Shown here piece by piece: positions 1 through 64,000 of a stretch of 64,000 bases of DNA. The stretch's first letter is position 1. Each line of letters starts with the position of its first letter. The stretch covers positions 439,001 to 503,000 of the forward strand of contig NZ_JAFEWC010000003.1 of NCBI RefSeq assembly GCF_017355875.1, given 5' to 3'. The translations under genes and the position numbers were made by a program. The notes below the pieces were generated by a model. The model had not been told where the DNA came from, searched no databases, and worked only from the letters and a program-made list of their open reading frames with translations. The DNA is from Aridibaculum aurantiacum (lineage in GTDB: Bacteria; Bacteroidota; Bacteroidia; Chitinophagales; Chitinophagaceae).

Positions 1-1023
1 CAATACTTCATCACTCAGCTCAAATCCTGATTTATATGCAGCTGGTATTTTTGCCCATACAAATAAGCCTACCTGTTGTTTTGAATAGCTACATCCAAGA
101 AGGTCTAAAAGCTGAAATGCTTTTTCTTTTCGCTTGCTGTAAACTTCATTTACTTGCTGGTGCCAGTCAGCGCCAAGGCTTAAAGCCTTTGCTGCAGCCA
201 GCTGTAGCGGAAGAAACATGCCACTGTCCATATTGCTTTTAAAACGTATGATCTCATCTATTCGTTCTTTAGCACCACTCAATACACCTACACGCCACCC
301 GGCCATATTATGCGATTTGCTCAGTGAGTTCAATTCTACTGCAACTTCTTTAGCACCATCAACAGCAAGTAAACTTGCAGGGTTTTCATTTAGTATAAAA
401 CTGTATGGATTGTCGTGGCAAATAAGGATGTTATGTTTTTTACCAAAAGCGATCAGCTTTTCAAACAATGCTTTAGTTGGTAATTGGCCTGTTGGCATAT
501 GCGGGTAATTCACCCACATCAGTTTTACCTTACTTAGATCTTTTTGTTCGAGCGCATCAAAATCTATTTGCCAATCATTCTCTTCTTGCAGTTCATATTC
601 TACACAAGTACCACCGGCCAATTGTACAGCACTTCTATAAGTAGGATAGCCGGGATTAGGAATAAGCGCCTCATCTCCATGTTCCAGGTAGGTCATGCAT
701 ATATGCATGATGCCTTCTTTGGAACCAATGAGCGGCAGAATTTCTGTTGCAGGATCTAACGTTACATGATACCACTGGCGATACCAGTCTGCAAATGCCT
801 GTCGCAATGCATCCACTCCTTTATAGCTTTGGTAGCCATGCACATTTTGTTTGGCTGCGTCTTGTTGTAAAGCCTCTATCACTTCGGGATTAGGTGGCAG
901 GTCGGGGCTGCCAATACCAAGATTGATAACAGCTGTGCCTGACTTATTCATTTCCTGTATCTCTTTCAGTTTTTGCGAGAAATAATATTCTCCAATGCCG
1001 TTCAACCTGCTTGATACTTTCAT
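1..1023 (-). CDS. Class I/II PLP-dependent aminotransferase (C-terminus outside window)
   Basis: Fold-type I aminotransferase, partial: the ATG is at 1023 and the frame is open to the window edge (341 codons). Visible motifs are an N-terminal substrate loop (INLGIGSPDLPPNP), NYPHMPTG around residues 180-190, the HDNPYS block, and the PLP lysine K236 in SLSKSHNMAGWR. These fit the aspartate / LL-diaminopimelate / aromatic aminotransferase group. The start codon directly abuts the pheA stop (TAA then ATG), so it is in the same operon. Placed after prephenate dehydratase under an aromatic leader peptide, it most likely transaminates phenylpyruvate or hydroxyphenylpyruvate (inference). Exact substrate specificity cannot be read from the motifs; LL-DAP aminotransferase activity is the main alternative. 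Confidence 0.85.
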   Translation of the reverse strand, partial: MKVSSRLNGIGEYYFSQKLKEIQEMNKSGTAVINLGIGSPDLPPNPEVIEALQQDAAKQNVHGYQSYKGVDALRQAFADWYRQWYHVTLDPATEILPLIGSKEGIMHICMTYLEHGDEALIPNPGYPTYRSAVQLAGGTCVEYELQEENDWQIDFDALEQKDLSKVKLMWVNYPHMPTGQLPTKALFEKLIAFGKKHNILICHDNPYSFILNENPASLLAVDGAKEVAVELNSLSKSHNMAGWRVGVLSGAKERIDEIIRFKSNMDSGMFLPLQLAAAKALSLGADWHQQVNEVYSKRKEKAFQLLDLLGCSYSKQQVGLFVWAKIPAAYKSGFELSDEVL

Positions 1024-1851
1024 TTAGATCGTTTTACCTTTTTTGTATAAACCAAGAACTGTTAGCTCTTGTGTAAGTGGTTGTATTTTTTGCAAAGCGT
1101 TGTCAAACTTCTTTATGTTGTCAAATTCCATGTCTGCATGAAAGCTATACTTCCAGTCGCTGCCGGGGATAGGCATGCTTTGTAGCTTGCTAAGGTTTAT
1201 GCCAGCGGATGCTATTTTACTCAAAACCTTCGCCAGGCTTCCTTTTGAGTGGTCTGTAAAAAAGTTAACTGAAGCCTTGTTTGCATCTTCCACTTTCGCT
1301 GTTGTTCCTTCGCGTTTCAATACCAGGAAGCGTGTATAGTTGTTTTTCATGGTGTGAATGTTGGGTGCAATCACATCAAGATTGTACAGTTGCGCAGCCA
1401 GTTTACTTGCCACTGCAGCTATGTGTTTACTGCGGTTCTGGTGTACATGCTTAGCACTCAAAGCAGTGTCTTCGGTCTCCACCAGTTTCCATTTATACTT
1501 ATCAAAAAAATCGATGCACTGCAACAGCGCCATAGGGTGGGAGTGCACCTCGCGGATATCCTGTAATTGAACACCTGGATTAACCAAAAGGTTTTGCCTG
1601 ATCTGCAGGTAAACCTCGCCTACAATTTTTAGGTTGCTTTTTAGCAGGAGATTGTAATTGGGAAGAATGCTGCCGGCTATAGAATTTTCAATAGCCATTA
1701 CGCCGCCATCACTTTCTTTTTTGTTGGCAGCAATTTTTACAACCTCCCTAAAAGTAGCACATGGGATAACTTCCACGTCATCAAAAAATTGTTGAGCTGC
1801 CACCTGGTGAAAGCTTCCTTCAAAGCCTTGTATTGCAATTTTTAAACTCAT
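1024..1851 (-). CDS. pheA: Prephenate dehydratase
   Basis: Converts prephenate to phenylpyruvate in Phe synthesis. The 275-aa protein has the periplasmic-binding-like dehydratase domain (starts KIAIQGFEGSFHQ; catalytic TRF motif in NNYTRFLVL, about residue 175) and a C-terminal ACT domain. It is monofunctional, with no chorismate mutase domain. The ATG at 1851 is chosen because the homologous N-terminus begins MSLKIAIQG; a TTG 15 nt upstream lies inside the terminator U-tract and is unlikely. In the ACT domain the usual Phe-binding ESRP signature is replaced by LQSMPIPG, so allosteric sensing may differ. Upstream is an aromatic leader/attenuator; downstream the aminotransferase starts immediately. 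The family assignment is secure. Confidence 0.95.
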   Translation of the reverse strand: MSLKIAIQGFEGSFHQVAAQQFFDDVEVIPCATFREVVKIAANKKESDGGVMAIENSIAGSILPNYNLLLKSNLKIVGEVYLQIRQNLLVNPGVQLQDIREVHSHPMALLQCIDFFDKYKWKLVETEDTALSAKHVHQNRSKHIAAVASKLAAQLYNLDVIAPNIHTMKNNYTRFLVLKREGTTAKVEDANKASVNFFTDHSKGSLAKVLSKIASAGINLSKLQSMPIPGSDWKYSFHADMEFDNIKKFDNALQKIQPLTQELTVLGLYKKGKTI

Positions 1852-1864
1852 GATTTTGTGCAAC

Positions 1865-1892
1865 AAAAAATCCCGGCCTTGTGAGCCGGGAT
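1865..1892 (-). terminator. Attenuator terminator of pheA operon
   Basis: On the minus strand an 8-bp perfect GC-rich stem (ATCCCGGC / GCCGGGAT, plus-strand halves 1870-1877 and 1885-1892) with a 7-nt loop is followed at once by a run of six T. It lies between the leader peptide stop and the pheA start, the position of a rho-independent attenuator. Its upstream arm is also complementary to a site inside the leader ORF (see antiterminator). Confidence 0.9.
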
Positions 1893-1947
1893 TATCTATG
1901 TTGAGTTTTTTAATTTTTCTATGGTTTCAACAAAAGCATCCCGGCTC
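1883..1947 (-). promoter_or_regulatory. Antiterminator pairing of pheA attenuator
   Basis: The leader mRNA segment at 1947-1938 (GAGCCGGGAT, leader codons 19-22) is perfectly complementary over 10 bp to 1892-1883, which contains the upstream arm of the terminator stem. The two structures exclude each other. A ribosome stalled on the aromatic codons just upstream would leave 1947-1938 free and favour antitermination; a ribosome reaching the stop codon would cover it and favour termination. This is the classic region 2:3 versus 3:4 logic, read directly from base pairing. In vivo function is inferred. Confidence 0.85.
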
Positions 1948-2002
1948 CTTTCGTAAAGAAGTAATAAAAAAAGAAGTAACGATATCCTTTGTTTGTTGTC
2001 AT
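1919..2002 (-). CDS. Phe/Tyr-rich leader peptide of the pheA operon (PheL-like)
   Basis: A 27-codon ORF (ATG at 2002, TAG ending at 1919) encodes MTTNKG, then YRYFFFYYFF, then TKGAGMLLLKP. Nine of ten consecutive codons are aromatic (five Phe, four Tyr). It ends about 27 nt before the terminator stem and overlaps the antiterminator arm. This is the hallmark of a ribosome-mediated transcription attenuator that senses charged tRNA-Phe and tRNA-Tyr. The Tyr codons suggest the downstream operon serves both amino acids, which fits a shared aromatic aminotransferase. No Shine-Dalgarno sequence is visible, and the candidate promoter puts the transcript start within a few bases of the ATG. The peptide is not homologous to E. 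coli PheL; the similarity is functional. Confidence 0.9.
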   Translation of the reverse strand: MTTNKGYRYFFFYYFFTKGAGMLLLKP

Positions 2003-2008
2003 CGGGTT

Positions 2009-2040
2009 CAAATATAATGATGTTTGAATAACATCAGCAA
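2009..2040 (-). promoter_or_regulatory. Candidate Bacteroidota promoter for pheA leader
   Basis: On the minus strand TTG (2040-2038) and TATATTTG (2016-2009) are separated by 21 nt, an exact match to the Bacteroidota consensus TTG-N19..21-TAnnTTTG. It lies between the thrC stop and the leader peptide, so the aromatic operon can be transcribed independently of thrABC. The predicted transcript start would be only a few nt before the leader ATG at 2002. Confidence 0.65.
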
Positions 2041-2141
2041 CAGCAGCTTCTAAAAAAATTATTGTTCGCGATGATTGCAAAGGATGCAATTGTGAAATAA
2101 TGATTTGATAAACAATGCGCTTCTGCTGGTTCTAAAAAATG

Positions 2142-3434
2142 TTATTGCAATAAAAAATCTTTTAAAAAAGTATAGTCAGCCTCCATTTTTACGCGCTGTT
2201 TTTCTTTTTGTAGAATGGCTTCAATGCTGGCAGGTACAGCTATTTTTTGATCGATCATTGGCTCTACCACATCATAAAATTTTATGGGATGCGCTGTTTC
2301 CAATAATATCCCTTTTTCATCCTGGTGTTTTTGTAGATACTTTTCAAGCGCTGCATAAGCCACAGCTCCATGCGGGTCGAGCAGGTAATTGTGATCCGTA
2401 AAAATTTGTTTTACTGTTGCTGTTGTTTCTGCATCAGATATACTAACACTTGATAGTATTTGCTGTAGCTGTTGCAGGTCGTGCTGAAACAATTCCATGA
2501 TACGAATGAAGTTGCTTGGACTGCCAACATCCATTGCATTTGATAAAGTAGGAACAGCAGGTTGAGGAGTATATTTTCCATTTTGTAAAAACTGCGGTAC
2601 TACATCGTTGGCATTGCACGCTGCTATGAAATGTTTTACAGGTAAACCTGATCTGTAAGCCAACAAGCCAGCACAGATATTTCCAAAGTTGCCGGAGGGA
2701 ACAGAGATAACCGGCGGCTGTTCTTGATGCCATTGTTGGTAAGAAAAGAAATAATAGAACTGTTGTGGCAGCCACCGTGCTACATTGATTGAATTGGCTG
2801 ATGTAAGAAACAGTTTTTTATTGAGCTCTGCATCGGTAAAAGCTTGCTTTACCATTTGCTGGCAATCATCAAAAGTGCCATCAACTTCTATGGCGGTAAT
2901 ATTTTTTCCAAGCGTAGTTAGTTGCAATTCCTGCACGCTACTCACTTTACCTGATGGATACAGTATCACCACATTCACTCCTTCTACATTATAGAAACCA
3001 CTTGCTACAGCGCCACCCGTATCGCCCGATGTAGCAACCAGCACAGTTACTTCTTTATCATGATCCTTCACAAAATGCCCAAGGCACCTGCTCATAAATC
3101 GTCCACCAACATCCTTAAATGCGAATGTAGGGCCGTGATATAATTCAAGTGAATAAATGTTATCAGTAACAGGAACTACAGGAATATTGAAGTTGATGGT
3201 TTCAGCAACAATTGCTTCTAATTTTTCTTTAGGTATGGTATCGCCAACATAGGGTTGAATAACAGTAAGTGCTATCTCTTCTTTCGATAGCTTTTTTATG
3301 TTGTTGATAAAGCCGGGTGGAAGCGTAGGAATGTGTTCGGGGAAAAATAATCCTTTATCAGGAGCCTGGCCTTTTATGGTGGCTTCTTTAAAATCTACAA
3401 AGGGCGATTGTTGACTGGTACTATAGTAGTGCAT
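2142..3434 (-). CDS. thrC: Threonine synthase
   Basis: PLP enzyme converting O-phosphohomoserine to threonine, the last step of the pathway. At 430 aa it has the usual length of the short bacterial ThrC class. The N-terminus (MHYYSTSQQSPFVDFKEA) matches the family, the PLP lysine lies in HGPTFAFKDVGGRF near residue 107, and a glycine-rich phosphate loop follows (VATSGDTGGAVA). It starts 21 nt after the thrB stop and is the third gene of a thrA-thrB-thrC operon. The following 140 bases hold no clear terminator before the aromatic promoter. Confidence 0.96.
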   Translation of the reverse strand: MHYYSTSQQSPFVDFKEATIKGQAPDKGLFFPEHIPTLPPGFINNIKKLSKEEIALTVIQPYVGDTIPKEKLEAIVAETINFNIPVVPVTDNIYSLELYHGPTFAFKDVGGRFMSRCLGHFVKDHDKEVTVLVATSGDTGGAVASGFYNVEGVNVVILYPSGKVSSVQELQLTTLGKNITAIEVDGTFDDCQQMVKQAFTDAELNKKLFLTSANSINVARWLPQQFYYFFSYQQWHQEQPPVISVPSGNFGNICAGLLAYRSGLPVKHFIAACNANDVVPQFLQNGKYTPQPAVPTLSNAMDVGSPSNFIRIMELFQHDLQQLQQILSSVSISDAETTATVKQIFTDHNYLLDPHGAVAYAALEKYLQKHQDEKGILLETAHPIKFYDVVEPMIDQKIAVPASIEAILQKEKQRVKMEADYTFLKDFLLQ

Positions 3435-3455
3435 GTTGTTGAATTGGAGTGGCTG

Positions 3456-4403
3456 TTACGATGCTTTGGTAACGCCTTGTTGATTGATGGTGGTAACATA
3501 TGTATGGTAAGGAATGCCAAGCTTGTTGTAAACATCTTTCATCACTTGCTCAACAGCAGTAGCCGTTGGTTCATCTTTGCTAAGCATGAAGATAGAAGGA
3601 CCTGAGCCGGATATGCCGCCACCTAAAGCACCGGCTTCTTTGCATTGCTGCTTTACATCGCTGAAGCCAGGAATGAGAATGCTTCGTACTGGTTCTATAA
3701 TAACATCCTCTAGTGAGCGGCCAATAAGGGAAAGGTCGTTTTGCATAAAACCTGCTACCAGCCCGGCTATATTGCCCCATTGTTTTATGGCATCTTTCAG
3801 CAACACTTCTTTCCTTAGTATCTGCCGCGCATCAGCAGTTCGTATCTCTATCTGCGGATGAACAACCGTAACAAATAGTTCAGGTGAAGGAATGGAGACG
3901 ATATCCAAAGGAAAGATGGAACGGATAAGTGTAACGCCACCAATGATGCATGGAGCAACATTATCAGCATGCTTTACACCGCTTGCCACTTTTTCTCCTG
4001 CCATAGCAAAGCGTACTAAATCGGTAGGTGAAAAGATGTTTCCCAACAAATGATTTGCTGCCACCACGGCACCGGCAGCACTTGCAGCACTTGAGCCTAC
4101 ACCACTGCCGGGCTTAATATTCTTTTGTATAGAAACATGAAACCCAACAGTAGCGTCTACCTCATGAATCATTTCTAAAAGAGGAGCGCCTGCAGTGTTC
4201 AGTTGTGGATCAGCAGGCAAAGGATAACCATCTAAACTTTCTATTACAACCTTAGGTTCGTCTAGTAACGTTACATGCATTACATCGTGTGGCTCGTGCA
4301 GGCAAAGCCCGAGTATGTCGAAGCCGCAAACCAAATTGGCTACAGTGCCCGGCGCATGTACAGTAACTCGCTTGTTATATTCCAGGTTTTCTATCCTGTA
4401 CAT
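3456..4403 (-). CDS. thrB: Homoserine kinase
   Basis: GHMP-family kinase phosphorylating homoserine to O-phosphohomoserine. The 315-aa protein shows the GHMP N-terminal segment (VHAPGTVANLVCGFDILG), the ATP-binding motif PGSGVGSSAASAAGA near residues 90-105 and the C-terminal glycine-rich motif GGGISGSGPSIF. It lies between thrA (42 nt gap) and thrC (21 nt gap), so cotranscription is likely. Length and motifs are normal for the family. Confidence 0.95.
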   Translation of the reverse strand: MYRIENLEYNKRVTVHAPGTVANLVCGFDILGLCLHEPHDVMHVTLLDEPKVVIESLDGYPLPADPQLNTAGAPLLEMIHEVDATVGFHVSIQKNIKPGSGVGSSAASAAGAVVAANHLLGNIFSPTDLVRFAMAGEKVASGVKHADNVAPCIIGGVTLIRSIFPLDIVSIPSPELFVTVVHPQIEIRTADARQILRKEVLLKDAIKQWGNIAGLVAGFMQNDLSLIGRSLEDVIIEPVRSILIPGFSDVKQQCKEAGALGGGISGSGPSIFMLSKDEPTATAVEQVMKDVYNKLGIPYHTYVTTINQQGVTKAS

Positions 4404-4445
4404 TTTGTCGTTCTCTTGTTGTTGAAGAAATGATTGAAATGATGA

Positions 4446-6890
4446 CTAGCTCTGGCCTGCGCGTATGATATCGGCAAATACACCCGATGCAGTTACTTCA
4501 GCGCCTGCACCAGCTCCTTTTACCACCAGCGGTTGTTCAATATACCTGTTGGTATAAAACAGCACTACATTATCCTTGCCATAAAGGTGGTACAAATCGT
4601 GTTGCGGGTGAATATGTTGCAGGCCAACCGAGGCTTTACCATTCTCATATTTAGCAACGAACTTCAGCTTGTTGCCTGCATTGTTTGCTTCGTTAAACAA
4701 TCTCTTGAAGTGCTCTTCATGCTTAGGCATTTCATTGTAAAAATCTTCCACGCTTCCCTGCATGCATGCTTCGGGCATGAAGCTGTTATTGCTCACATCA
4801 TCCATCTCCAGTTTCTGGCCTGCTTCACGCGCAAGTATCATTATCTTTCTCATCACATCAGTACCACTCAGGTCAAGGCGTGGATCAGGTTCTGTATAAC
4901 CTTCGTCCTGTGCTTGTTTTACTACCCCGGCAAATGGCCTGCTACCGTCGTAGTTATTGAAAACAAAGTTCAATGTTCCACTTAGTACTGCTTCCATTCG
5001 GTTTATACTGTCGCCACTGCGCATCAGGTCGTTCAATGTTCCTATCACAGGCAAGCCTGCACCTACATTGGTTTCAAAAAGGAACTGCGCATTGTATTCA
5101 CGTGCAAGATGTTTCAGCTTCTTATAATATTCGAAAGAAGAGGAACATGCTACTTTATTACATGCCACTATTGATATACTTTTTTCTAACAAACGATCGT
5201 AGATAGAAGCAATATCATTGTTTGCAGTAACATCAGCAAACACGCTGTTGCGTAAGTTCTTTTGAACAATGGTGCTAATGAATGCATCAAGGTTCATCTG
5301 TTCTCCTTGTTCCAGTTGTTCTTTCCACTCAGCTATGTTTATACCCTCATCGTTGAACAACATTTTTTTACTGTTAGCCATGCCCACAATTCGTATTTGC
5401 ATCCGTAAGTGTTCTTGCAGGTATGCCTGTTGTTGTTGCAGTTGGGCCAACAGTTTTTTACCTACATTTCCCACACCTGCTATAAACAGGTTGATCTGTT
5501 TATAGGTGGTTTCAAAGAATTCTTCGTGCAGGATGTTCAAAGCTTTTTTTACATCGCGGTTAGCAATGACTGCTGAAATATTTCTTTCGGAGGCGCCTTG
5601 TGCAATTGCTCTTATGTTCACACCATTGCGTCCTAATGAATGAAACATCTTACCACTGATGCCTGGATGACTTTTCATGTTATCACCTACCAGTGCAATA
5701 ATGGACAATTCTTCTTCTACTATCAACGGCTCTACTTTGCCTGCACGTATCTCATCGGCAAAAGTTGTATCTACAACTGCCTTTGCAGCTGGTCCATTCA
5801 CTTCATCTATGCCTACACAAATTGAATGTTCAGATGAGCCTTGTGTTATCAGTATAACATTGATCTTTTCGTTGGCTAACGCCTCAAACAAACGTTTGCT
5901 GAAGCCAGGTATACCTACCATGCCACTTCCTTCAAGACTTAGCAGTACTACACAATTAATACTGGAAATGCCCCTGATACTGCTGCCATTGATGGGTGCA
6001 GTACTCTCTATTACGGTTCCTTCATCTTGTGGGGCAAATGTGTTTTTTATCCAAACCGGTATGTGCTTCTTCATTACCGGTTGTATAGTTGGCGGATAGA
6101 TCACCTTAGCACCAAAGTGAGATAGCTCCATCGCCTCCTGGTACGAGATGCGGGGAATTACTTTGGCAGTGCCTACTATTCTTGGGTCTGCGGTCATCAT
6201 GCCTGATACATCAGTCCATATTTCGAATGTTTTTGCATTGATAGCAGCGGCAATAATGGAAGCTGTATAATCAGATCCTCCTCTGCCAAGGGTAGTAACT
6301 GTGCCTTTTGCATCGCTTGCTACAAAGCCAGGCAATATGGATAGTTGGTGTTGATTGCTCTTGTTCCAACTATAGATCTTTTCGTAAGTAACAAAGAATT
6401 GTACAGCAGCAAATGTGTGGTTGCTATCTGTTACTATCAGTGCCCTTGCATCTTTCCACGCTACATTTATTTCTAATGTTTGTAAGCGTGCTGCTATTAT
6501 CTGCGACGATAAAAGTTCACCATAACTCACCACGCGGTCCTTGGTCCTGTTCGATAATTCACCCAGCAGGTATATGCCGTTGCAAATATCCTCCAGCTCA
6601 TTAAGGGTTGTTTTTACAAGGCTCAACATGCGGCTTTGGTGCGTTACCGGGAGCAGGTTCTTTACCGTATCCATGTGTCGCGACTCAATGGTCTGAAGTT
6701 TCTCTTTATATGCCTCATTGCCACCAGCGGCCATGGTAGCACTATCTAGTAAAAGGTCAGTAACGCCACCCAGTGCAGATACAACAACAATTGTTTTTCC
6801 TGCCTGTACCTTCTGCTGAATAATAGATATTACTTTCTCAATATTCTGAGCGTTGGCAACAGAACTTCCGCCAAATTTTAAAACTTGCAT
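4446..6890 (-). CDS. thrA: Bifunctional aspartokinase / homoserine dehydrogenase
   Basis: Catalyses the first and third steps from aspartate to homoserine. Domains of the 814-aa protein: aspartokinase (KFGGSSV at residues 5-11; GRGGSDYTA), two ACT units near residues 320-460 (EGSGMVGIPG, VGDNMKSHPG), and an NAD(P)-binding homoserine dehydrogenase from about residue 465 (FIAGVGNVGKK). The ATG at 6890 is chosen because the family begins MxVLKFGGSSV. The frame stays open 90 nt further upstream, but that part is the leader region. The ACT domains imply Thr feedback control, as in ThrA of enterics (family knowledge). A Thr/Ile-rich leader ORF ends 93 nt upstream. First gene of thrABC. Confidence 0.96.
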   Translation of the reverse strand: MQVLKFGGSSVANAQNIEKVISIIQQKVQAGKTIVVVSALGGVTDLLLDSATMAAGGNEAYKEKLQTIESRHMDTVKNLLPVTHQSRMLSLVKTTLNELEDICNGIYLLGELSNRTKDRVVSYGELLSSQIIAARLQTLEINVAWKDARALIVTDSNHTFAAVQFFVTYEKIYSWNKSNQHQLSILPGFVASDAKGTVTTLGRGGSDYTASIIAAAINAKTFEIWTDVSGMMTADPRIVGTAKVIPRISYQEAMELSHFGAKVIYPPTIQPVMKKHIPVWIKNTFAPQDEGTVIESTAPINGSSIRGISSINCVVLLSLEGSGMVGIPGFSKRLFEALANEKINVILITQGSSEHSICVGIDEVNGPAAKAVVDTTFADEIRAGKVEPLIVEEELSIIALVGDNMKSHPGISGKMFHSLGRNGVNIRAIAQGASERNISAVIANRDVKKALNILHEEFFETTYKQINLFIAGVGNVGKKLLAQLQQQQAYLQEHLRMQIRIVGMANSKKMLFNDEGINIAEWKEQLEQGEQMNLDAFISTIVQKNLRNSVFADVTANNDIASIYDRLLEKSISIVACNKVACSSSFEYYKKLKHLAREYNAQFLFETNVGAGLPVIGTLNDLMRSGDSINRMEAVLSGTLNFVFNNYDGSRPFAGVVKQAQDEGYTEPDPRLDLSGTDVMRKIMILAREAGQKLEMDDVSNNSFMPEACMQGSVEDFYNEMPKHEEHFKRLFNEANNAGNKLKFVAKYENGKASVGLQHIHPQHDLYHLYGKDNVVLFYTNRYIEQPLVVKGAGAGAEVTASGVFADIIRAGQS

Positions 6891-6976
6891 GAACCTGTTA
6901 GTTTGAAGAATGTGATATGAAATATTTCCTGGTAAGAGATGTGCGGCAAGCAGCCCAGTGGATGATATAGTAATGT

Positions 6977-6995
6977 ACAACCCTTAAAGGGTTGT
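6977..6995 (-). promoter_or_regulatory. Hairpin overlapping the thr leader stop codon
   Basis: An inverted repeat with an 8-bp stem (ACAACCCT / AGGGTTGT, 3-nt loop) contains the stop codon of the Thr-rich leader ORF. A ribosome terminating there would melt it. It is not followed by a T-run, so it is not a simple rho-independent terminator. Together with the hairpin at 7014-7035 it makes the leader highly structured. Confidence 0.6.
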
Positions 6996-7082
6996 AATAA
7001 TTGTAGTAAATGTGGTTCCCACAAATGTGGTAACCGCATGGCATGATGTATGTGAAGCGATATGGATGATTGATAGTTTCAT
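6984..7082 (-). CDS. Thr/Ile-rich leader peptide of the thrABC operon (ThrL-like)
   Basis: A 32-codon ORF (ATG at 7082, TAA ending at 6984) begins MKLSIIHIASHTSCHAV and ends TTFVGTTFTTIITTL. Nine Thr and five Ile codons are present; ten of the last fifteen codons are Thr or Ile. It stops 93 nt before thrA. The composition is that of thr operon leader peptides, which sense charged tRNA-Thr and tRNA-Ile. A GGAG lies about 10 nt before the ATG. Two hairpins (7014-7035 within the Thr codons, 6977-6995 at the stop) could change with ribosome position. No U-tract terminator is seen before thrA, so the mechanism is open. Confidence 0.8.
   Translation of the reverse strand: MKLSIIHIASHTSCHAVTTFVGTTFTTIITTL
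7014..7035 (-). promoter_or_regulatory. Hairpin within thr leader ORF
   Basis: Inverted repeat GGTT-A-CCACA / TGTGG-G-AACC with a 2-nt loop, inside the Thr-codon part of the leader ORF. A translating ribosome would disrupt it, so its folding could report translation of the Thr codons. It could serve as a pause or 1:2-type hairpin (inference). Confidence 0.5.
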
Positions 7083-7212
7083 CTGCTGAAGCTCCAAGAT
7101 AACCAAAAGTTTAATCAGAAGAGCAATATCATTAAATATTCTTCAAAGGATGATGCTTATTTTTATGATCGTTCATGTTGCTGCTTTTAATAATTCGTAA
7201 TCACACTTCAAA

Positions 7213-9792
7213 ATGGGTAATCAATATCACCAGTCGAAAAACTTGCAGCATTTCAATAGCTATGTTGGTTTGAAATTTCAGCTTTACAACAGCTTATTTA
7301 CAGCGTTGCCTTTTCATAGAATAGAAAAGACAGGTATTCAACTGGCGCTGCTTTTAAATGAATGTGAAGAAGGATATGCTAAAGGGCAAGGGCCTGTGCA
7401 GATAATTGAAGGCTATTTCTCCAGGTTTTTCTCCGAAAAAGATGAACAACATAAAGCAGATCTTCTATTCCTTTTTGTACAGTATGTAGAGCGGCAGGTT
7501 GTATTGTTCGATGCATTGGAAGATGCAGCTTTTAAACATGTAAATGACCTGGAAGGGATGGGCTCATTGAAAAGCCTGGAGATGGAAGTGAAGATGGAAA
7601 ATGCAGAGAAGAAACTTGCTAGAAAGCTGGAAGATTTTTCCATCAGGTTGGTTTTAACTGCGCACCCTACACAATTTTACCCGGGCTCTGTTTTAGGTAT
7701 CATCAATGATCTCAGTAAAGCATTGGCAGAGGATAATACTGCTCTTGTAAACCAGTACCTGCAACAATTAGGTAAAACACCTTTTTACAAAAAGCAAAAG
7801 CCAACACCATATGATGAAGCAATGAGCTTGCTGTGGTATTTGGAGAATGTATTTTACGCCGCAGCAGGAAATATTATTGCCTCTTTACAAACGTATTTTC
7901 CAAAAGCAATCTCACCTGCCAATCCTGTTGTTACTGTTGGCTTCTGGCCCGGCGGCGATAGAGATGGCAATCCAAATGTGTCAACAGACATCACTTTGAA
8001 AGTTGCCAATGCGCTGCGGTCCACTATTATCAAATGCTATTACAATGATGTACGGAATATAAAGAGAAGGCTGACCTTCAAAGGAGTTGATACCATCCTG
8101 CTGGACCTTGAGCAAAAGCTGTATGATCATATTTATGTGCTGCATCAAAACGCTGGACTTACTATCCAAGAAATATATGAGCCACTGGTGCAGGTAAGAG
8201 AGATCATAGTTCGCGATCATAACGAGATGTTCATCGGGTTGGTAGATAACCTGCTTTGCAAGTTGCAGGTGTTCGGATTATACTTTGCTTCGCTTGACAT
8301 CCGGCAAGAAAGCACTGTTCATGGCCAGGTATTGCAAGCCATTGCGGCAGCAGATCAATCTGTGTTAGGTGATTATGCAAATCTTGATGAGGCAGGAAAA
8401 ATTGAAGCGCTTATTTCTGCAAAGCCATTCAATAAAGAAGGAGAGTTTGAAGATGCCATAGTTGCGGATACCAATGCATCAGTGAAAGCGGTAAAAAAGA
8501 TACAGCAGTACAATGGTGAGTTTGGCTGCCACAGGTATATCATAAGCCAGTGCAATTCAGCTTTGAATGTGCTTGAAGTGTATGGGTTATTCTTACTCAA
8601 CGGCTGGAAGAAAGAAGAGTTGACTGTTGATATTGTTCCTTTGTTTGAAACTGTTGATGACCTGGTGAATGCTAAAGCCATCATGCAATCGTTGTATGAA
8701 AACAAAACTTACCGCCAACACTTATACCAGCGCAGCAACAAGCAAACCATCATGGTTGGTTTTTCTGATGGTACAAAAGATGGTGGTTACCTGATGGCTA
8801 ACTGGAGCATTTACAAAGCAAAAGAGGAACTTACACGCATATCCAAAGAATATGATGTAGACGTTATCTTCTTTGATGGCAGGGGAGGACCTCCTGCACG
8901 TGGTGGTGGTAAAACGCACCAGTTTTATGCTTCTATGGGTGAGAATATCTCAAACAAAGAGATACAGCTTACCATACAAGGCCAGACCATTAGTTCAAGT
9001 TTTGGAACAGTAGATACAGCGCGTTATAACATGGAGCAGTTGCTGCATGCCGGTATAACTAATGGATTGTTTGAGCAGAATGAACTTACGCTGGAACCTG
9101 CAGCAGATGAATTGTTGCAAAAGCTTTCTGCCACCAGCTACGAAAGCTATAAAAAACTAAAGAACCATCCTTCATTCCTGCCTTACCTGGCCGATGTTAG
9201 CCCGCTGAATTTTTATGGCGAAACCAATATTGGAAGCAGGCCTACACGAAGAAGCTCTTCAGCTTTAAGTTTAAAATCATTGCGTGCTATTCCGTTCGTT
9301 GGTGCATGGAGCCAGTTAAAGCAAAATGTTACTGGTTACTACGGCTTGGGTACAGCGCTAAAAGCAGCAGAAGCGGAAGGAAATCTTCCGGCGCTTACTG
9401 AACTGTATCATTCTTCTTTGTTCTTTCGCACGCTTATAGATAATTGCGAGATGGCGATGAAGAAATGCTTTTTCCCACTTACAGCTCATCTTGCAGATCA
9501 CCCGCAATATGGTGAACTATGGAAGCAGGTATATGAAGAATTTAAATTGACACAACAATACCTCTTCAAGATCACAGGACATAAATTAATGGAGAACTAT
9601 CCTGTAGAAACAGCATCTATAGAAATGCGTGAACGGATTGTGTTGCCATTAACTACCATCCAGCAATACGCTATTCATCGCATACGCGAAATTGAAAGCA
9701 ATGGCTCCGAAAATGGATTGAAAGAAAAGTATGAGCGACTAGTTGTTCGTTGTTCATTTGGTATCATCAATGCAGGCAGGAACTCAGCTTAA
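7213..9792 (+). CDS. ppc: Phosphoenolpyruvate carboxylase
   Basis: Carboxylates PEP to oxaloacetate, the anaplerotic source of aspartate for the adjacent Thr pathway. The 859-aa protein has the catalytic histidine H151 in VLTAHPTQ, the active-site block GFWPGGDRDGNPNV (around residue 240), a glycine-rich loop FFDGRGGPPARGGGKTHQF and a C-terminal RNSA in place of the common RNTG. Length is slightly below the usual 880-930 aa. It is divergent from thrA and convergent with gltD. A shared upstream region of about 130 bases presumably holds back-to-back promoters, but no clean consensus was found for ppc. Confidence 0.95.
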   Translation: MGNQYHQSKNLQHFNSYVGLKFQLYNSLFTALPFHRIEKTGIQLALLLNECEEGYAKGQGPVQIIEGYFSRFFSEKDEQHKADLLFLFVQYVERQVVLFDALEDAAFKHVNDLEGMGSLKSLEMEVKMENAEKKLARKLEDFSIRLVLTAHPTQFYPGSVLGIINDLSKALAEDNTALVNQYLQQLGKTPFYKKQKPTPYDEAMSLLWYLENVFYAAAGNIIASLQTYFPKAISPANPVVTVGFWPGGDRDGNPNVSTDITLKVANALRSTIIKCYYNDVRNIKRRLTFKGVDTILLDLEQKLYDHIYVLHQNAGLTIQEIYEPLVQVREIIVRDHNEMFIGLVDNLLCKLQVFGLYFASLDIRQESTVHGQVLQAIAAADQSVLGDYANLDEAGKIEALISAKPFNKEGEFEDAIVADTNASVKAVKKIQQYNGEFGCHRYIISQCNSALNVLEVYGLFLLNGWKKEELTVDIVPLFETVDDLVNAKAIMQSLYENKTYRQHLYQRSNKQTIMVGFSDGTKDGGYLMANWSIYKAKEELTRISKEYDVDVIFFDGRGGPPARGGGKTHQFYASMGENISNKEIQLTIQGQTISSSFGTVDTARYNMEQLLHAGITNGLFEQNELTLEPAADELLQKLSATSYESYKKLKNHPSFLPYLADVSPLNFYGETNIGSRPTRRSSSALSLKSLRAIPFVGAWSQLKQNVTGYYGLGTALKAAEAEGNLPALTELYHSSLFFRTLIDNCEMAMKKCFFPLTAHLADHPQYGELWKQVYEEFKLTQQYLFKITGHKLMENYPVETASIEMRERIVLPLTTIQQYAIHRIREIESNGSENGLKEKYERLVVRCSFGIINAGRNSA

Positions 9793-9812
9793 TGAGAATT
9801 TCAAACATTTAA

Positions 9813-10016
9813 GTTCATAGGAAAAATAGGGGACATAAAATTTGTCTCCTTGTCTTATCTCTACCGTTATGTACTTGACGAGGTTGTATAACACATAGGT
9901 TCATAGGAACAGTAGGACAATAACACATAGGTTCATAGGAGCAGTAGGATACATAGCAAATAGATAAGCAGTTAGCTTCTTCTATGTTCCCTATTTCCTA
10001 TGTACCTATGTGTTTA
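9813..10016 (+). repeat. Intergenic direct and inverted repeats between ppc and gltD
   Basis: Two direct copies of ACACATAGGTTCATAGGA followed by RCAGTAGGA occur near 9891-9917 and 9923-9949, with a partial copy at about 9813. An inverted copy (TCCTATGTACCTATGTGT) lies at about 9997-10014. The inverted pairing of 17-18 bp could form a long hairpin between the two convergent genes and act as a bidirectional terminator (inference). Confidence 0.6.
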
Positions 10017-10029
10017 ACAAAAACCATTT

Positions 10030-11454
10030 CTAGCTTTGTAAAAATGCATCCACCCGCTCCGCGCATTCACGTCCTTCATTTATTGCCCACACCACCAGTG
10101 ACTGGCCACGACGCATATCGCCTGCAGAAAAGACTTTACTGATGTTGGTTTGGTAGTGTTTATCTGTTGCTTTAACATTACCACGTTCATCCAGTTCTAT
10201 ACCCATTCCATTCAGCAGGCCTTCATGCTGCGGGTGAACAAAACCCATAGCCAGCAATGCCAGCTCACAAGGAATTTCTCTTTCAGTGCCGAGTATCTCA
10301 ACAAACTGGAAAGGCTTGCCATCTGCTGATAGTTTCCACTCCAGGTCCACTACTTTTAGCGCTTTCAGGTTTCCATTTTCATCGCCAATGAATGCTTTGG
10401 TAGTAATCGCAAATTTTCTCTCCGCGCCTTCCTCGTGCGATGAAGTTGTTTTCAACAACATCGGGTAAGTAGGCCACGGCATGTTAGCGGTACGTGTTGC
10501 AGGCGGCTGCGGTAACAATTCAAGTTGTGTTACTGATAAAGCGCCTTGCCTGTTGGATGTGCCGACACAGTCGCTGCCTGTATCACCGCCACCTATTACC
10601 ACTACATGTTTGCCTGCAGCGTTCAAATTATTGATTGGCGCTTTGCCACCTACCGCTTTATTCTGTTGCTTCAAAAAATCCATGGCGAAAGCAACTCCAT
10701 TCAGCTCTCGTCCTTCCACATGAAGATTGCGTGGAATAGTTGAACCTCCAGCTAATACAATTGCATCGTACTTGCGCAGCAGTTCATTGTAATGAACATT
10801 CACGCCCACCTCTGCATTGCAGATGAATTGTACACCTTCTTCTTTCATCACTTCTACCCGGCGCTCTACCACCCACTTCTCCAGTTTGAAATCAGGAATG
10901 CCATAACGCAGCAGGCCACCCGGCTCATCGTCTCTTTCGTACACCGTTACAGTATGACCAGCATAATTTAGTTGCGCTGCGGCTGCAAGGCCTGCAGGTC
11001 CTGAACCAACAATAGCCACCGATTTACCTGAACGCGTAAGCGGCTTATGTGCCTTCACCAGGTTTAGTTCAAAGGCTTTTTCTATGATGTGTTTTTCTAT
11101 TTCTTCTATTGCTACAGGCGACTGGTTAATGCCCAATACACAAGCGCTTTCGCATGGTGCAGGACATACACGGCCTGTAAACTCAGGAAAATTGTTGGTA
11201 GATGCCAGGATCTCGTAAGCCTCTTTCCAATTCTGGCGGTACACCGCATCGTTGAACTCGGGTATGACATTGCCAAGCGGGCAACCATTGTGGCAAAAAG
11301 GCACACCACAATCCATGCAGCGCGCCGATTGCTGGTTCAGCTTTTCCGCTTCATATGCATGTACAAATTCTTTGTAGTCGTACCTGCGCTCTTCCACCGG
11401 CCGCTTCGTTGGCAGCTCTCGTGCAAATTCTAAAAAGCCTGTTGGTTTAGCCAT
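10030..11454 (-). CDS. gltD: Glutamate synthase, small (beta) subunit
   Basis: NADPH-oxidising subunit feeding electrons to GltB for glutamate formation from glutamine and 2-oxoglutarate. The 474-aa protein has the N-terminal Fe-S cysteine cluster (CMDCGVPFCHNGCPLG, about residues 42-57), an FAD Rossmann motif (VAIVGSGPAGLAAA, about 145) and an NADPH motif (VVVIGGGDTGSDC, about 285). It lies downstream of gltB in the same direction, separated by 269 bases of repeat-bearing spacer. Family assignment and start (MAKPTGFLEF) are secure. Confidence 0.95.
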   Translation of the reverse strand: MAKPTGFLEFARELPTKRPVEERRYDYKEFVHAYEAEKLNQQSARCMDCGVPFCHNGCPLGNVIPEFNDAVYRQNWKEAYEILASTNNFPEFTGRVCPAPCESACVLGINQSPVAIEEIEKHIIEKAFELNLVKAHKPLTRSGKSVAIVGSGPAGLAAAAQLNYAGHTVTVYERDDEPGGLLRYGIPDFKLEKWVVERRVEVMKEEGVQFICNAEVGVNVHYNELLRKYDAIVLAGGSTIPRNLHVEGRELNGVAFAMDFLKQQNKAVGGKAPINNLNAAGKHVVVIGGGDTGSDCVGTSNRQGALSVTQLELLPQPPATRTANMPWPTYPMLLKTTSSHEEGAERKFAITTKAFIGDENGNLKALKVVDLEWKLSADGKPFQFVEILGTEREIPCELALLAMGFVHPQHEGLLNGMGIELDERGNVKATDKHYQTNISKVFSAGDMRRGQSLVVWAINEGRECAERVDAFLQS

Positions 11455-11506
11455 GTGTATCTTTTTATGTTACCAGCATTTGTTCTTTGTTGATGCATTC
11501 GTTGCG

Positions 11507-11526
11507 CCTGCCTGCCGGCAGGCAGG
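11507..11526. repeat. Perfect 20-bp palindrome
   Basis: CCTGCCTGCCGGCAGGCAGG is a perfect GC-rich 20-bp palindrome in an otherwise AT-leaning spacer between gltB and gltD. It is not followed by a T-run on either strand. It looks like an interspersed intergenic element; its copy number in the genome cannot be seen here. Confidence 0.8.
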
Positions 11527-11562
11527 TCGCACACTTGTGCTGTAAGTTTTCTATGCTGCATT

Positions 11563-11649
11563 GGCCGCTAAGGCGCTAAGGCACAAAGTGGCGCTAAGGC
11601 AATAAGTATAATCTTCGCGATCCTTAGTGTCTTCGTGTCTTGGTGGCTC
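11563..11649. repeat. Inverted repeat of GCTAAGGC-type element
   Basis: Three GGCGCTAAGG-like units (about 11565-11600) are followed by CCTTAGTGTCTTCGTGTCTT-GGTGGC on the same strand (about 11622-11646), which is roughly the reverse complement. The two arms could form a cruciform. This type of degenerate repeat recurs in bacterial intergenic DNA; nothing coding is seen in it. Confidence 0.5.
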
Positions 11650-11723
11650 AGAAGTGATCATTTATGTCCTACAGTACAAGTGAGTGACACAACGATGTTG
11701 AGCAGCGATCTACTGCTTGCGAC

Positions 11724-14700
11724 CTACTTCTTTACCTCCTGCATTGCCACGTGCTTTGCAGCAAGCACCTTCTTATAATCTCTTGGAAACACCTTTACAA
11801 AATTTTTCAACTGGTTGTCGAAGTCGTTGATGATAAAACTTGCGACTGTGCTGTTGGTATAGTGCAGGTGCTGCTCTATCATGGTTCGTAACTCTGTTGC
11901 GTCAGTATCATCCACTTCATCCAGGTCCACCATCTCGTGGTTGCAGAGCGATGAAAAGTTGCCTTTCACATCGTACACGTAAGCAATACCGCCACTCATA
12001 CCTGCAGCAAAGTTTCTTCCTGTATCGCCGAGTATTACCACGCGGCCACCGGTCATATACTCGCATCCATGATCGCCTACGCCTTCTACAACTGCATGCA
12101 CACCAGAGTTGCGCACGGCAAAGCGTTCGCCTGCCTTACCGCGTATGTAAGCATGACCGGCAGTAGCACCATAGAATGCCACGTTGCCAATGATGATGTT
12201 TTCTTCAGGCGTGAATTTCGCATCCTTAGACGGATAGGCGATAAGCCTGGCACCAGAGAGACCTTTACCAAAATAATCATTGGCATCACCTTCCAGCTCC
12301 AGTGTTACACCGCGTGTATTGAAGGCGGCAAAGCTTTGACCGGCAGTACCATTGAACTTGAAATGAATGGTATCATCAGCAAGACCCTCAGCTTTATAAA
12401 GCTTCGTGATCTCGTTGGATAATATGGTGCCTGCTGTTCTGTCTGTATTCTTAATTGTAAAACTTGCCTGTACTTTTTGTTGATGCAATAGTGCAGGTTG
12501 TGCTGCTTCCAGTAATTGCCAGTCCAGCAGGTTATCAAGTGCATGGTCCTGCGCTTCCTGGTTGTATAATCTTGTTTCAGGTGCAGCAGGCTCCTTGTAT
12601 AGTATCGGCGAAAGATCGAGGTTCTTGTATTTCCAGTGCGTGCTGTTAGGCTTCTGGTACAGGCAATCTACCTGCCCCACCATTTCATCAATAGTGCGGA
12701 AGCCAAGCTCCGCCATTATTTCGCGCAGCTCCTGTGTAATGAACTTGAAGAAGTTCACCACGTGATCTGCATCACCTTTAAAACGTTTGCGCAATTCTTT
12801 GTCTTGTGTAGCAATACCAACAGGGCAGGTATTCAAATGGCATTTGCGCATCATGATGCATCCCTCTACTACCAGGGCTGCTGTTGCAATGCCCCATTCT
12901 TCAGCACCTAGCAAAGTAGCTATGGCAACGTCTCTTCCTGTTTTTAATTGGCCATCCGTTTGTACTACCACGCGGCTGCGGAGTTTGTTCTTTACCAGTG
13001 TTTGATGTGTTTCAGCAAGACCAAGTTCCCAGGGTAAACCTGCATGTTTGATAGAGCTGAGGGGAGAGGCGCCGGTACCACCATCGTGACCAGCAATCAG
13101 CACCACATCAGCCTTGGCTTTCACCACACCGGCTGCTATGGTTCCTACACCAGCCTTGCTTACCAGCTTCACATTAATACGTGCTGCACGGTTTGCATTC
13201 TTCAGGTCGAAGATGAGCTGTGCAAGATCTTCAATGGAATAAATATCGTGGTGAGGAGGAGGAGAGATCAGTCCTACACCCGGTGTAGCATGACGTACTT
13301 TTCCGATCCATTCATCTACTTTATGTCCAGGTAGCTGACCACCTTCGCCGGGCTTTGCTCCTTGCGCCATTTTAATCTGCAGCTCATCAGCCATAGTAAG
13401 GTAATAGCTGGTAACACCAAAGCGTGCAGACGCTACCTGCTTGATAGCAGAGCGCATAGAGTCGCCATTCGGCAGTGGCTGGTATCTAAGTTCATCTTCG
13501 CCACCTTCACCTGTATTGCTCTTGCCGCCTAAGCGGTTCATGGCAATAGCAAGTGTTGAATGTGCTTCGTGCGATATAGAGCCAAAGCTCATGGCACCGG
13601 TAGCAAAGCGCTTGTAGATGTTTTCAGCCGGTTCCACTTCATCAATAGAAATAGAAGGGCGTGTAGGTTTGAATTCAAATTGGCTTCTTAGTGTGCAGGC
13701 TTTTTCGCTTTGATCATTCACCAGCTTACTGTACTTCTTGAACGTGTTGTAATCGTTTAACCGCGTAGAGTACTGCAGCAGGTGTATCGTCTGCGGGTTG
13801 AACAGGTGAAACTCGCCTTTCTTCCGCCATTCATATACACCACCTTCGGGAAGGCGCTGGTGTGGCATTGCCTTCTTGCTAAAGGCTAAGGCATGTTTTG
13901 CCAAGGTTTCTTTTGCCAACTCATCCAGTCCAATTCCTGCTATTCTTGATGTGGCGCCTGTAAAGCATTTGTCTACTACTTTCTTATTGATGCCAATGAT
14001 CTCGAATATCTGCGCACCCTGGTAAGATTGCAGCGTGGAGATGCCCATCTTAGAGAAGACCTTCAGCAAGCCATCATTGACAGCCTTCTTATAATTTTCT
14101 TTCAGTTGTATATCATCAAGTGATGTTTCCAACTTGCCGGACAGCTTAAGATCGCGTATGGTAGAGAGCGGTAAATATGGGTTGATGGCTGTTGCACCAA
14201 ATCCGATCAGGCAGGCAAAATGATGCACTTCCCAAACGTCACCGGCTTCTATTATCAAGCCCACTTTACCACGATAACCTTTGCGTATCAGGTGGTGATG
14301 AACAGTGGCTGTGGCAAGTAGTGAAGGAATAGGCGCGTGTTCAGAATCAATAGCGCGATCAGAGAGAATGATCACTTCAAAACCATCTTCTACGGCATCG
14401 GCTGCATAACGGCAAAGCCTGTCGAGACCGCGCAATAACGAACCTGGTTTTCCGTCTGCAACAAAATAAGATTGCAATGTTTTAGCCTGGAAAATGCCTG
14501 TATCTATACTGCGGATCTTTTCCAGCTCATGATTGCTGAGCACCGGGTGCTTGAGCGCTACGGTATGACAAGCAAGCGGTTCTTCTGCCAGTAGATTTCC
14601 ATTGCTGCCGGCGAAGGTAGAAAGTGACATCACCAGCCTTTCGCGAATTGGGTCAATGGGTGGATTGGTAACCTGTGCAAACAATTGTTTGAAGTAGTTG

Positions 14701-16241
14701 CTGATGTGCTGCGGCTGATCGCTGAGGACGGCCAGTGGCACATCGGTGCCCATTGAACCAATAGGCTCTTTTGCATCAAGCGCCATGGGTGCAATGATGT
14801 TGGAGATGTCTTCGTGCGTATAGCCAAAAGCCTTTTGATATTTTACAATAGCATCGTGCTCCAGGTGTGTAAACATCACCCTTGGCTCCGGTAGTTCCTC
14901 CAGCCTGATCTTGTATTTATTCAGCCAGTCAGCATACGGCTTTTGCGAGCAGATGCTTTGCTTCAGTTCTTCATCGCTGATGATCTTGCCTTTTTCAAGA
15001 TCTACAACGAACATCTTTCCCGGCTGCAGTCTTCCATTCTCTTTTATAAGCGCAGGATCAACAGGGAGTACGCCTGTTTCAGAAGCAAGGATAACACGGT
15101 CGTCTGTTGTGATGCAAAAACGTGAAGGACGAAGACCATTACGATCAAGTGTAGCGCCTATGATCTTGCCATCAGTAAAAGATATGGAAGCTGGTCCATC
15201 CCAAGGTTCCTGGAAACATGCATGGAACTCGTAAAAGGCTTTCTTTACCGGGTCCATGCTTTCGTTGCCATCCCATGCCTCAGGTATCAGCATCATCATT
15301 ACATGTGGTAATGATCTGCCGGTGAGGGTGAGCAGCTCTATCATATTATCTAAACATGCTGAGTCCGATTGTTGCGATGTAACAACCGGCAGCAGCATAT
15401 CCATTTCTTCTTTACTGAAGAAAGGAGAGGAGAATATTTTTTCGCTGGTGCGAAGCCAGTTCAGGTTTCCTTGTAAGGTGTTGATCTCGCCGTTGTGCGC
15501 AATGTAGCGGAAAGGCTGCGCCAACTTCCAGGAAGGAAAGGTATTGGTAGCAAAACGTGAGTGAACAAGACCAAAAGCAGAAACCACTCGCTTATCACCG
15601 AGGTCAGGATAATAGTGGCGCAGCTGGTTGCTCGATAGCTGGCCTTTATAGATGATTATTTTGTAGGAGAGGGAGGCAATGTAGAAGCCAATAGCATCCT
15701 GCTTGATGGTGCTGTTAATGGTGTGGCTGGCGTAGTTGCGCAGCACATAAAGTTTGCGTTCAAACTCTTCGCGGCTTGTTATATGGTCGGGGCAGCCAAT
15801 GAATACCTGTTCCATCTCCGGCTCTACTTCCAGGGCCGATGGTCCAATGCCATCCTCGTTGACTGGTACAGAGCGATAAAGCAATACTTCCAGCCCAAGC
15901 TTTTCAGCTGCACGGTTAAAGATGGCGCGGCATTCTTCGCGTAGCGGTACATCTTTGGGAAAAAAGATGATACCGGCGCCATACCTTCCAAAGGCAGGCA
16001 GGTGCACACCTTGTTTCAGGCATTCATCAAAGAAGAATTCGTGCGGAGTTTGAATAGTGATACCTGCGCCATCGCCTGTATTATTTTCGCAACCACAGGC
16101 GCCACGATGCTCCATATTTTCCAATATGGTCAGCGCATCGGAAACGATCTGGTGGCTTTTGTTGCTCTTGATATTGGCAACAAAACCGATCCCACACGCA
16201 TCGTGTTCAAACTCGGAAGAATATAAACCGTGGCCTGCCAT
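11724..16241 (-). CDS. gltB: Glutamate synthase, large (alpha) subunit
   Basis: Produces two glutamates from glutamine plus 2-oxoglutarate. At 1505 aa it has the full family length. Domains: N-terminal class II glutamine amidotransferase whose nucleophile is C16 in HDACGIGF, implying removal of a 15-residue propeptide; central domain; FMN/2-oxoglutarate synthase domain with the 3Fe-4S cysteines in CHLNTCPVG; and the C-terminal GXGXG beta-helix domain ([24 protein letters not shown]). Followed by gltD. With ppc, thr, ilv and leu genes around it, it supplies the amino donor for the transaminases encoded here. Confidence 0.97.
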
Positions 16242-16291
16242 AATGTATAGTTTAATTGTTAAGGCTTCGGCTGTAGCAATCGATAGAAAAG

Positions 16292-16470
16292 AGATCAGTG
16301 ATCAGTGATTAGTGGTCAGAGATCAGAAATCAGAGGTCAGTGGTCAGCGTTCGAAGTCAAAAGTCAAAAGTCAAAAATTTCACAGCGTCCACTACTGGTA
16401 TTCAGGAAGACTTCCTACCTCAAACTTTCATTTCGTACCTCGTACCTCATACCTCACACCTCATACCTCT
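16292..16470. repeat. Degenerate short tandem repeats upstream of gltB
   Basis: Three arrays lie between gltB and ilvA: GATCAGTGATCAG/GGTCAG-like units (16292-16347), GTCAAAA units (16354-16377) and TACCTCR units (16434-16470). They are imperfect with 6-10 bp periods. The same kinds recur at 19060-19132, 27645-27670 and 62055-62215. No ORF or promoter is evident within. Confidence 0.7.
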
Positions 16471-16474
16471 TCTC

Positions 16475-17731
16475 CTACACCAGGTATTCAAACAACGTAT
16501 TGTTCTTATTGAGCTCCGTAAAGTTTATCTGGTAACGCTCCATGTTCTGTAGCAGCAGTTCGTAATCCTTCCTGCTTTGCAGTTCTATACCCACAAGTGC
16601 TGGTCCAGATTCTTTGTTGTGTTTTTGCATGTACTCAAACCGGGTGATGTCATCTGTTGGTCCCAGTACATGATTTACAAATTCCTTCAGTGCACCAGGA
16701 CGCTGTGCAAACCTGATCAGGAAGTAATGCTTCAGACCCTCGTACTGCAGTGCACGTTCTTTTATTTCCTGCATCCGGTCTATGTCATTGTTGCTTCCGC
16801 TAACAATGCACACCACGTTCTTGCCTTGCAATTGATCAGAATAAGCATCCAGTGCAGCTATGGTAAGTGCTCCTGCAGGCTCCACTACAATTGCATCTTC
16901 ATTGTATAGCTTCAGTATGGTGGAGCATACTTTTCCTTCGCTTACCAGCTGCATATCATCCAGCACGTCTTTGCAGATGGAGAATGTGAGATCGCCCACA
17001 CGTTTTACAGCAGCACCATCTACAAAACGTTCTATGCTTTCAAGCGTTATGGCATGACCAGCTTTAAGCGCAGCAGTCATAGATGGTGCACCTTCTGGCT
17101 CTACACCTATGATCTTAGTAGATGGACTTACCGTTTTAAAATAACTTCCTATACCTGCTGAAAGTCCACCGCCGCCTACTGGTATAAATATGAAATCAGC
17201 AGTAGGTAGTTCTTCAAATATTTCTACTCCTACCGTCGCCTGTCCTTCTATGATCTTCTCATCATCGAAGGGTGGTATAAAGGTCATGTGATGCGCCTTG
17301 CAATAATCTTTGGCTGCATGTGCACAATCATCATAGGTATCACCGATCAGTACCACTTCTATATGATCATCACCAAACATTCTTGTTTGCTGGATCTTTT
17401 GCATGGGAGTGATAGAAGGCATGAAGACCACGCCTTTTACACCCAATGTTTTGCACGACCATGCAAAGCCTTGCGCATGGTTACCTGCACTGGCACATAC
17501 TGCACCTTTTGCCAGCTTATCTGCCGGCAGGCTGCTCAGCATGTTGTAAGCGCCGCGTATCTTATACGATCGTACTACCTGCAGGTCTTCCCGCTTTAGG
17601 TATACGTTGCACTTATACTTCTTGCTGAGTGAAGGGTGTAATACCAGTGGTGTTTTGTTCACCACCGGCTTCAACCTTTCTACAGCAGCGCTATAGTTCA
17701 ACGACGTATATGGTGATACGCTATTAATCAT
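16475..17731 (-). CDS. ilvA: Threonine dehydratase (biosynthetic)
   Basis: Deaminates threonine to 2-oxobutyrate, committing Thr to isoleucine. The 418-aa protein has the PLP lysine in VRSYKIRGAYN near residue 57, the SAGNHAQGFA phosphate loop and the GGGGLSAG PLP-phosphate motif. The C-terminal 90 residues form a single ACT-like regulatory domain, shorter than the twin-ACT E. coli enzyme. Its start overlaps the ilvC stop by 8 bases, indicating translational coupling. Last gene of the leu-ilv run. Biosynthetic rather than catabolic function follows from context and the regulatory domain. Confidence 0.94.
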   Translation of the reverse strand: MINSVSPYTSLNYSAAVERLKPVVNKTPLVLHPSLSKKYKCNVYLKREDLQVVRSYKIRGAYNMLSSLPADKLAKGAVCASAGNHAQGFAWSCKTLGVKGVVFMPSITPMQKIQQTRMFGDDHIEVVLIGDTYDDCAHAAKDYCKAHHMTFIPPFDDEKIIEGQATVGVEIFEELPTADFIFIPVGGGGLSAGIGSYFKTVSPSTKIIGVEPEGAPSMTAALKAGHAITLESIERFVDGAAVKRVGDLTFSICKDVLDDMQLVSEGKVCSTILKLYNEDAIVVEPAGALTIAALDAYSDQLQGKNVVCIVSGSNNDIDRMQEIKERALQYEGLKHYFLIRFAQRPGALKEFVNHVLGPTDDITRFEYMQKHNKESGPALVGIELQSRKDYELLLQNMERYQINFTELNKNNTLFEYLV

Positions 17732-18854
17732 TATAAAGCGGTGATGTAAATCTTATTTTTTCTTCAGTTTGTTTAGGCGCTGGTGCAGGCTTAAGCGGGA
17801 TAGATGGCGCCTGGTTCTCAGGACGAAGACTTCTTACTGTTTTACCTGCCTGCCATAGTTCACTATCGCGCAGTTCTTTCAGTTCTTCTTCCAGCTTTTC
17901 GCGGTAGTCTTCCTTGCTGTTGCTTTCTATAGATTTTGCAGCTTCTTTACCGGTTGCTACGCTTTCATATAGGTCTTCAAACACGGGTTTGGTAGCATCA
18001 CGAAACTTCTTCCACCAATCCAATGCACCACGCTGTGCAGTAGTGCTGCAGTTAGCATACATCCAGTCCATACCGTTCTCTGCTACCAACGGCATCAGCG
18101 ACTGTGTCAGCTCTTCTACTGTCTCGTTGAAAGCTTCAGAAGGAGAGTGGCCTTTAGCACGCAGTACTTCAAACTGTGCAGCAAAGATGCCTTGTATAGC
18201 ACCCATCAAAGTACCACGTTCACCTGTAAGATCGCTGTACACTTCTTTTCTAAAATCAGTTTCAAACAAGTAGCCGCTACCAATGGCAATACCCAATGCT
18301 ACAACTCTTTCAAACGCTCTGCCTGTTGCATCCTGGAAGATGGCGTAGCTGCTGTTTAGACCGCGGCCCTGCAGGAACATCCTTCTTAGCGAAGTGCCTG
18401 AACCTTTTGGTGCAACAAGAAAAACGTCTACATCAGCAGGAGGTACAATACCTGTTTGGTCTTTATAGGTAATGCCAAAGCCATGAGAGAAATACAATGC
18501 TTTGCCTGGCGTTAGATGCTTCTGAACAGTTGGCCACATAGCAATTTGTGCAGCGTCGCTAAGCAGGTAGCAAATGATGGTGCCACGTTTCAATGCTTCC
18601 TCAATCTCGAACAAGCTTTCGCCCGGCACAAAACCATCACGCACTGCTTTATCCCACGACTTAGAATTCTTCCTCTGACCAACGATTACGTTCACGCCAT
18701 TCTCTTTTTGATTAAGTGCTTGTCCTGGTCCCTGCACGCCATATCCAATTACTGCTACCACCTCATCTTTCAAAACCTCTTGTGCTTTTGATAAAGGAAA
18801 TTCTTCGCGGGTGACAACGTTTTCTTCAACGCCGCCGAAATTTAGTTTTGCCAT
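17724..18854 (-). CDS. ilvC: Ketol-acid reductoisomerase
   Basis: NADPH-dependent isomeroreduction of acetolactate and acetohydroxybutyrate in Val/Ile synthesis. The 376-aa protein has the Rossmann motif VIGYGVQGPGQA (about residues 36-47) and the NADPH-phosphate loop GQRKNSKSW. Metal-binding acidic residues lie in the SDLTGERGTLMG region, with the CSTTAQRGALDWW segment further on. A Pro-rich C-terminal tail (about 30 residues, APSIPLKPAPAPKQ) extends past the common core. It overlaps ilvA by 8 bases. A 275-base spacer separates it from ilvN. Confidence 0.94.
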   Translation of the reverse strand: MAKLNFGGVEENVVTREEFPLSKAQEVLKDEVVAVIGYGVQGPGQALNQKENGVNVIVGQRKNSKSWDKAVRDGFVPGESLFEIEEALKRGTIICYLLSDAAQIAMWPTVQKHLTPGKALYFSHGFGITYKDQTGIVPPADVDVFLVAPKGSGTSLRRMFLQGRGLNSSYAIFQDATGRAFERVVALGIAIGSGYLFETDFRKEVYSDLTGERGTLMGAIQGIFAAQFEVLRAKGHSPSEAFNETVEELTQSLMPLVAENGMDWMYANCSTTAQRGALDWWKKFRDATKPVFEDLYESVATGKEAAKSIESNSKEDYREKLEEELKELRDSELWQAGKTVRSLRPENQAPSIPLKPAPAPKQTEEKIRFTSPLYND

Positions 18855-19059
18855 TGTTTGAGTTTTAAGTTGTACGTAATAAGTAATACGTTTCTGGTTT
18901 CTAGTTTCTTGTTTTTGTTTCCAGCTATAGTTCTTTGTGCATCTTTACTTGCGTCGCACTCTTGTACTGTGATATCTTTTATCAGCTAAGGGTAACATTT
19001 CTGACTGTACGATAATGATAAGAAGCATCTGATGCAAATAATAAACTCACATTAACGGC

Positions 19060-19132
19060 TCTCTTCTCATGTCTCACGTCTCTCTTCTCACGTCTCACAC
19101 TTCATACCTCACGCCTCATACCTCATACCTTA
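19060..19132. repeat. Degenerate CTC/TCA-type repeats between ilvN and ilvC
   Basis: Imperfect copies of CTCTTCTCAYGTCTCACGT, then TACCTCAYRCCTCA, abut and slightly enter the 3' end of ilvN (stop at 19130). They belong to the same loose family as the array at 16434-16470. The rest of the 275-base spacer (18855-19059) shows nothing recognisable. Confidence 0.6.
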
Positions 19133-19762
19133 CATCGTAAATACTTCTTCATTCCTATTCAAATACTCATTCTCTACTACCTCTTCTGATGGTTGCTCGG
19201 CTTCAAACTCTCTTAGTTTTTCGTGGAAGCCTGCACTCGCTTTGATGATGGCTACTCTTGCACTGCGAACGAACTCTATCAGCCCAACTTCGCTCAATAC
19301 ATCCACCAGCTTATCTGTCTCTTCACGATGACCACTTGCTTCAAACACGGTGTAGTCTTTCCTTATTACCACTGCTCTTGCACCGTATTCGCGTAGCAGT
19401 CTTTCTACTTTTACTTTTTCAGCTATTTCGTTAGTACTTACTTTATACAGCGCCAGTTCCTGCCAAATGATCTCGTCGTTGGTGTTGTAATAAACTTTCA
19501 GTACTTCCACCTGCTTTTCTATCTGGCGACATACCTTTCTCACTACCTCTTCGGTTTCGTGTATCACCAATGTAAAGCGGGAGATGCTTTCTATTTCACA
19601 AGGGGAGCTGTTGATGCTTTCGATATTAATCTTCCTGCGAGAGAAAATAATGGCGATACGCACCAGCAAGCCGATCTGGTTTTCAGCATAAACTGTTATG
19701 GTGAATTCCTGCTTTGTGGGTGCAGCCACTATCTGATCTGCTTTATGAATTAGTGTGCTCAT
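19130..19762 (-). CDS. ilvN: Acetolactate synthase, small regulatory subunit
   Basis: Regulatory partner of IlvB, conferring Val feedback sensitivity in characterised homologues. The 210-aa protein has an N-terminal ACT domain (TITVYAENQIGLLVRIAIIF, then INIESINSSP) and the C-terminal ALS_ss domain (EYGARAVVIRKDYTVFEASG). Length is longer than the roughly 160-aa E. coli subunits, mainly through a C-terminal acidic tail. It follows ilvB by 82 bases containing a short CACATCCGACATCA duplication. Confidence 0.92.
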   Translation of the reverse strand: MSTLIHKADQIVAAPTKQEFTITVYAENQIGLLVRIAIIFSRRKINIESINSSPCEIESISRFTLVIHETEEVVRKVCRQIEKQVEVLKVYYNTNDEIIWQELALYKVSTNEIAEKVKVERLLREYGARAVVIRKDYTVFEASGHREETDKLVDVLSEVGLIEFVRSARVAIIKASAGFHEKLREFEAEQPSEEVVENEYLNRNEEVFTM

Positions 19763-19844
19763 TTAAATATTTTTAGCTGTCAGGTGTGACGTATGGGGTT
19801 TGAGGTATAACACATCCGACATCATCACATCCGACATCAGAAAT

Positions 19845-21605
19845 TTATTTCAACCTGATCTCGCTTACGCTGCAGCCTTGCGGCACCATAGGAAATACAT
19901 TGTCTTCTTTGCCTACCATTACTTCCAGCAAATAAGATCCATCATGATCAAGCATTGTTTGAAGCGCTTTTTGCAACTCATCTCTTTCAGTTACTTTATT
20001 GCCAGGAATGCCATAGCCTTTTGCTACCATCACATAGTCAGGACTGGCAATGTCAACAAAAGAGTAACGCTTATCATGAAACAGTTGCTGCCACTGGCGC
20101 ACCATGCCAAGGAACTGGTTATTAAGTATGATGATCTTTACGTTCACGCCACTCTGCATGATGGTGCCAAATTCCTGTATCGTCATTTGTATACCACCAT
20201 CACCTATGATGGCTACTACCGGGCGATCTTCGGCGCCAAACTTTGCACCGATGGCAGCGGGTAAAGCAAAGCCCATAGTGCCTGCACCACCCGATGTAAT
20301 ATTGCTTCTTGATTGATTGAACTTAGCATAGCGGCAGGCTATCATCTGGTGCTGTCCCACATCTGATACAATGATGGCATCGCCTTTTGTGAGTGCATTC
20401 AGTTGATGCACCACTTCGCCCATGGTTAGCTGTCCTACCAGCGGGTTCAGCTCTTTTTCTATCAATGATTCTTCTTCAATTTTCCTGTAGGTATAGAAGC
20501 GTTCTACCCACTGCGGGTATACACGTGGTGTTACCAGTTCAGTAAGCAAGGGAAGCGTTTCCTTACAATCGCCCCAAACGCCTACAGTAGCTTTTACGTT
20601 CTTGTCAATTTCAGAAGGATCGATATCAAGATGAATGATCTTCGCCTGCTTGGCGTATTTATCAAGTCTGCCTGTCACGCGATCATCGAAGCGCATTCCA
20701 ATAGCAATCAGAACATCGCATTCGTTCGTAAGTACGTTCGGGCCGTAGTTGCCGTGCATACCCAGCATACCAACATTCAGTGGATGATCTGTAGGTAATG
20801 CGCCAGCGCCAAGTATGGTCCACGCAGCAGGAATGCCTGACTTTTCTATAAATGTTCTGAATTCTTTTTCTGCTTTACCAAGAATAACACCTTGACCAAA
20901 TAATACAAAAGGTTGTTTCGCCTCATTGATCAGTTGCGCAGCCTGTTGGATGTATTCTTTGCGAACAATAGGCTTAGGCCTGTAGCTGCGTATATGATTG
21001 CACTTTGTATAGCCGTGGTAAGCAAACTTATCCAGCTGTGCATTTTTTGTGATGTCAATAAGTACTGGTCCGGGTCTGCCTGTTTTAGCAATATGAAATG
21101 CTTTAGCAAGTACAGCAGGAATTTCTTTTGCGTCTGTTACCTGGTAGTTCCATTTGGTAACAGGCGTAGTAATATTGAGTACATCCACTTCCTGGAAAGC
21201 ATCGGTGCCAAGTAAGTGAGCGAACACCTGGCCGGTGATACAAACTAGTGGAGTGCTGTCGATCATTGCATCGGCAAGGCCTGTGATAAGATTGGTTGCA
21301 CCAGGACCACTGGTTGCAAACACAACACCTACACGACCTGATGAACGTGCATAACCTTGTGCTGCATGTATGCCTCCTTGCTCGTGGCGAACAAGGATAT
21401 GTTTTAGCTTATCGTGATAGTCGTACAATGCATCGTATATCGGCATGATGGCGCCACCAGGATATCCAAAAATCGTGTCTACGCCTTCAGCTACGAATGC
21501 TTCCAGCACAGCACGTGAACCGCTCAGGCTGACCTCTTCTGCAGTGGTTGTTGCTACTGCAGTTTTCAAAGTTGGTTCTACCAGTATGTCAAGTGTTTCG
21601 CTCAT
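19845..21605 (-). CDS. ilvB: Acetolactate synthase, large catalytic subunit
   Basis: ThDP-dependent condensation of pyruvate with pyruvate or 2-oxobutyrate, the first common step of Val/Leu/Ile synthesis. The 586-aa protein shows the N-terminal ThDP-pyrimidine domain with the catalytic glutamate in HEQGGIHAAQGYARSSG, the FAD-linked middle domain, and the C-terminal ThDP motif GDGGIQMTIQEFGTI-N-LNNQFLGMV. Start MSETLDILVEP has a family-typical short extension. Transcribed with ilvN downstream and ilvD 74 bases upstream. Confidence 0.96.
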   Translation of the reverse strand: MSETLDILVEPTLKTAVATTTAEEVSLSGSRAVLEAFVAEGVDTIFGYPGGAIMPIYDALYDYHDKLKHILVRHEQGGIHAAQGYARSSGRVGVVFATSGPGATNLITGLADAMIDSTPLVCITGQVFAHLLGTDAFQEVDVLNITTPVTKWNYQVTDAKEIPAVLAKAFHIAKTGRPGPVLIDITKNAQLDKFAYHGYTKCNHIRSYRPKPIVRKEYIQQAAQLINEAKQPFVLFGQGVILGKAEKEFRTFIEKSGIPAAWTILGAGALPTDHPLNVGMLGMHGNYGPNVLTNECDVLIAIGMRFDDRVTGRLDKYAKQAKIIHLDIDPSEIDKNVKATVGVWGDCKETLPLLTELVTPRVYPQWVERFYTYRKIEEESLIEKELNPLVGQLTMGEVVHQLNALTKGDAIIVSDVGQHQMIACRYAKFNQSRSNITSGGAGTMGFALPAAIGAKFGAEDRPVVAIIGDGGIQMTIQEFGTIMQSGVNVKIIILNNQFLGMVRQWQQLFHDKRYSFVDIASPDYVMVAKGYGIPGNKVTERDELQKALQTMLDHDGSYLLEVMVGKEDNVFPMVPQGCSVSEIRLK

Positions 21606-21679
21606 GGTAATATGTTTTGTTCCTGGTTTCTTGTTCCTGGATATCCTTGTTTAGACAAATACTAATTCTGTTGGTTTTA

Positions 21680-23356
21680 TCATTCGTCTGTTACGCAGCC
21701 TTCTGCTGCACTGCTTACCTGCTTTGCATATTTGTATAAAAGGCCCTTCTTTACTTTTAGTTCCGGCTGTTGCCATTTAGCACGACGTGCTGCTATGGTT
21801 GCTTCATCTACTTTAAGTGTGATGGCTTTATCAGCTACGTTTATCTCGATGATGTCATTGTCCTCTACCAATGCTATCAGTCCACCTTCGTATGATTCAG
21901 GTGTAATGTGTCCTACAACAAAACCGTGGGTGCCGCCACTAAATCTTCCATCAGTGATAAGGGCGATAGAGCTACCTAATCCTGCACCAATAATTGCTGA
22001 TGTTGGCTTTAGCATCTCAGGCATACCAGGTGCACCTTTTGGTCCTACATTGCGAATAACCACTACGTCGCCTGCTTTTATTTTGCCGGAATGAATACCA
22101 GCTATCAGTTCAAATTCTCCATCAAATACCCTGGCTGTTCCTTCAAATTGTTCACCTTCTTTACCGCTGATTTTTGCTACACTACCACCTTCTGCAAGGT
22201 TGCCGTATAGTATCTGCAGGTGCCCTGTCTTTTTTACCGGCGACTCTAGCGGAAGAATGATCTTTTGTTGGTCAAAATCAAGATCTGGGACATTAGCAAG
22301 GTTCTCTGCAATGGTCTTACCAGTTACGGTTAAACAATCGCCATGTAACAAACCTTCTTTCAATAAATATTTCATTACCGCAGGAACGCCACCATATTGG
22401 TGCAGGTCCTGCATCAGGTATTTTCCGCTAGGTTTGAAATCTGCAAGCACAGGAACCCTGTCACTGATGCTTTGGAAATCATCTTGTGTAAGTGCAACGT
22501 TCACACTCTTTGCCATTGCTATCAGGTGCAGCACTGCGTTGGTACTTCCACCCAACACCATGATAACAGTAATTGCATTTTCAAATGCTTTACGCGTCAT
22601 GATGTCTGAAGGCTTGATGTCGTTCTCTAGCAGCAGGCGTATTGCTTTACCTGCAGCCAGGCATTCAGCTTTCTTTTCTTCACTCAGTGCAGGATTTGAA
22701 GAAGAGTAGGGAAGGCTCATGCCGAGTGCTTCTATAGCACTGGCCATTGTATTAGCAGTATACATTCCGCCACATGCGCCTGCACCAGGGCAAGAATGTT
22801 TTACTATTCCTTTAAAATCTTCTTCCGTTAAACTGCCGGCAAGCTTTTGTCCCAATGCTTCAAAAGCAGAAACAATATTTAAGTCTTGTCCATTATATTT
22901 TCCGGGGGCAATGGTGCCACCGTATACCATGATGGCAGGACGGTTCAATCTTCCCATTGCTATTAATGAGCCGGGCATATTTTTATCGCAACCAGGCAAT
23001 GCTATGATTGCATCATAATACTGCGCGCCGCATACAGCTTCTATAGAGTCGGCAATTACATCGCGACTTACCAGCGAGTAGCGCATGCCTTCGGTACCAT
23101 TACTGATGCCATCGCTTACGCCAATGGTATTAAAGATTAAGCCTACCAATTCATTATCCCATACACCTTGCTTCACCAGCTTTGCCAGGTCGTTCAGGTG
23201 CATGTTGCAGGTGTTGCCATCGTAGCCCATGCTTACAACACCTACCTGAGCTTTTGCAAGATCTTCGTCTGTTAGTCCTATACCATACAACATCGCCTGC
23301 GCAGCAGGTTGCGTTGTGTCTTGTGTGATTGTCTTGCTATATTTATTCAATTCCAT
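21680..23356 (-). CDS. ilvD: Dihydroxy-acid dehydratase
   Basis: Fe-S dehydratase forming the 2-oxo acids of Val and Ile. The 558-aa protein has cluster cysteines in [20 protein letters not shown] and [16 protein letters not shown], and the C-terminal [10 protein letters not shown] motif. The ATG at 23356 ([10 protein letters not shown]) is chosen although the frame is open further upstream. It overlaps the ilvE stop as TAATG, and homologues begin here, so the upstream stretch is the out-of-frame end of ilvE. The overlap implies translational coupling. Confidence 0.96.
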
Positions 23357-24246
23357 TAGGCTACCAATGCTGTTTTTGTTTCTCTTTCCAATACTTTGTC
23401 TTTGTATGCTTTCTGTAGAACAGCACCCAGTGTTTTCTCCCATGCAAAAGTGAAAGGCACATCATCTAAAGAAGCAATGCCTATTACTTCGGCGGCAGTA
23501 CCACAGAAAAATGCACCATCTGCTCCTTTTACTTCTTCAGGTGTCAGTTGTGTTTCTACTACCTGTATGCCTAGCTCCTGGCATATTTCAATTATGGTAG
23601 CGCGTGTTATGCCTGGCAGAATATTACCACGCTGCGGAGTATATAAAACGCCATTGCGTTCAATGAAAATGTTTGCTCCCGGGCCTTCAGCAATGAAGCC
23701 TTTGTTATCTAATAAAAGTGCTTCATCATATCCAAGATCTTTTGCTTCCTGCGAGGCCATGATAGAATTTACATAATGGCCCGAAACCTTCGCTTCTATT
23801 TTAAAAGCACCAGGATTAGGACGACGTACAGAAGATGTAACTAAGCGTAGCAATTGATGACCTAGATATGCACCCCATTCCCATGCGGCAATCAGTAATT
23901 CAGAACTCTTGCCTTTCGTTAACTGCATGTTTGGCGTGCAGGTAACCAATGGGCGTATGTATGCATCTGTGAAATTGTTTTTTTCTAATACAGCATAAGA
24001 GATGTCTATCAATTCCTGTGTCTCGTAAGGATAAGGTATGCCTACAGCCTCACAAGAGAATTTCATCCTTTCAAAATGTTCTACCGCTTTAAAGATTTTG
24101 ACACCGTTGTTTGTTTTGTACGCACGTATGCCTTCAAAAACGGCATAGCCATAATGCAGCGATTGGCTGTAGACATTGCCTGTTGCATCTGCAGCTCTCA
24201 CAAATTTGTTGTTGAAATAAATGATCGTGTCGTCGTTGTAGTACAT
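23356..24246 (-). CDS. ilvE: Branched-chain amino-acid aminotransferase
   Basis: Fold-type IV PLP aminotransferase for the last step of Val/Leu/Ile synthesis with glutamate as donor. The 296-aa protein has the N-terminal [17 protein letters not shown] and [13 protein letters not shown], the PLP lysine region [14 protein letters not shown], and [10 protein letters not shown] plus the C-terminal LPGITRATI. These match IlvE better than D-amino-acid aminotransferases or aminodeoxychorismate lyase. It overlaps ilvD by one base; a 179-base spacer with no clear element precedes it. Confidence 0.93.
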
Positions 24247-24425
24247 GATAGAAGCTGTTATAGTTTAGATGATTTCTTTTATGTTTTGAAAAGCAATAGG
24301 AGACAAGCCACAGCGCATACTGTAGCCTCAATGGCAAGAAATCTTTTAGGATATTGGATCAACTGAGCATAGTGGTACCAGCGCCAGTATATATAGCTCT
24401 TATCAAAAAGAGGTAATGTCTTTCT

Positions 24426-25544
24426 TTAGATGATCGTTGATTTTCTCAATTGCACATGACCCGGGTTCACTTGTTCTTGTTGTGATGTGCTGCTGATAAA
24501 GTCACTGATCATTTCACCAATGGTTGTTGTGAAATAGAAATTAGATGGATCAATGTCTTTGGTAACAAAACCATTTTCAATGGTCCATTCTACTGCTTGT
24601 CTTACCAGTGCTGCTTCTTCATGCATCTCAAAATAATCGAGCATCATAGCAGCGGAAAGAATGGAGCCTATAGGATTTGCTATGTCTTTACCTGCAGCTT
24701 GCGGGTAACTTCCATGTATAGGTTCGAATAAAGCCAACTTAGTACCAACAGATGCAGATGGTAGCAAACCTAATGAGCCGGACAGTACACTTGCTTCATC
24801 GCTGATGATGTCGCCAAACATATTTTCTGTAAGTACTACATCAAATTGCTTTGGGTTGATGATGATCTGCATGGCTGCATTATCAACAAACATATAGTCA
24901 ACTCTTACATCAGGATATTGTGGTGCTATCTCCTGTACAACACTTCTCCAAAGCCTGGAAGTCTCCAACACATTTGCTTTGTCAACCAGCGTAAGGTGTT
25001 TCCTTCTCTTCTGTGCTTGTTGAAAAGCAAGGTGAGATACTCTTTCAATCTCACCCTTACTGTAAATGCAATCGTCGGAGGCTTGTGTTTTGTCTTCACT
25101 CAAATGCTTTGCTCCAAAGTAAATTCCTCCAGTAAGTTCACGGAAGATGACAAAGTCAACATCTTGTAAACGATCGGTCTTTAGAGGAGACAAATGATGA
25201 AGCGCAGGATAAGTTGCAACAGGTCGGATATTGGCAAAAAGTTCTAATTCTTTTCTCAGTTTCAGCAGCCCTTGCTCCGGGCGTACTTTAGCAGAAGGAT
25301 CATTATCATATTTAGGATGACCAATGGCGCCAAACAATATAGCATCACTTTTGAGGCATAGCTGCAGCGTTTCATCAGGAAGCGGGTTGCCTGTTTTATC
25401 AATGGCATCAGCGCCCATCAATCCATAGTTGTAGTGGAAGTTGTGCCTGAACCTGCGTGCTACTGCATTCAGTACATTGATAGATTGCTTGGTAACCTCT
25501 GGTCCAATGCCGTCGCCTAAAATGATGGTTATATTCTTGATCAT
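24426..25544 (-). CDS. leuB: 3-isopropylmalate dehydrogenase
   Basis: Oxidatively decarboxylates 3-isopropylmalate in leucine synthesis. The 372-aa protein has the isocitrate/isopropylmalate dehydrogenase fold: GDGIGPEV at the N-terminus, substrate-binding arginines in VRPEQGLLKLRKEL, the catalytic Tyr in IYFGAKHL, the metal aspartates in NMFGDIISDEAS and the NAD motif FEPIHGSYPQAAGK. The leucine-pathway assignment follows from immediate linkage to leuD (12-base gap). Confidence 0.95.
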   Translation of the reverse strand: MIKNITIILGDGIGPEVTKQSINVLNAVARRFRHNFHYNYGLMGADAIDKTGNPLPDETLQLCLKSDAILFGAIGHPKYDNDPSAKVRPEQGLLKLRKELELFANIRPVATYPALHHLSPLKTDRLQDVDFVIFRELTGGIYFGAKHLSEDKTQASDDCIYSKGEIERVSHLAFQQAQKRRKHLTLVDKANVLETSRLWRSVVQEIAPQYPDVRVDYMFVDNAAMQIIINPKQFDVVLTENMFGDIISDEASVLSGSLGLLPSASVGTKLALFEPIHGSYPQAAGKDIANPIGSILSAAMMLDYFEMHEEAALVRQAVEWTIENGFVTKDIDPSNFYFTTTIGEMISDFISSTSQQEQVNPGHVQLRKSTII

Positions 25545-25556
25545 ATTTCTGCTTTA

Positions 25557-26138
25557 TTAGTAGCTGTTTTCAAATGCTTCAATCTCTTCTTTCACACTCA
25601 ACAAATAGTCAATGTCATCATAGCCATTTAGCAGGCATGTTTTCTTGTAGTTGTTGATGTCAAATGTTTCCTGCAGGCTTAACTCATCAATGGTGATGGT
25701 TTGTGCAGCAAGATTTATAGTAAGCGTAGACTCAGGTGATAGTGCAAATATTTTTTGAAGGAAAGCTTCCGGAACCTGTACCGGCAGCACCCCATTGTTC
25801 AATGCATTGTTCTTGAAGATATCCGCAAAGAAGCTGGAGACGATCACCTTGAAACCAAAGTCAAGTAAAGACCATGCTGCATGTTCTCTTGAAGAGCCGC
25901 AGCCAAAATTTTTACCTGCAACCAGTATAGATCCTTTGTATTGTGGCTGGTTCAAAACGAAGTCTGCCTTCGGTTGGTGCTCGTCATCGTTTACATAACG
26001 CCAGTCACGAAATAAATTTTTACCAAATCCTTCCCTGGTAGTTGCTTTTAAATAACGTGCAGGAATGATCTGGTCGGTATCGATGTTCTCAATCGGTAGC
26101 GGGTAAAACGTGCTCTTTATGATATTTACTTTTTCCAT
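25557..26138 (-). CDS. leuD: 3-isopropylmalate dehydratase, small subunit
   Basis: Swivel domain subunit partnering LeuC. The 193-aa protein has the family signature [19 protein letters not shown] near the N-terminus and [20 protein letters not shown] around residues 75-95, with normal length. It lies 43 bases after leuC and 12 bases before leuB, so the dehydratase subunits are expressed together. Confidence 0.95.
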
Positions 26139-26181
26139 TCTTAGTATGCTGTTCGGGTGCTGTAATTTTTAGTAGACAATG

Positions 26182-27612
26182 TTATTCTTCTCCTTCACCA
26201 ACAATGGCTGGTTGAAGTATCTCTCTTACATCGGCTACTACACCTGTAAGTGCTGCCGCTGCTGCTGTTAGCGGGCTGGCTAATAATGTTCTTGCGCCTG
26301 CACCTTGACGGCCTTCAAAATTCCTGTTGCTGGTGCTTACGCAATATTCACCTGCTGGGATTTTGTCTTCATTCATACCAAGGCATGCACTGCATCCCGG
26401 CTGACGAATTTCAAATCCTGCTTCTGTGAATATTTTATCCAAGCCTTCAGCATAAACCTGCTTTGCTACCTGCTGCGATCCGGGAACGATCATCACGTTC
26501 ACCTTAGGACTTTTCTTTTTTCCTTTTACTACATTGGCTACCATGCGCAGGTCTTCTATTCTTGAGTTGGTGCAACTGCCAATGAATACATGTTGAACAG
26601 GTGTTCCCAACAGTGGCTTGCCTGCATCAAGGCCCATGTAAGCAAGTGCTTTTACAAGGTTGTTTCTTTCACCTTCGTCAGCTATTGCTTCGGTAGTAGG
26701 TACCAGTGCATTGATGGCTATACCAAGACCAGGATTAGTTCCATAAGTGATCATTGGTTGTATGTCGGCAGCATTGATGTTTACTTCTTTATCAAACACC
26801 GCTTCTTCATCAGAGCGTAGCGTTTTCCATTCAGCAACTTTATTTTTCCATGCGTCGCCTTTAGGTGCAAACTCACGACCTTCTAAATAATCAAACGTTA
26901 TTTGGTCAGGAGCTATCATGCCACCTTTTGCTCCCATTTCTATACTCATGTTGCAGATGGTCATGCGCGCTTCCATAGAAAGACTGCGAATGACAGAACC
27001 AGCAAACTCAACAAAATAACCTGTGGCGCCGCCAGAAGTTAGTTTCGCTATGATGTAAAGGATGATATCTTTTGCAACAACGCCTTTATTCGGCCTGCCA
27101 TTGATGTTGATGCGCATTTGCTTTGGCTTGCTTTGCAGCAAACATTGAGATGCAAATACCATTTCAACTTCGCTGGTACCAATGCCAAATGCAATGGTTC
27201 CAAAGGCGCCGTGTGTAGAGGTATGGCTATCGCCACAAACAATGGTCATACCTGGTTGTGTGATGCCAAGCTCTGGTCCAATAACATGCACAATACCCTG
27301 GTAAGGATGTCCAAGACCATATAGCTCGATGTCATGCTTTGCACAATTATCTACCAGTTGCTGTACTTGCAGTTTGCTTAGCTGATCTCTAATAGGTAAA
27401 TGTTGATCAACAGTAGGTACGTTATGATCTGCTGTAGCCACTACCTGCTTAGGACGAAAAACTTTTAATCCACGTTTTTCAATTCCACTAAATGCTTGCG
27501 GGCTGGTTACTTCATGAATGAAATGCTTATCGATGTATAACACAGATGGTCCGTTGGGAATGGACTTCACCACGTGCTTGTTCCAGATTTTATCAAATAA
27601 TGTTGTTGCCAT
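26182..27612 (-). CDS. leuC: 3-isopropylmalate dehydratase, large subunit
   Basis: Aconitase-family 4Fe-4S enzyme isomerising 2- to 3-isopropylmalate with LeuD. The 476-aa protein carries the cluster cysteines in IGSCTNSRI and [10 protein letters not shown], plus the [12 protein letters not shown] motif. Length is standard. It lies between leuA (62-base gap holding a GTCAAAA-like fragment) and leuD. The neighbouring leuA, leuB and leuD exclude a role as homoaconitase or citramalate isomerase as the main call. Confidence 0.95.
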
Positions 27613-27674
27613 TTCTTTTAACGACTACCTTTTGGTGTAGTACTTTTTGAATTTTGACTTTTGACTTCGCTTAT

Positions 27675-28847
27675 TTATACAGCTTCGACCAATACAGGTT
27701 GATATTCTGCAGCCAGTTGATGCAGGTCTTCTTCGGTTACTTCTTTCTTAGAGTCCGCCATTTTCAGGAAGCTCTCGTACAGTGCATCTACATCATTTCT
27801 TGTAAATGAATAACCGATCTTTTGCAGGCGGAATGCAAGGGCACTTCTTCCGCTGCGTGCAGTAAGAACAATCTTACTTGAGTCTGCACCTACTTCTTCT
27901 GGTGCTATTATCTCGTAAGTACTTGCATCTTTTAAGAAGCCATCCTGGTGTATGCCTGATGAATGAGAAAATGCATTGGCGCCAACGATCGCTTTATTTG
28001 GCTGAACAGGCATCCGCATCACATCCGATACCATGCGGCTCATTGGATTTAGTTGCTTAGGATTAACCTGCGTATAGTAGCCAAGGTGCTTGTGCTGGTT
28101 AAGGATCATCACTACTTCCTCTAATGATGTATTGCCTGCGCGTTCGCCCAAACCATTGATGGTACATTCTATTTGCTGTGCACCATTCAATACACCAGCA
28201 ATGGCATTGGCAGTAGCAAGACCAAGATCATTATGACAATGACAAGAGATGATTGCTTTGTCTATGTTGGAAACATTGTTTCTCAGGAAAGCTATTTTCT
28301 CACCGTATTGGTGCGGCAAACAATAGCCGGTAGTATCAGGGATGTTTATGGTAGTAGCGCCTGCTTTTATAACAGCTTCTACTACTCTTGCTAAATATTC
28401 ATTATCGGTGCGGCCTGCATCTTCAGCATAAAACTCTACATCGTCTGTATAATTTCGCGCCCATTTTACACACTGGATAGCGCGTTGTAAAATGTCTTCG
28501 CGGTTGCTGTTGAATTTGCTTTTGATATGAGAATCAGATGTGCCGATGCCGGTATGTATGCGTGGACGTTTTGCATACTTTAGTGCCTGCGCAGCCACCT
28601 CTATGTCTTTTTGCACAGCACGTGTAAGACCGCAAACAACAGCATTTTTAATAGTGCGTGATATCTGGTTTACAGAATGGTAATCACCAGGACTTGAAAC
28701 AGGAAAACCTGCTTCAATGATATCAACACCTAACTCTTCGAGTTTAACTGCCAGTTCTACTTTTTCAGGTGTGTTCAGTTTACAACCTGGAACCTGCTCT
28801 CCATCTCTGAGCGTTGTATCGAAAATAAACACCTGCTTCGCGGCCAT
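27675..28847 (-). CDS. leuA: 2-isopropylmalate synthase
   Basis: Claisen condensation of 2-oxoisovalerate with acetyl-CoA, the committed step to leucine. The protein has the DRE-TIM metallolyase motif [13 protein letters not shown] at residues 9-21, [12 protein letters not shown] metal histidines and [13 protein letters not shown]. At 390 aa it lacks the large C-terminal allosteric domain of the roughly 520-aa LeuA1 class and belongs to a short form. The frame is open 90 bases upstream, but ATG 28847 matches where homologues begin. First gene of the leu-ilv run; no leucine-rich leader ORF was found upstream. Homocitrate or citramalate synthase is less likely given leuCDB. Confidence 0.93.
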
Positions 28848-29041
28848 GATAAATTTGTTTAAGTTGAAATGAGTTGCTGTTATATTTGTCGCAATGGTTT
28901 TAGCTTCTGCAGCAGCTATACGAATGTAGCCATGCACAATAGCCGCTTGTAAACAAAATAGAAAAGGTTTTACAGGATAGAAATGCAGGCAAAGACGCTG
29001 AAACCATTGATATTACTGCATTTGCGCGTAAAAACTTTACA

Positions 29042-30619
29042 ATGCCCAACCGGTCAACAGACGCATTATTTCAACTGGTTCATTCGCTGGAAAAGAGTGA
29101 AAAGAGAAGTTTCAGGCTTTATGTTACCCGCAATACCAGTAGTGCCGACCTGAAAGTCCTGCAACTTTTTGATGTGCTGGATAAGATGAGTGAGTATGAC
29201 GAAGACCTGTTGTTGAAGAAGGCTCCTTCCATTACCAAGCTGCAACTTTCTAATATCAAAGCTGCTTTGTACAAGCAACTGCTGGCAAGCCTGCGGCTAC
29301 TAAAAAGCCAGGAGAATATTGAAATTCAACTGCACGAGCAATTGGATTATGCACATATACTTTACAACAAAGGATTATATCACCAAAGCCTGCGCATATT
29401 GGATAAGATAAAGGACCTGGCAAAGGCGCATCACCAGGTGAGCCTGCTACCGCAGGTATTATTCTTAGAAAAAAAGATAGAGTCGTTGCACATTACCCGA
29501 AGTATGGAAGATCGTGCTGATGTGCTGGCTAATGAATCTGAAGGAGCCATTCAGCACCTGCAGTTGATCACGAAGTTGTCTAACCTGTCGCTGAAATTGT
29601 ATAGCTGGTACATCAAGCACGGGCATGCAAGAAATGAAGATGACTCACGAGCAGTAAAACAATACTTTGATGAGCAACTGCCTTTTACGCTGGCAGAAGC
29701 AACAGGATTTTATGAAAAGCTTTACCTGTTTCAAAGCTATTGCTGGATGGCATTCATCCGGCAGGACTTCCTGATGTACTATCGTTATTGTCAAAAGTGG
29801 GTTGACCTTTTTGAAAAGGATCCATTCATGATTGAGGTGGAGACCGCACATTATATAAAGGGTATGCACAATTTATTGGGTGCACATTTCGACCTGCAGA
29901 ATTATAGCAAGTTCAAGAAAGAGCTGGCGCGTTTCCAGGAGTTTGCTAATACCGAGCTTGTTCTGCAAAATGATAACAACCGCATTCAAACCTTCGTATA
30001 CTTCTATATCTCTAAGCTGAACCAGCACTTCCTGGAAGGAACCTTTGCTGAAGGCCTGATGATGGTGCCTTACATAGAAGAAAAGCTGAAGGAATATACA
30101 CTTTACCTTGACAGGCACCGGTCGCTGGTGTTCTATTATAAGATCGCTTCGTTGTACTTCGGTAGTGGTGACTACGATAACACCATCGTGTACCTGAATA
30201 AGATCATCAATTGGAAGGTAGACCTTCGCACCGACCTGCAGTGTTATGCAAGGCTGCTTCATCTTATTGCACATTATGAATTAGGAAATGCTGATATCTT
30301 AGAATACCTGATCAAATCAGTTTACCGTTTCATGGCCAAGATGGAAAGCCTTAGTGTAGTGGAAGAGGAAATATTTAAATTTCTACGGCACTCTTTCCAG
30401 CTTAGCTACCGCAAGCTTAAGCCTGAGTTTGAGAACCTCTTGAATAAGCTTACATCGCTGAAACAAAACCCTTACGAAACAAGAGCTTTTCTTTACCTGG
30501 ATGTGCCTTCATGGTTGGAGAGTAAAATTTCTGGCGTGCCGGTGGCCAATGTTATTCGAAGAAAATTTCTTGCAAACAGGCATACCAGCAGCGGCAGTAT
30601 TCAGCCTAATATTTCTTAG
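29042..30619 (+). CDS. Conserved hypothetical protein with helical repeats
   Basis: A 525-aa soluble protein with no signal peptide or membrane segment. Sequence is almost entirely predicted alpha-helical, with amphipathic repeated helix pairs reminiscent of TPR/SNAP-like solenoids (for example LYNKGLYHQSLRILDKIKDL near residue 110 and IASLYFGSGDYDNTIVYLNK near residue 370). The conserved-looking N-terminus (LVHSLEKSEKRSFRLYV) has a basic helix. I do not recognise a catalytic motif and assign no function. It is divergent from leuA with a 194-base shared spacer, and an alpha/beta hydrolase gene follows 20 bases downstream. Confidence 0.75.
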   Translation: MPNRSTDALFQLVHSLEKSEKRSFRLYVTRNTSSADLKVLQLFDVLDKMSEYDEDLLLKKAPSITKLQLSNIKAALYKQLLASLRLLKSQENIEIQLHEQLDYAHILYNKGLYHQSLRILDKIKDLAKAHHQVSLLPQVLFLEKKIESLHITRSMEDRADVLANESEGAIQHLQLITKLSNLSLKLYSWYIKHGHARNEDDSRAVKQYFDEQLPFTLAEATGFYEKLYLFQSYCWMAFIRQDFLMYYRYCQKWVDLFEKDPFMIEVETAHYIKGMHNLLGAHFDLQNYSKFKKELARFQEFANTELVLQNDNNRIQTFVYFYISKLNQHFLEGTFAEGLMMVPYIEEKLKEYTLYLDRHRSLVFYYKIASLYFGSGDYDNTIVYLNKIINWKVDLRTDLQCYARLLHLIAHYELGNADILEYLIKSVYRFMAKMESLSVVEEEIFKFLRHSFQLSYRKLKPEFENLLNKLTSLKQNPYETRAFLYLDVPSWLESKISGVPVANVIRRKFLANRHTSSGSIQPNIS

Positions 30620-30639
30620 CTTTTCTAAATCGCCTGCCA

Positions 30640-31383
30640 ATGCTTAAGCTATATTTTCTGCTTACAGTGCTGTTGGCTGGTGAGGCTTTTGCAACAGGCA
30701 TCGAGAAACCACTTCCACCCATGCGTGTTATTTACATACCCGGTTTTGGTGAAGAGCCTTCCATGTTCGACAAAATACATCCTCATATTGCGGGTGAGAA
30801 AATATTTGTAGATAACTGGAAGTTGCTGGCAGATGTGACAGGTGAAGGTTTTTCTGCCACAGTATATGCTCAATACCTGGTGGCCTTGTTCCATATAACG
30901 AATGCTGATGTTGTGATTGGTCATTCATTAGGAGGATGGGTGGCAATAAACATAAAGCAGCTAACGGGTTGTAGGGTGGTACAAATAGGATCATGGACAG
31001 ATGTAAGGCGCGTGATGCCGCTTCCTATTAATCCGAAAATTATCTATGCTTTTACGAGGAGCGGGCTAGTCTTTAATAAACTAACCCAAATGATGATGGT
31101 AAAGCTGCACTATAAGAATCAACCTTCTAAACCTGTTTTTGAAGAGGTTTTTAGTAACCTGCGTACACGCAGCAAAGAGCTGGTAGTAAAGCAGCTGAAA
31201 CTGATCTTCAATCCCCTGCATCTGCCTGTGACAGTATCTCCTGAATTGCGCATTCATGCCAAAGCAGATCATATAGTGGCTTATCCCAGAACAGATTTTG
31301 TAGAAGTGCCCGGAGATCATTTTACGCTTGTTACGCATCCGCAACCTGTATACAATGCGATAAATGACCTGCTACAACTTTAG
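30640..31383 (+). CDS. Alpha/beta hydrolase, probably exported
   Basis: A 247-aa protein with a probable signal peptide (KLYFLLTVLLAGEAFATG) followed by an alpha/beta-hydrolase core: VIYIPGFGEEP (oxyanion-hole strand), nucleophile elbow GHSLGG near residue 94, a late acid in HAKADHIV and the catalytic histidine in PGDHFTL near residue 227. The triad order Ser-Asp-His is canonical. Substrate unknown; esterase or lipase activity is the family expectation. It may be cotranscribed with the upstream helical-repeat protein (20-base gap). Confidence 0.8.
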   Translation: MLKLYFLLTVLLAGEAFATGIEKPLPPMRVIYIPGFGEEPSMFDKIHPHIAGEKIFVDNWKLLADVTGEGFSATVYAQYLVALFHITNADVVIGHSLGGWVAINIKQLTGCRVVQIGSWTDVRRVMPLPINPKIIYAFTRSGLVFNKLTQMMMVKLHYKNQPSKPVFEEVFSNLRTRSKELVVKQLKLIFNPLHLPVTVSPELRIHAKADHIVAYPRTDFVEVPGDHFTLVTHPQPVYNAINDLLQL

Positions 31384-31571
31384 AAGCAGGCGGAATTTAC
31401 CTGCACTTATCATTGTTAGTTAAGAATTTAAATAGATAAAAAGTCTTTGCTATCTACTTCAGTGGAAAAAGCACCCGCTGCTGATGTAAATTTTACCAGG
31501 ATGTCGTTGTAAATTCTTTTCCATTGATGAACGTCTGTGGCTTTAGCGCTTACTATGCAATTAAAAATTTA

Positions 31572-31605
31572 TTTGTGGCTTGTATAGGCTCAATGTCTAA
31601 TTTTA
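31572..31605 (+). promoter_or_regulatory. Possible promoter of lipoprotein gene at 31633
   Basis: TTTG at 31572-31575 and TAATTTTA at 31598-31605 are 22 bases apart, one mismatch from the Bacteroidota TAnnTTTG element, and 27 bases upstream of the start codon. The rest of the 249-base spacer shows nothing else. Confidence 0.35.
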
Positions 31606-31632
31606 GCCCCGAACCAGCCATTTTAAAAGCTC

Positions 31633-32175
31633 ATGAAGTATCGTTATTTCCTTCCTATCCTGATGTTTGTTTTAGTTGCTCAAAGCAGTTGCCGTAAAGA
31701 AACTCCTGCCGATGGCACCGGGATAACTGACAAGATAGATGCTAGCAGAATAACAACTACTGATGCACTAGGTAATATCACTCATGACATTGACCCCACG
31801 GATTGGACCTACGACACTACATGGGCAGCAGATGAAAGAGCTGTTATTACAAATCCATTAGCAGCACAACTTGCCAATATGGAAACTGGTGTTGTAAGTA
31901 TTTACCCGGCGTATCCTAACCCGCTGCGCGATAAAGTAACGTTCTCTTTTAAGAATACCCGTCAGTCACTTCTGCAGATCGTTATTGTTGATCGCTTCCT
32001 GCAGGTGAAAGATAGATTTTTCTTTACCACCACTCCCGGAAGCAGCTCTTTCACTTTTGAACTGGATGAAGAAAAGTACATCAACAACATTAACTATCGT
32101 ATGTACTATGCTTTCTTCAGCCAGGCTGATGGTTTATACTACAAAGGTCATGGCGATCTGCAGGTAAAGCGCTAA
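31633..32175 (+). CDS. Lipoprotein with a sorting-domain-like C-terminus
   Basis: The 180-aa protein has a lipoprotein signal peptide (YFLPILMFVLVAQSSC, Cys about residue 20). After a Thr/Asp-rich linker, the C-terminal 90 residues begin VSIYPAYPNPLRDKVTFSF, resembling the start of T9SS type A sorting domains (YPNP), and end in GHGDLQVKR. A lipoprotein anchor together with a sorting-like fold is odd; the domain may be an Ig-like fold not used for secretion. Its stop codon lies only three bases from the stop of the convergent giant gene. Function unknown. Confidence 0.75.
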   Translation: MKYRYFLPILMFVLVAQSSCRKETPADGTGITDKIDASRITTTDALGNITHDIDPTDWTYDTTWAADERAVITNPLAAQLANMETGVVSIYPAYPNPLRDKVTFSFKNTRQSLLQIVIVDRFLQVKDRFFFTTTPGSSSFTFELDEEKYINNINYRMYYAFFSQADGLYYKGHGDLQVKR

Positions 32176-32178
32176 GCC

Positions 32179-35100
32179 TTACCTGATCAATACAACCGTT
32201 CCTTTCCTGAAGACAGGTCCGCAATTCGTCACTGCATTTATCTGGTAAACATAGGCAGCAGTTGCGGCGGCTACTCCTTTGTACCTGCCATCCCAACACT
32301 TAGATGGATCAGTTGTACTGAATACAATATTTCCCCAGCGGTCGTATATCATCATGTTGAAATTTGATACGGCTCCCCAATGTCTCACGCCAAAGCAGTC
32401 ATTCTTGCCGTCGTTGTTTGGAGTAAATGCAGACGGAACAAGGAAGCCATCTTCACCATTGCCTTTGTTTACCACTACCTGTATGCTGTCTTCAGCCACA
32501 CAGCCTTGTTGCGAAGTTGCTTTCACTTTATACGTAGTAGTAGTGGATGGCGTGGCTATGGGATTGTAACTGTCTGTACTGCTTAATGATGTGTTTGGAG
32601 ACCATTGATACGATCTTCCACCACTTGCGGTTAATTTCACCGTTCCTATCATACAATCCACATCATTCGATTTCGATAATCTAAGAACTGGTTTTGGATG
32701 TACACGTAATGTTGTGGTGTAAATGATACTGTCACAACCCGCGCTGCTCCTGATAATGCTGCTAAAGACACCTGCATGTGTAACTGCCTGGCCATTTGGC
32801 AAAGTATAGGTTTCACCTTCGCAAATGGCAGCACTAGTGTTATTTGTGGTAACGGTACGTACTACAAGTGTTATGGTAGTGATGAGGCTGTCGCAGCCTA
32901 AAGCATACCTGGTAGTATCTATGTATGTTCCGCTGCTGCTTACTTGTCTTCCTGATGGCAAAATATAGAACGAGCCTGCACATATAGTTGCCGATGTTGT
33001 GGTATGGGTTACATTGAGTGTGCGAAGATCCAATGTTGTTATCAAGCTATCGCAGCCTGCCTGGTAACGGAGCGTATCGGTATAGGTTCCGGCAGTAGTA
33101 ACAGACCGTCCTGATGGAAGAACAAAAGAACCGCCTGCACATATCGCTGCTGAAGTAGTTCTGTATTCAACCGACCTGATCCTGATCGTAGCAGTAGTTA
33201 TCACACTGTCACAACCTGCTGTGTAGTGCAATGTATCGGAATAAGTACCTGCCGCACTCACTACCACACCTGATGGAAGCGTATAAGAAGCACCTGCACA
33301 AACAGAAGCATTTATTGTACTTCTTACTACTGGTTTTATAGACAATGTTGTGGTGGTGATGAGGCTGTCACAACCAGAAGCGTAGTGCAATGTGTCAGTA
33401 TAAGTTCCCGCTGCACCAACCACTGTACCTGATGGTAAGGTATAAGATGCACCATCACAGATAGCTGCTGTGGTATTCACTCGTGTAACTGGTAAGACAG
33501 TAATCGTTGTGGTTGTAATGAGACTGTCGCAGCCTGTATTGTAATGCAGCGTATCTGTATATGTACCTGCAGCACTCACTACTGCACCTGATGGTAAAGT
33601 AAAGCTTGCTCCTTCACATATAGTGGCAGAGGCAGTTGCTCTTGTTACGGTTTGTACAGCCAGACTAGTTGTAATGATCACACTGTCACAGCCAGAAGTA
33701 TGTTGTAGCGTATCAATATAAGTCCCTGCAAGCGTAACCACAGTACCAGAAGGCAAAGTATAGCTCGCACCTTCGCAAACCACCGCTGATTTTGTCTCAC
33801 GATCAACAGTGCCAACAGAAAGATTGGTGGTTGTTATGACACTGTCACAACCTGCTGTGTAGTACAATGTATCACTATAAATACCTGCCGCACTTATTAC
33901 CACACCTGATGGTAATGCATAAGAAGCACCGGCACAAACAGAAGCATTTACAGTATTTCTTACTACCGGTTTTATAGACAATGTAGTGGTGGTAATGAGG
34001 CTATCGCAGCCAGAAGTGTAGTGGAGCGTATCGGTATATGTTCCCGCTGCACTTACCACTGTGCCTGATGGTAAAGTATAAGATGCGCCATCACAGATCG
34101 ATGCTGTAGTAGTTACTCTTGTGAGTGGTAATACATTGATCGTTGTGGTAGTGATGAGGCTATCGCAGCCTGTAGCGTAATGCAGCGTATCAGTATATGT
34201 ACCTGCTGCACTTACTACTGCACCTGATGGTAATGTATAGGATGCGCCTTCGCATATTGTTGCAGAGGCTGTTGCTCTTGTTACAGTTTGTATAGCCAAT
34301 TGGGTTGTGATGATGACACTGTCACAGCCTGAAGCGTGTTGTAGTGTATCGACATAAGTTCCTGCCAGCGTAACAACAGTACCTGATGGTAAAGTATAGC
34401 TTGCTCCTTCGCAAACCACCGCTGATTTTGTCTCACGATCAACAGTGCCAACAGAAAGGTTGGTGGTTGTTATGACACTGTCACAACCTGCGGTGTAATA
34501 CAATGTGTCGGTATAACTACCTGCCGCACTTACTATAACACCCGATGGTAATGTATAGGAAGCACCAGGGCAAACAGAAGCATTCACTGTATTTCTTATA
34601 ACCGGTTTAATAGACAATGTTGTGGTCGTAATGAGGCTGTCGCAACCTGAACTGTAACGCAATGTGTCAGTATAAGTTCCCGCTGCACTTACCACTGTGC
34701 CTGATGGTAAAGTGTAAGATGCACCATCACAAATAGATGCTGATGTAGTTACTCGTGTAACTGGCAGCACTGTTACTGTTGTAGTAGTGATAAGGCTATC
34801 GCAACCGGTGGTGTAATGCAGTGTATCAACATAAGTTCCTGCCAGCGTAACAACAGTGCCCGATGGTAAGGTATAACTTGCTCCTGCACATATAGTGGCA
34901 GTAGCAGTTGCTCTTGTTACAGTTTGTATAGCCAGGTTGGTTGTGATGATGACACTGTCACAGCCTGAAGCATGTTGTAGTGTGTCTATATAGGTCCCTG
35001 CCAGTGTAACTACTGTACCTGATGGTAAATTATAGCTTGCTCCTTCGCATATCACCGCTGATCTTGTTTCCCGATCAACAGTACCAACAGAAAGGTTGGT

Positions 35101-38100
35101 GGTTGTTATCACGCTATCGCAACCTGCTGAATAATGTAATGTATCTACATAAGTTCCTGCCGCACTCACTATCAAACCTGATGGAAGCGTATAGGAAGCA
35201 CCGGCGCAAACAGAAGCATTTACTGTATTTCGTATAACTGGTTTTATGGTTAATGTGATAGTGGTAATGAGGCTGTCGCAGCCAGAAGTGTACTGGAGCG
35301 TGTCTGTATAAGTTCCCGCTGCATTTACCACTGTGCCTGATGGTAAAGTATAGGATGCACCATCACAGATAGATGCTGTAGTAGTTATTCGTGTAACTGG
35401 TAAGACAGTAATAGTTGTGGTTGTGATGAGGCTGTCGCAACCCGACGTGTAATGCAGCGTATCGGTATATGTACCCGCAGCACTCACTACAGCACCCGCT
35501 GGTAATGTATAGGATGCGCCTTCGCATATAGTAACAGATGCAGTTGCTCTTGTTACAGTTTGTACAGCCAGGTGGGTTGTGATGATCAAACTGTCACAGC
35601 CTGAGGTATATTGTAGTGTATCAACATAAGTTCCTGCCAGTGTAACTACTGTACCTGATGGTAAAGTATAGTTTGCTCCTTCACATATAACTGCTGTTTT
35701 AGTCTCACGATCAACAGTACCGATAAAAAGATTGGTTGTTGTAATCACACTGTCACAACCTGCTGTGTAGTACAATGTATCAGTATAACTACCTGCCGCA
35801 CTCACTACAACACCAGATGGTAAAGTATAGGAAGCACCAGCGCAAACAGAAGCATTTACTGTAGTTCTTACTACTGGTTTTATAGACAATGTAGTGGTGG
35901 TAATGAGGCTATTGCAGCCAGAAGTGTAATGTAATGTATCAATATATGTTCCTGCTGCACTTACCACGGTACCTGATGGTAAAGTATAAGATGCACCATC
36001 ACAGATAGATGCTGTAGTAGTTACTCTTGTAACTGGTAAGACAGTAATCGTTGTATTAGTGATGAGGCTGTCGCAGCCAATGTTGTAGTGTAAGGTGTCA
36101 GTATATGTACCCGCAGCACTCACTACTGCACCAGATGGTAAGGTATAACTTGCTCCTTCACATATAGTGGCAGAGGCAGTTGCTTTTGTTGCAGTTTGTA
36201 CAGCCAGGTTAGTAGTGATGATGACACTGTCACAGCCTGAAGCATGTTGTAAAGTATCAACGTAAGTTCCTGCCAGTGTAACTACTGTGCCTGATGGTAA
36301 AGTGTAAGATGCTCCTTCACAAATAATCGCTGATTTTGTTTCCCGATCAACGGTACCAACAGAAAGGTTGGTAGTGGTAATCAAGCTGTCACAACCTGCT
36401 GTGTAGTACAATGTATCGGTATAAGTACCTGCCGCACTCACTACCACACCCGATGGTAATGTATAGGAAGCACCTGCACAAACAGAAGCATTTACTGTAT
36501 TTCTTACTACCGGCTTTATAGATAATGTTGTAGTGGTAATGAGGCTGTCGCAGCCAGAAGTGTAACGCAATGTATCAGTATAAGTGCCTGCTGCACTTAC
36601 GACTGTTCCTGATGGTAAAGTATAGGATGCACCATCGCAGATAGATGCTGTAGTAGTTACTCGTGTAACTGGTAAGACTGTAATGGTTGTGGTAGTGATG
36701 AGGCTGTCGCAGCCTTCTACATACTGCAGTGTATCAGTATAAACTCCAGTAATACTAACAACAACACCAGATGGTAAAGTATAATCCTGTCCAGCACAAA
36801 TCCTTACATTCTTTGTTTCTCGTATTGCTGGCTTTTCTGTTATAGTTACAACAGTTATCACACTATCGCAGCCTGCCTGGTAACGCAACGTATCACTATA
36901 GCTACCTGCAACTAATACCACTTGTCCCCATGGTAAAGTATATGGTTCACCTTCACATTTTACCGCATTGGAAGTAATTTTGTTAACTGCTTTCAGTTGC
37001 AGGTCAACAGTGGTGATTAGGCTATCACAACCTGCTGCGTAAGCTATGGTATCATTGTATATTCCTGCAGCGCTTACGGTAGCTCCTGAAGGAAGAACAT
37101 AAGTGTCACCCGGGCATATGGATGCTGTGATTGTTTCCCGTATTAATGGATAAGTGCCTACATCGAAAGTGGTGATAAGACTGTCGCAGCCGCCAGCTGT
37201 TCTTGCTGTGTCTTTGTATATGCCGGCCGCTGTTATGATTGCACCAGAGGGTAAAGTAAACGATTGTCCATTGCAGATGGTAGCGATGGCGGTAGTAACA
37301 AGCGGAGCTATAGCCGACACATTGATTGTATCCCTGAGTGAACAACTTCCAAAATTGATCCTCACCCAATATTGCCCTGGTGTAGTAACATTGAAGATAG
37401 GAGAGGTGCTATTGTTTTGCCAGAGGTAACTGGTAGCACCAGGCACAGTAGCATTAAGAGGAAGTGGTTGACTTAAACAAACAGCTGTATCATTTCCAAG
37501 AGGTGAAGTATTATGTACAACATTGAATGAATCACGCACAGTACACCCATTCCATGTAATGTCAACCCAGTATGTTCCGGCTGCTTTTGCGTAGATAGAA
37601 GAACTGGTAGCACCTGTATTCCAGCGGAACGTTTCACTGTAACCACGTGAAGCTACAAGCTGTACCGAGTCGTTACCACAAAACATTCTCTGCTGCAATG
37701 GCCTTGCTGAAATTGGGTTGATGCTGACCTGTATGGTATCAGCTTTTGAACATCCGTTATACGTCACCTTTACATGGTAATTACGCACACCAGTTGTATT
37801 AGCAACAAAGGTTGGCTGTGTTGAATTGTTTTGCCATAGATAAGTGGCGCCGGGGTATGAAGTAGCATCCAGCAAAATAGAGGATGCTGTACATAGTACT
37901 GTATCCTTACCTAAATTAACAGACGGACGTGCAGGAATGGTGACTGGTACTGTAGTGGTATTGGTCAGTCCACATTCTGTATTTCTTACAGTCAGGGTCA
38001 CATTATACGTAGCACTGGTAGCTAATGCAGGGTAATAAAATTTTGGTGCAACTGCAGTGGATGTTTGCCCGTTATAACCAAAGTCCCAGCTGTACTCTAT

Positions 38101-41100
38101 AGATGAACCATAAGTAGAATAATTGTGGAAGGTGACAGAGTCGCTGGTGTTGCAGTTGAATTGCGGAACAAAATTGGCGTTTGCAAAACAATCATTAACC
38201 GGCGCACAGGTATCCGCATGTATCACTGCCGACAGATTAAGATTAATTGTACCCGTTACAGGTTGGCCATTGCGCGAAACCGGAGTGAATACCTGGATAT
38301 AATAACTGCCGGGCGATAGACATTTGTAAGTATTCTGCGTTTGTGCATCCTGTACGCAACTTTGTTCCTGCATAGCACCACAGTTTCCGGTCATCAACCT
38401 GTATTGAATATCGGCAGGATTTACTGTTGTGTTCTCTGTTAAGAAAGCAGTTACATCCACCGTGTCGTTGCCTGTAATATCAATCCTGAACCATGAAGAT
38501 TTATATTGATCGCGTACTGCATTGGCAGGACAAGTAAGTGTAGGATTGAATTCGCCATAATCCGTTCCAATGGTGTGACAGTCCACAGTTACAGTAGATA
38601 CAGCTACACCCGGTCCATTCAAAGCAGATGTTACAGGCGCACTACAAAAATCACCAGCCTGTTCTAATATTTTTATTTCCGGAAACACATTTTCATTTAC
38701 CCTATTACATCCAGGTAGTAAAATGTAATAAGTACCAGGCGAAACGCAGTTCTGGCTCCACCAACTATTCGTTGGCGTGTCAAACCCGGTACCAGGATTA
38801 ATGTAGCTTAGGCCATTGATTGAATCTCCTGGAATGGTCTCCCTGAACAGGCGGATGTTGTCGCTGTGATACATCCTGGTTCCATTAACCGCTATGCGGT
38901 AACGTACATGTCCGGTAACATTTGTACTGAACTTATACCACAAGGTTTTTGTGCAATGGTTCATTCCATTGATAGGATCTTTTACATCGCGTGTGGCACA
39001 AGAAAAATTATCTGTTACTCCCGTATGAGTACCTGGTGCCAGCGTGCCCATATTTGATGCAAAGCTGTAGTGGTCGAACTTGGTAGGAACCAGATCGATG
39101 GTATCTATAAGAATAGCTACTTCTACCTGGCTGTTTGGGTTCATAGCGTGTATATCCGTGTATCCAATTGGATTACGATTATCAACAACAATGTAATAGC
39201 GCTCAGGCATGGTTTGCGTACATGGGTCGCGGTAAAAAGTTAGCTTATCGGTGCCGCCACAGAAGTAAGTATTGCTGGTTGTATATGACACTAAACTCAA
39301 TCCTTGAGCAGTAGTGGAGTCGATCAATCCGCTACTCACCACGGTAGAAAAAGGCAGGCTGCCATCTACATCGCTTTTAAAAATTGCAAAAGGATATTGA
39401 TATTGCTTACCTGTTGTTTTATTGGTTACTCTCACTGTTATGTAACCAGGCTTATCAGCAACGAACGTATACCACAGGTTTCTCCGTGCAATCATATTCG
39501 TAGTTGGAGGATTGGCTGCTGTATAAAGTGCATTGTTGATTGTATTGTTGTAGATCGCCGGATTATATTTTGCATAACACCCGGATTGCGCAGGATCGTT
39601 AGGTTGTGCGCCGGTGGTACAATAAAAGAAATCATTACTTGGTGCCCGTGATGCATCCAAAGGATTTACATCTCCTGGCTTTCCATTGTAAAATGTACTA
39701 TCGGCAGGCACTACACCAAAGTCATACGCATTCTTCGCATGATCAAATCTTGAGTAGCCAATTCTATCAATGTAAATAGTAGGTTGTACACTGCTGCATG
39801 AATTTGCATCGGTAGCATATAGCACAAGTGTGTATGTGCCGGGCTGCAGCCTGCAAAGCTGTATATAGCCTTCGCTTTTCAGGCATGTTTGAATAGGAGT
39901 AGCTGATGAATTAAGAGTAGAATCAAATCGTACATCGTGGGCAAATACCTGCGCCCAATAATTTTTAGTATCAATGGTTACATAACTCTCCTGTGTTGTT
40001 TTGAAAACATAATACACAACCCGGTTTAGTCCCGTAGCGCAAGTAGGTAAAGGATGAGAAGCAAACGGTGTATCTATCGTACAATTAAAGTATTCAGTGT
40101 AGAGTTTATAAGTAGTGTCGGTTTTAGGATAAGCATTGGTATGTCCTGTGCGCGGAGCCCACTCTATCAAAAATGGTTGTTTGGTAATGGTATCAATGGC
40201 TGCTTTGTAAGGCCTGTTGTATTTAGGACCAGGGCAAGCTTTAGTAACGCGGATGATAATTTGGTTGCTCATACCTACATCATTGCCATTGCCATAGGTA
40301 GAAGTGTTTTGTAGCGGGTTTTCAAACGAAGGGCCGGTGCCATAAGAAACAATTGTATACCATCCAGCCGGCAATGGGTTACATGCATTGCTAACTTGTG
40401 CTGATGTGAAACAATTCCAGGGTGCTCCCATTGGTGTTAACCCTGCAGCGCCATCCGTTATTTTGCCAGAGAATAAAGTCATTATTCCTTTATTACAATA
40501 AACCTGTGCATTGCTGATGGAAACAATAGCAGCCTCACTTAAGTAGAACTGCCTGTAGATGGCTTTTGTTGCCGGCTTGCCACCCATAGTGCACGGCATG
40601 TATCCATTGATAGGCACTGCATTGTCACGACAAGAAAATGTATCTACTGCACTTGCTACTTGTGTACCTCCTTGTAGTGCAACTGTATCCAATATGCTGC
40701 CCATATTCTGTGCACTGGCAAAATCATGAAACTTGGTTTTGGCTGCATTTGTAAAACGTAGCGATGGCCTGTCTGTCCAGCCAACATGCGTTTGAGATGC
40801 AAACGTGGCAAAGGTATAAGTGCCGGGAACAATACAGACTTTGTCTCCTGCGCAATCACCATAATAATCCATGCAAGGTGTTACCGGGGTTAGTCCGGTA
40901 ATTGAATCAGGAAATCCATGTGCTGCCTGTGCAGTGGCCATAGCATTTGCATCGTTGTTATACATTCTATACCACAGGGAAGACTGCAGGTTGCTGATGG
41001 TAACAATGCCACTATCCATTACAGCAAACTGGCGATACATGGCTTTGGTAATGTTAGGTGCACATAGAACACCAGCAGGACGAACAGTATTCTCACAACC

Positions 41101-42723
41101 AAACGTATCAATCTTTGCATTGTAGGTTACGAATGGAACCAGTGGACGCATTACCCCATTCACTGAGTTTATGGTATCATATGCACCCGGTGCTTTCAAT
41201 GAAAATTTGTTGATGTCGTTTACCCGCGTTACGCGAAAGCTCACGTTTACCCTTTGTCCTAAGTTGGTGAGCATACACAGGTTGCTGCTTCCCATCAGGT
41301 GGCCATAGTGATAGTTGGTGATAGGAACAACATCGTCTCTTCCCAATACCTGTAGCGTATAGTTGCCTGCAGGTAAACAATCCATACTGCCGGAATAGAG
41401 AAATTGATTAATGATATTAGCTGTGTCCAGGTCAGAACAGTTATTTGTAACACCTTGCTTAAATAAGCGCAGCAAAACATTGGGGCCACATTGTGCATTG
41501 GCACCAGTGATAGTGATATTGGAAGCAGTAGTAAGTGTAAAAGTAAAGAAGGTGCTTAGCGTATAATTGATGTTGTTGTGCCGAACGCCAGCAGCTGGTA
41601 TAGAAGGATCACAAGGATGCGTATTGATACGGCTGTTGCACGCGAGATGATCGAAAGCATTTGTTGTTACGCCTGATGGACTGGTCGCTAAATTTCCAAG
41701 CGCATTGGTTGTTGGTATGTTTGATAGTATTGGCTCTGGTGCATTGGTAGGAGCTGGGCCACTCATGGATATGGCTAAGCGCACATCACTGTAAAAGTTC
41801 TGGTGAAAGAACAGCTGAACAGTATAAACTGTATTCGGTTTTAGTTGACCACACTTATACATCCTGTGATCGGGTGTGTATCCATTGGTGCGAAATGTAT
41901 CGCAGCCATCTACTAAGTTCAAACCACTTGTGCCATTTGTTTTTACATCGCCTTCATAAAGGTTGTAGCCAAACCTGTTAAATCCACCGGGGAAGCTGCC
42001 GTTTGGTGAAGCAAACAATACGCTCAGGTAATCGAAGTAAGCAGGTGTCTTAAACGTATGCCAGGTGCTTTTTGTATAAGCCTGGTAGTTGGGCAGTAGC
42101 GTGCAATTTTCTTCAGCATTTTGGATGGACTGGCAGCCTACATAGTAGCTAACACCTGTAGTAGGTGTAGTAAGCGTACCAAAGGCATAAGCATTGGAAG
42201 GATGATCATATAATGCCCCGCTAGAGTCAGATACTTGCAGCCTTACCGAAAGTGGTCCGTTTGCTAATTGATTTGAGGAAACTTGTATCAGGTATTCGCC
42301 CGGCTCAACGCATGGATGATAGGTATTGCCAAAGGTGGCAATAGGCGTAAGTTTAGAGCTCAGTTGGTTGTTGATGGGTAAGCAGCTATCAGTTTTATAA
42401 ACGGCAAAACCTGCGTTACCCGCAGCAATGGCTATACCTGGTTGTTGTAGTGTTACCCGTATGGAACGGTGTGTAGCAAGCGTAAATTTATACCATATAG
42501 ATTTTTTGTTTTGGCCGGCTACCAGTATAGCAGGGGCAAATGTTTCTGTTGGTTGAACAGTTGCTGATGATATATCATCTGTAGAAGAATTGAACACACC
42601 AAAGCCGTATCCATTATCTGATATAGTGATAGCTTTTGCATTGGCACAATCATCGTTTGCTGGCTGTGCTATAGCTGAAGATGTAGTGATAAGCAACGAT
42701 AGAAAAATAATGAAGCGTAACAT
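32179..42723 (-). CDS. Giant secreted repeat protein, T9SS type B (CHU_C) substrate
   Basis: A 3514-aa surface or secreted protein. Signal peptide MLRFIIFLSLLITTSSAIAQ is followed by PANDDCANAKAI. Residues about 20-1500 hold several divergent Cys-rich beta modules (recurring DTFxC..., then C-x-K-x-x-YRQF or LWYKF), resembling carbohydrate- or cell-contact domains. A PKD-like domain lies near residue 1530 (SVTFHNYSTYGSSIEYSWDF) and Ig-like modules with WQNNST lie near 1620-1800. Twenty-nine tandem 53-aa modules span about 1805-3342. An Ig-like unit and the C-terminal gliding-motility type sorting domain (SAFTPNNDGKNDCF, YDRWGNIVF, CWDGRYKG, GTVVLIR) complete it. Predicted role is adhesin or matrix protein (inference). 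Composition is Thr/Ser/Val rich. Confidence 0.9.
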   Translation of the reverse strand: MLRFIIFLSLLITTSSAIAQPANDDCANAKAITISDNGYGFGVFNSSTDDISSATVQPTETFAPAILVAGQNKKSIWYKFTLATHRSIRVTLQQPGIAIAAGNAGFAVYKTDSCLPINNQLSSKLTPIATFGNTYHPCVEPGEYLIQVSSNQLANGPLSVRLQVSDSSGALYDHPSNAYAFGTLTTPTTGVSYYVGCQSIQNAEENCTLLPNYQAYTKSTWHTFKTPAYFDYLSVLFASPNGSFPGGFNRFGYNLYEGDVKTNGTSGLNLVDGCDTFRTNGYTPDHRMYKCGQLKPNTVYTVQLFFHQNFYSDVRLAISMSGPAPTNAPEPILSNIPTTNALGNLATSPSGVTTNAFDHLACNSRINTHPCDPSIPAAGVRHNNINYTLSTFFTFTLTTASNITITGANAQCGPNVLLRLFKQGVTNNCSDLDTANIINQFLYSGSMDCLPAGNYTLQVLGRDDVVPITNYHYGHLMGSSNLCMLTNLGQRVNVSFRVTRVNDINKFSLKAPGAYDTINSVNGVMRPLVPFVTYNAKIDTFGCENTVRPAGVLCAPNITKAMYRQFAVMDSGIVTISNLQSSLWYRMYNNDANAMATAQAAHGFPDSITGLTPVTPCMDYYGDCAGDKVCIVPGTYTFATFASQTHVGWTDRPSLRFTNAAKTKFHDFASAQNMGSILDTVALQGGTQVASAVDTFSCRDNAVPINGYMPCTMGGKPATKAIYRQFYLSEAAIVSISNAQVYCNKGIMTLFSGKITDGAAGLTPMGAPWNCFTSAQVSNACNPLPAGWYTIVSYGTGPSFENPLQNTSTYGNGNDVGMSNQIIIRVTKACPGPKYNRPYKAAIDTITKQPFLIEWAPRTGHTNAYPKTDTTYKLYTEYFNCTIDTPFASHPLPTCATGLNRVVYYVFKTTQESYVTIDTKNYWAQVFAHDVRFDSTLNSSATPIQTCLKSEGYIQLCRLQPGTYTLVLYATDANSCSSVQPTIYIDRIGYSRFDHAKNAYDFGVVPADSTFYNGKPGDVNPLDASRAPSNDFFYCTTGAQPNDPAQSGCYAKYNPAIYNNTINNALYTAANPPTTNMIARRNLWYTFVADKPGYITVRVTNKTTGKQYQYPFAIFKSDVDGSLPFSTVVSSGLIDSTTAQGLSLVSYTTSNTYFCGGTDKLTFYRDPCTQTMPERYYIVVDNRNPIGYTDIHAMNPNSQVEVAILIDTIDLVPTKFDHYSFASNMGTLAPGTHTGVTDNFSCATRDVKDPINGMNHCTKTLWYKFSTNVTGHVRYRIAVNGTRMYHSDNIRLFRETIPGDSINGLSYINPGTGFDTPTNSWWSQNCVSPGTYYILLPGCNRVNENVFPEIKILEQAGDFCSAPVTSALNGPGVAVSTVTVDCHTIGTDYGEFNPTLTCPANAVRDQYKSSWFRIDITGNDTVDVTAFLTENTTVNPADIQYRLMTGNCGAMQEQSCVQDAQTQNTYKCLSPGSYYIQVFTPVSRNGQPVTGTINLNLSAVIHADTCAPVNDCFANANFVPQFNCNTSDSVTFHNYSTYGSSIEYSWDFGYNGQTSTAVAPKFYYPALATSATYNVTLTVRNTECGLTNTTTVPVTIPARPSVNLGKDTVLCTASSILLDATSYPGATYLWQNNSTQPTFVANTTGVRNYHVKVTYNGCSKADTIQVSINPISARPLQQRMFCGNDSVQLVASRGYSETFRWNTGATSSSIYAKAAGTYWVDITWNGCTVRDSFNVVHNTSPLGNDTAVCLSQPLPLNATVPGATSYLWQNNSTSPIFNVTTPGQYWVRINFGSCSLRDTINVSAIAPLVTTAIATICNGQSFTLPSGAIITAAGIYKDTARTAGGCDSLITTFDVGTYPLIRETITASICPGDTYVLPSGATVSAAGIYNDTIAYAAGCDSLITTVDLQLKAVNKITSNAVKCEGEPYTLPWGQVVLVAGSYSDTLRYQAGCDSVITVVTITEKPAIRETKNVRICAGQDYTLPSGVVVSITGVYTDTLQYVEGCDSLITTTTITVLPVTRVTTTASICDGASYTLPSGTVVSAAGTYTDTLRYTSGCDSLITTTTLSIKPVVRNTVNASVCAGASYTLPSGVVVSAAGTYTDTLYYTAGCDSLITTTNLSVGTVDRETKSAIICEGASYTLPSGTVVTLAGTYVDTLQHASGCDSVIITTNLAVQTATKATASATICEGASYTLPSGAVVSAAGTYTDTLHYNIGCDSLITNTTITVLPVTRVTTTASICDGASYTLPSGTVVSAAGTYIDTLHYTSGCNSLITTTTLSIKPVVRTTVNASVCAGASYTLPSGVVVSAAGSYTDTLYYTAGCDSVITTTNLFIGTVDRETKTAVICEGANYTLPSGTVVTLAGTYVDTLQYTSGCDSLIITTHLAVQTVTRATASVTICEGASYTLPAGAVVSAAGTYTDTLHYTSGCDSLITTTTITVLPVTRITTTASICDGASYTLPSGTVVNAAGTYTDTLQYTSGCDSLITTITLTIKPVIRNTVNASVCAGASYTLPSGLIVSAAGTYVDTLHYSAGCDSVITTTNLSVGTVDRETRSAVICEGASYNLPSGTVVTLAGTYIDTLQHASGCDSVIITTNLAIQTVTRATATATICAGASYTLPSGTVVTLAGTYVDTLHYTTGCDSLITTTTVTVLPVTRVTTSASICDGASYTLPSGTVVSAAGTYTDTLRYSSGCDSLITTTTLSIKPVIRNTVNASVCPGASYTLPSGVIVSAAGSYTDTLYYTAGCDSVITTTNLSVGTVDRETKSAVVCEGASYTLPSGTVVTLAGTYVDTLQHASGCDSVIITTQLAIQTVTRATASATICEGASYTLPSGAVVSAAGTYTDTLHYATGCDSLITTTTINVLPLTRVTTTASICDGASYTLPSGTVVSAAGTYTDTLHYTSGCDSLITTTTLSIKPVVRNTVNASVCAGASYALPSGVVISAAGIYSDTLYYTAGCDSVITTTNLSVGTVDRETKSAVVCEGASYTLPSGTVVTLAGTYIDTLQHTSGCDSVIITTSLAVQTVTRATASATICEGASFTLPSGAVVSAAGTYTDTLHYNTGCDSLITTTTITVLPVTRVNTTAAICDGASYTLPSGTVVGAAGTYTDTLHYASGCDSLITTTTLSIKPVVRSTINASVCAGASYTLPSGVVVSAAGTYSDTLHYTAGCDSVITTATIRIRSVEYRTTSAAICAGGSFVLPSGRSVTTAGTYTDTLRYQAGCDSLITTLDLRTLNVTHTTTSATICAGSFYILPSGRQVSSSGTYIDTTRYALGCDSLITTITLVVRTVTTNNTSAAICEGETYTLPNGQAVTHAGVFSSIIRSSAGCDSIIYTTTLRVHPKPVLRLSKSNDVDCMIGTVKLTASGGRSYQWSPNTSLSSTDSYNPIATPSTTTTYKVKATSQQGCVAEDSIQVVVNKGNGEDGFLVPSAFTPNNDGKNDCFGVRHWGAVSNFNMMIYDRWGNIVFSTTDPSKCWDGRYKGVAAATAAYVYQINAVTNCGPVFRKGTVVLIR
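32700..37310 (-). repeat. 29 tandem 159-bp coding repeats with 636-bp higher-order period
   Basis: Each module is about 53 aa, with consensus ICxGASYTLPSGTVVSAAGT then YTDTLxYxxGCDSLITTTT, and has two conserved cysteines that probably form a disulfide. Modules 5-26 cycle through four types A-B-C-D, recognisable by linkers TRVTTTASIC, RNTVNASVC, DRETKSAVIC and TRATASATIC. There are five complete ABCD blocks plus a final A-B. Outer modules 1-4 and 27-29 are more divergent. This implies recent amplification of a 636-bp block within an older array. Confidence 0.92.
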
Positions 42724-42792
42724 GGTGTGTGCAGGTAGTGGTGGTATGGAGGTCAGTTGGTATCGGCGAATGATGTCATAATAATCCAGGGA

Positions 42793-42818
42793 GGCAGTCG
42801 CTTAGAAAAGCAACTGCC
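42793..42818. repeat. Strong inverted repeat between two secreted-protein genes
   Basis: GGCAGTcGCTT-agaa-AAGCaACTGCC forms a hairpin with one internal mismatch, extended by an outer TCCAGG / CCTGGA pairing at 42785-42790 and 42824-42829. It lies downstream of the 1161-aa gene and upstream of the giant gene. It lacks a T-run, so it may be a processing or weak termination structure. Confidence 0.55.
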
Positions 42819-42851
42819 AATCACCTGGAAACCTATGCAAGTTTTGAAGTG

Positions 42852-45800
42852 TTACTTCTTAATGAAAGTTGTGGAGATCTTACCAGCAGCGGTCTGTGCT
42901 TCCAAAGCATAAACTCCTTGTGAAAGACCTGCAGCATTAAACGATAATGTATTGCTTCCTTTACGTACCTGGCGCATCTCGATCATCTTCATTCGGCCAG
43001 CAGCATCTATGATTTTTATGCTCACAGTTTCATTTGATGTTGCTGTCAATTCCAGATTCAAATTTTCAGCTACAGGATTAGGTTTTACAACCATGTTAGC
43101 TGCTTTGGTATTTCCAAGCATCACTACATTAGTGTATCCTGCAGTGCCATCAAGTCTTATATATTTTACCCTGAAGAAGTTCTTTCCTTCAGCAAGGTTT
43201 GTATGGGTGTATTTATAGGTGTGTGAATTCGCGGTTTCTTTTGAAGGCACCATACCTGTTGTTGTAAACCCAATGCCGTTGGTGCTAAACTGCACTTCAT
43301 AACGAGCCACGTCCCTGTCGTCAAATGAAGTCCACTCAAGAGCCGCATCATTTCCTCTTGCCACTGCTTCTAACTGGCTTATGCGAACAGGAAGTGTGGT
43401 GTTGTAATGTTCTATGTTGCCCCATCTTGTTGAGTCTGTTATAACTATCGGTAACGCTACTGTTTTACCACCATAAGCGATCACTAATGTATCTGCACCC
43501 AGCGCTAAACCATTTATACTGCCTGGTGCGCTATAGCTTGCTTTGTTGGTTTTAAAAGAATAAGTAGCGCCAGCTATACCTGTAAGGTCTCTTGTTATGC
43601 CATCGCTGAAGTTTCCTTTCCAGTTAAACATGCCATAGTGATTTTGAGGAATAGTTAGTTTGCCCGGATCTGCAGAAAGGGACTGTAAAGTGGCTGTTGT
43701 ATTTACTGTCAGAGCAACGGAGTCTTCCGTTACATATCCATTGCTGTTAAACCCTAACAACGTGATCTTAGTATTGCCTATGAATTCGCTAGGAATATTA
43801 AATGTGAAATTATTAGAAGGTGCTGCGATATAGCTTCCATACAGTTTGTTGCTCCTGTTGCTTACAACTGCCACTATGGTATCAACATTTGTATAGTTGA
43901 AATTCAATGTTACAGGTGTTCCGGTGTTGGCAGCTGCACCTGTTGTTGGTGACGTAATGTTTAAGGTGCCTGGGTTGCTTCTCCTTCTTTCATATCCTGT
44001 TGGCGGATCGATGTCAGGAGGGTTAAAGCCGCTGCGGGTAAATGTTAGATCATCATCAGGATCGCCACTTGTTAGCTGAACGAACTTAGCATACACAGCT
44101 GGATGTGGTTCACCTGTAGAGCTATGATGTTGGTTAGGTACAAATGTATAATACAGTGGTTGCAGACCTGCCTTCTGGCTTACTTCTGATACTGCACCAT
44201 CGTGGTGTATGCCCTGGTATAGATCGTTGTTCACAAATGCAATTCCCTGGTCTGCGATCATCAGGTATCCAAGTACATTGAATGCCGCAGCAAGCGCTGT
44301 AAGATTTGGCCCCAGTACTTGTGTGATGGATGTGATGTTGTATGTAGTAACGATAACATGCGAAGGCACCTTCTCCCTGTTCAGGTTCACCATGTTCAGG
44401 TACAGATCAACTTCTACACTGTTCAGTCGCAGGTCTCTCAATGCGCCTCCATCAGGATCATAACCCATACGGTCCCTAACGATGTTCTTGGTCCAGTCAT
44501 ATTTCAATACGAAGTTCGGTATAGGTGAGCCGCTGTGTGGTGTGTTGAACGAAACATATTTGTTTACATCGTTCGCATACTGCAAGCTCTGAAGGTATCT
44601 TCTTAGCAGCACACCACCCATACTATGTCCGCCTACATCCATTTTGCCTGCTAAAATTCTTTCTTGTAGTATCACCTCTTCCAATAATTCATTCTTGTCG
44701 CTAATTATCTTTGGCATAGTGATAGCAAATGCCTGGTCAGCAGGATAATTTACCAGCTTTATTTGCCCTTGCCTGTAGATCCCTTCAGCAACCAGTTTAT
44801 TCTTGAATTCACCAAAAGCGTCATTACCATTAGAGAACAATCCATGTACAAACAATACCGGTGGACGAACTATCTCTACCTTCTTTTCATACCTGATCTT
44901 GTTTTCTACTGTATCGTACAACTGGAAATGCATTAGCCTGCTAAACGATGTAGTTGGAATATTTGGATACCATGGATGATGAAATTTTACGGTTAGGCTG
45001 TCATCATATCTTTCGTAGTCAAAGAAACTTCCATACTCTTTTTTGTTGCTGCAGTTGATATCTTCTTTTATACGCACTATGCAGTTTTTAGCATAGGTGC
45101 TAGTAAAGCGGAATAAGGTAGCATGTGAAGAGTCAGCCGCTACTTTTATATTCTCTGTGCTGTTGTAAGGTGCCTGCAGCCTGTTGTTGATGTCGTTGTG
45201 AATAATCTTGTAAGCATCTATGCGAACGGTATCAGGATTCCAAAATACCATACCGTTGTCTGTAGCTAAAATGCGGTAGTAAGGATTGGTGCTGATGGTA
45301 TCAATGGCTATCATTCTAATAGCATTAGATGGAAGTCCATTGGCAGTTGTATATCTTTTGTAAGATGATGCACTTTGTAATGGTCCACCATTATAAACGA
45401 TCAAGCCTATGTTGGTGCCGATGTATACATTACCCTCTTTATCGGTGGTGATAGCGTTTTGATATACTATAAGATTTGACGGGAAATTGATTGGTTCATT
45501 TATCCTCTGCCATAGGCCGCCCTGGCATACATACACTCCATTCAGCTGCGTTCCAAACCAGCACCTGCCTTGCTTGTCAAATTGCATAGCGCGACCAACA
45601 AAATTTGAAGGAAGTCCTGAGTTGGTGCTGTTAAATCTTTCGATGAACTTATCGTTGGTGCTGTTGTAGCGAATTACTTCGCTTCTATTGAAGTTCTCTG
45701 TAACTGCTATCCATCTTTCATTGTCTTTACCTGCAATTACCTGCACGTTTCCATAATTGCTTACATCTATGCTGTCTGTTATTTTATAAAATGGTTTGTT

Positions 45801-46337
45801 GCTATAGGGAAGGTTCAGGTAACCATGACCAATACCACCAGGAGAAGTAGTTCCTGCTGTTACATCAGCCATGTGGGCTGTCCATACTCTATAGCGTGCA
45901 GGTACATTATCAGGAGCATTATTATCTATGTATAAACTGCGCGGGTTGCGGTTTGGTAAACCTTCATCACGGCTATACATTTCATCGCGGTACAGCGTGT
46001 CAGGAAAATAATACAATCCGCCGCCAATGGTCTGTCCTCCATTGCGTCCAGATTGAGCAATCCAAATTGCGCCAAATTTATCAGCCTTAATATCGTTAAT
46101 GTCGTGGTTGGTAAGATTGGCAAGTTTTTTCCAGCGTGTGCCGGTGAACTGGTGTACACCTTCATTCCAGGTGCCTACCCATACTACGCCATCCTTGCCT
46201 ACGCCTACAGCCTTAAATTCATTGCTGGCGAAAATTGGCGTGTTTGCTTTGTTGTAGATCTTAAGGTTCATTTGTTGTGCAGTCACCCCCATGGCTGCAA
46301 ACAATAAGATAATTGAGAAGGAAATTTTGTTACACAT
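42852..46337 (-). CDS. Secreted beta-propeller / lipase-like protein, T9SS type A substrate
   Basis: An 1161-aa exported protein with signal peptide ending VTAQ (about residue 20). Residues about 35-360 contain propeller blades of the two-component-regulator type (GKDGVVWVGTWNEGVHQF, DKFGAIWIAQ, DKQGRCWFGTQLNGVY, DKEGNVYIGTNIGL). An alpha/beta hydrolase of the lipase/PGAP1 type spans about 475-760 (VLFVHGLFSNGND; nucleophile in GGHSMGGVLLRRY; late DGAVSEVS and HHSST likely giving Asp and His). Ig-like domains follow, then a T9SS type A sorting domain (VKPNPVAENLNL...KISTTFIKK). It probably hydrolyses an extracellular ester; the substrate is unknown. The domain order is unusual. Confidence 0.85.
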   Translation of the reverse strand: MCNKISFSIILLFAAMGVTAQQMNLKIYNKANTPIFASNEFKAVGVGKDGVVWVGTWNEGVHQFTGTRWKKLANLTNHDINDIKADKFGAIWIAQSGRNGGQTIGGGLYYFPDTLYRDEMYSRDEGLPNRNPRSLYIDNNAPDNVPARYRVWTAHMADVTAGTTSPGGIGHGYLNLPYSNKPFYKITDSIDVSNYGNVQVIAGKDNERWIAVTENFNRSEVIRYNSTNDKFIERFNSTNSGLPSNFVGRAMQFDKQGRCWFGTQLNGVYVCQGGLWQRINEPINFPSNLIVYQNAITTDKEGNVYIGTNIGLIVYNGGPLQSASSYKRYTTANGLPSNAIRMIAIDTISTNPYYRILATDNGMVFWNPDTVRIDAYKIIHNDINNRLQAPYNSTENIKVAADSSHATLFRFTSTYAKNCIVRIKEDINCSNKKEYGSFFDYERYDDSLTVKFHHPWYPNIPTTSFSRLMHFQLYDTVENKIRYEKKVEIVRPPVLFVHGLFSNGNDAFGEFKNKLVAEGIYRQGQIKLVNYPADQAFAITMPKIISDKNELLEEVILQERILAGKMDVGGHSMGGVLLRRYLQSLQYANDVNKYVSFNTPHSGSPIPNFVLKYDWTKNIVRDRMGYDPDGGALRDLRLNSVEVDLYLNMVNLNREKVPSHVIVTTYNITSITQVLGPNLTALAAAFNVLGYLMIADQGIAFVNNDLYQGIHHDGAVSEVSQKAGLQPLYYTFVPNQHHSSTGEPHPAVYAKFVQLTSGDPDDDLTFTRSGFNPPDIDPPTGYERRRSNPGTLNITSPTTGAAANTGTPVTLNFNYTNVDTIVAVVSNRSNKLYGSYIAAPSNNFTFNIPSEFIGNTKITLLGFNSNGYVTEDSVALTVNTTATLQSLSADPGKLTIPQNHYGMFNWKGNFSDGITRDLTGIAGATYSFKTNKASYSAPGSINGLALGADTLVIAYGGKTVALPIVITDSTRWGNIEHYNTTLPVRISQLEAVARGNDAALEWTSFDDRDVARYEVQFSTNGIGFTTTGMVPSKETANSHTYKYTHTNLAEGKNFFRVKYIRLDGTAGYTNVVMLGNTKAANMVVKPNPVAENLNLELTATSNETVSIKIIDAAGRMKMIEMRQVRKGSNTLSFNAAGLSQGVYALEAQTAAGKISTTFIKK

Positions 46338-46842
46338 TTTTTTACAGTTGAATTGGTATCAGCAGTTTTGTTGCTTTTTTGCTGGGCAAAAGTGTTGTTT
46401 AGCTACTACCTGTTCAATAGCATAAGTATGTGAATGGGATGTGTGGTAGATATTGATGACGAATAGTGAAGAAGTATTTTTCAACTAACTCATGTTGTGT
46501 AATACAGCATGATAATTTAAAAATGATAACAGGAATTATTTCATGTTTCCTTCTATTTTGAATGTTCCAATAGAAATATTTATCAATAAAATGATCTTCA
46601 GTAAAGCGAAATCAAATAAGTAATATTCAATAAAGAATTAGCTCATTCACATATTTATGTGATGTGTTTCTATCCTCTTTTATACCATCCTTGTTATCTG
46701 CCACTCATCCTTCACTTAATGCTCGAATTCATAATTAAGCAGAACCAATTGCTACCCCTTTATGCGATTGTGAGAGGAGATAGCCAATGATATTTTTGCT
46801 TCTCAAATCAATCATCTCCAAAACAACTATAACTAAAGGATC
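46338..46842. other. AT-rich divergent intergenic region
   Basis: 505 bases between divergently transcribed secreted-protein genes. It holds a good plus-strand promoter (46768-46798) and a 16-bp inverted repeat with one mismatch (CATAAGTATGTGAATG at 46421-46436, CATTCACATATTTATG at 46644-46659, spaced about 207 bases). No tRNA, small ORF of note or terminator was recognised. Confidence 0.6.
46768..46798 (+). promoter_or_regulatory. Bacteroidota-type promoter of OmpA-domain gene
   Basis: TTG at 46768-46770 and TATTTTTG at 46791-46798 with a 20-base spacer fit the TTG-N19..21-TAnnTTTG consensus exactly. The start codon at 46843 lies about 40 bases downstream, a normal 5' leader length. Confidence 0.7.
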
Positions 46843-48150
46843 ATGAAAAAACTTATGCTGGCAATTGCAGTATTTACAATGCCATTTACTATGCAAGCGC
46901 AGTTTGGTAACCTGCTTGAAAAAGCCAAAAGCAAAATCAATAGCAGGGCTAACAACAAAATAGACCAGGGTATGGAAGGTGCCTTGGATAAAGTAGAGGC
47001 TGGCGTAAAAAAGCCTGGTTCTGCTACCTCATCAAAACCTGCTGAAGCAAAAGATGGTGATGGTGAAGAAAAAGAAGTAGAAGAGTCAGGGCAGCCAGCT
47101 AAGATGAGTGTAAACTCAAAGTTTGATTTTGTTCCTGGAGAGCGTATCATTTACAGCGAAGACTTTGCACAGGATGTAATAGGTGAACTGCCGCTTACAT
47201 GGAATGCTAGTGGTAAAGGAGAGGTACAAACCATTAATGGCAAACAAGGAAAGTGGTTGCGTGTTTTTCAAAACAACACTTACCTGTCTGGTAACAAGAA
47301 AGACTTTGGTGAGAACTTCACTGTAGAGTTTGATGCTATCTATTTCTTTCAACCAAAATTGTCAGGTTATGTAATGCCTGATATAAGCTTTGGTTTGTTC
47401 AGCACAGGTGAAGAAGACAACCTGGAGAACAAATTCCTGCAGGATCAAAACAGCCTGAATTCAGCAATCATCAATCTTCATCCTTCTGGTGCAGGTGGAG
47501 CATATATGAGCAGTTATAAGACCAGGGCCAGGACCTTTGGTAGCGACAGGTCTGTTTTGAACGAGTATAGCAAGTACCATAACAAAGTGATGCACTATGC
47601 TATCCAAATTCAAAAGACACGCTTCCGTATGTGGATCAACCAGGATAAAGTTTTCGATGTTCCTCGTGGTGTAAATACCAATGCGCTCCTCAACCAGATT
47701 TACTTCCATATGGAATCCTCAAATTATAAAGATGAAGAGGTTGGTTTTTATGTAAGCAATATCAAAGTAGCTACAGGCTTGCCTGATACACGTCATAAGC
47801 TGGTGGAAGAAGGTAAGTTCAGTACCACCGGTATCTTGTTCGATTTTCAAAGTGCTACTATCCGCCCGGAATCTTATGGTGTGATCAAGGAAATCGGTAG
47901 TGTTCTGAAAGAAAACCCAGCCATCAAGATCAATATCATTGGGCACACCAGTAACGATGGTGATGCTAATGCCAATCTTGCTCTTTCAAAACTTAGATCT
48001 GCCGCTGTGAAAGATGTGTTGGTAAAAGAGTATGCTATAGATGCTGCACGCTTAACTACAGATGGTAAAGGCGGTAGCCAGCCAGTGGGTGATAATAAAA
48101 CCACAGAAGGTAAAGCGCAAAACAGGCGTGTAGAATTTATAAAGCTGTAA
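46843..48150 (+). CDS. OmpA-family outer-membrane-associated protein
   Basis: The 435-aa protein has a signal peptide (MKKLMLAIAVFTMPFTMQAQ), an Ala/Lys/Glu-rich linker, and a middle domain (about 100-310) with beta-sandwich character (FGENFTVEFDAIYFF, MHYAIQIQKTRFRMWIN). That domain recalls LamG/concanavalin-like folds. The C-terminus is an OmpA peptidoglycan-binding domain (ILFDFQSATIRPES, then IIGHTSNDGDANANLALSKLR and AQNRRVEF). It probably tethers to peptidoglycan while the sandwich domain binds an unknown ligand. Own promoter upstream and strong terminator downstream make it monocistronic. Confidence 0.85.
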   Translation: MKKLMLAIAVFTMPFTMQAQFGNLLEKAKSKINSRANNKIDQGMEGALDKVEAGVKKPGSATSSKPAEAKDGDGEEKEVEESGQPAKMSVNSKFDFVPGERIIYSEDFAQDVIGELPLTWNASGKGEVQTINGKQGKWLRVFQNNTYLSGNKKDFGENFTVEFDAIYFFQPKLSGYVMPDISFGLFSTGEEDNLENKFLQDQNSLNSAIINLHPSGAGGAYMSSYKTRARTFGSDRSVLNEYSKYHNKVMHYAIQIQKTRFRMWINQDKVFDVPRGVNTNALLNQIYFHMESSNYKDEEVGFYVSNIKVATGLPDTRHKLVEEGKFSTTGILFDFQSATIRPESYGVIKEIGSVLKENPAIKINIIGHTSNDGDANANLALSKLRSAAVKDVLVKEYAIDAARLTTDGKGGSQPVGDNKTTEGKAQNRRVEFIKL

Positions 48151-48193
48151 AGACTTTTGTTTTAGAAGTTTATAGGTATAAGGGTCATATACT

Positions 48194-48224
48194 AAGCCTC
48201 CAGGTTTCTACCGGAGGCTTTTTG
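48194..48224 (+). terminator. Rho-independent terminator after OmpA-domain gene
   Basis: AAGCCTCC (48194-48201) and GGAGGCTT (48213-48220) form an 8-bp perfect stem with an 11-base loop, followed by TTTGTTT. It lies 44 bases after the stop codon. Confidence 0.9.
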
Positions 48225-48426
48225 TTTATATTAGATTTATCTCCATTTTGTGCAGCAATTGGAAGTTCTTATTTATTTAGCAACTGGAATAAATCTTAAG
48301 ATAAGGAGGTGTAGCAGCAACAGCGGCAAGAGTATTGCAGTTGGAGCATTGAAAAAACATTTGATGAGCGGGTAGTTGCTTTTTCCGAACTTTATTTTTA
48401 CCAGTGTTAACCGCCATTCCATACCT

Positions 48427-49488
48427 ATGAATGAATATATACAGATACTCCAACTTATTCTTTCCTGGTTGTTAATCGTTGCTGTGTTACTACCTATGGT
48501 GCACAACGATTACTGGGTGTTTAGAGTATTTGAGTACCCGCGTTACCAAAAATTTGTTCTCTGTACTGTGGCGCTTATTTCCCTGTTTATCAACCGGCCA
48601 CTCACTCAAACTTTCGTCATCATCACTGTTGTCATTCTTGCTTTATGTGTTCTTTACCTTGGGTATAAGATCTGGCCTTACACTGCTTTCTCTAGCATTG
48701 AAATGACAACGGTAAAGCCAAATCAAAAAAAGAACCAGCTAAAGTTGTTCGCTGCAAATGTTTACCAGGAAAATACAGCTTACCACAAGTTATTGGACCA
48801 GGTGAAAGTAGAAGACCCGGATGTGATTATGCTTGTAGAAACGGATAAGAAATGGGAGCAGGCAGTAAAAGAACTTGATAAAGATTATCCTCACATACTG
48901 AAAGAGCCCAGGGATAATACCTATGGTTTATTGTTCTATTCACGATTCAAATTTGTTTCTGCTGAAGTGAAATATTTGGTAGAAGATGATGTGCCATCGG
49001 TAGAGGCAGTGATCGAATTGCCATCAGGAGAACATATAAAGATCTTTGGCTTACATCCTAAGCCGCCAGTCCCCGGTGAAGATGATAGATCCACAGCAAA
49101 GGACAAAGAATTGATGAAGATCGCCTTCAAAGCAAAGGAAGAGAAGTTGCCAGTGATAGTGCTGGGTGATCTGAATGATGTAGCCTGGAGCTATGTTACC
49201 GGCTTATTCAGGAAGACTAGTGGCCTTCTTGATCCTCGCCGTGGCCGTGGTTTCTTTAGTACATTCTCTGCGTTCTATTGGTTTATGCGTTTCCCGCTTG
49301 ATTATGTTTTTTGCTCCGCCCACTTTGGATTGATCAATATGAAACGTTTAGGGAAAAACGGATCTGATCACTTTCCTATGCTCAGCCATTTTGAACTAAT
49401 GCCGGTACTGGAAGCAAGGCAAGATAAACCACATGCCGATTCAGAAGAACTGCAACAAGCTGCAGAAAAGGCGAATCAACCAGCATAA
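48427..49488 (+). CDS. Membrane-anchored endonuclease/exonuclease/phosphatase family protein
   Basis: The 353-aa protein has three N-terminal membrane helices (about residues 4-85) followed by an EEP-superfamily hydrolase domain. Motifs: AANVYQENTAYHKLL, VETDKKWEQAV (metal Glu), LHPKPPVP, GDLNDVAWS, LDPRRGRGFFSTF, PLDYVF and the terminal GSDHFPML. Such proteins are often annotated as extracytoplasmic EEP hydrolases; whether DNA, phospholipid or another phosphodiester is cleaved is unknown. The ATG at 48427 is preferred over a TTG 51 bases upstream because it directly precedes the first hydrophobic helix. A charged, Gln-rich tail ends the protein. Confidence 0.85.
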   Translation: MNEYIQILQLILSWLLIVAVLLPMVHNDYWVFRVFEYPRYQKFVLCTVALISLFINRPLTQTFVIITVVILALCVLYLGYKIWPYTAFSSIEMTTVKPNQKKNQLKLFAANVYQENTAYHKLLDQVKVEDPDVIMLVETDKKWEQAVKELDKDYPHILKEPRDNTYGLLFYSRFKFVSAEVKYLVEDDVPSVEAVIELPSGEHIKIFGLHPKPPVPGEDDRSTAKDKELMKIAFKAKEEKLPVIVLGDLNDVAWSYVTGLFRKTSGLLDPRRGRGFFSTFSAFYWFMRFPLDYVFCSAHFGLINMKRLGKNGSDHFPMLSHFELMPVLEARQDKPHADSEELQQAAEKANQPA

Positions 49489-49658
49489 CTATTTCTCCAG
49501 CAGGAAACCAACAACGAGTTGCATTTCCTGTTTGATGATTTCTGCTATTTATATGTTATCAAGTTGTAATTCAATCCTTCTGCTTTGCCAGCTGGATTTC
49601 TTATTGGAACAATCTTTGAATAAGATGTACCAAAAAGGTTATTGCCGAATGCCATTTT

Positions 49659-50144
49659 ATGAATAAGAAACTGGTTTTGATGCTTTTTGTATTTGCTGTT
49701 GCTTCCTGTTCGCAGCAGCAACCGCAGCAAGCTGAGGAAGAGAAGGGGAAGTACAAGTTCATTTATTATCCTAATATGAATATGTATTATGATGTAGCTG
49801 CAGGTCAATACCTCTTTTCCATTGATAGTGCAAGAACCTGGCAAACCATCAATGAACCATCAACGGAGCAGCCGGCTACTTTAGGAGAAGGGAAAGTTAT
49901 TTATACAGACGTAAAGCAGGTTTGGAAAGAAAATGAGGAGCACAGGCAACAGCACGATGGCACTATTTACAATGTTCTTAGTGGAGGAGCGGTAGTAGCT
50001 TCAGCAGCTAATGAAGTAAGTGAAAGGAAAACGCCTAGAAAGACCGTAGCGAAACCAGCACCGGTAGAGGAGCCTAAGAAAAAAGGTTTAGGAAAATTTC
50101 TTAATAACATCTTTGGCAAAAAGAAGAACAAAGATCAGCAATAA
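49659..50144 (+). CDS. Small lipoprotein of unknown function
   Basis: A 161-aa predicted lipoprotein with signal peptide and lipobox KLVLMLFVFAVASC (Cys at residue 17), a Gln-rich linker, a small central domain (KFIYYPNMNMYYDVAAGQYLF, SIDSARTWQTI) and a Lys/Pro-rich basic C-terminus (GLGKFLNNIFGKKKNKD). No family recognised. It lies 105 bases upstream of the Ser/Thr phosphorylation and cell-wall gene cluster on the same strand and could be its first gene. Confidence 0.75.
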   Translation: MNKKLVLMLFVFAVASCSQQQPQQAEEEKGKYKFIYYPNMNMYYDVAAGQYLFSIDSARTWQTINEPSTEQPATLGEGKVIYTDVKQVWKENEEHRQQHDGTIYNVLSGGAVVASAANEVSERKTPRKTVAKPAPVEEPKKKGLGKFLNNIFGKKKNKDQQ

Positions 50145-50249
50145 CAGTAGCAGCAGCCGTCACCATTTGATTTTGAGTTACCTAAATTTGATGGCTCCTG
50201 GGCCTTATCCAATTTCTATCAACCAGCTAACATACAATTACTACTATAC

Positions 50250-51203
50250 ATGAGTTCACAAGGATCTTTTTGGCAACGCATGGGTTTGCATGATTGGTTT
50301 CTGAAAAAAGAAGCCACAGTTACCGTAGTTGAGCCAACCGCCCTTACACCCGATGATGTTTTCAAATACATAGTTGAAAAATTTGAAGAATCAATTGCGC
50401 AGCTATCATTCGGCAATCGCATCGTTTTTTTCCACGAATACATTATCTGCTTCAATCCGGAAGATTACAACCAGTTTATGAATAATAAGAAGGGCATCTT
50501 CGGAATTATTATTCATGAGTCGGTGAAGCGGTTTTATGAGATACTTAATGAGTACAGGCAGCGGGGTAAAACAGTAGAGCCTGCCAGTAACAAGTGGGTG
50601 TTTCGTTTTGTATCGCACCCTGAGTATGCCCGTGGCGATAAGAGTTATATTGGAAAACTTTTACCCGGCACTCCACAACCTAAAGAAGAAAATCTTCGTG
50701 TCACATTTATTCCACGCCAAACAGGTATTGCAGAAGCTTTGGATGTAAATCCGGAGTTGATGGAAGGCTTTACTTACTACAGCGAAGGCTACTATGAAGT
50801 GGAATATAAAGACGATCTGAAACTGGATGATGAGGAGATCACCAGTGGCGAAAAATCTTTGCTTGCTCGTTTTGAAACAGTAGTTCCTGATAAAGAATAC
50901 ATAGGTAAGAAGATAGAATACCTGATGCGCGCCGAGCAGATACTCATAACAGGTAAAGACGACATGGAAGAGGCAGAGGATAAATTTCGCATTCCATCAG
51001 AATGGGTTAGTTCGCCACATCTTTCTGTACGTTTCAATAAAGCAGATGGAAAATTTTACCTGGCTTCTTACGGCGAGAAGACAATGCTGAATGAAAGAGA
51101 GGTGAGGCCAAGTGCCCCTGATTCGCCAAGTTGGGTAGAGTTGCCAGTGAATTCAAAGATCGTATTGAACGGTATTGTAGGAGTAAACATTTTTAAGTCG
51201 TAG
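50250..51203 (+). CDS. FhaA-like protein with degenerate FHA-type C-terminus
   Basis: A 317-aa cytoplasmic protein. The N-terminal part (about residues 30-100) includes FGNRIVFFHEYIICFNPEDYNQF, resembling the N-terminal domain of mycobacterial FhaA (positional pattern hydrophobic-hydrophobic-P/E-D-Y). The C-terminal part (about 220-317) has the strand pattern of an FHA domain (YLMRAEQILITGKDD, SSPHLSVRFNKADGKFYLAS, VNSKIVLNGIVGVNIF), including SxxH-like SSPH. The usual GR motif is missing, so phosphothreonine binding is uncertain. It starts a tight run with the small membrane ORF, PP2C and the RodA-PBP fusion. FhaA relationship is inference from pattern and context. Confidence 0.6.
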   Translation: MSSQGSFWQRMGLHDWFLKKEATVTVVEPTALTPDDVFKYIVEKFEESIAQLSFGNRIVFFHEYIICFNPEDYNQFMNNKKGIFGIIIHESVKRFYEILNEYRQRGKTVEPASNKWVFRFVSHPEYARGDKSYIGKLLPGTPQPKEENLRVTFIPRQTGIAEALDVNPELMEGFTYYSEGYYEVEYKDDLKLDDEEITSGEKSLLARFETVVPDKEYIGKKIEYLMRAEQILITGKDDMEEAEDKFRIPSEWVSSPHLSVRFNKADGKFYLASYGEKTMLNEREVRPSAPDSPSWVELPVNSKIVLNGIVGVNIFKS

Positions 51204-51206
51204 GCA

Positions 51207-51308
51207 ATGATCAATGCAATATTATCTTCTGCTCTGTTTGTTATCTGCCTGCTTTTGCTCATGGCAAATTTCAGGGACATTAAAAAGACACACAACAACA
51301 ACGAATAA
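51207..51308 (+). CDS. 33-aa single-pass membrane peptide
   Basis: ATG at 51207, three bases after the preceding stop. One hydrophobic helix (ILSSALFVICLLLLMA) is followed by a basic/polar tail (NFRDIKKTHNNNE). The stop overlaps the PP2C start as TAATG, so the small ORF is probably translated and coupled to the phosphatase. It may be a small membrane partner of the complex; no homologue is known to me. Tight junctions on both sides (three bases and a one-base overlap) are the main evidence that it is a gene. Confidence 0.65.
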   Translation: MINAILSSALFVICLLLLMANFRDIKKTHNNNE

Positions 51309-52744
51309 TGGCTACAAACTTTTTCGGATTAACGGATGCCGGTAGACAACGAAGCAACAATGAAGATACTTTCATTGCTGAGACATTGAGAAACGGCCGT
51401 TATATAGCTGCATGTGTAATTGATGGTGTGGGTGGATATGAAGGTGGTGAAGTAGCAGCTGAAATAGCAAGAGAAACTATCCTTGATCAGCTGAAACGAA
51501 TTGATAACAGTGGCAACATTGCTGTATCACTTAAAGATGCTGTTGCTGCTGCTAATAAGCAGATATACCAGCAGAAAATAGAGAACAGGCGCAATGGCCA
51601 GATGGCATGTGTGGTAACACTTGCACTCGCCGATATTGAAGAGAATAAATTTTACTATGCACACGTAGGTGATACGCGCCTTTACCTGCTCCGCGACCAG
51701 TCGCTTGTAAAAGTTACCAAGGATCATTCGTTTGTTGGATTTTTAGAAGATAGTGGCCGCTTGAGTGAAGAGGCTGCCATGAAACATCCAAAACGCAACG
51801 AAATAAACAAGGCACTTGGTTTTGATGATATAGCTGGTAATGCAGAATATATAGAAACAGGAGACTCGCCATTTTTACCAGGTGATATTCTACTCCTATG
51901 CAGCGATGGCTTAACCGATATGGTAAGCAATAGCGGTTTAAGAGATGTACTGGTTTCAGGTAAAACAATAGAGAAAAAAGCAGAGACTTTGATAAGTGCT
52001 GCAAACAATGCCGGCGGTAAAGACAATATTACCGTAGTGCTTGTATGGAACGATAAAGAGCCTGTAAAACAAGAAGCCACCAAACCTGCTGTAAGCCTCC
52101 GCCAGGATAATCATGTAAAATCTGAAGGAGTGGCTTTGTCAGCTAAAGAAAACCACGACGACATCAGGCGGCCGGAAGTAAAGAAGAAGGCAAACCCTAC
52201 GGTAAGTATTTTATCCATTTTACTTGTACTGGTAGTGGCGGCCCTTGCATGGCTGCTTTACCGCGATTATGTAAAAGATCAAAATCACCGGCAGGAAGTG
52301 CAGTCGCGTGTTGAGGTAAAACAGCGCAGCGAACAGGAGCAGGCATTTGTAGATAATATAGATGCTACTACCAATGGTGAAGTTTTTCTTGTGACCACAG
52401 CGCCAGGTCAACAACTTGTCATCACTGATTCTATCCTCATTCATAAAGATAGCCTGCACATTATAGGCAATGGGATGACGCTGGTGGCCGATACTTCTTA
52501 TAAAGGTCCAGCATTTATTGTAGCTGCTAACACCCGCTACTTTTTATTAGATAGCATCACACTCCAGGGCTTCGACGTAGGTGTACTGATGAGGTCTCCG
52601 GGCTTACACCTGCAAAACGTGCAGTTCAAAAATTGTAAAGTGCCGGTGGAGTACCAGATGATGTTCCCGGCTAATGCTGTTGTAAACGGCAGGCTGACTG
52701 ATTCTGCATTTCTCTATATAGGTAATACACAAAACAATTATTAG
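51308..52744 (+). CDS. Membrane PP2C-type Ser/Thr phosphatase
   Basis: The 478-aa protein has an N-terminal cytosolic PP2C domain (residues 1-240) with metal-binding motifs NNEDTF, DGVGGYEGGE, SDGLTD and GGKDNITVV. A polar linker follows, then one membrane helix (VSILSILLVLVVAALAWLL, about 299-318) and a 160-residue extracytoplasmic domain with beta-helix character (DSILIHKDSLHIIGNGMTL, LDSITLQGFDVGVL). Topology is like mycobacterial PstP but with a larger external domain. It lies nine bases before the RodA-PBP fusion and upstream of two kinases, so it is the likely antagonist phosphatase (inference). Confidence 0.9.
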   Translation: MATNFFGLTDAGRQRSNNEDTFIAETLRNGRYIAACVIDGVGGYEGGEVAAEIARETILDQLKRIDNSGNIAVSLKDAVAAANKQIYQQKIENRRNGQMACVVTLALADIEENKFYYAHVGDTRLYLLRDQSLVKVTKDHSFVGFLEDSGRLSEEAAMKHPKRNEINKALGFDDIAGNAEYIETGDSPFLPGDILLLCSDGLTDMVSNSGLRDVLVSGKTIEKKAETLISAANNAGGKDNITVVLVWNDKEPVKQEATKPAVSLRQDNHVKSEGVALSAKENHDDIRRPEVKKKANPTVSILSILLVLVVAALAWLLYRDYVKDQNHRQEVQSRVEVKQRSEQEQAFVDNIDATTNGEVFLVTTAPGQQLVITDSILIHKDSLHIIGNGMTLVADTSYKGPAFIVAANTRYFLLDSITLQGFDVGVLMRSPGLHLQNVQFKNCKVPVEYQMMFPANAVVNGRLTDSAFLYIGNTQNNY

Positions 52745-52752
52745 AAACAAGG

Positions 52753-55700
52753 ATGTCGCAGTTTAGAAATCGTTTTTCAGCCCGCAATACAGAGCGGTTG
52801 TTTTTGCTACTCACCAGCGTAGTGTTGGGTTTAATGTTTTACCAGTTGTTCACTGTATTGCAGCGTGATTTTGCCGATGTAGGGAAACGCCTTGCCAATG
52901 GCACCATGATGAACCTGAACGATGAAAAGCCAGGTGAGAAAATGCAGGTGCTGTTAGAGAAAGGTTTCTATTTCCAGGATAAACAAGACATTGACCTGAT
53001 AGCATCTATGGTGAAGAAAGGTGATGCAGCAGAGGACTTAGAAATAGATAATGTAGGAGAGCTGAATAAGAATAAATATGATATAAACGTATCAGAAGCA
53101 TTTACAAAAGGCGGTCAATCTTTTAAGAAGAGGGTAGAGGTGGAGCGCATACTGCTCGGCTTCTCCGACCAGGACTCTACACTCTTTGACCGCGAGGTAC
53201 AGAAAGGGATACAAGTGAATTCCGCTACCAGTGTAGGTATGGGCAACCGCACCATCAGTGGTAGAATAATCAATAAACAGGAAGTTCCTGCAGCAGGTGT
53301 ATTGGTAAGGCTGCAGCTGATACTGCCGCAAGACAGCATTTATAGCGAGGACGTAACAGAAGTAGACAGGGAACAAACGGTAACAGCAGGTGGTGTTCGA
53401 CGCAGTTATGTTTTGGATAGTGCCGGAAACAGGCAACTGCAGGGCGTAATAGCTTATGCACGTACGGATGGTTCAGGGAATTTTTCTTTTACAGGATTGC
53501 AAGCTGATAGAGGTTATAATGTTTTACCACTTCAGCCAGGTTTTGAGTTTGGCCGTTCAAAAGGTGTAGCATCACTCAACAATGATGTGAACTTTGCATT
53601 TGTACAGGCTCCTCATACCATGAAGCTTTTTTCCACGCGTGATTTCAACAACCTGAAAAGAGAAGGTGCTTTGATAGTAAGAACACCAGGTGAAGTGATG
53701 CGCTGGTTTTGGATAATAGTTGGAGTATTCTTTGGCTGCTTCTTTTTATTGCACATCATACTAAGCATCAGGTTTCCGCAGGCTGACCAGTTGCTGTTGC
53801 CTGTACTGATGATTTTGATAGGGCTTTCTTTCATCACTTTGCTTAGCCTGCAAGACCCGCTTCGCGATCGCTTCCTGGCTAAGAACACGCTCTATTATTT
53901 CGGAGGAGGTATAGCCGGCATCATACTAATGCTGCTCTTCAACCTGCGCCAGTTTACCACCGATTCGCTTTTCTACCGTGCATTTGTTTTCAAGGGCAAC
54001 AGGAGGGCCGCCAATGGCTGGCCATGGATATTTGCAGCTTTAGGCTTACTGGTGCTAACGGTGTTCTTCGGTACAGGTCCTGAAGGAAGTGGAGTAAAAG
54101 TAAACTTGTTTGGTTTTCAGCCCAGCGAGATCGTGAAGTTCCTCGTGTTGTTTTTCCTGGCTGGTTATTTTGCTACCAACGAACAATTCATCTCTACCTA
54201 CTCATCGTGGCGTAAACGTTCTTCATTTTTTGCTTTTGCTGTTGCGGCTATACTGGCAGCTATATTTTTATTCCTGATTATTGGTGACTTGGGGCCGGCA
54301 ATGGTAGTCTGCTTTACATTCATAATTCTCTTCTCTTTTTCCCGTGGCGATTTTGTTCCAATGGCTGCGGCAGTTGTGTTATACATCGTCTGTCTCTGGA
54401 TCATCGAAAATGTTTGGATAGCAACAGGTGTAGCAATAGGAGTTATGCTGCTATACATGCTGGTGAAGAAAAAGCAGTTGAGCGAATCTGCTGTTATGGC
54501 TATGGTAGTAATGGCAGGTTTCATGCTGCTCGATAAAGTTCCTTACCTGGAAGAACTCATTCCTGGCCCTATGCAAAGGCTGGTAGACAGGAAAGCAATA
54601 TGGCAGGATGCGTGGGATAATGAAGTGTTTGGTGGTGATCACGTTGCCAATAGTATCTGGGCAATGGCCACAGGTGGTATCACAGGCCAGGGTGCCGGCG
54701 AAGGTTTTGCGAAATCCATCCCGGAAGCTCATACTGATATGATACTGCCTGCTATGGGCGAAGAATTCGGATGGGCTGGTATCATCTGCATTTTCATCAT
54801 CTTTTTAATTTACCTGCACCGGTCAATAGTGATTGGCAGGCACTCCGGGCGGCCATTTCTTTTTTACCTCTGTGCAGGCATAGGCATAGCAACCTTTGTT
54901 CAATTTTTACTGATAGCAGGAGGGTCAACAGGTGCGCTGCCTTTATCGGGTGTGGCGCTTCCATTTATGAGTTATGGCGGGTCGTCGCTGGTGATGAATA
55001 TGCTGGCTGCAGGTTTCCTGCTTTCAGCGTCTAATATAGAGGGCTCACCTGCACAAATGAAATTCATTACACAGCAGCAGGATAGGAACCTGCTTCCTGC
55101 ATTGGTAGCTGCATGTGTAGGGATTGTTCTGCTGAGTGTAAACGTATCGCGTTACCTTTTCAACAACCAGAAGTGGGTGGTGCAACCTTCATTGGTAGCA
55201 GATAGAACAGGAACCAGGATGTTTAGCTACAACCCGCGCATCAGCATCCTGATGAACAAATTGCAGGCAGGCAACCTGCTTGACAGGGATGGTAGAATAC
55301 TTGCAACCAGTAATGCTGAAACCATCAACCAACAACTGGACAGCCTGGTAACGCTGGGTGTACGAAGAGAAGATATTGATGCACTTGCCTATAAACGTCA
55401 AAGCAGGTATTACCCATTTGCAGAGCAAATGTTCTTCTGGACAGGCGATGCCAATACAGGTATTTTCAACGGTAGCTCCAATGGCTACTATGCTGAATAT
55501 GCGCATGCTGCGGAACTACGTGGATTTCCTACACCTACTACCAAGTTCCAGGTAAGTGCCAACAGGTATAGAGAAGATCGCTTCCTGCCACAAACATCTA
55601 CAGAAATGACTGTGGTGAAACGCGATTATAGTGCGCTTGCTCACTTGCTGCTGGCCGGTATCAACAGCCAGCAGGTAGAAGCATTTAAACAAAAAAATCG

Positions 55701-56928
55701 TGATGTACATCTTACGCTTGATGCAGCCCTGCAGGTAGAAATTAACCAGGCACTGGCAGCTGATGATAGTGTAAAGGTGAAACGTGCATCTGTAGTGATA
55801 ATGGATGGCTCTAATGGTGATGTTCTTGCTTCATCTATGTATCCATTGCCACAGATAAATGATTGGGAACGGATGATGCTTTCAACCGTAGAACAAAACA
55901 GGCTGCAGGAATGGATCAGTAACAGCGATATCGGCTTCACACATGCTACCCAGCCGGGTTCTACTGCTAAAGTGCTTACTGCTTTGGCGGCTTTCAACAA
56001 AGTAGGTGACGATGCTGCAAGAAGAACTATACAGGTACGCCCGGCAGATCTTATTCGTGTAGCAGGACCCGAACCTGATGAGGCTGGAAACATCAGCATT
56101 GAGCGCGGCCTGGTACGATCTAATAACTCGTTCTTTATTCGCCTGGCAAATGAGTGGCAGTTGCAGGAGGAGATGGGTAACCTTTACCTGCAAACCGGTA
56201 TGTTCCTGCGTGGTGTGGGAGGATATTATTATGAATTCAACCAGGATAATATAGCGCAGCAGGATAGGTGGCGCGACCTGTGGCGCAGAACAGAATTTGC
56301 TACTGTACAGCGTTACAATCCTAACAATATAAAACCTACACGCGGCCGTGGTGTTTCAGGCATGTCGTGGGGCCAGGGTGAATTGATAGCAACACCTGCT
56401 TCTGTAGCGCGTCTTGCCGCAGGTATATCCAACAATGGAACGATGATGCACAACAGGTACCTGTACAAGGTAAGTGGAGCTGAAACACCCGTTCGTGAAG
56501 GTGTTGCCATTGCTAAATCGCCTTCGTATGCTGGTTTCCTGAAAGATTATATGATAAAGCAAAGTGCAGGAAAAGTGCACCGTACACAAATAGCTGTAGC
56601 CGGTAAAACGGGTACACCTGAGCGTGTGTTCAAAGGCCGCAGGATCAAAGATGGGTGGTATGTTTTCTTCGCTCCTAAAGCCAATGGCACCGGGCATATA
56701 GTAGCGTGTGTACGATTGGAAGACGCAAAAGGATCAAGCGAGGCGGTAAGGCTTGCAGGTCAGACGGTGATACCATTCCTGCTAAAGAGAGGTTATGTAA
56801 AAGGATTTGAAAATGCGGCTAAACCTGCAGCGGTTACTCAGGCGCAAGTGCCAGTTAATAATGGTAATGGTACACAACCTATGGTAGAAGCAGAACCAGC
56901 AGAGCCTGCTGTTGATACTGGCAGGTAG
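52753..56928 (+). CDS. Fusion of SEDS glycosyltransferase (RodA/FtsW) and class B penicillin-binding protein
   Basis: A 1391-aa polytopic membrane protein. Layout: N-terminal helix (about 14-36); extracytoplasmic segment with a CnaB-like beta domain (about 160-270, SGRIINKQEVPAAGVLVRL); SEDS core of about ten helices (about 315-805) with the conserved HTDMILPAMGEEFGWAG block, Asp662 matching the essential SEDS aspartate; and a transpeptidase domain (about 805-1340) with SxxK at S1070-K1073 (STAK), SxN at S1123-N1125 (SNN) and KTGT at 1285-1288. The Pro/Glu tail is low complexity. All catalytic motifs are intact, so it should polymerise and crosslink peptidoglycan. Normally RodA and PBP2 are separate partners. 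It lies between PP2C and FHA genes. Confidence 0.92.
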   Translation: MSQFRNRFSARNTERLFLLLTSVVLGLMFYQLFTVLQRDFADVGKRLANGTMMNLNDEKPGEKMQVLLEKGFYFQDKQDIDLIASMVKKGDAAEDLEIDNVGELNKNKYDINVSEAFTKGGQSFKKRVEVERILLGFSDQDSTLFDREVQKGIQVNSATSVGMGNRTISGRIINKQEVPAAGVLVRLQLILPQDSIYSEDVTEVDREQTVTAGGVRRSYVLDSAGNRQLQGVIAYARTDGSGNFSFTGLQADRGYNVLPLQPGFEFGRSKGVASLNNDVNFAFVQAPHTMKLFSTRDFNNLKREGALIVRTPGEVMRWFWIIVGVFFGCFFLLHIILSIRFPQADQLLLPVLMILIGLSFITLLSLQDPLRDRFLAKNTLYYFGGGIAGIILMLLFNLRQFTTDSLFYRAFVFKGNRRAANGWPWIFAALGLLVLTVFFGTGPEGSGVKVNLFGFQPSEIVKFLVLFFLAGYFATNEQFISTYSSWRKRSSFFAFAVAAILAAIFLFLIIGDLGPAMVVCFTFIILFSFSRGDFVPMAAAVVLYIVCLWIIENVWIATGVAIGVMLLYMLVKKKQLSESAVMAMVVMAGFMLLDKVPYLEELIPGPMQRLVDRKAIWQDAWDNEVFGGDHVANSIWAMATGGITGQGAGEGFAKSIPEAHTDMILPAMGEEFGWAGIICIFIIFLIYLHRSIVIGRHSGRPFLFYLCAGIGIATFVQFLLIAGGSTGALPLSGVALPFMSYGGSSLVMNMLAAGFLLSASNIEGSPAQMKFITQQQDRNLLPALVAACVGIVLLSVNVSRYLFNNQKWVVQPSLVADRTGTRMFSYNPRISILMNKLQAGNLLDRDGRILATSNAETINQQLDSLVTLGVRREDIDALAYKRQSRYYPFAEQMFFWTGDANTGIFNGSSNGYYAEYAHAAELRGFPTPTTKFQVSANRYREDRFLPQTSTEMTVVKRDYSALAHLLLAGINSQQVEAFKQKNRDVHLTLDAALQVEINQALAADDSVKVKRASVVIMDGSNGDVLASSMYPLPQINDWERMMLSTVEQNRLQEWISNSDIGFTHATQPGSTAKVLTALAAFNKVGDDAARRTIQVRPADLIRVAGPEPDEAGNISIERGLVRSNNSFFIRLANEWQLQEEMGNLYLQTGMFLRGVGGYYYEFNQDNIAQQDRWRDLWRRTEFATVQRYNPNNIKPTRGRGVSGMSWGQGELIATPASVARLAAGISNNGTMMHNRYLYKVSGAETPVREGVAIAKSPSYAGFLKDYMIKQSAGKVHRTQIAVAGKTGTPERVFKGRRIKDGWYVFFAPKANGTGHIVACVRLEDAKGSSEAVRLAGQTVIPFLLKRGYVKGFENAAKPAAVTQAQVPVNNGNGTQPMVEAEPAEPAVDTGR

Positions 56929-57003
56929 AAATTATTGGATGAAGGTTTTCAACCTCTTCCTTTTTAAAGATTTACAATTGAAGAAAATAAAATAAAAGCC
57001 CTA

Positions 57004-57795
57004 ATGTTCGATTTTTTTAAAGCAGGAAAACCCACTGATGTAAAAGGTATTCGTAGCGCGATACTCCAGTTCGTAAAAGAACAACTGCAAAAAGCTGAAG
57101 GTGGTGAGGGTAAGAATATAAAAGGACTGTGCTTGTACATTAACTGTAGCACCGAAGAAAAGCATTTGTACGAATCAGCAGTATATGCCGATGAGGATAA
57201 TCGTTTTAAAGAAGACGAGGTACAAAGGATAGCAGATGACTATGCAATTGCGCTTCCTGCTGATTGGACGATGGAAATTATTTTTGAAGAAACGCTGCCA
57301 CAAGAGGCTACCAAAATTCCAACAGTAGATGCTGGATTGTTTGTTTCTACTAAAAGTAAGCGTGCAGTACATAAAGACTCGGAGGCTTATATACAAGTTC
57401 TAAATGGTGAAGCAGAGAAGCCGTATTACAAGCTTACTTCCAACATTGGAAAACTGAATATAGGCCGTGAGAAGAGTGTGCAGACAGCAGATGGATATTT
57501 CAGGAAAAATGATATCGCTTTTCCTACAGACAGCACTCATGAGAGCAACCGTAGCATTAGCCGCCAACATGCACACATAGAATACAATCCTGAAACAGGG
57601 GCATTTTATTTGTTTGCAGATGAAGGTGGGGTGCCACCACTCAACAAGGTAAAGGTGCGTAGCAACGATGGAAACCAGTTTAAGTTACAGACAATGGAGA
57701 TAGGGCATAAACTACAGGAAGGCGACCAGGTGATAATAGGAGAGTCTGCTGTTATAGAGTTTACATATAATCCTCCTACAGGAGAAGAAGGTTAA
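57004..57795 (+). CDS. FHA-domain protein
   Basis: A 263-aa soluble protein with an N-terminal alpha/beta segment (residues 1-120, starts MFDFFKAGKPTDVKGIRSAI) and a C-terminal FHA phosphothreonine-binding domain (about 140-258): LNIGREKSV (GR motif), NRSISRQHAHIEYN (SxxH motif), then LQEGDQVIIGESAVIEF. It lies 75 bases after the RodA-PBP fusion and 118 bases before the first kinase. The likely role is to read kinase phosphorylation and recruit partners at the cell-wall machinery, as proposed for FhaB in actinobacteria (inference). Confidence 0.88.
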   Translation: MFDFFKAGKPTDVKGIRSAILQFVKEQLQKAEGGEGKNIKGLCLYINCSTEEKHLYESAVYADEDNRFKEDEVQRIADDYAIALPADWTMEIIFEETLPQEATKIPTVDAGLFVSTKSKRAVHKDSEAYIQVLNGEAEKPYYKLTSNIGKLNIGREKSVQTADGYFRKNDIAFPTDSTHESNRSISRQHAHIEYNPETGAFYLFADEGGVPPLNKVKVRSNDGNQFKLQTMEIGHKLQEGDQVIIGESAVIEFTYNPPTGEEG

Positions 57796-57913
57796 CTGGC
57801 AATTGAAAGCAGGTTTTAATTTTCTTAAACTAATCGTTCTTCTAACCGTCCTTGAACATTGATAATATCCAATAAAACGACTTATTGAATGATCATTTTT
57901 TACACTTATAGAA

Positions 57914-59608
57914 ATGAGTAAAGTTTTTACCATAACAGATGGGTTGGAAAACCTTGGAGCCATGAAAACAGGCGGCCAGGGATCCGTGTACAAAGGAAAG
58001 AGAACTGGTGAAATTATTACTGCTATTAAATTACTGCCTACTCCCATCTTCAATCCTACTGATGATGACCGCAGTTACCGCGACTTTAAGAATGAAGTAG
58101 ATAAGCTGAAGCGGGTAAATGAAGAACCACATCCAAACGTAGTTACCATACTTAGTTCAGGCGTTTCCGACACTGGCAATTTTCCATTCATAGAAATGGA
58201 ATATATAGAAGGTCCTGACCTGGAAGAGTTGCTGAAGCCACCACACGACCCGCTATTCTGCATAAAGGATGTATGTAAAGTAGCAGAGCATCTTTCTAAT
58301 GCATTGGCGCATTGCCACAAGTATGGTGTAAAACATGGCGACATAAAGAGCAACAATGTAAAGTTCAACATTAACACAGGAAATTTCGTGTTGCTCGATT
58401 TTGGTTTGTCTGTTATGTCTGATGAACAACGTCGGACAAGTCTTCGCAATGCAGGTGCAATAGAATTTATGGCGCCTGAGCAAAATGATGGAGAGATACT
58501 TTTCGCTACTGATGTATACAGCTTTGGTGTAATCATTTTTGAGCTACTGACAGGTCGTGTTCCTTTTCCGCTAAATGATAGAACAGAGTCGGCGCGTAAT
58601 ACCGTTCGACTATCACATATAGAAACTCCTGCACCTGACCTGGTAGAGTTGCGTACGCAAAACATACCAGCTGAGTGGCCGGAGGCGAAGAAAGAACGCG
58701 AACTACATATACCAGAATGGCTGGTGACGATGGTGTACAAATGTCTCGAAAAGAATCCAAAGGAACGTTTTGAAGATGGCGTGCTGCTACACGACTTTAT
58801 AGTCCACGAACGCCATGCAAGCAAAACGGATGAAGTACTTGCATCGCAGCTGGTGGTAATGAAGAAAGTCAACAAGCAACTCACCGACGAAGTAAGCTCG
58901 CTAAAGCAAACAGTGGCGCGGTACGAAAAACAACTGGCAGCCCGCGAACATTCACATAGTGATGCAGCCATTATAGCTCCTGCTCGTGCCAGCGAAGCAA
59001 CCTCCTATAGTTATGAGGGCAACAGCAGCCGCAGCGTATCACGCAGTACGTTTATGGTGGTATTGGTACTGGCTATAGCTTTTGCAGTCATTGCGGCTTA
59101 TTCATTTTTTAGTAAAGGAAATGCAGACACCGTAGCTGCCAGCTATGCAGTAGGTAATGATTCGCTGGATAGTGTACAAGGTGGTGCGCCATTATTTTCA
59201 GAACAAACAGACGATGTGGAGAATAAACCTGTGGAGCAGCTAACGGAAGCAGATGCGGTCCAGGTTACAGAAAGAAAACCTGAAGAAACCAATGTAACGG
59301 TTGTTGATACTTCGCAAGCGCCCGTAGCTGATACCTCTAAAAAAGTAGAAAAGCCTGAGGAGCAAACTGCCAAAGATCAACAAGATAAACCAGCAGGACC
59401 AGGCACTCGCTATAGGGTTGCTGCCAAAGCATATTTTCACAGCAAAGCCGATGAAAGCAGCCGTACCAATGAATTTATAATTCCAGGAAATGTTATTGTA
59501 AGAGCTATAGAAGATAAAGGAGAATTTATATTGGTGAATTTTAAAGACGACCAGGGAGAGACCACAACAGGGTGGATACGAAAGAAAGACCTGGCAAGGG
59601 CAAATTAA
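57914..59608 (+). CDS. Transmembrane Ser/Thr protein kinase with extracytoplasmic SH3-like domain
   Basis: A 564-aa Hanks-type kinase. Cytosolic kinase domain residues 1-300: glycine loop KTGGQGSVYKG (18-28), ATP lysine K39, catalytic HGD at 141-143 with N148, DFG at 162-164, APE at 187-189. HGD instead of HRD makes it a non-RD kinase. The juxtamembrane region has a short coiled coil (VNKQLTDEVSSLKQTVARYE). One membrane helix (about 380-400), an acidic Thr/Glu-rich linker and an SH3b-like domain (about 497-564, AKAYFHSKADESSRTNEFI...TTGWIRKKDLA) complete it. No PASTA repeats. Paralogue of the next gene. Confidence 0.92.
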   Translation: MSKVFTITDGLENLGAMKTGGQGSVYKGKRTGEIITAIKLLPTPIFNPTDDDRSYRDFKNEVDKLKRVNEEPHPNVVTILSSGVSDTGNFPFIEMEYIEGPDLEELLKPPHDPLFCIKDVCKVAEHLSNALAHCHKYGVKHGDIKSNNVKFNINTGNFVLLDFGLSVMSDEQRRTSLRNAGAIEFMAPEQNDGEILFATDVYSFGVIIFELLTGRVPFPLNDRTESARNTVRLSHIETPAPDLVELRTQNIPAEWPEAKKERELHIPEWLVTMVYKCLEKNPKERFEDGVLLHDFIVHERHASKTDEVLASQLVVMKKVNKQLTDEVSSLKQTVARYEKQLAAREHSHSDAAIIAPARASEATSYSYEGNSSRSVSRSTFMVVLVLAIAFAVIAAYSFFSKGNADTVAASYAVGNDSLDSVQGGAPLFSEQTDDVENKPVEQLTEADAVQVTERKPEETNVTVVDTSQAPVADTSKKVEKPEEQTAKDQQDKPAGPGTRYRVAAKAYFHSKADESSRTNEFIIPGNVIVRAIEDKGEFILVNFKDDQGETTTGWIRKKDLARAN

Positions 59609-59693
59609 CAAGCCTCACATAGAACAATCAAGTAAATTGGCGCGTTGTAACCAGTTTGCTGTACTTACAGGTGATACCACTGCAATTGCATTG

Positions 59694-59739
59694 TTCAGAA
59701 GAATTAAATTCACCACTTCCAGCAAACGGTTCTTCTGAA
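59694..59739 (+). repeat. Inverted repeat in front of second kinase gene
   Basis: TTCAGAAGAA (59694-59703) and TTCTTCTGAA (59730-59739) are a perfect 10-bp inverted repeat with a 26-base loop, ending nine bases before the ATG of the second kinase. In mRNA it would form a hairpin directly over the ribosome-binding region and could lower or regulate its translation relative to the first kinase (inference). No U-tract follows. Confidence 0.55.
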
Positions 59740-59748
59740 TAATTTATC

Positions 59749-61683
59749 ATGAGTAGAGTTTTTACTATTACTGCAGGACTTGAAAACATGGGCGCCATGA
59801 AAACTGGTGGCCAGGGTTCGGTGTATAAAGGAAAAAGGATCGGTGAGATCATCACTGCCATCAAGTTATTGCCTACACCCATCCATAGTGAGAGCGATGC
59901 CGATAAAAATTTTATTGCATTTACCAACGAAGTAGAAAAGCTGAAAAAGGTAAATGAAAAGCCCAATCCTAATGTTGTAAAGATCCTTAGCTCAGGGATA
60001 ACTGATACCGGCAATCTTCCATTTATAGAAATGGAGTACATAGAAGGCCCTGACCTGGAAGAACTGCTGCAGCCTCCGCACGAGCCTTTATTTACTATAA
60101 AAGAAGTAGTAAAAGTTGCCAATCATCTTTCTAATGCTTTGGCCCATTGTCATAAGATCGGCATTAAGCATGGTGACATTAAGAGCAACAACGTGAAATA
60201 TAATATTCACACAGGCAATTACATGTTGCTGGATTTTGGTCTTGCTGTCATGAGTGATGAACAAAGAAGAACAAGTCTTCGTCATGCAGGTGCTATCGAG
60301 TTTATGGCTCCTGAGCAGGCAGAAGGAACAACGCTTTTTGAAACAGATGTTTACAGCTTTGGAGTCATCCTGTTCGAATTGCTGGCAGGCACTGTTCCTT
60401 TTCCATTAAAAGATAAGAGTGAAACATCGCGCAACCAGGTAATGGTGGCGCACTTAGAAACAGCTCCTCCTGATATGCTGCAGCTGCGTAAGCAGGCACT
60501 TCCGGCAGCGTGGAGCGATGAAAAGAAGGTGCAGGAAATGCAGGTGCCGGCATGGCTTGTAAATATGATCTATCGGTGCCTGGAGAAAAAGCCACAGCAG
60601 CGGTTTGAGAATGGCGATGTGCTTCATGATTTCATTTGGCATAACCTGGGAGGCTCTACCAGCCTGGCTGTTGTAGGTGCTAATGCAGATGCTTTGGCAC
60701 AGGAAAACCGCCGTTTGCGCCATGAGAATGAACAGCTGCAACTTCAATTGAAAAAATTGCAGCAGGAAAAGGCTTCCACTGCAATCGTTTCCTCTGCTGC
60801 TGCACCCACTACTTTACAAGGTTCTGAGAATTCAGATTATTATACTGCATACCGCTCTAAAAAATCATCCTCCGGTACATGGCTGTTTGCGCTATTGGTG
60901 CTTGCAGGACTTGCAGTTGCCGTGTATTTTATCTTCTTTAAAGAAAAAGAATTGCCTTTGGCTGAAAGGACACCTGCTACAACAAGCAGTGGTAAGGCGC
61001 TGGTAGCAGAATATAAAGTGGTAGTTCCTCGTGCTTATTTTCACGATCAGCCAGATGAAACAACCCGTCGTAATGCATGGGCTATTCCTTCGGATTCTAC
61101 CATCAAAGCTTTAGACGAACGAAATGGATTTATCTATACAGAGATCACCAACCATAGAAACCAGGTTTCCAAAGGTTGGCTGAGAAAGGAAGATCTGAAA
61201 ACTGTCCAGGAGGCAGGTCGGACTACTTCGCCGCCGCCTGCCAATAATGCCAATACTACACCGGCGCTTAATGATGAAGACGTGAAGGCGCAACTGCGCA
61301 CCGCACAGCAGCTCATCAATAGCAGCAAAGTGCAGGAGGCGCTTCCAATATATGAGAACCTGTTGCAGGAAAATGTACCAGAAGCCATGTATCACTACGC
61401 TGATCTTGCATTGCGCAACGAAAACAAAAGGATCGATTGTAAATCTGCTTTTGAACTGCTGCAGAAAGCTAGCAATGCAGGACATACAGTGGCTAAGCGC
61501 ACTTTGGGTTTTCTATACGTTTTTGCTGAAGACCGTTACATACTTGAAGAAAACAATTACTATGCACGTTGTACTTTTTCAAAAAATCTTCCAAAAGGTT
61601 CTAAACTATTAGTAGAGGCTATGGTAGCAGGCGATTCGCTGGCTGCACGTTATGTGCGCGATCTGAATGCTGCCGAGCAATAA
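59749..61683 (+). CDS. Transmembrane Ser/Thr protein kinase with SH3-like and Sel1/TPR-like domains
   Basis: A 644-aa paralogue of the preceding kinase with near-identical motifs: KTGGQGSVYKG, AIK lysine 39, HGDIKSNNV (non-RD), LDFGLAV and APEQ. A short coiled coil (ENRRLRHENEQLQLQLKKLQ) precedes the membrane helix (about 376-398). Outside follow an SH3b-like domain (about 424-485, PRAYFHDQPDETTRRNAW...SKGWLRKEDL) and a Sel1/TPR-like helical region (about 508-644, EALPIYENLLQENVPEAMYHYADLAL, AFELLQKASNAGHTVAKRTLG). The external half differs from its neighbour, suggesting duplication followed by sensor diversification. Translation may be affected by the hairpin at 59694-59739. Confidence 0.92.
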   Translation: MSRVFTITAGLENMGAMKTGGQGSVYKGKRIGEIITAIKLLPTPIHSESDADKNFIAFTNEVEKLKKVNEKPNPNVVKILSSGITDTGNLPFIEMEYIEGPDLEELLQPPHEPLFTIKEVVKVANHLSNALAHCHKIGIKHGDIKSNNVKYNIHTGNYMLLDFGLAVMSDEQRRTSLRHAGAIEFMAPEQAEGTTLFETDVYSFGVILFELLAGTVPFPLKDKSETSRNQVMVAHLETAPPDMLQLRKQALPAAWSDEKKVQEMQVPAWLVNMIYRCLEKKPQQRFENGDVLHDFIWHNLGGSTSLAVVGANADALAQENRRLRHENEQLQLQLKKLQQEKASTAIVSSAAAPTTLQGSENSDYYTAYRSKKSSSGTWLFALLVLAGLAVAVYFIFFKEKELPLAERTPATTSSGKALVAEYKVVVPRAYFHDQPDETTRRNAWAIPSDSTIKALDERNGFIYTEITNHRNQVSKGWLRKEDLKTVQEAGRTTSPPPANNANTTPALNDEDVKAQLRTAQQLINSSKVQEALPIYENLLQENVPEAMYHYADLALRNENKRIDCKSAFELLQKASNAGHTVAKRTLGFLYVFAEDRYILEENNYYARCTFSKNLPKGSKLLVEAMVAGDSLAARYVRDLNAAEQ

Positions 61684-61757
61684 TGATGACTGGCTGTTTT
61701 GGCTAATGGTATAGTTTTTACTTTTTTGTTTCCATTGTTATACCAGAATTGGGATAG

Positions 61758-62039
61758 ATGAGATCAGCAGAGGAATGTCCATTGTGCAAAAGACCATTAG
61801 CAGAGCCAGCCAACAAGCACCACCTGATGCCGTTGAGCAAAGGCGGGAAGAACACGCCTACCATTCTTCTTCATAAAATCTGCCACGATAAGATCCATGC
61901 CGTTTTTGCTGAAATAGAACTGAAGCGCTATTACCACACAATCGATCGCCTGCTGGAACATGATGAGATAAAGAAGTTTGTACGCTGGCTGCAGAAAAAA
62001 GAACCAGGTTATTATGATAAAAGTGTAAAGCAGCGATAG
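61758..62039 (+). CDS. Small HNH-family protein
   Basis: A 93-aa protein with a zinc-type CPLC pair near residue 8, an HNH core (NKHHLMPLSKGGKN, then LLHKICHDKIHAVF) and a helical C-terminus. The motif order C-x2-C, HH, N, C-H-x3-H fits HNH nucleases. It is a standalone domain without recognisable DNA-binding additions. It lies 74 bases after the second kinase, before a repeat-bearing spacer and tgt. Activity unknown; structural zinc-binding protein is an alternative. Confidence 0.8.
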   Translation: MRSAEECPLCKRPLAEPANKHHLMPLSKGGKNTPTILLHKICHDKIHAVFAEIELKRYYHTIDRLLEHDEIKKFVRWLQKKEPGYYDKSVKQR

Positions 62040-62054
62040 GGAGATGGGAGTTGG

Positions 62055-62215
62055 AAGTCAAAATTCAAAATTCAAAAGTCAAAAAGTAAAAAGCAAAATC
62101 AAGGCAATAGGATCATGGGAAATGGCTTTGCTGTTCCTGAAATAGCGAAATGGAAATCTCTAAATCTCTACATTCCGAAATCCCAAATCCCAAAATCTAC
62201 AATCCCAAATCTTAC
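62055..62215. repeat. Degenerate GTCAAAA and AAATCYC-type repeats upstream of tgt
   Basis: GTCAAAATTCAAAATTCAAAAGTCAAAAAGT (62058-62088, imperfect 7-10 bp period) and AAATCTCTAAATCTC / GAAATCCCAAATCCCAAAATCT (62152-62213) are low-complexity arrays of the family seen near 16292-16470. The 243-base spacer holds nothing else recognisable. Confidence 0.65.
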
Positions 62216-62282
62216 ATGTCTGCTTCCTTTCCTCTGTTAATTTTCAGAAAGTAAAATTTCATTCTAATACTTTTGCCGGCTT

Positions 62283-63422
62283 ATGGCGGCACTAACATTC
62301 GAGCTTCAAAAAACCAATGATAATTCTAAGGCAAGGGCTGGTGTGATAACAACAGATCATGGCCAGATTGAAACACCTATTTTCATGCCTGTGGGTACAG
62401 TGGGTAGTGTAAAAGCGGTTACCCAGCAGCAATTGAACACTGATATCAAAGCACAGATCATTCTTGGAAATACCTACCACCTTTACCTGCGCCCCGGACT
62501 GGAAGTGCTGGAAGCTGCCGGTGGTCTTCATAAGTTCAACGGGTGGAGCAAGCCCATTTTGACTGATAGTGGCGGCTACCAGGTATTTTCTTTAGCAGCC
62601 AGTAGAAAGATCACTGAAGAAGGTGTGATGTTCCAGTCGCACATAGATGGCAGCAGGCATATGTTCTCACCGGAAAGAGTAATGGATATAGAACGCACCA
62701 TTGGTGCCGACATCATGATGGCTTTTGACGAATGCCCGCCCTATCCAAGCGACTACAAGTATGCAAAGAATAGTATGCACCTTACCCATCGCTGGCTCGA
62801 CAGGTGCTTCACAAGGTTCAACTCTACTGAGGATAAATATGGCTATACGCAAAACCTTTTCCCAATAGTGCAGGGTGGAACATATAAGGACCTGCGGGTT
62901 GAATCGTGCCAATATATTGCCAGTAAAGATGCGGTGGGAAATGCCATTGGTGGACTAAGTGTGGGCGAGCCAATGGAGATGATGTACGAGTTCACCCAGC
63001 TCTGCTGCGAAGAGCTGCCGGAAAATAAGCCGCGCTACCTGATGGGTGTAGGTACTCCATGGAATATCCTGAATTGTATTCACCTGGGAGTAGACATGTT
63101 TGACTGCGTTATGCCAACCCGCAACGGCAGGAATGGTATGCTCTTCACCACGAAAGGCGTTATCAATATCCGTAATAAAAAATGGGCTTCTGATTTTTCT
63201 TTATTAGATGATGAACTGGATAATAATGCCAGTAACTATTATACGAAAGCATACCTGCGCCACCTCTTTGTATCAGATGAAATACTGGGCTTGCAACTAG
63301 CCAGCATACACAATCTTTCATTTTACCTATGGCTGGTAAAGCAGGCAAGAGAGCATATCTTGGCTGGCGATTTTGCTAGTTGGAAAGATGATATTTTACC
63401 TGTTTTGCAGACAAGATTATAG
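62283..63422 (+). CDS. tgt: tRNA-guanine (queuine) transglycosylase
   Basis: Exchanges guanine-34 of GUN-anticodon tRNAs for the queuosine precursor preQ1. The 379-aa protein has the TIM-barrel motifs DSGGYQVFSL (catalytic Asp about residue 97), QGGTYKDLR, GGLSVGEP and DMFDCVMPTRNGRNG (nucleophilic Asp about 280). The zinc site normally written CxCxxC before SRAYLRHL is not visible. The stretch reads LLDDELDNNASNYYTKAYLRHL, without any cysteine, although a histidine-containing end (ASIHNLSFY) remains. Length is normal. Function is assigned with confidence; metal dependence is in doubt. Confidence 0.94.
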   Translation: MAALTFELQKTNDNSKARAGVITTDHGQIETPIFMPVGTVGSVKAVTQQQLNTDIKAQIILGNTYHLYLRPGLEVLEAAGGLHKFNGWSKPILTDSGGYQVFSLAASRKITEEGVMFQSHIDGSRHMFSPERVMDIERTIGADIMMAFDECPPYPSDYKYAKNSMHLTHRWLDRCFTRFNSTEDKYGYTQNLFPIVQGGTYKDLRVESCQYIASKDAVGNAIGGLSVGEPMEMMYEFTQLCCEELPENKPRYLMGVGTPWNILNCIHLGVDMFDCVMPTRNGRNGMLFTTKGVINIRNKKWASDFSLLDDELDNNASNYYTKAYLRHLFVSDEILGLQLASIHNLSFYLWLVKQAREHILAGDFASWKDDILPVLQTRL

Positions 63423-63801
63423 GCTGGAAGTGATTGCCGTGCGGGGTAAGGTTTCTCGCAGGAATAGTACGTTTTTATACTGCTACAGGATTAACTTGAA
63501 GGGAAGAAGATACATATTAGCTGAATGTGGAAAATCATCTCATAATCAGGATATTATACACTTTCAGTTGCTATTGCACCATCAACGTGACAGCCGGGTT
63601 ATATTTACTGTATCACACCCCCTGATCTGGTCCTGTATCTATGATTTCCAATAACCCCCACGTCCATCCTCTATGGATGTTTAAGTTGCATAGAAAGAAG
63701 TAGTTAAGGCTACTTTTTTCTTTTTATGCCTGTTGCTATTAACAACTTGTTTCTGCTTCTGTGCGGGCTTACTGCTATCTTTGGCGCCTCCATCAGGCAG
63801 C
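63423..63801. other. Intergenic region between tgt and lptF/lptG-like gene
   Basis: 379 bases with no gene recognised. It contains a short inverted repeat (TCCAT-cctct-ATGGA near 63664-63678) and a terminator-like hairpin at 63698-63719. Short open frames here lack any composition or start-site support. Confidence 0.5.
63698..63719 (+). terminator. Rho-independent terminator
   Basis: AAGTAG (63698-63703) and CTACTT (63710-63715) pair around a 6-base loop and are followed by further T residues to 63719. It lies between tgt and the permease gene and probably ends upstream transcription. Confidence 0.6.
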
Positions 63802-64000
63802 ATGAAAAAAATAGATTGGTACATTTTTAAGAACCTTCTCGTTACGTTCGTTTTTTCTATCCTGCTATTTACATTCATTACTGTAGTGGTTGATATCAGC
63901 GAAAAAGCTGATGATTTCGTCCGCTCCAAGCTGAGTGCAATGGAGATCATTCGCCAATACTATATTGGTTTTGTGCCGCACATCCTGGCTTTACTTTTTC
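63802..64000 (+). CDS. LptF/LptG-type permease (N-terminus only)
   Basis: Partial: 66 codons before the window edge. The start (MKKIDWYIFKNLLVTFVFSI) followed by a membrane helix (LLFTFITVVVDISEKADDFV) and SAMEIIRQYYIGFVPHILALLF is typical of the YjgP/YjgQ (LptF/LptG) family. These inner-membrane proteins extract lipopolysaccharide for transport with LptB. LptF versus LptG cannot be told from the fragment. Confidence 0.85.
   Translation, partial: MKKIDWYIFKNLLVTFVFSILLFTFITVVVDISEKADDFVRSKLSAMEIIRQYYIGFVPHILALLF

What the first reader, a model, noticed from the sequence alone, without database searches (positions are those of the whole stretch)
49659..61683. Actinobacterial-style Ser/Thr phosphorylation and cell-wall locus in a Bacteroidota genome
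Seen: a same-strand run of an FhaA-like protein, a 33-aa membrane peptide, membrane PP2C, a RodA-PBP fusion, an FHA protein and two membrane Ser/Thr kinases, with short spacers or overlaps. Established: Mycobacterium carries fhaA-fhaB-pstP-rodA-pbpA-pknA-pknB, where kinases and phosphatase tune SEDS/PBP wall synthesis. Inference: the order here is nearly collinear with that locus, so an analogous phospho-control of peptidoglycan synthesis may exist. The parts differ: rodA-pbpA are fused, SH3-like and Sel1-like sensors replace PASTA, and the FHA gene has moved. This could be convergent assembly or ancient transfer followed by remodelling.
Basis: partly seen in the sequence, partly recalled or inferred. 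Interest (0 to 1): 0.88.

Follow-up and report, generated by a model that had tools for sequence, protein, structure and literature searches.

The report
Phospho-controlled cell-wall synthase gene cassette
Some Bacteroidota carry a set of neighbouring genes that seems to join a one-piece cell-wall-building enzyme to its own kinases, phosphatase, reader proteins and a tiny overlooked membrane peptide, much like a control unit known from actinobacteria, which could make kinase control of wall building testable in harmless soil bacteria.

Summary
The locus is real and conserved. Order: FhaA-like, 33-aa membrane peptide, membrane PP2C, SEDS-transpeptidase fusion, FHA protein, two membrane kinases. 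All 79 complete distinct loci fetched by the fusion hold FhaA-like, PP2C, fusion, FHA and at least one kinase. Carriers are patchy (7 of 198 genomes of the order, 11 of 396 of the class, own genome included). The window's genome has separate FtsW and RodA, while its only Pkinase, PF00498 FHA and NF033484 PP2C matches lie in this cassette. The peptide is a coding microprotein (90 of 91 loci; dN/dS 0.23). The SEDS domain groups with actinobacterial RodA (100/97); Bacteroidota RodA and FtsW are rejected, Firmicutes not. Transpeptidase and PP2C trees are unresolved; the kinases fall outside the PknA/PknB clade. SH3/Sel1 sensors and an FhaA_N domain are not shown. Best reading: a self-contained phospho-regulated third peptidoglycan synthase, a new variant of the actinobacterial pstP-rodA-pbpA-pknB arrangement. 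Function and phospho-control are inferred.

The parts
49659..50144 (+). small lipoprotein-like gene (161 aa), possible accessory
   Evidence: relatives beside the cassette in 4 of 16 loci; no meaningful Pfam hit
50250..51203 (+). FhaA-like protein (317 aa): N-terminal domain of unclear kinship and C-terminal FHA fold; lacks the FHA Arg in this lineage
   Evidence: model and Foldseek FHA hits, best E 2.4e-6; Arg in 5 of 16 relatives; no PF12401 match in the genome at E<=10
51207..51308 (+). 33-aa single-TM microprotein with motif [HN]F-x-[DE]-[IL]
   Evidence: 90 of 91 loci; dN/dS 0.227 against 0.836 and 2.057 in the other frames
51308..52744 (+). membrane PP2C phosphatase (478 aa), one TM near 299-317, beta-rich C-terminal outer part
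   Evidence: (PstP 1txo E 1.4e-23)
52753..56928 (+). SEDS glycosyltransferase - class B type transpeptidase fusion (1391 aa) with an extra N-terminal TM and a long insert before the SEDS helices
57004..57795 (+). FHA protein (FHA2, 263 aa) with canonical GR, SR and H residues
   Evidence: 16 of 16 relatives match PF00498; residues
57914..59608 (+). membrane Ser/Thr kinase 1 (564 aa), HGD variant, TM near 380-398
59749..61683 (+). membrane Ser/Thr kinase 2 (644 aa), HGD variant, TM near 379-397

Best explanation
A self-contained, phospho-regulated peptidoglycan synthase cassette. The fusion polymerises lipid II with its SEDS half and cross-links with its transpeptidase half, as a third machine beside FtsW-FtsI and RodA-PBP2. 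Two membrane kinases with outer domains, opposed by a membrane PP2C, set the phosphorylation of cytosolic targets; the FHA protein reads phosphothreonine and holds or releases the synthase complex; the FhaA-like protein, whose FHA has lost its Arg in this lineage, acts mainly as a scaffold; the coupled microprotein is a small membrane subunit of the PP2C or the synthase. The SEDS domain shares ancestry with actinobacterial RodA of the pstP-rodA-pbpA-pknA-pknB locus, while the kinases were recruited separately. Shown: gene order, conservation, domains, intact catalytic residues, the sole-kinase status in this genome, the SEDS grouping. Inferred: enzymatic activity, signal, targets, and that phosphorylation controls the synthase.
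For: Gene set in 79 of 79 complete distinct loci. SEDS HTD and transpeptidase SxxK, SxN, KTG invariant in 15 of 15; PP2C acidic residues in 16 of 16; kinase H, D, N, DFG in 31 of 31; FHA2 GR, SR, H in 16 of 16. Own genome: the only PF00069, PF00498 and NF033484 matches are in the cassette, and FtsW and RodA are separate. All kinases inside the cassette in 8 of 15 carriers. SEDS with actinobacterial RodA 100/97. Precedent: in mycobacteria pstP is cotranscribed with rodA and pbpA (PMC6554272, passages).
Against: No biochemical evidence. 7 of 15 carriers have further kinases elsewhere. Transpeptidase and PP2C trees do not resolve their origin. In the first SEDS tree test FtsW and Firmicutes groupings were not rejected (p 0.115 and 0.26). 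FhaA_N resemblance is faint. The kinases score higher with PADLOC PD-T4-6 models than with the PASTA kinase model. Genomes without the cassette are the great majority of those searched, so it is not essential to the group.
Confidence: 0.55

Rival explanations
1. Convergent assembly: common signalling genes gathered around a divergent SEDS-PBP fusion inside Bacteroidota, with no shared origin with the actinobacterial locus; the SEDS grouping is then a long-branch or sampling effect. The working would be much the same.
For: Kinases are a different lineage; FhaB, a separate PbpA and PASTA kinases are missing; only four actinobacterial RodA rows, long branches, Firmicutes grouping not rejected; transpeptidase unresolved.
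Against: SEDS grouping 99/97 and 100/97 in two row sets, stronger after a fourth RodA came in and three long rows went out; shared order PP2C-SEDS-transpeptidase behind an FHA gene.
Confidence: 0.3
2. A stress-signalling module whose main output is not the fusion, for example other envelope or polysaccharide enzymes; the fusion is one client among several.
For: Kinase number and place vary (1 in 27, 2 in 46, 3 in 6 of 79 loci); mycobacterial PstP and PknB have several targets (PMC6554272, passages).
Against: The fusion lies between the signalling genes, in the order FhaA-PP2C-fusion-FHA, in most complete loci (74 of 79 with PP2C next to the fusion).
Confidence: 0.15
3. An anti-phage defence cassette with a kinase of the PD-T4-6 kind.
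For: Both kinases match PADLOC PD-T4-6 models (1.9e-42 and 8.3e-42) and mad6 (2.1e-39 and 6.5e-40); patchy distribution; a plasmid copy.
Against: The matched models share a general kinase domain; the fusion and both FHA proteins match no PADLOC model at E<=1e-5 and PP2C only PDC-M21C at 2e-6; SEDS and transpeptidase active sites are intact.
Confidence: 0.06

Closest known systems
Actinobacterial fhaA-fhaB-pstP-rodA-pbpA-pknA-pknB locus
   Same: FHA gene first, then membrane PP2C, SEDS, transpeptidase, kinases; SEDS domain groups with its RodA
   Different: rodA and pbpA fused; no FhaB but a microprotein in its place and an FHA gene downstream of the fusion; no PASTA kinases, kinases of another lineage; FhaA_N not shown; accessory, beside a full FtsW and RodA set
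Firmicutes Stp1-PrkC type PP2C and PASTA kinase pair
   Same: PP2C beside a membrane kinase
   Different: no FHA, SEDS or PBP gene beside them in the three annotated loci seen; PASTA kinases
RodA-PBP2 and FtsW-FtsI pairs of the same genome
   Same: SEDS plus transpeptidase
   Different: separate proteins; the cassette SEDS is rejected as their close kin; no kinase or FHA circuit
PD-T4-6 and MAD6 defence kinases
   Same: kinase domain
   Different: no synthase, phosphatase or FHA set among the matched models

Membership tests
Actinobacterial pstP-rodA-pbpA-pknB locus | FhaA with FhaA_N (PF12401) and FHA domains | tested here: inconclusive
   FHA fold supported; PF12401 absent at E<=10 in the genome and not among matches at E<=1 in 16 relatives; hhalign score 20.6 against 17.2 (best of 60 shuffles) and 17.4 (reversed), probability 4%
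Actinobacterial pstP-rodA-pbpA-pknB locus | FhaB (TM plus FHA) between fhaA and pstP | tested here: not met
   a 33-aa peptide without FHA stands there; kinship with the FhaB anchor unsupported
Actinobacterial pstP-rodA-pbpA-pknB locus | membrane PP2C of the PstP clade | tested here: inconclusive
   PP2C with one TM; tree unresolved, grouping with actinobacteria not rejected, p 0.427
Actinobacterial pstP-rodA-pbpA-pknB locus | SEDS of the RodA clade of that locus | tested here: met
   100/97 with four actinobacterial RodA rows; Firmicutes grouping not rejected, p 0.125
Actinobacterial pstP-rodA-pbpA-pknB locus | separate pbpA gene after rodA | tested here: not met
   fused in one frame; transpeptidase origin unresolved
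Actinobacterial pstP-rodA-pbpA-pknB locus | PknA and PknB with PASTA sensor | tested here: not met
   kinases outside the PknA/PknB/Firmicutes clade; no PASTA match in the tables shown
SEDS glycosyltransferases (PF01098) | family profile over cut-off and catalytic Asp | tested here: met
   155 bits against 26.4; HTD in 15 of 15; the role of this Asp is recalled
SEDS glycosyltransferases (PF01098) | lipid II polymerisation | not testable with these tools
   no assay
Penicillin-binding transpeptidases (PF00905) | profile over cut-off and SxxK, SxN, KTG | tested here: met
   63.4 bits against 22.1; motifs in 15 of 15; motif names recalled
PD-T4-6 anti-phage kinase | defence function of the kinase | not testable with these tools
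   only kinase-domain similarity seen

The most novel reading that the evidence does not exclude
An autonomous, transferable third peptidoglycan synthase in a Gram-negative phylum, with its own private Ser/Thr phosphorylation circuit and a previously unrecognised ~30-aa membrane subunit, whose synthase core descends from the same ancestor as the actinobacterial phospho-controlled elongation locus.
Probability: 0.35. Interest if true: 0.87.

Novelty: new variant of a known kind. Interest (0 to 1): 0.74.

Why it matters
Kinase control of wall synthesis is best known (recalled) from Gram-positive and actinobacterial species, where many kinases and targets blur cause and effect. Here the window's genome seems to hold its whole Hanks kinase, Stp1-type PP2C and canonical FHA set next to one covalently paired SEDS-transpeptidase, so the question becomes testable in harmless soil bacteria. 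The fusion is a ready-made object for studying SEDS-PBP coupling, and the microprotein is a new candidate small regulator.

Tried and rejected
SH3-like kinase sensors: a profile of 14 tails found nothing better than E 0.39 in PDB sequences, and no SH3 family was among those shown by Pfam. Left as unproven, not disproved.

Microprotein as a remnant of FhaB's membrane anchor: hhalign 11.65 against 6.9-15.5 for other TM segments and 10.6 for the reversed control. Rejected as unsupported.

Cassette SEDS as kin of Bacteroidota RodA or FtsW: rejected (p 0.0008 and 0.008). With three actinobacterial rows and three long rows still in, p was 0.020 and 0.115. Two rows that I had labelled FtsW (L132, L137) fell among RodA in the first tree and were counted as RodA in these tests, so the groups were not wholly fixed beforehand.

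Intermediates beside other Bacteroidota PP2C genes: 12 stretches read, none with a SEDS-transpeptidase gene; one weak SEDS-profile score (L231, E 0.005) was not followed.

Defence reading: kinase-domain hits only.

Literature: ten searches answered. I saw their listings, and passages of PMC12088040 and PMC6554272. No listed title or abstract described this cassette, the natural fusion or the microprotein; the library lacks most subscription papers, so this is no proof of absence.

Rows dropped before counts: 3 duplicate loci of 97, and 15 partial loci counted apart; L220, L221, L222 (long branches) left out; L029; L126, L198, L199; in the 1391-aa and SEDS sets I used 18 of 94 distinct cassettes and a hand-picked part of the fetched references. 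Of 331 relatives only the best 80 were kept by the tool.
Full report
What is there. The window carries eight same-strand genes at 49659-61683: a small lipoprotein-like gene, an FhaA-like protein, a 33-aa peptide, a membrane PP2C, a 1391-aa SEDS-transpeptidase fusion, an FHA protein and two membrane kinases. FhaA-like and peptide are 3 bases apart, peptide and PP2C share one base, PP2C and fusion are 8 bases apart; the later gaps are 75, 118 and 140 bases. Pfam supports PP2C, SEDS, transpeptidase, FHA and both kinases. The FhaA-like protein has no meaningful Pfam hit, but its model (mean pLDDT 71.5) matches FHA domains (best E 2.4e-6; the FHA domain of mycobacterial FhaA, 2lc1, at 7.3e-6, of which 50 rows were shown, all of them FHA-like by name or entry).

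Conservation. The fusion was found in 7 of 198 genomes of the order and 11 of 396 of the class, own genome included (only the two or three best candidates per genome were scored, and the samples overlap). A scan of genome contigs found 331 relatives; the best 80 were kept, in Segetibacter, Ferruginibacter, Flavisolibacter, Mucilaginibacter, Pedobacter and other genera. Of 97 loci, 94 are distinct and 79 of these complete; all 79 have FhaA-like, PP2C, FHA and one to three kinases. FhaA-PP2C are adjacent in 79, PP2C-fusion in 74 (kinases between them in 5), fusion-FHA in 77. The loci were chosen by the fusion alone, but the profiles used for the count were built from 15-31 sequences of 16 or 17 of these loci. 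A Spirosoma plasmid has the set. A locus of the window's own family (L028) groups with the Spirosoma type in the SEDS tree (100/99), which suggests transfer between families.

A self-contained circuit. The window's genome (100% complete by the tool's estimate, 5 contigs) has two other full SEDS genes with large PBP genes in the same stretches; their FtsW and RodA names are mine, from that context and from their places. Its only PF00069 matches (E<=0.001) are the two cassette kinases, its only PF00498 match (E<=0.01) the cassette FHA protein, its only NF033484 match (E<=1e-15) the cassette PP2C. Of 15 carriers, 8 have all their PF00069 matches inside the cassette stretch; the other 7 have further ones elsewhere. 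Of 20 non-carriers of the family, 10 have no match at E<=1e-8.

Active sites. SEDS HTD and transpeptidase SxxK, SxN and KTG are invariant in 15 of 15; the PP2C acidic residues in 16 of 16; kinase H, D, N and DFG in 31 of 31 and the ATP Lys in 30 (one gap); FHA2's GR, SR and H in 16 of 16 and its Asn in 15. In the FhaA-like protein the Arg is present in 5 of 16, not in the window. HGD replaces HRD in 140 of 150 kinases in which the motif was found, of 152 examined, duplicates included; an activation segment RR-[TS]-S-x-R stands in 138 of 152.

The microprotein. A one-TM ORF of 23-36 aa with [HN]F-x-[DE]-[IL] or close to it stands before the PP2C in 90 of 91 loci (duplicates not removed); L029 has only a shorter candidate without the motif. 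dN/dS is 0.227, against 0.836 and 2.057 in the other two frames, with the last three codons left out because they can overlap PP2C (47 distinct sequences of the 32-aa class, 449 usable pairs). In the window its stop shares a base with the PP2C start; in at least 59 of 90 loci the last nine bases hold an out-of-frame ATG, which fits coupled translation. No feature is listed there in the Spirosoma plasmid table, which is known to be incomplete.

Ancestry. Actinobacterial loci were fetched from records filed as plasmids. The SEDS domains of the cassette and actinobacterial RodA form one side of a branch: 99/97 with three RodA rows, 100/97 with four and three long rows left out. Grouping with Bacteroidota RodA or FtsW is rejected (p 0.0008, 0.008), less clearly (p 0.020, 0.115); grouping with Firmicutes is not rejected (p 0.125 and 0.26). 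Few actinobacterial rows and long branches make this good but not final evidence. The transpeptidase and PP2C are unresolved. PknA, PknB and Firmicutes PASTA kinases form a clade (100/98) without the cassette kinases, in a tree with long-branch warnings. The FhaA-like N-terminal domain shows a faint collinear resemblance to actinobacterial FhaA_N (score 20.6; best of 60 shuffles 17.2; reversed 17.4; probability 4%), short of proof.

How it most likely works. The kinases sense something beyond the inner membrane, the PP2C resets them, FHA2 reads phosphothreonine, and the output is the activity or placement of the fusion, a third wall synthase. This rests on the actinobacterial precedent (PMC6554272, passages) and on the isolation of the circuit; signal, targets and activity are inference. 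The insert of the fusion before its SEDS helices (a CarboxypepD_reg match below cut-off) and the beta-rich outer part of the PP2C (strands at 369-449) are candidate sensors, untested.

Verdict. A real and conserved cassette that I did not find described in ten literature searches (named in Tried and rejected), best filed as a new variant of phospho-controlled SEDS-PBP loci. It is not a plain member of the actinobacterial locus family, because FhaB, a separate PbpA and PknA/PknB kinases were tested and not met; that lowers the claim of membership, not the claim that it works alike.

Noticed in passing
window 61758-62039: Small HNH protein right after kinase 2 (PF01844 26.6 bits, over cut-off; NF058586 HlpB-like 59.3 bits, below its cut-off of 130).
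   Followed up: no
L237 9487-15008 and L238 9451-15779: Other Bacteroidota genomes have PP2C genes beside two kinase genes with no SEDS or transpeptidase match near, so PP2C-kinase clusters of another kind exist in the class.
   Followed up: partly
L122 13651-15082: In an Arthrobacter record the rodA gene of the pstP locus reads as two overlapping frames, a real break or a sequencing error.
   Followed up: no
L039: The fusion reads as two ORFs in this metagenome contig.
   Followed up: no
window 57914-61683 and relatives: Cassette kinases mostly carry HGD in place of HRD (140 of 150 motifs found), an unusual catalytic loop.
   Followed up: partly
L023 13305-18658: A same-genus relative has three kinases in tandem after the FHA gene, where the window has two.
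   Followed up: partly
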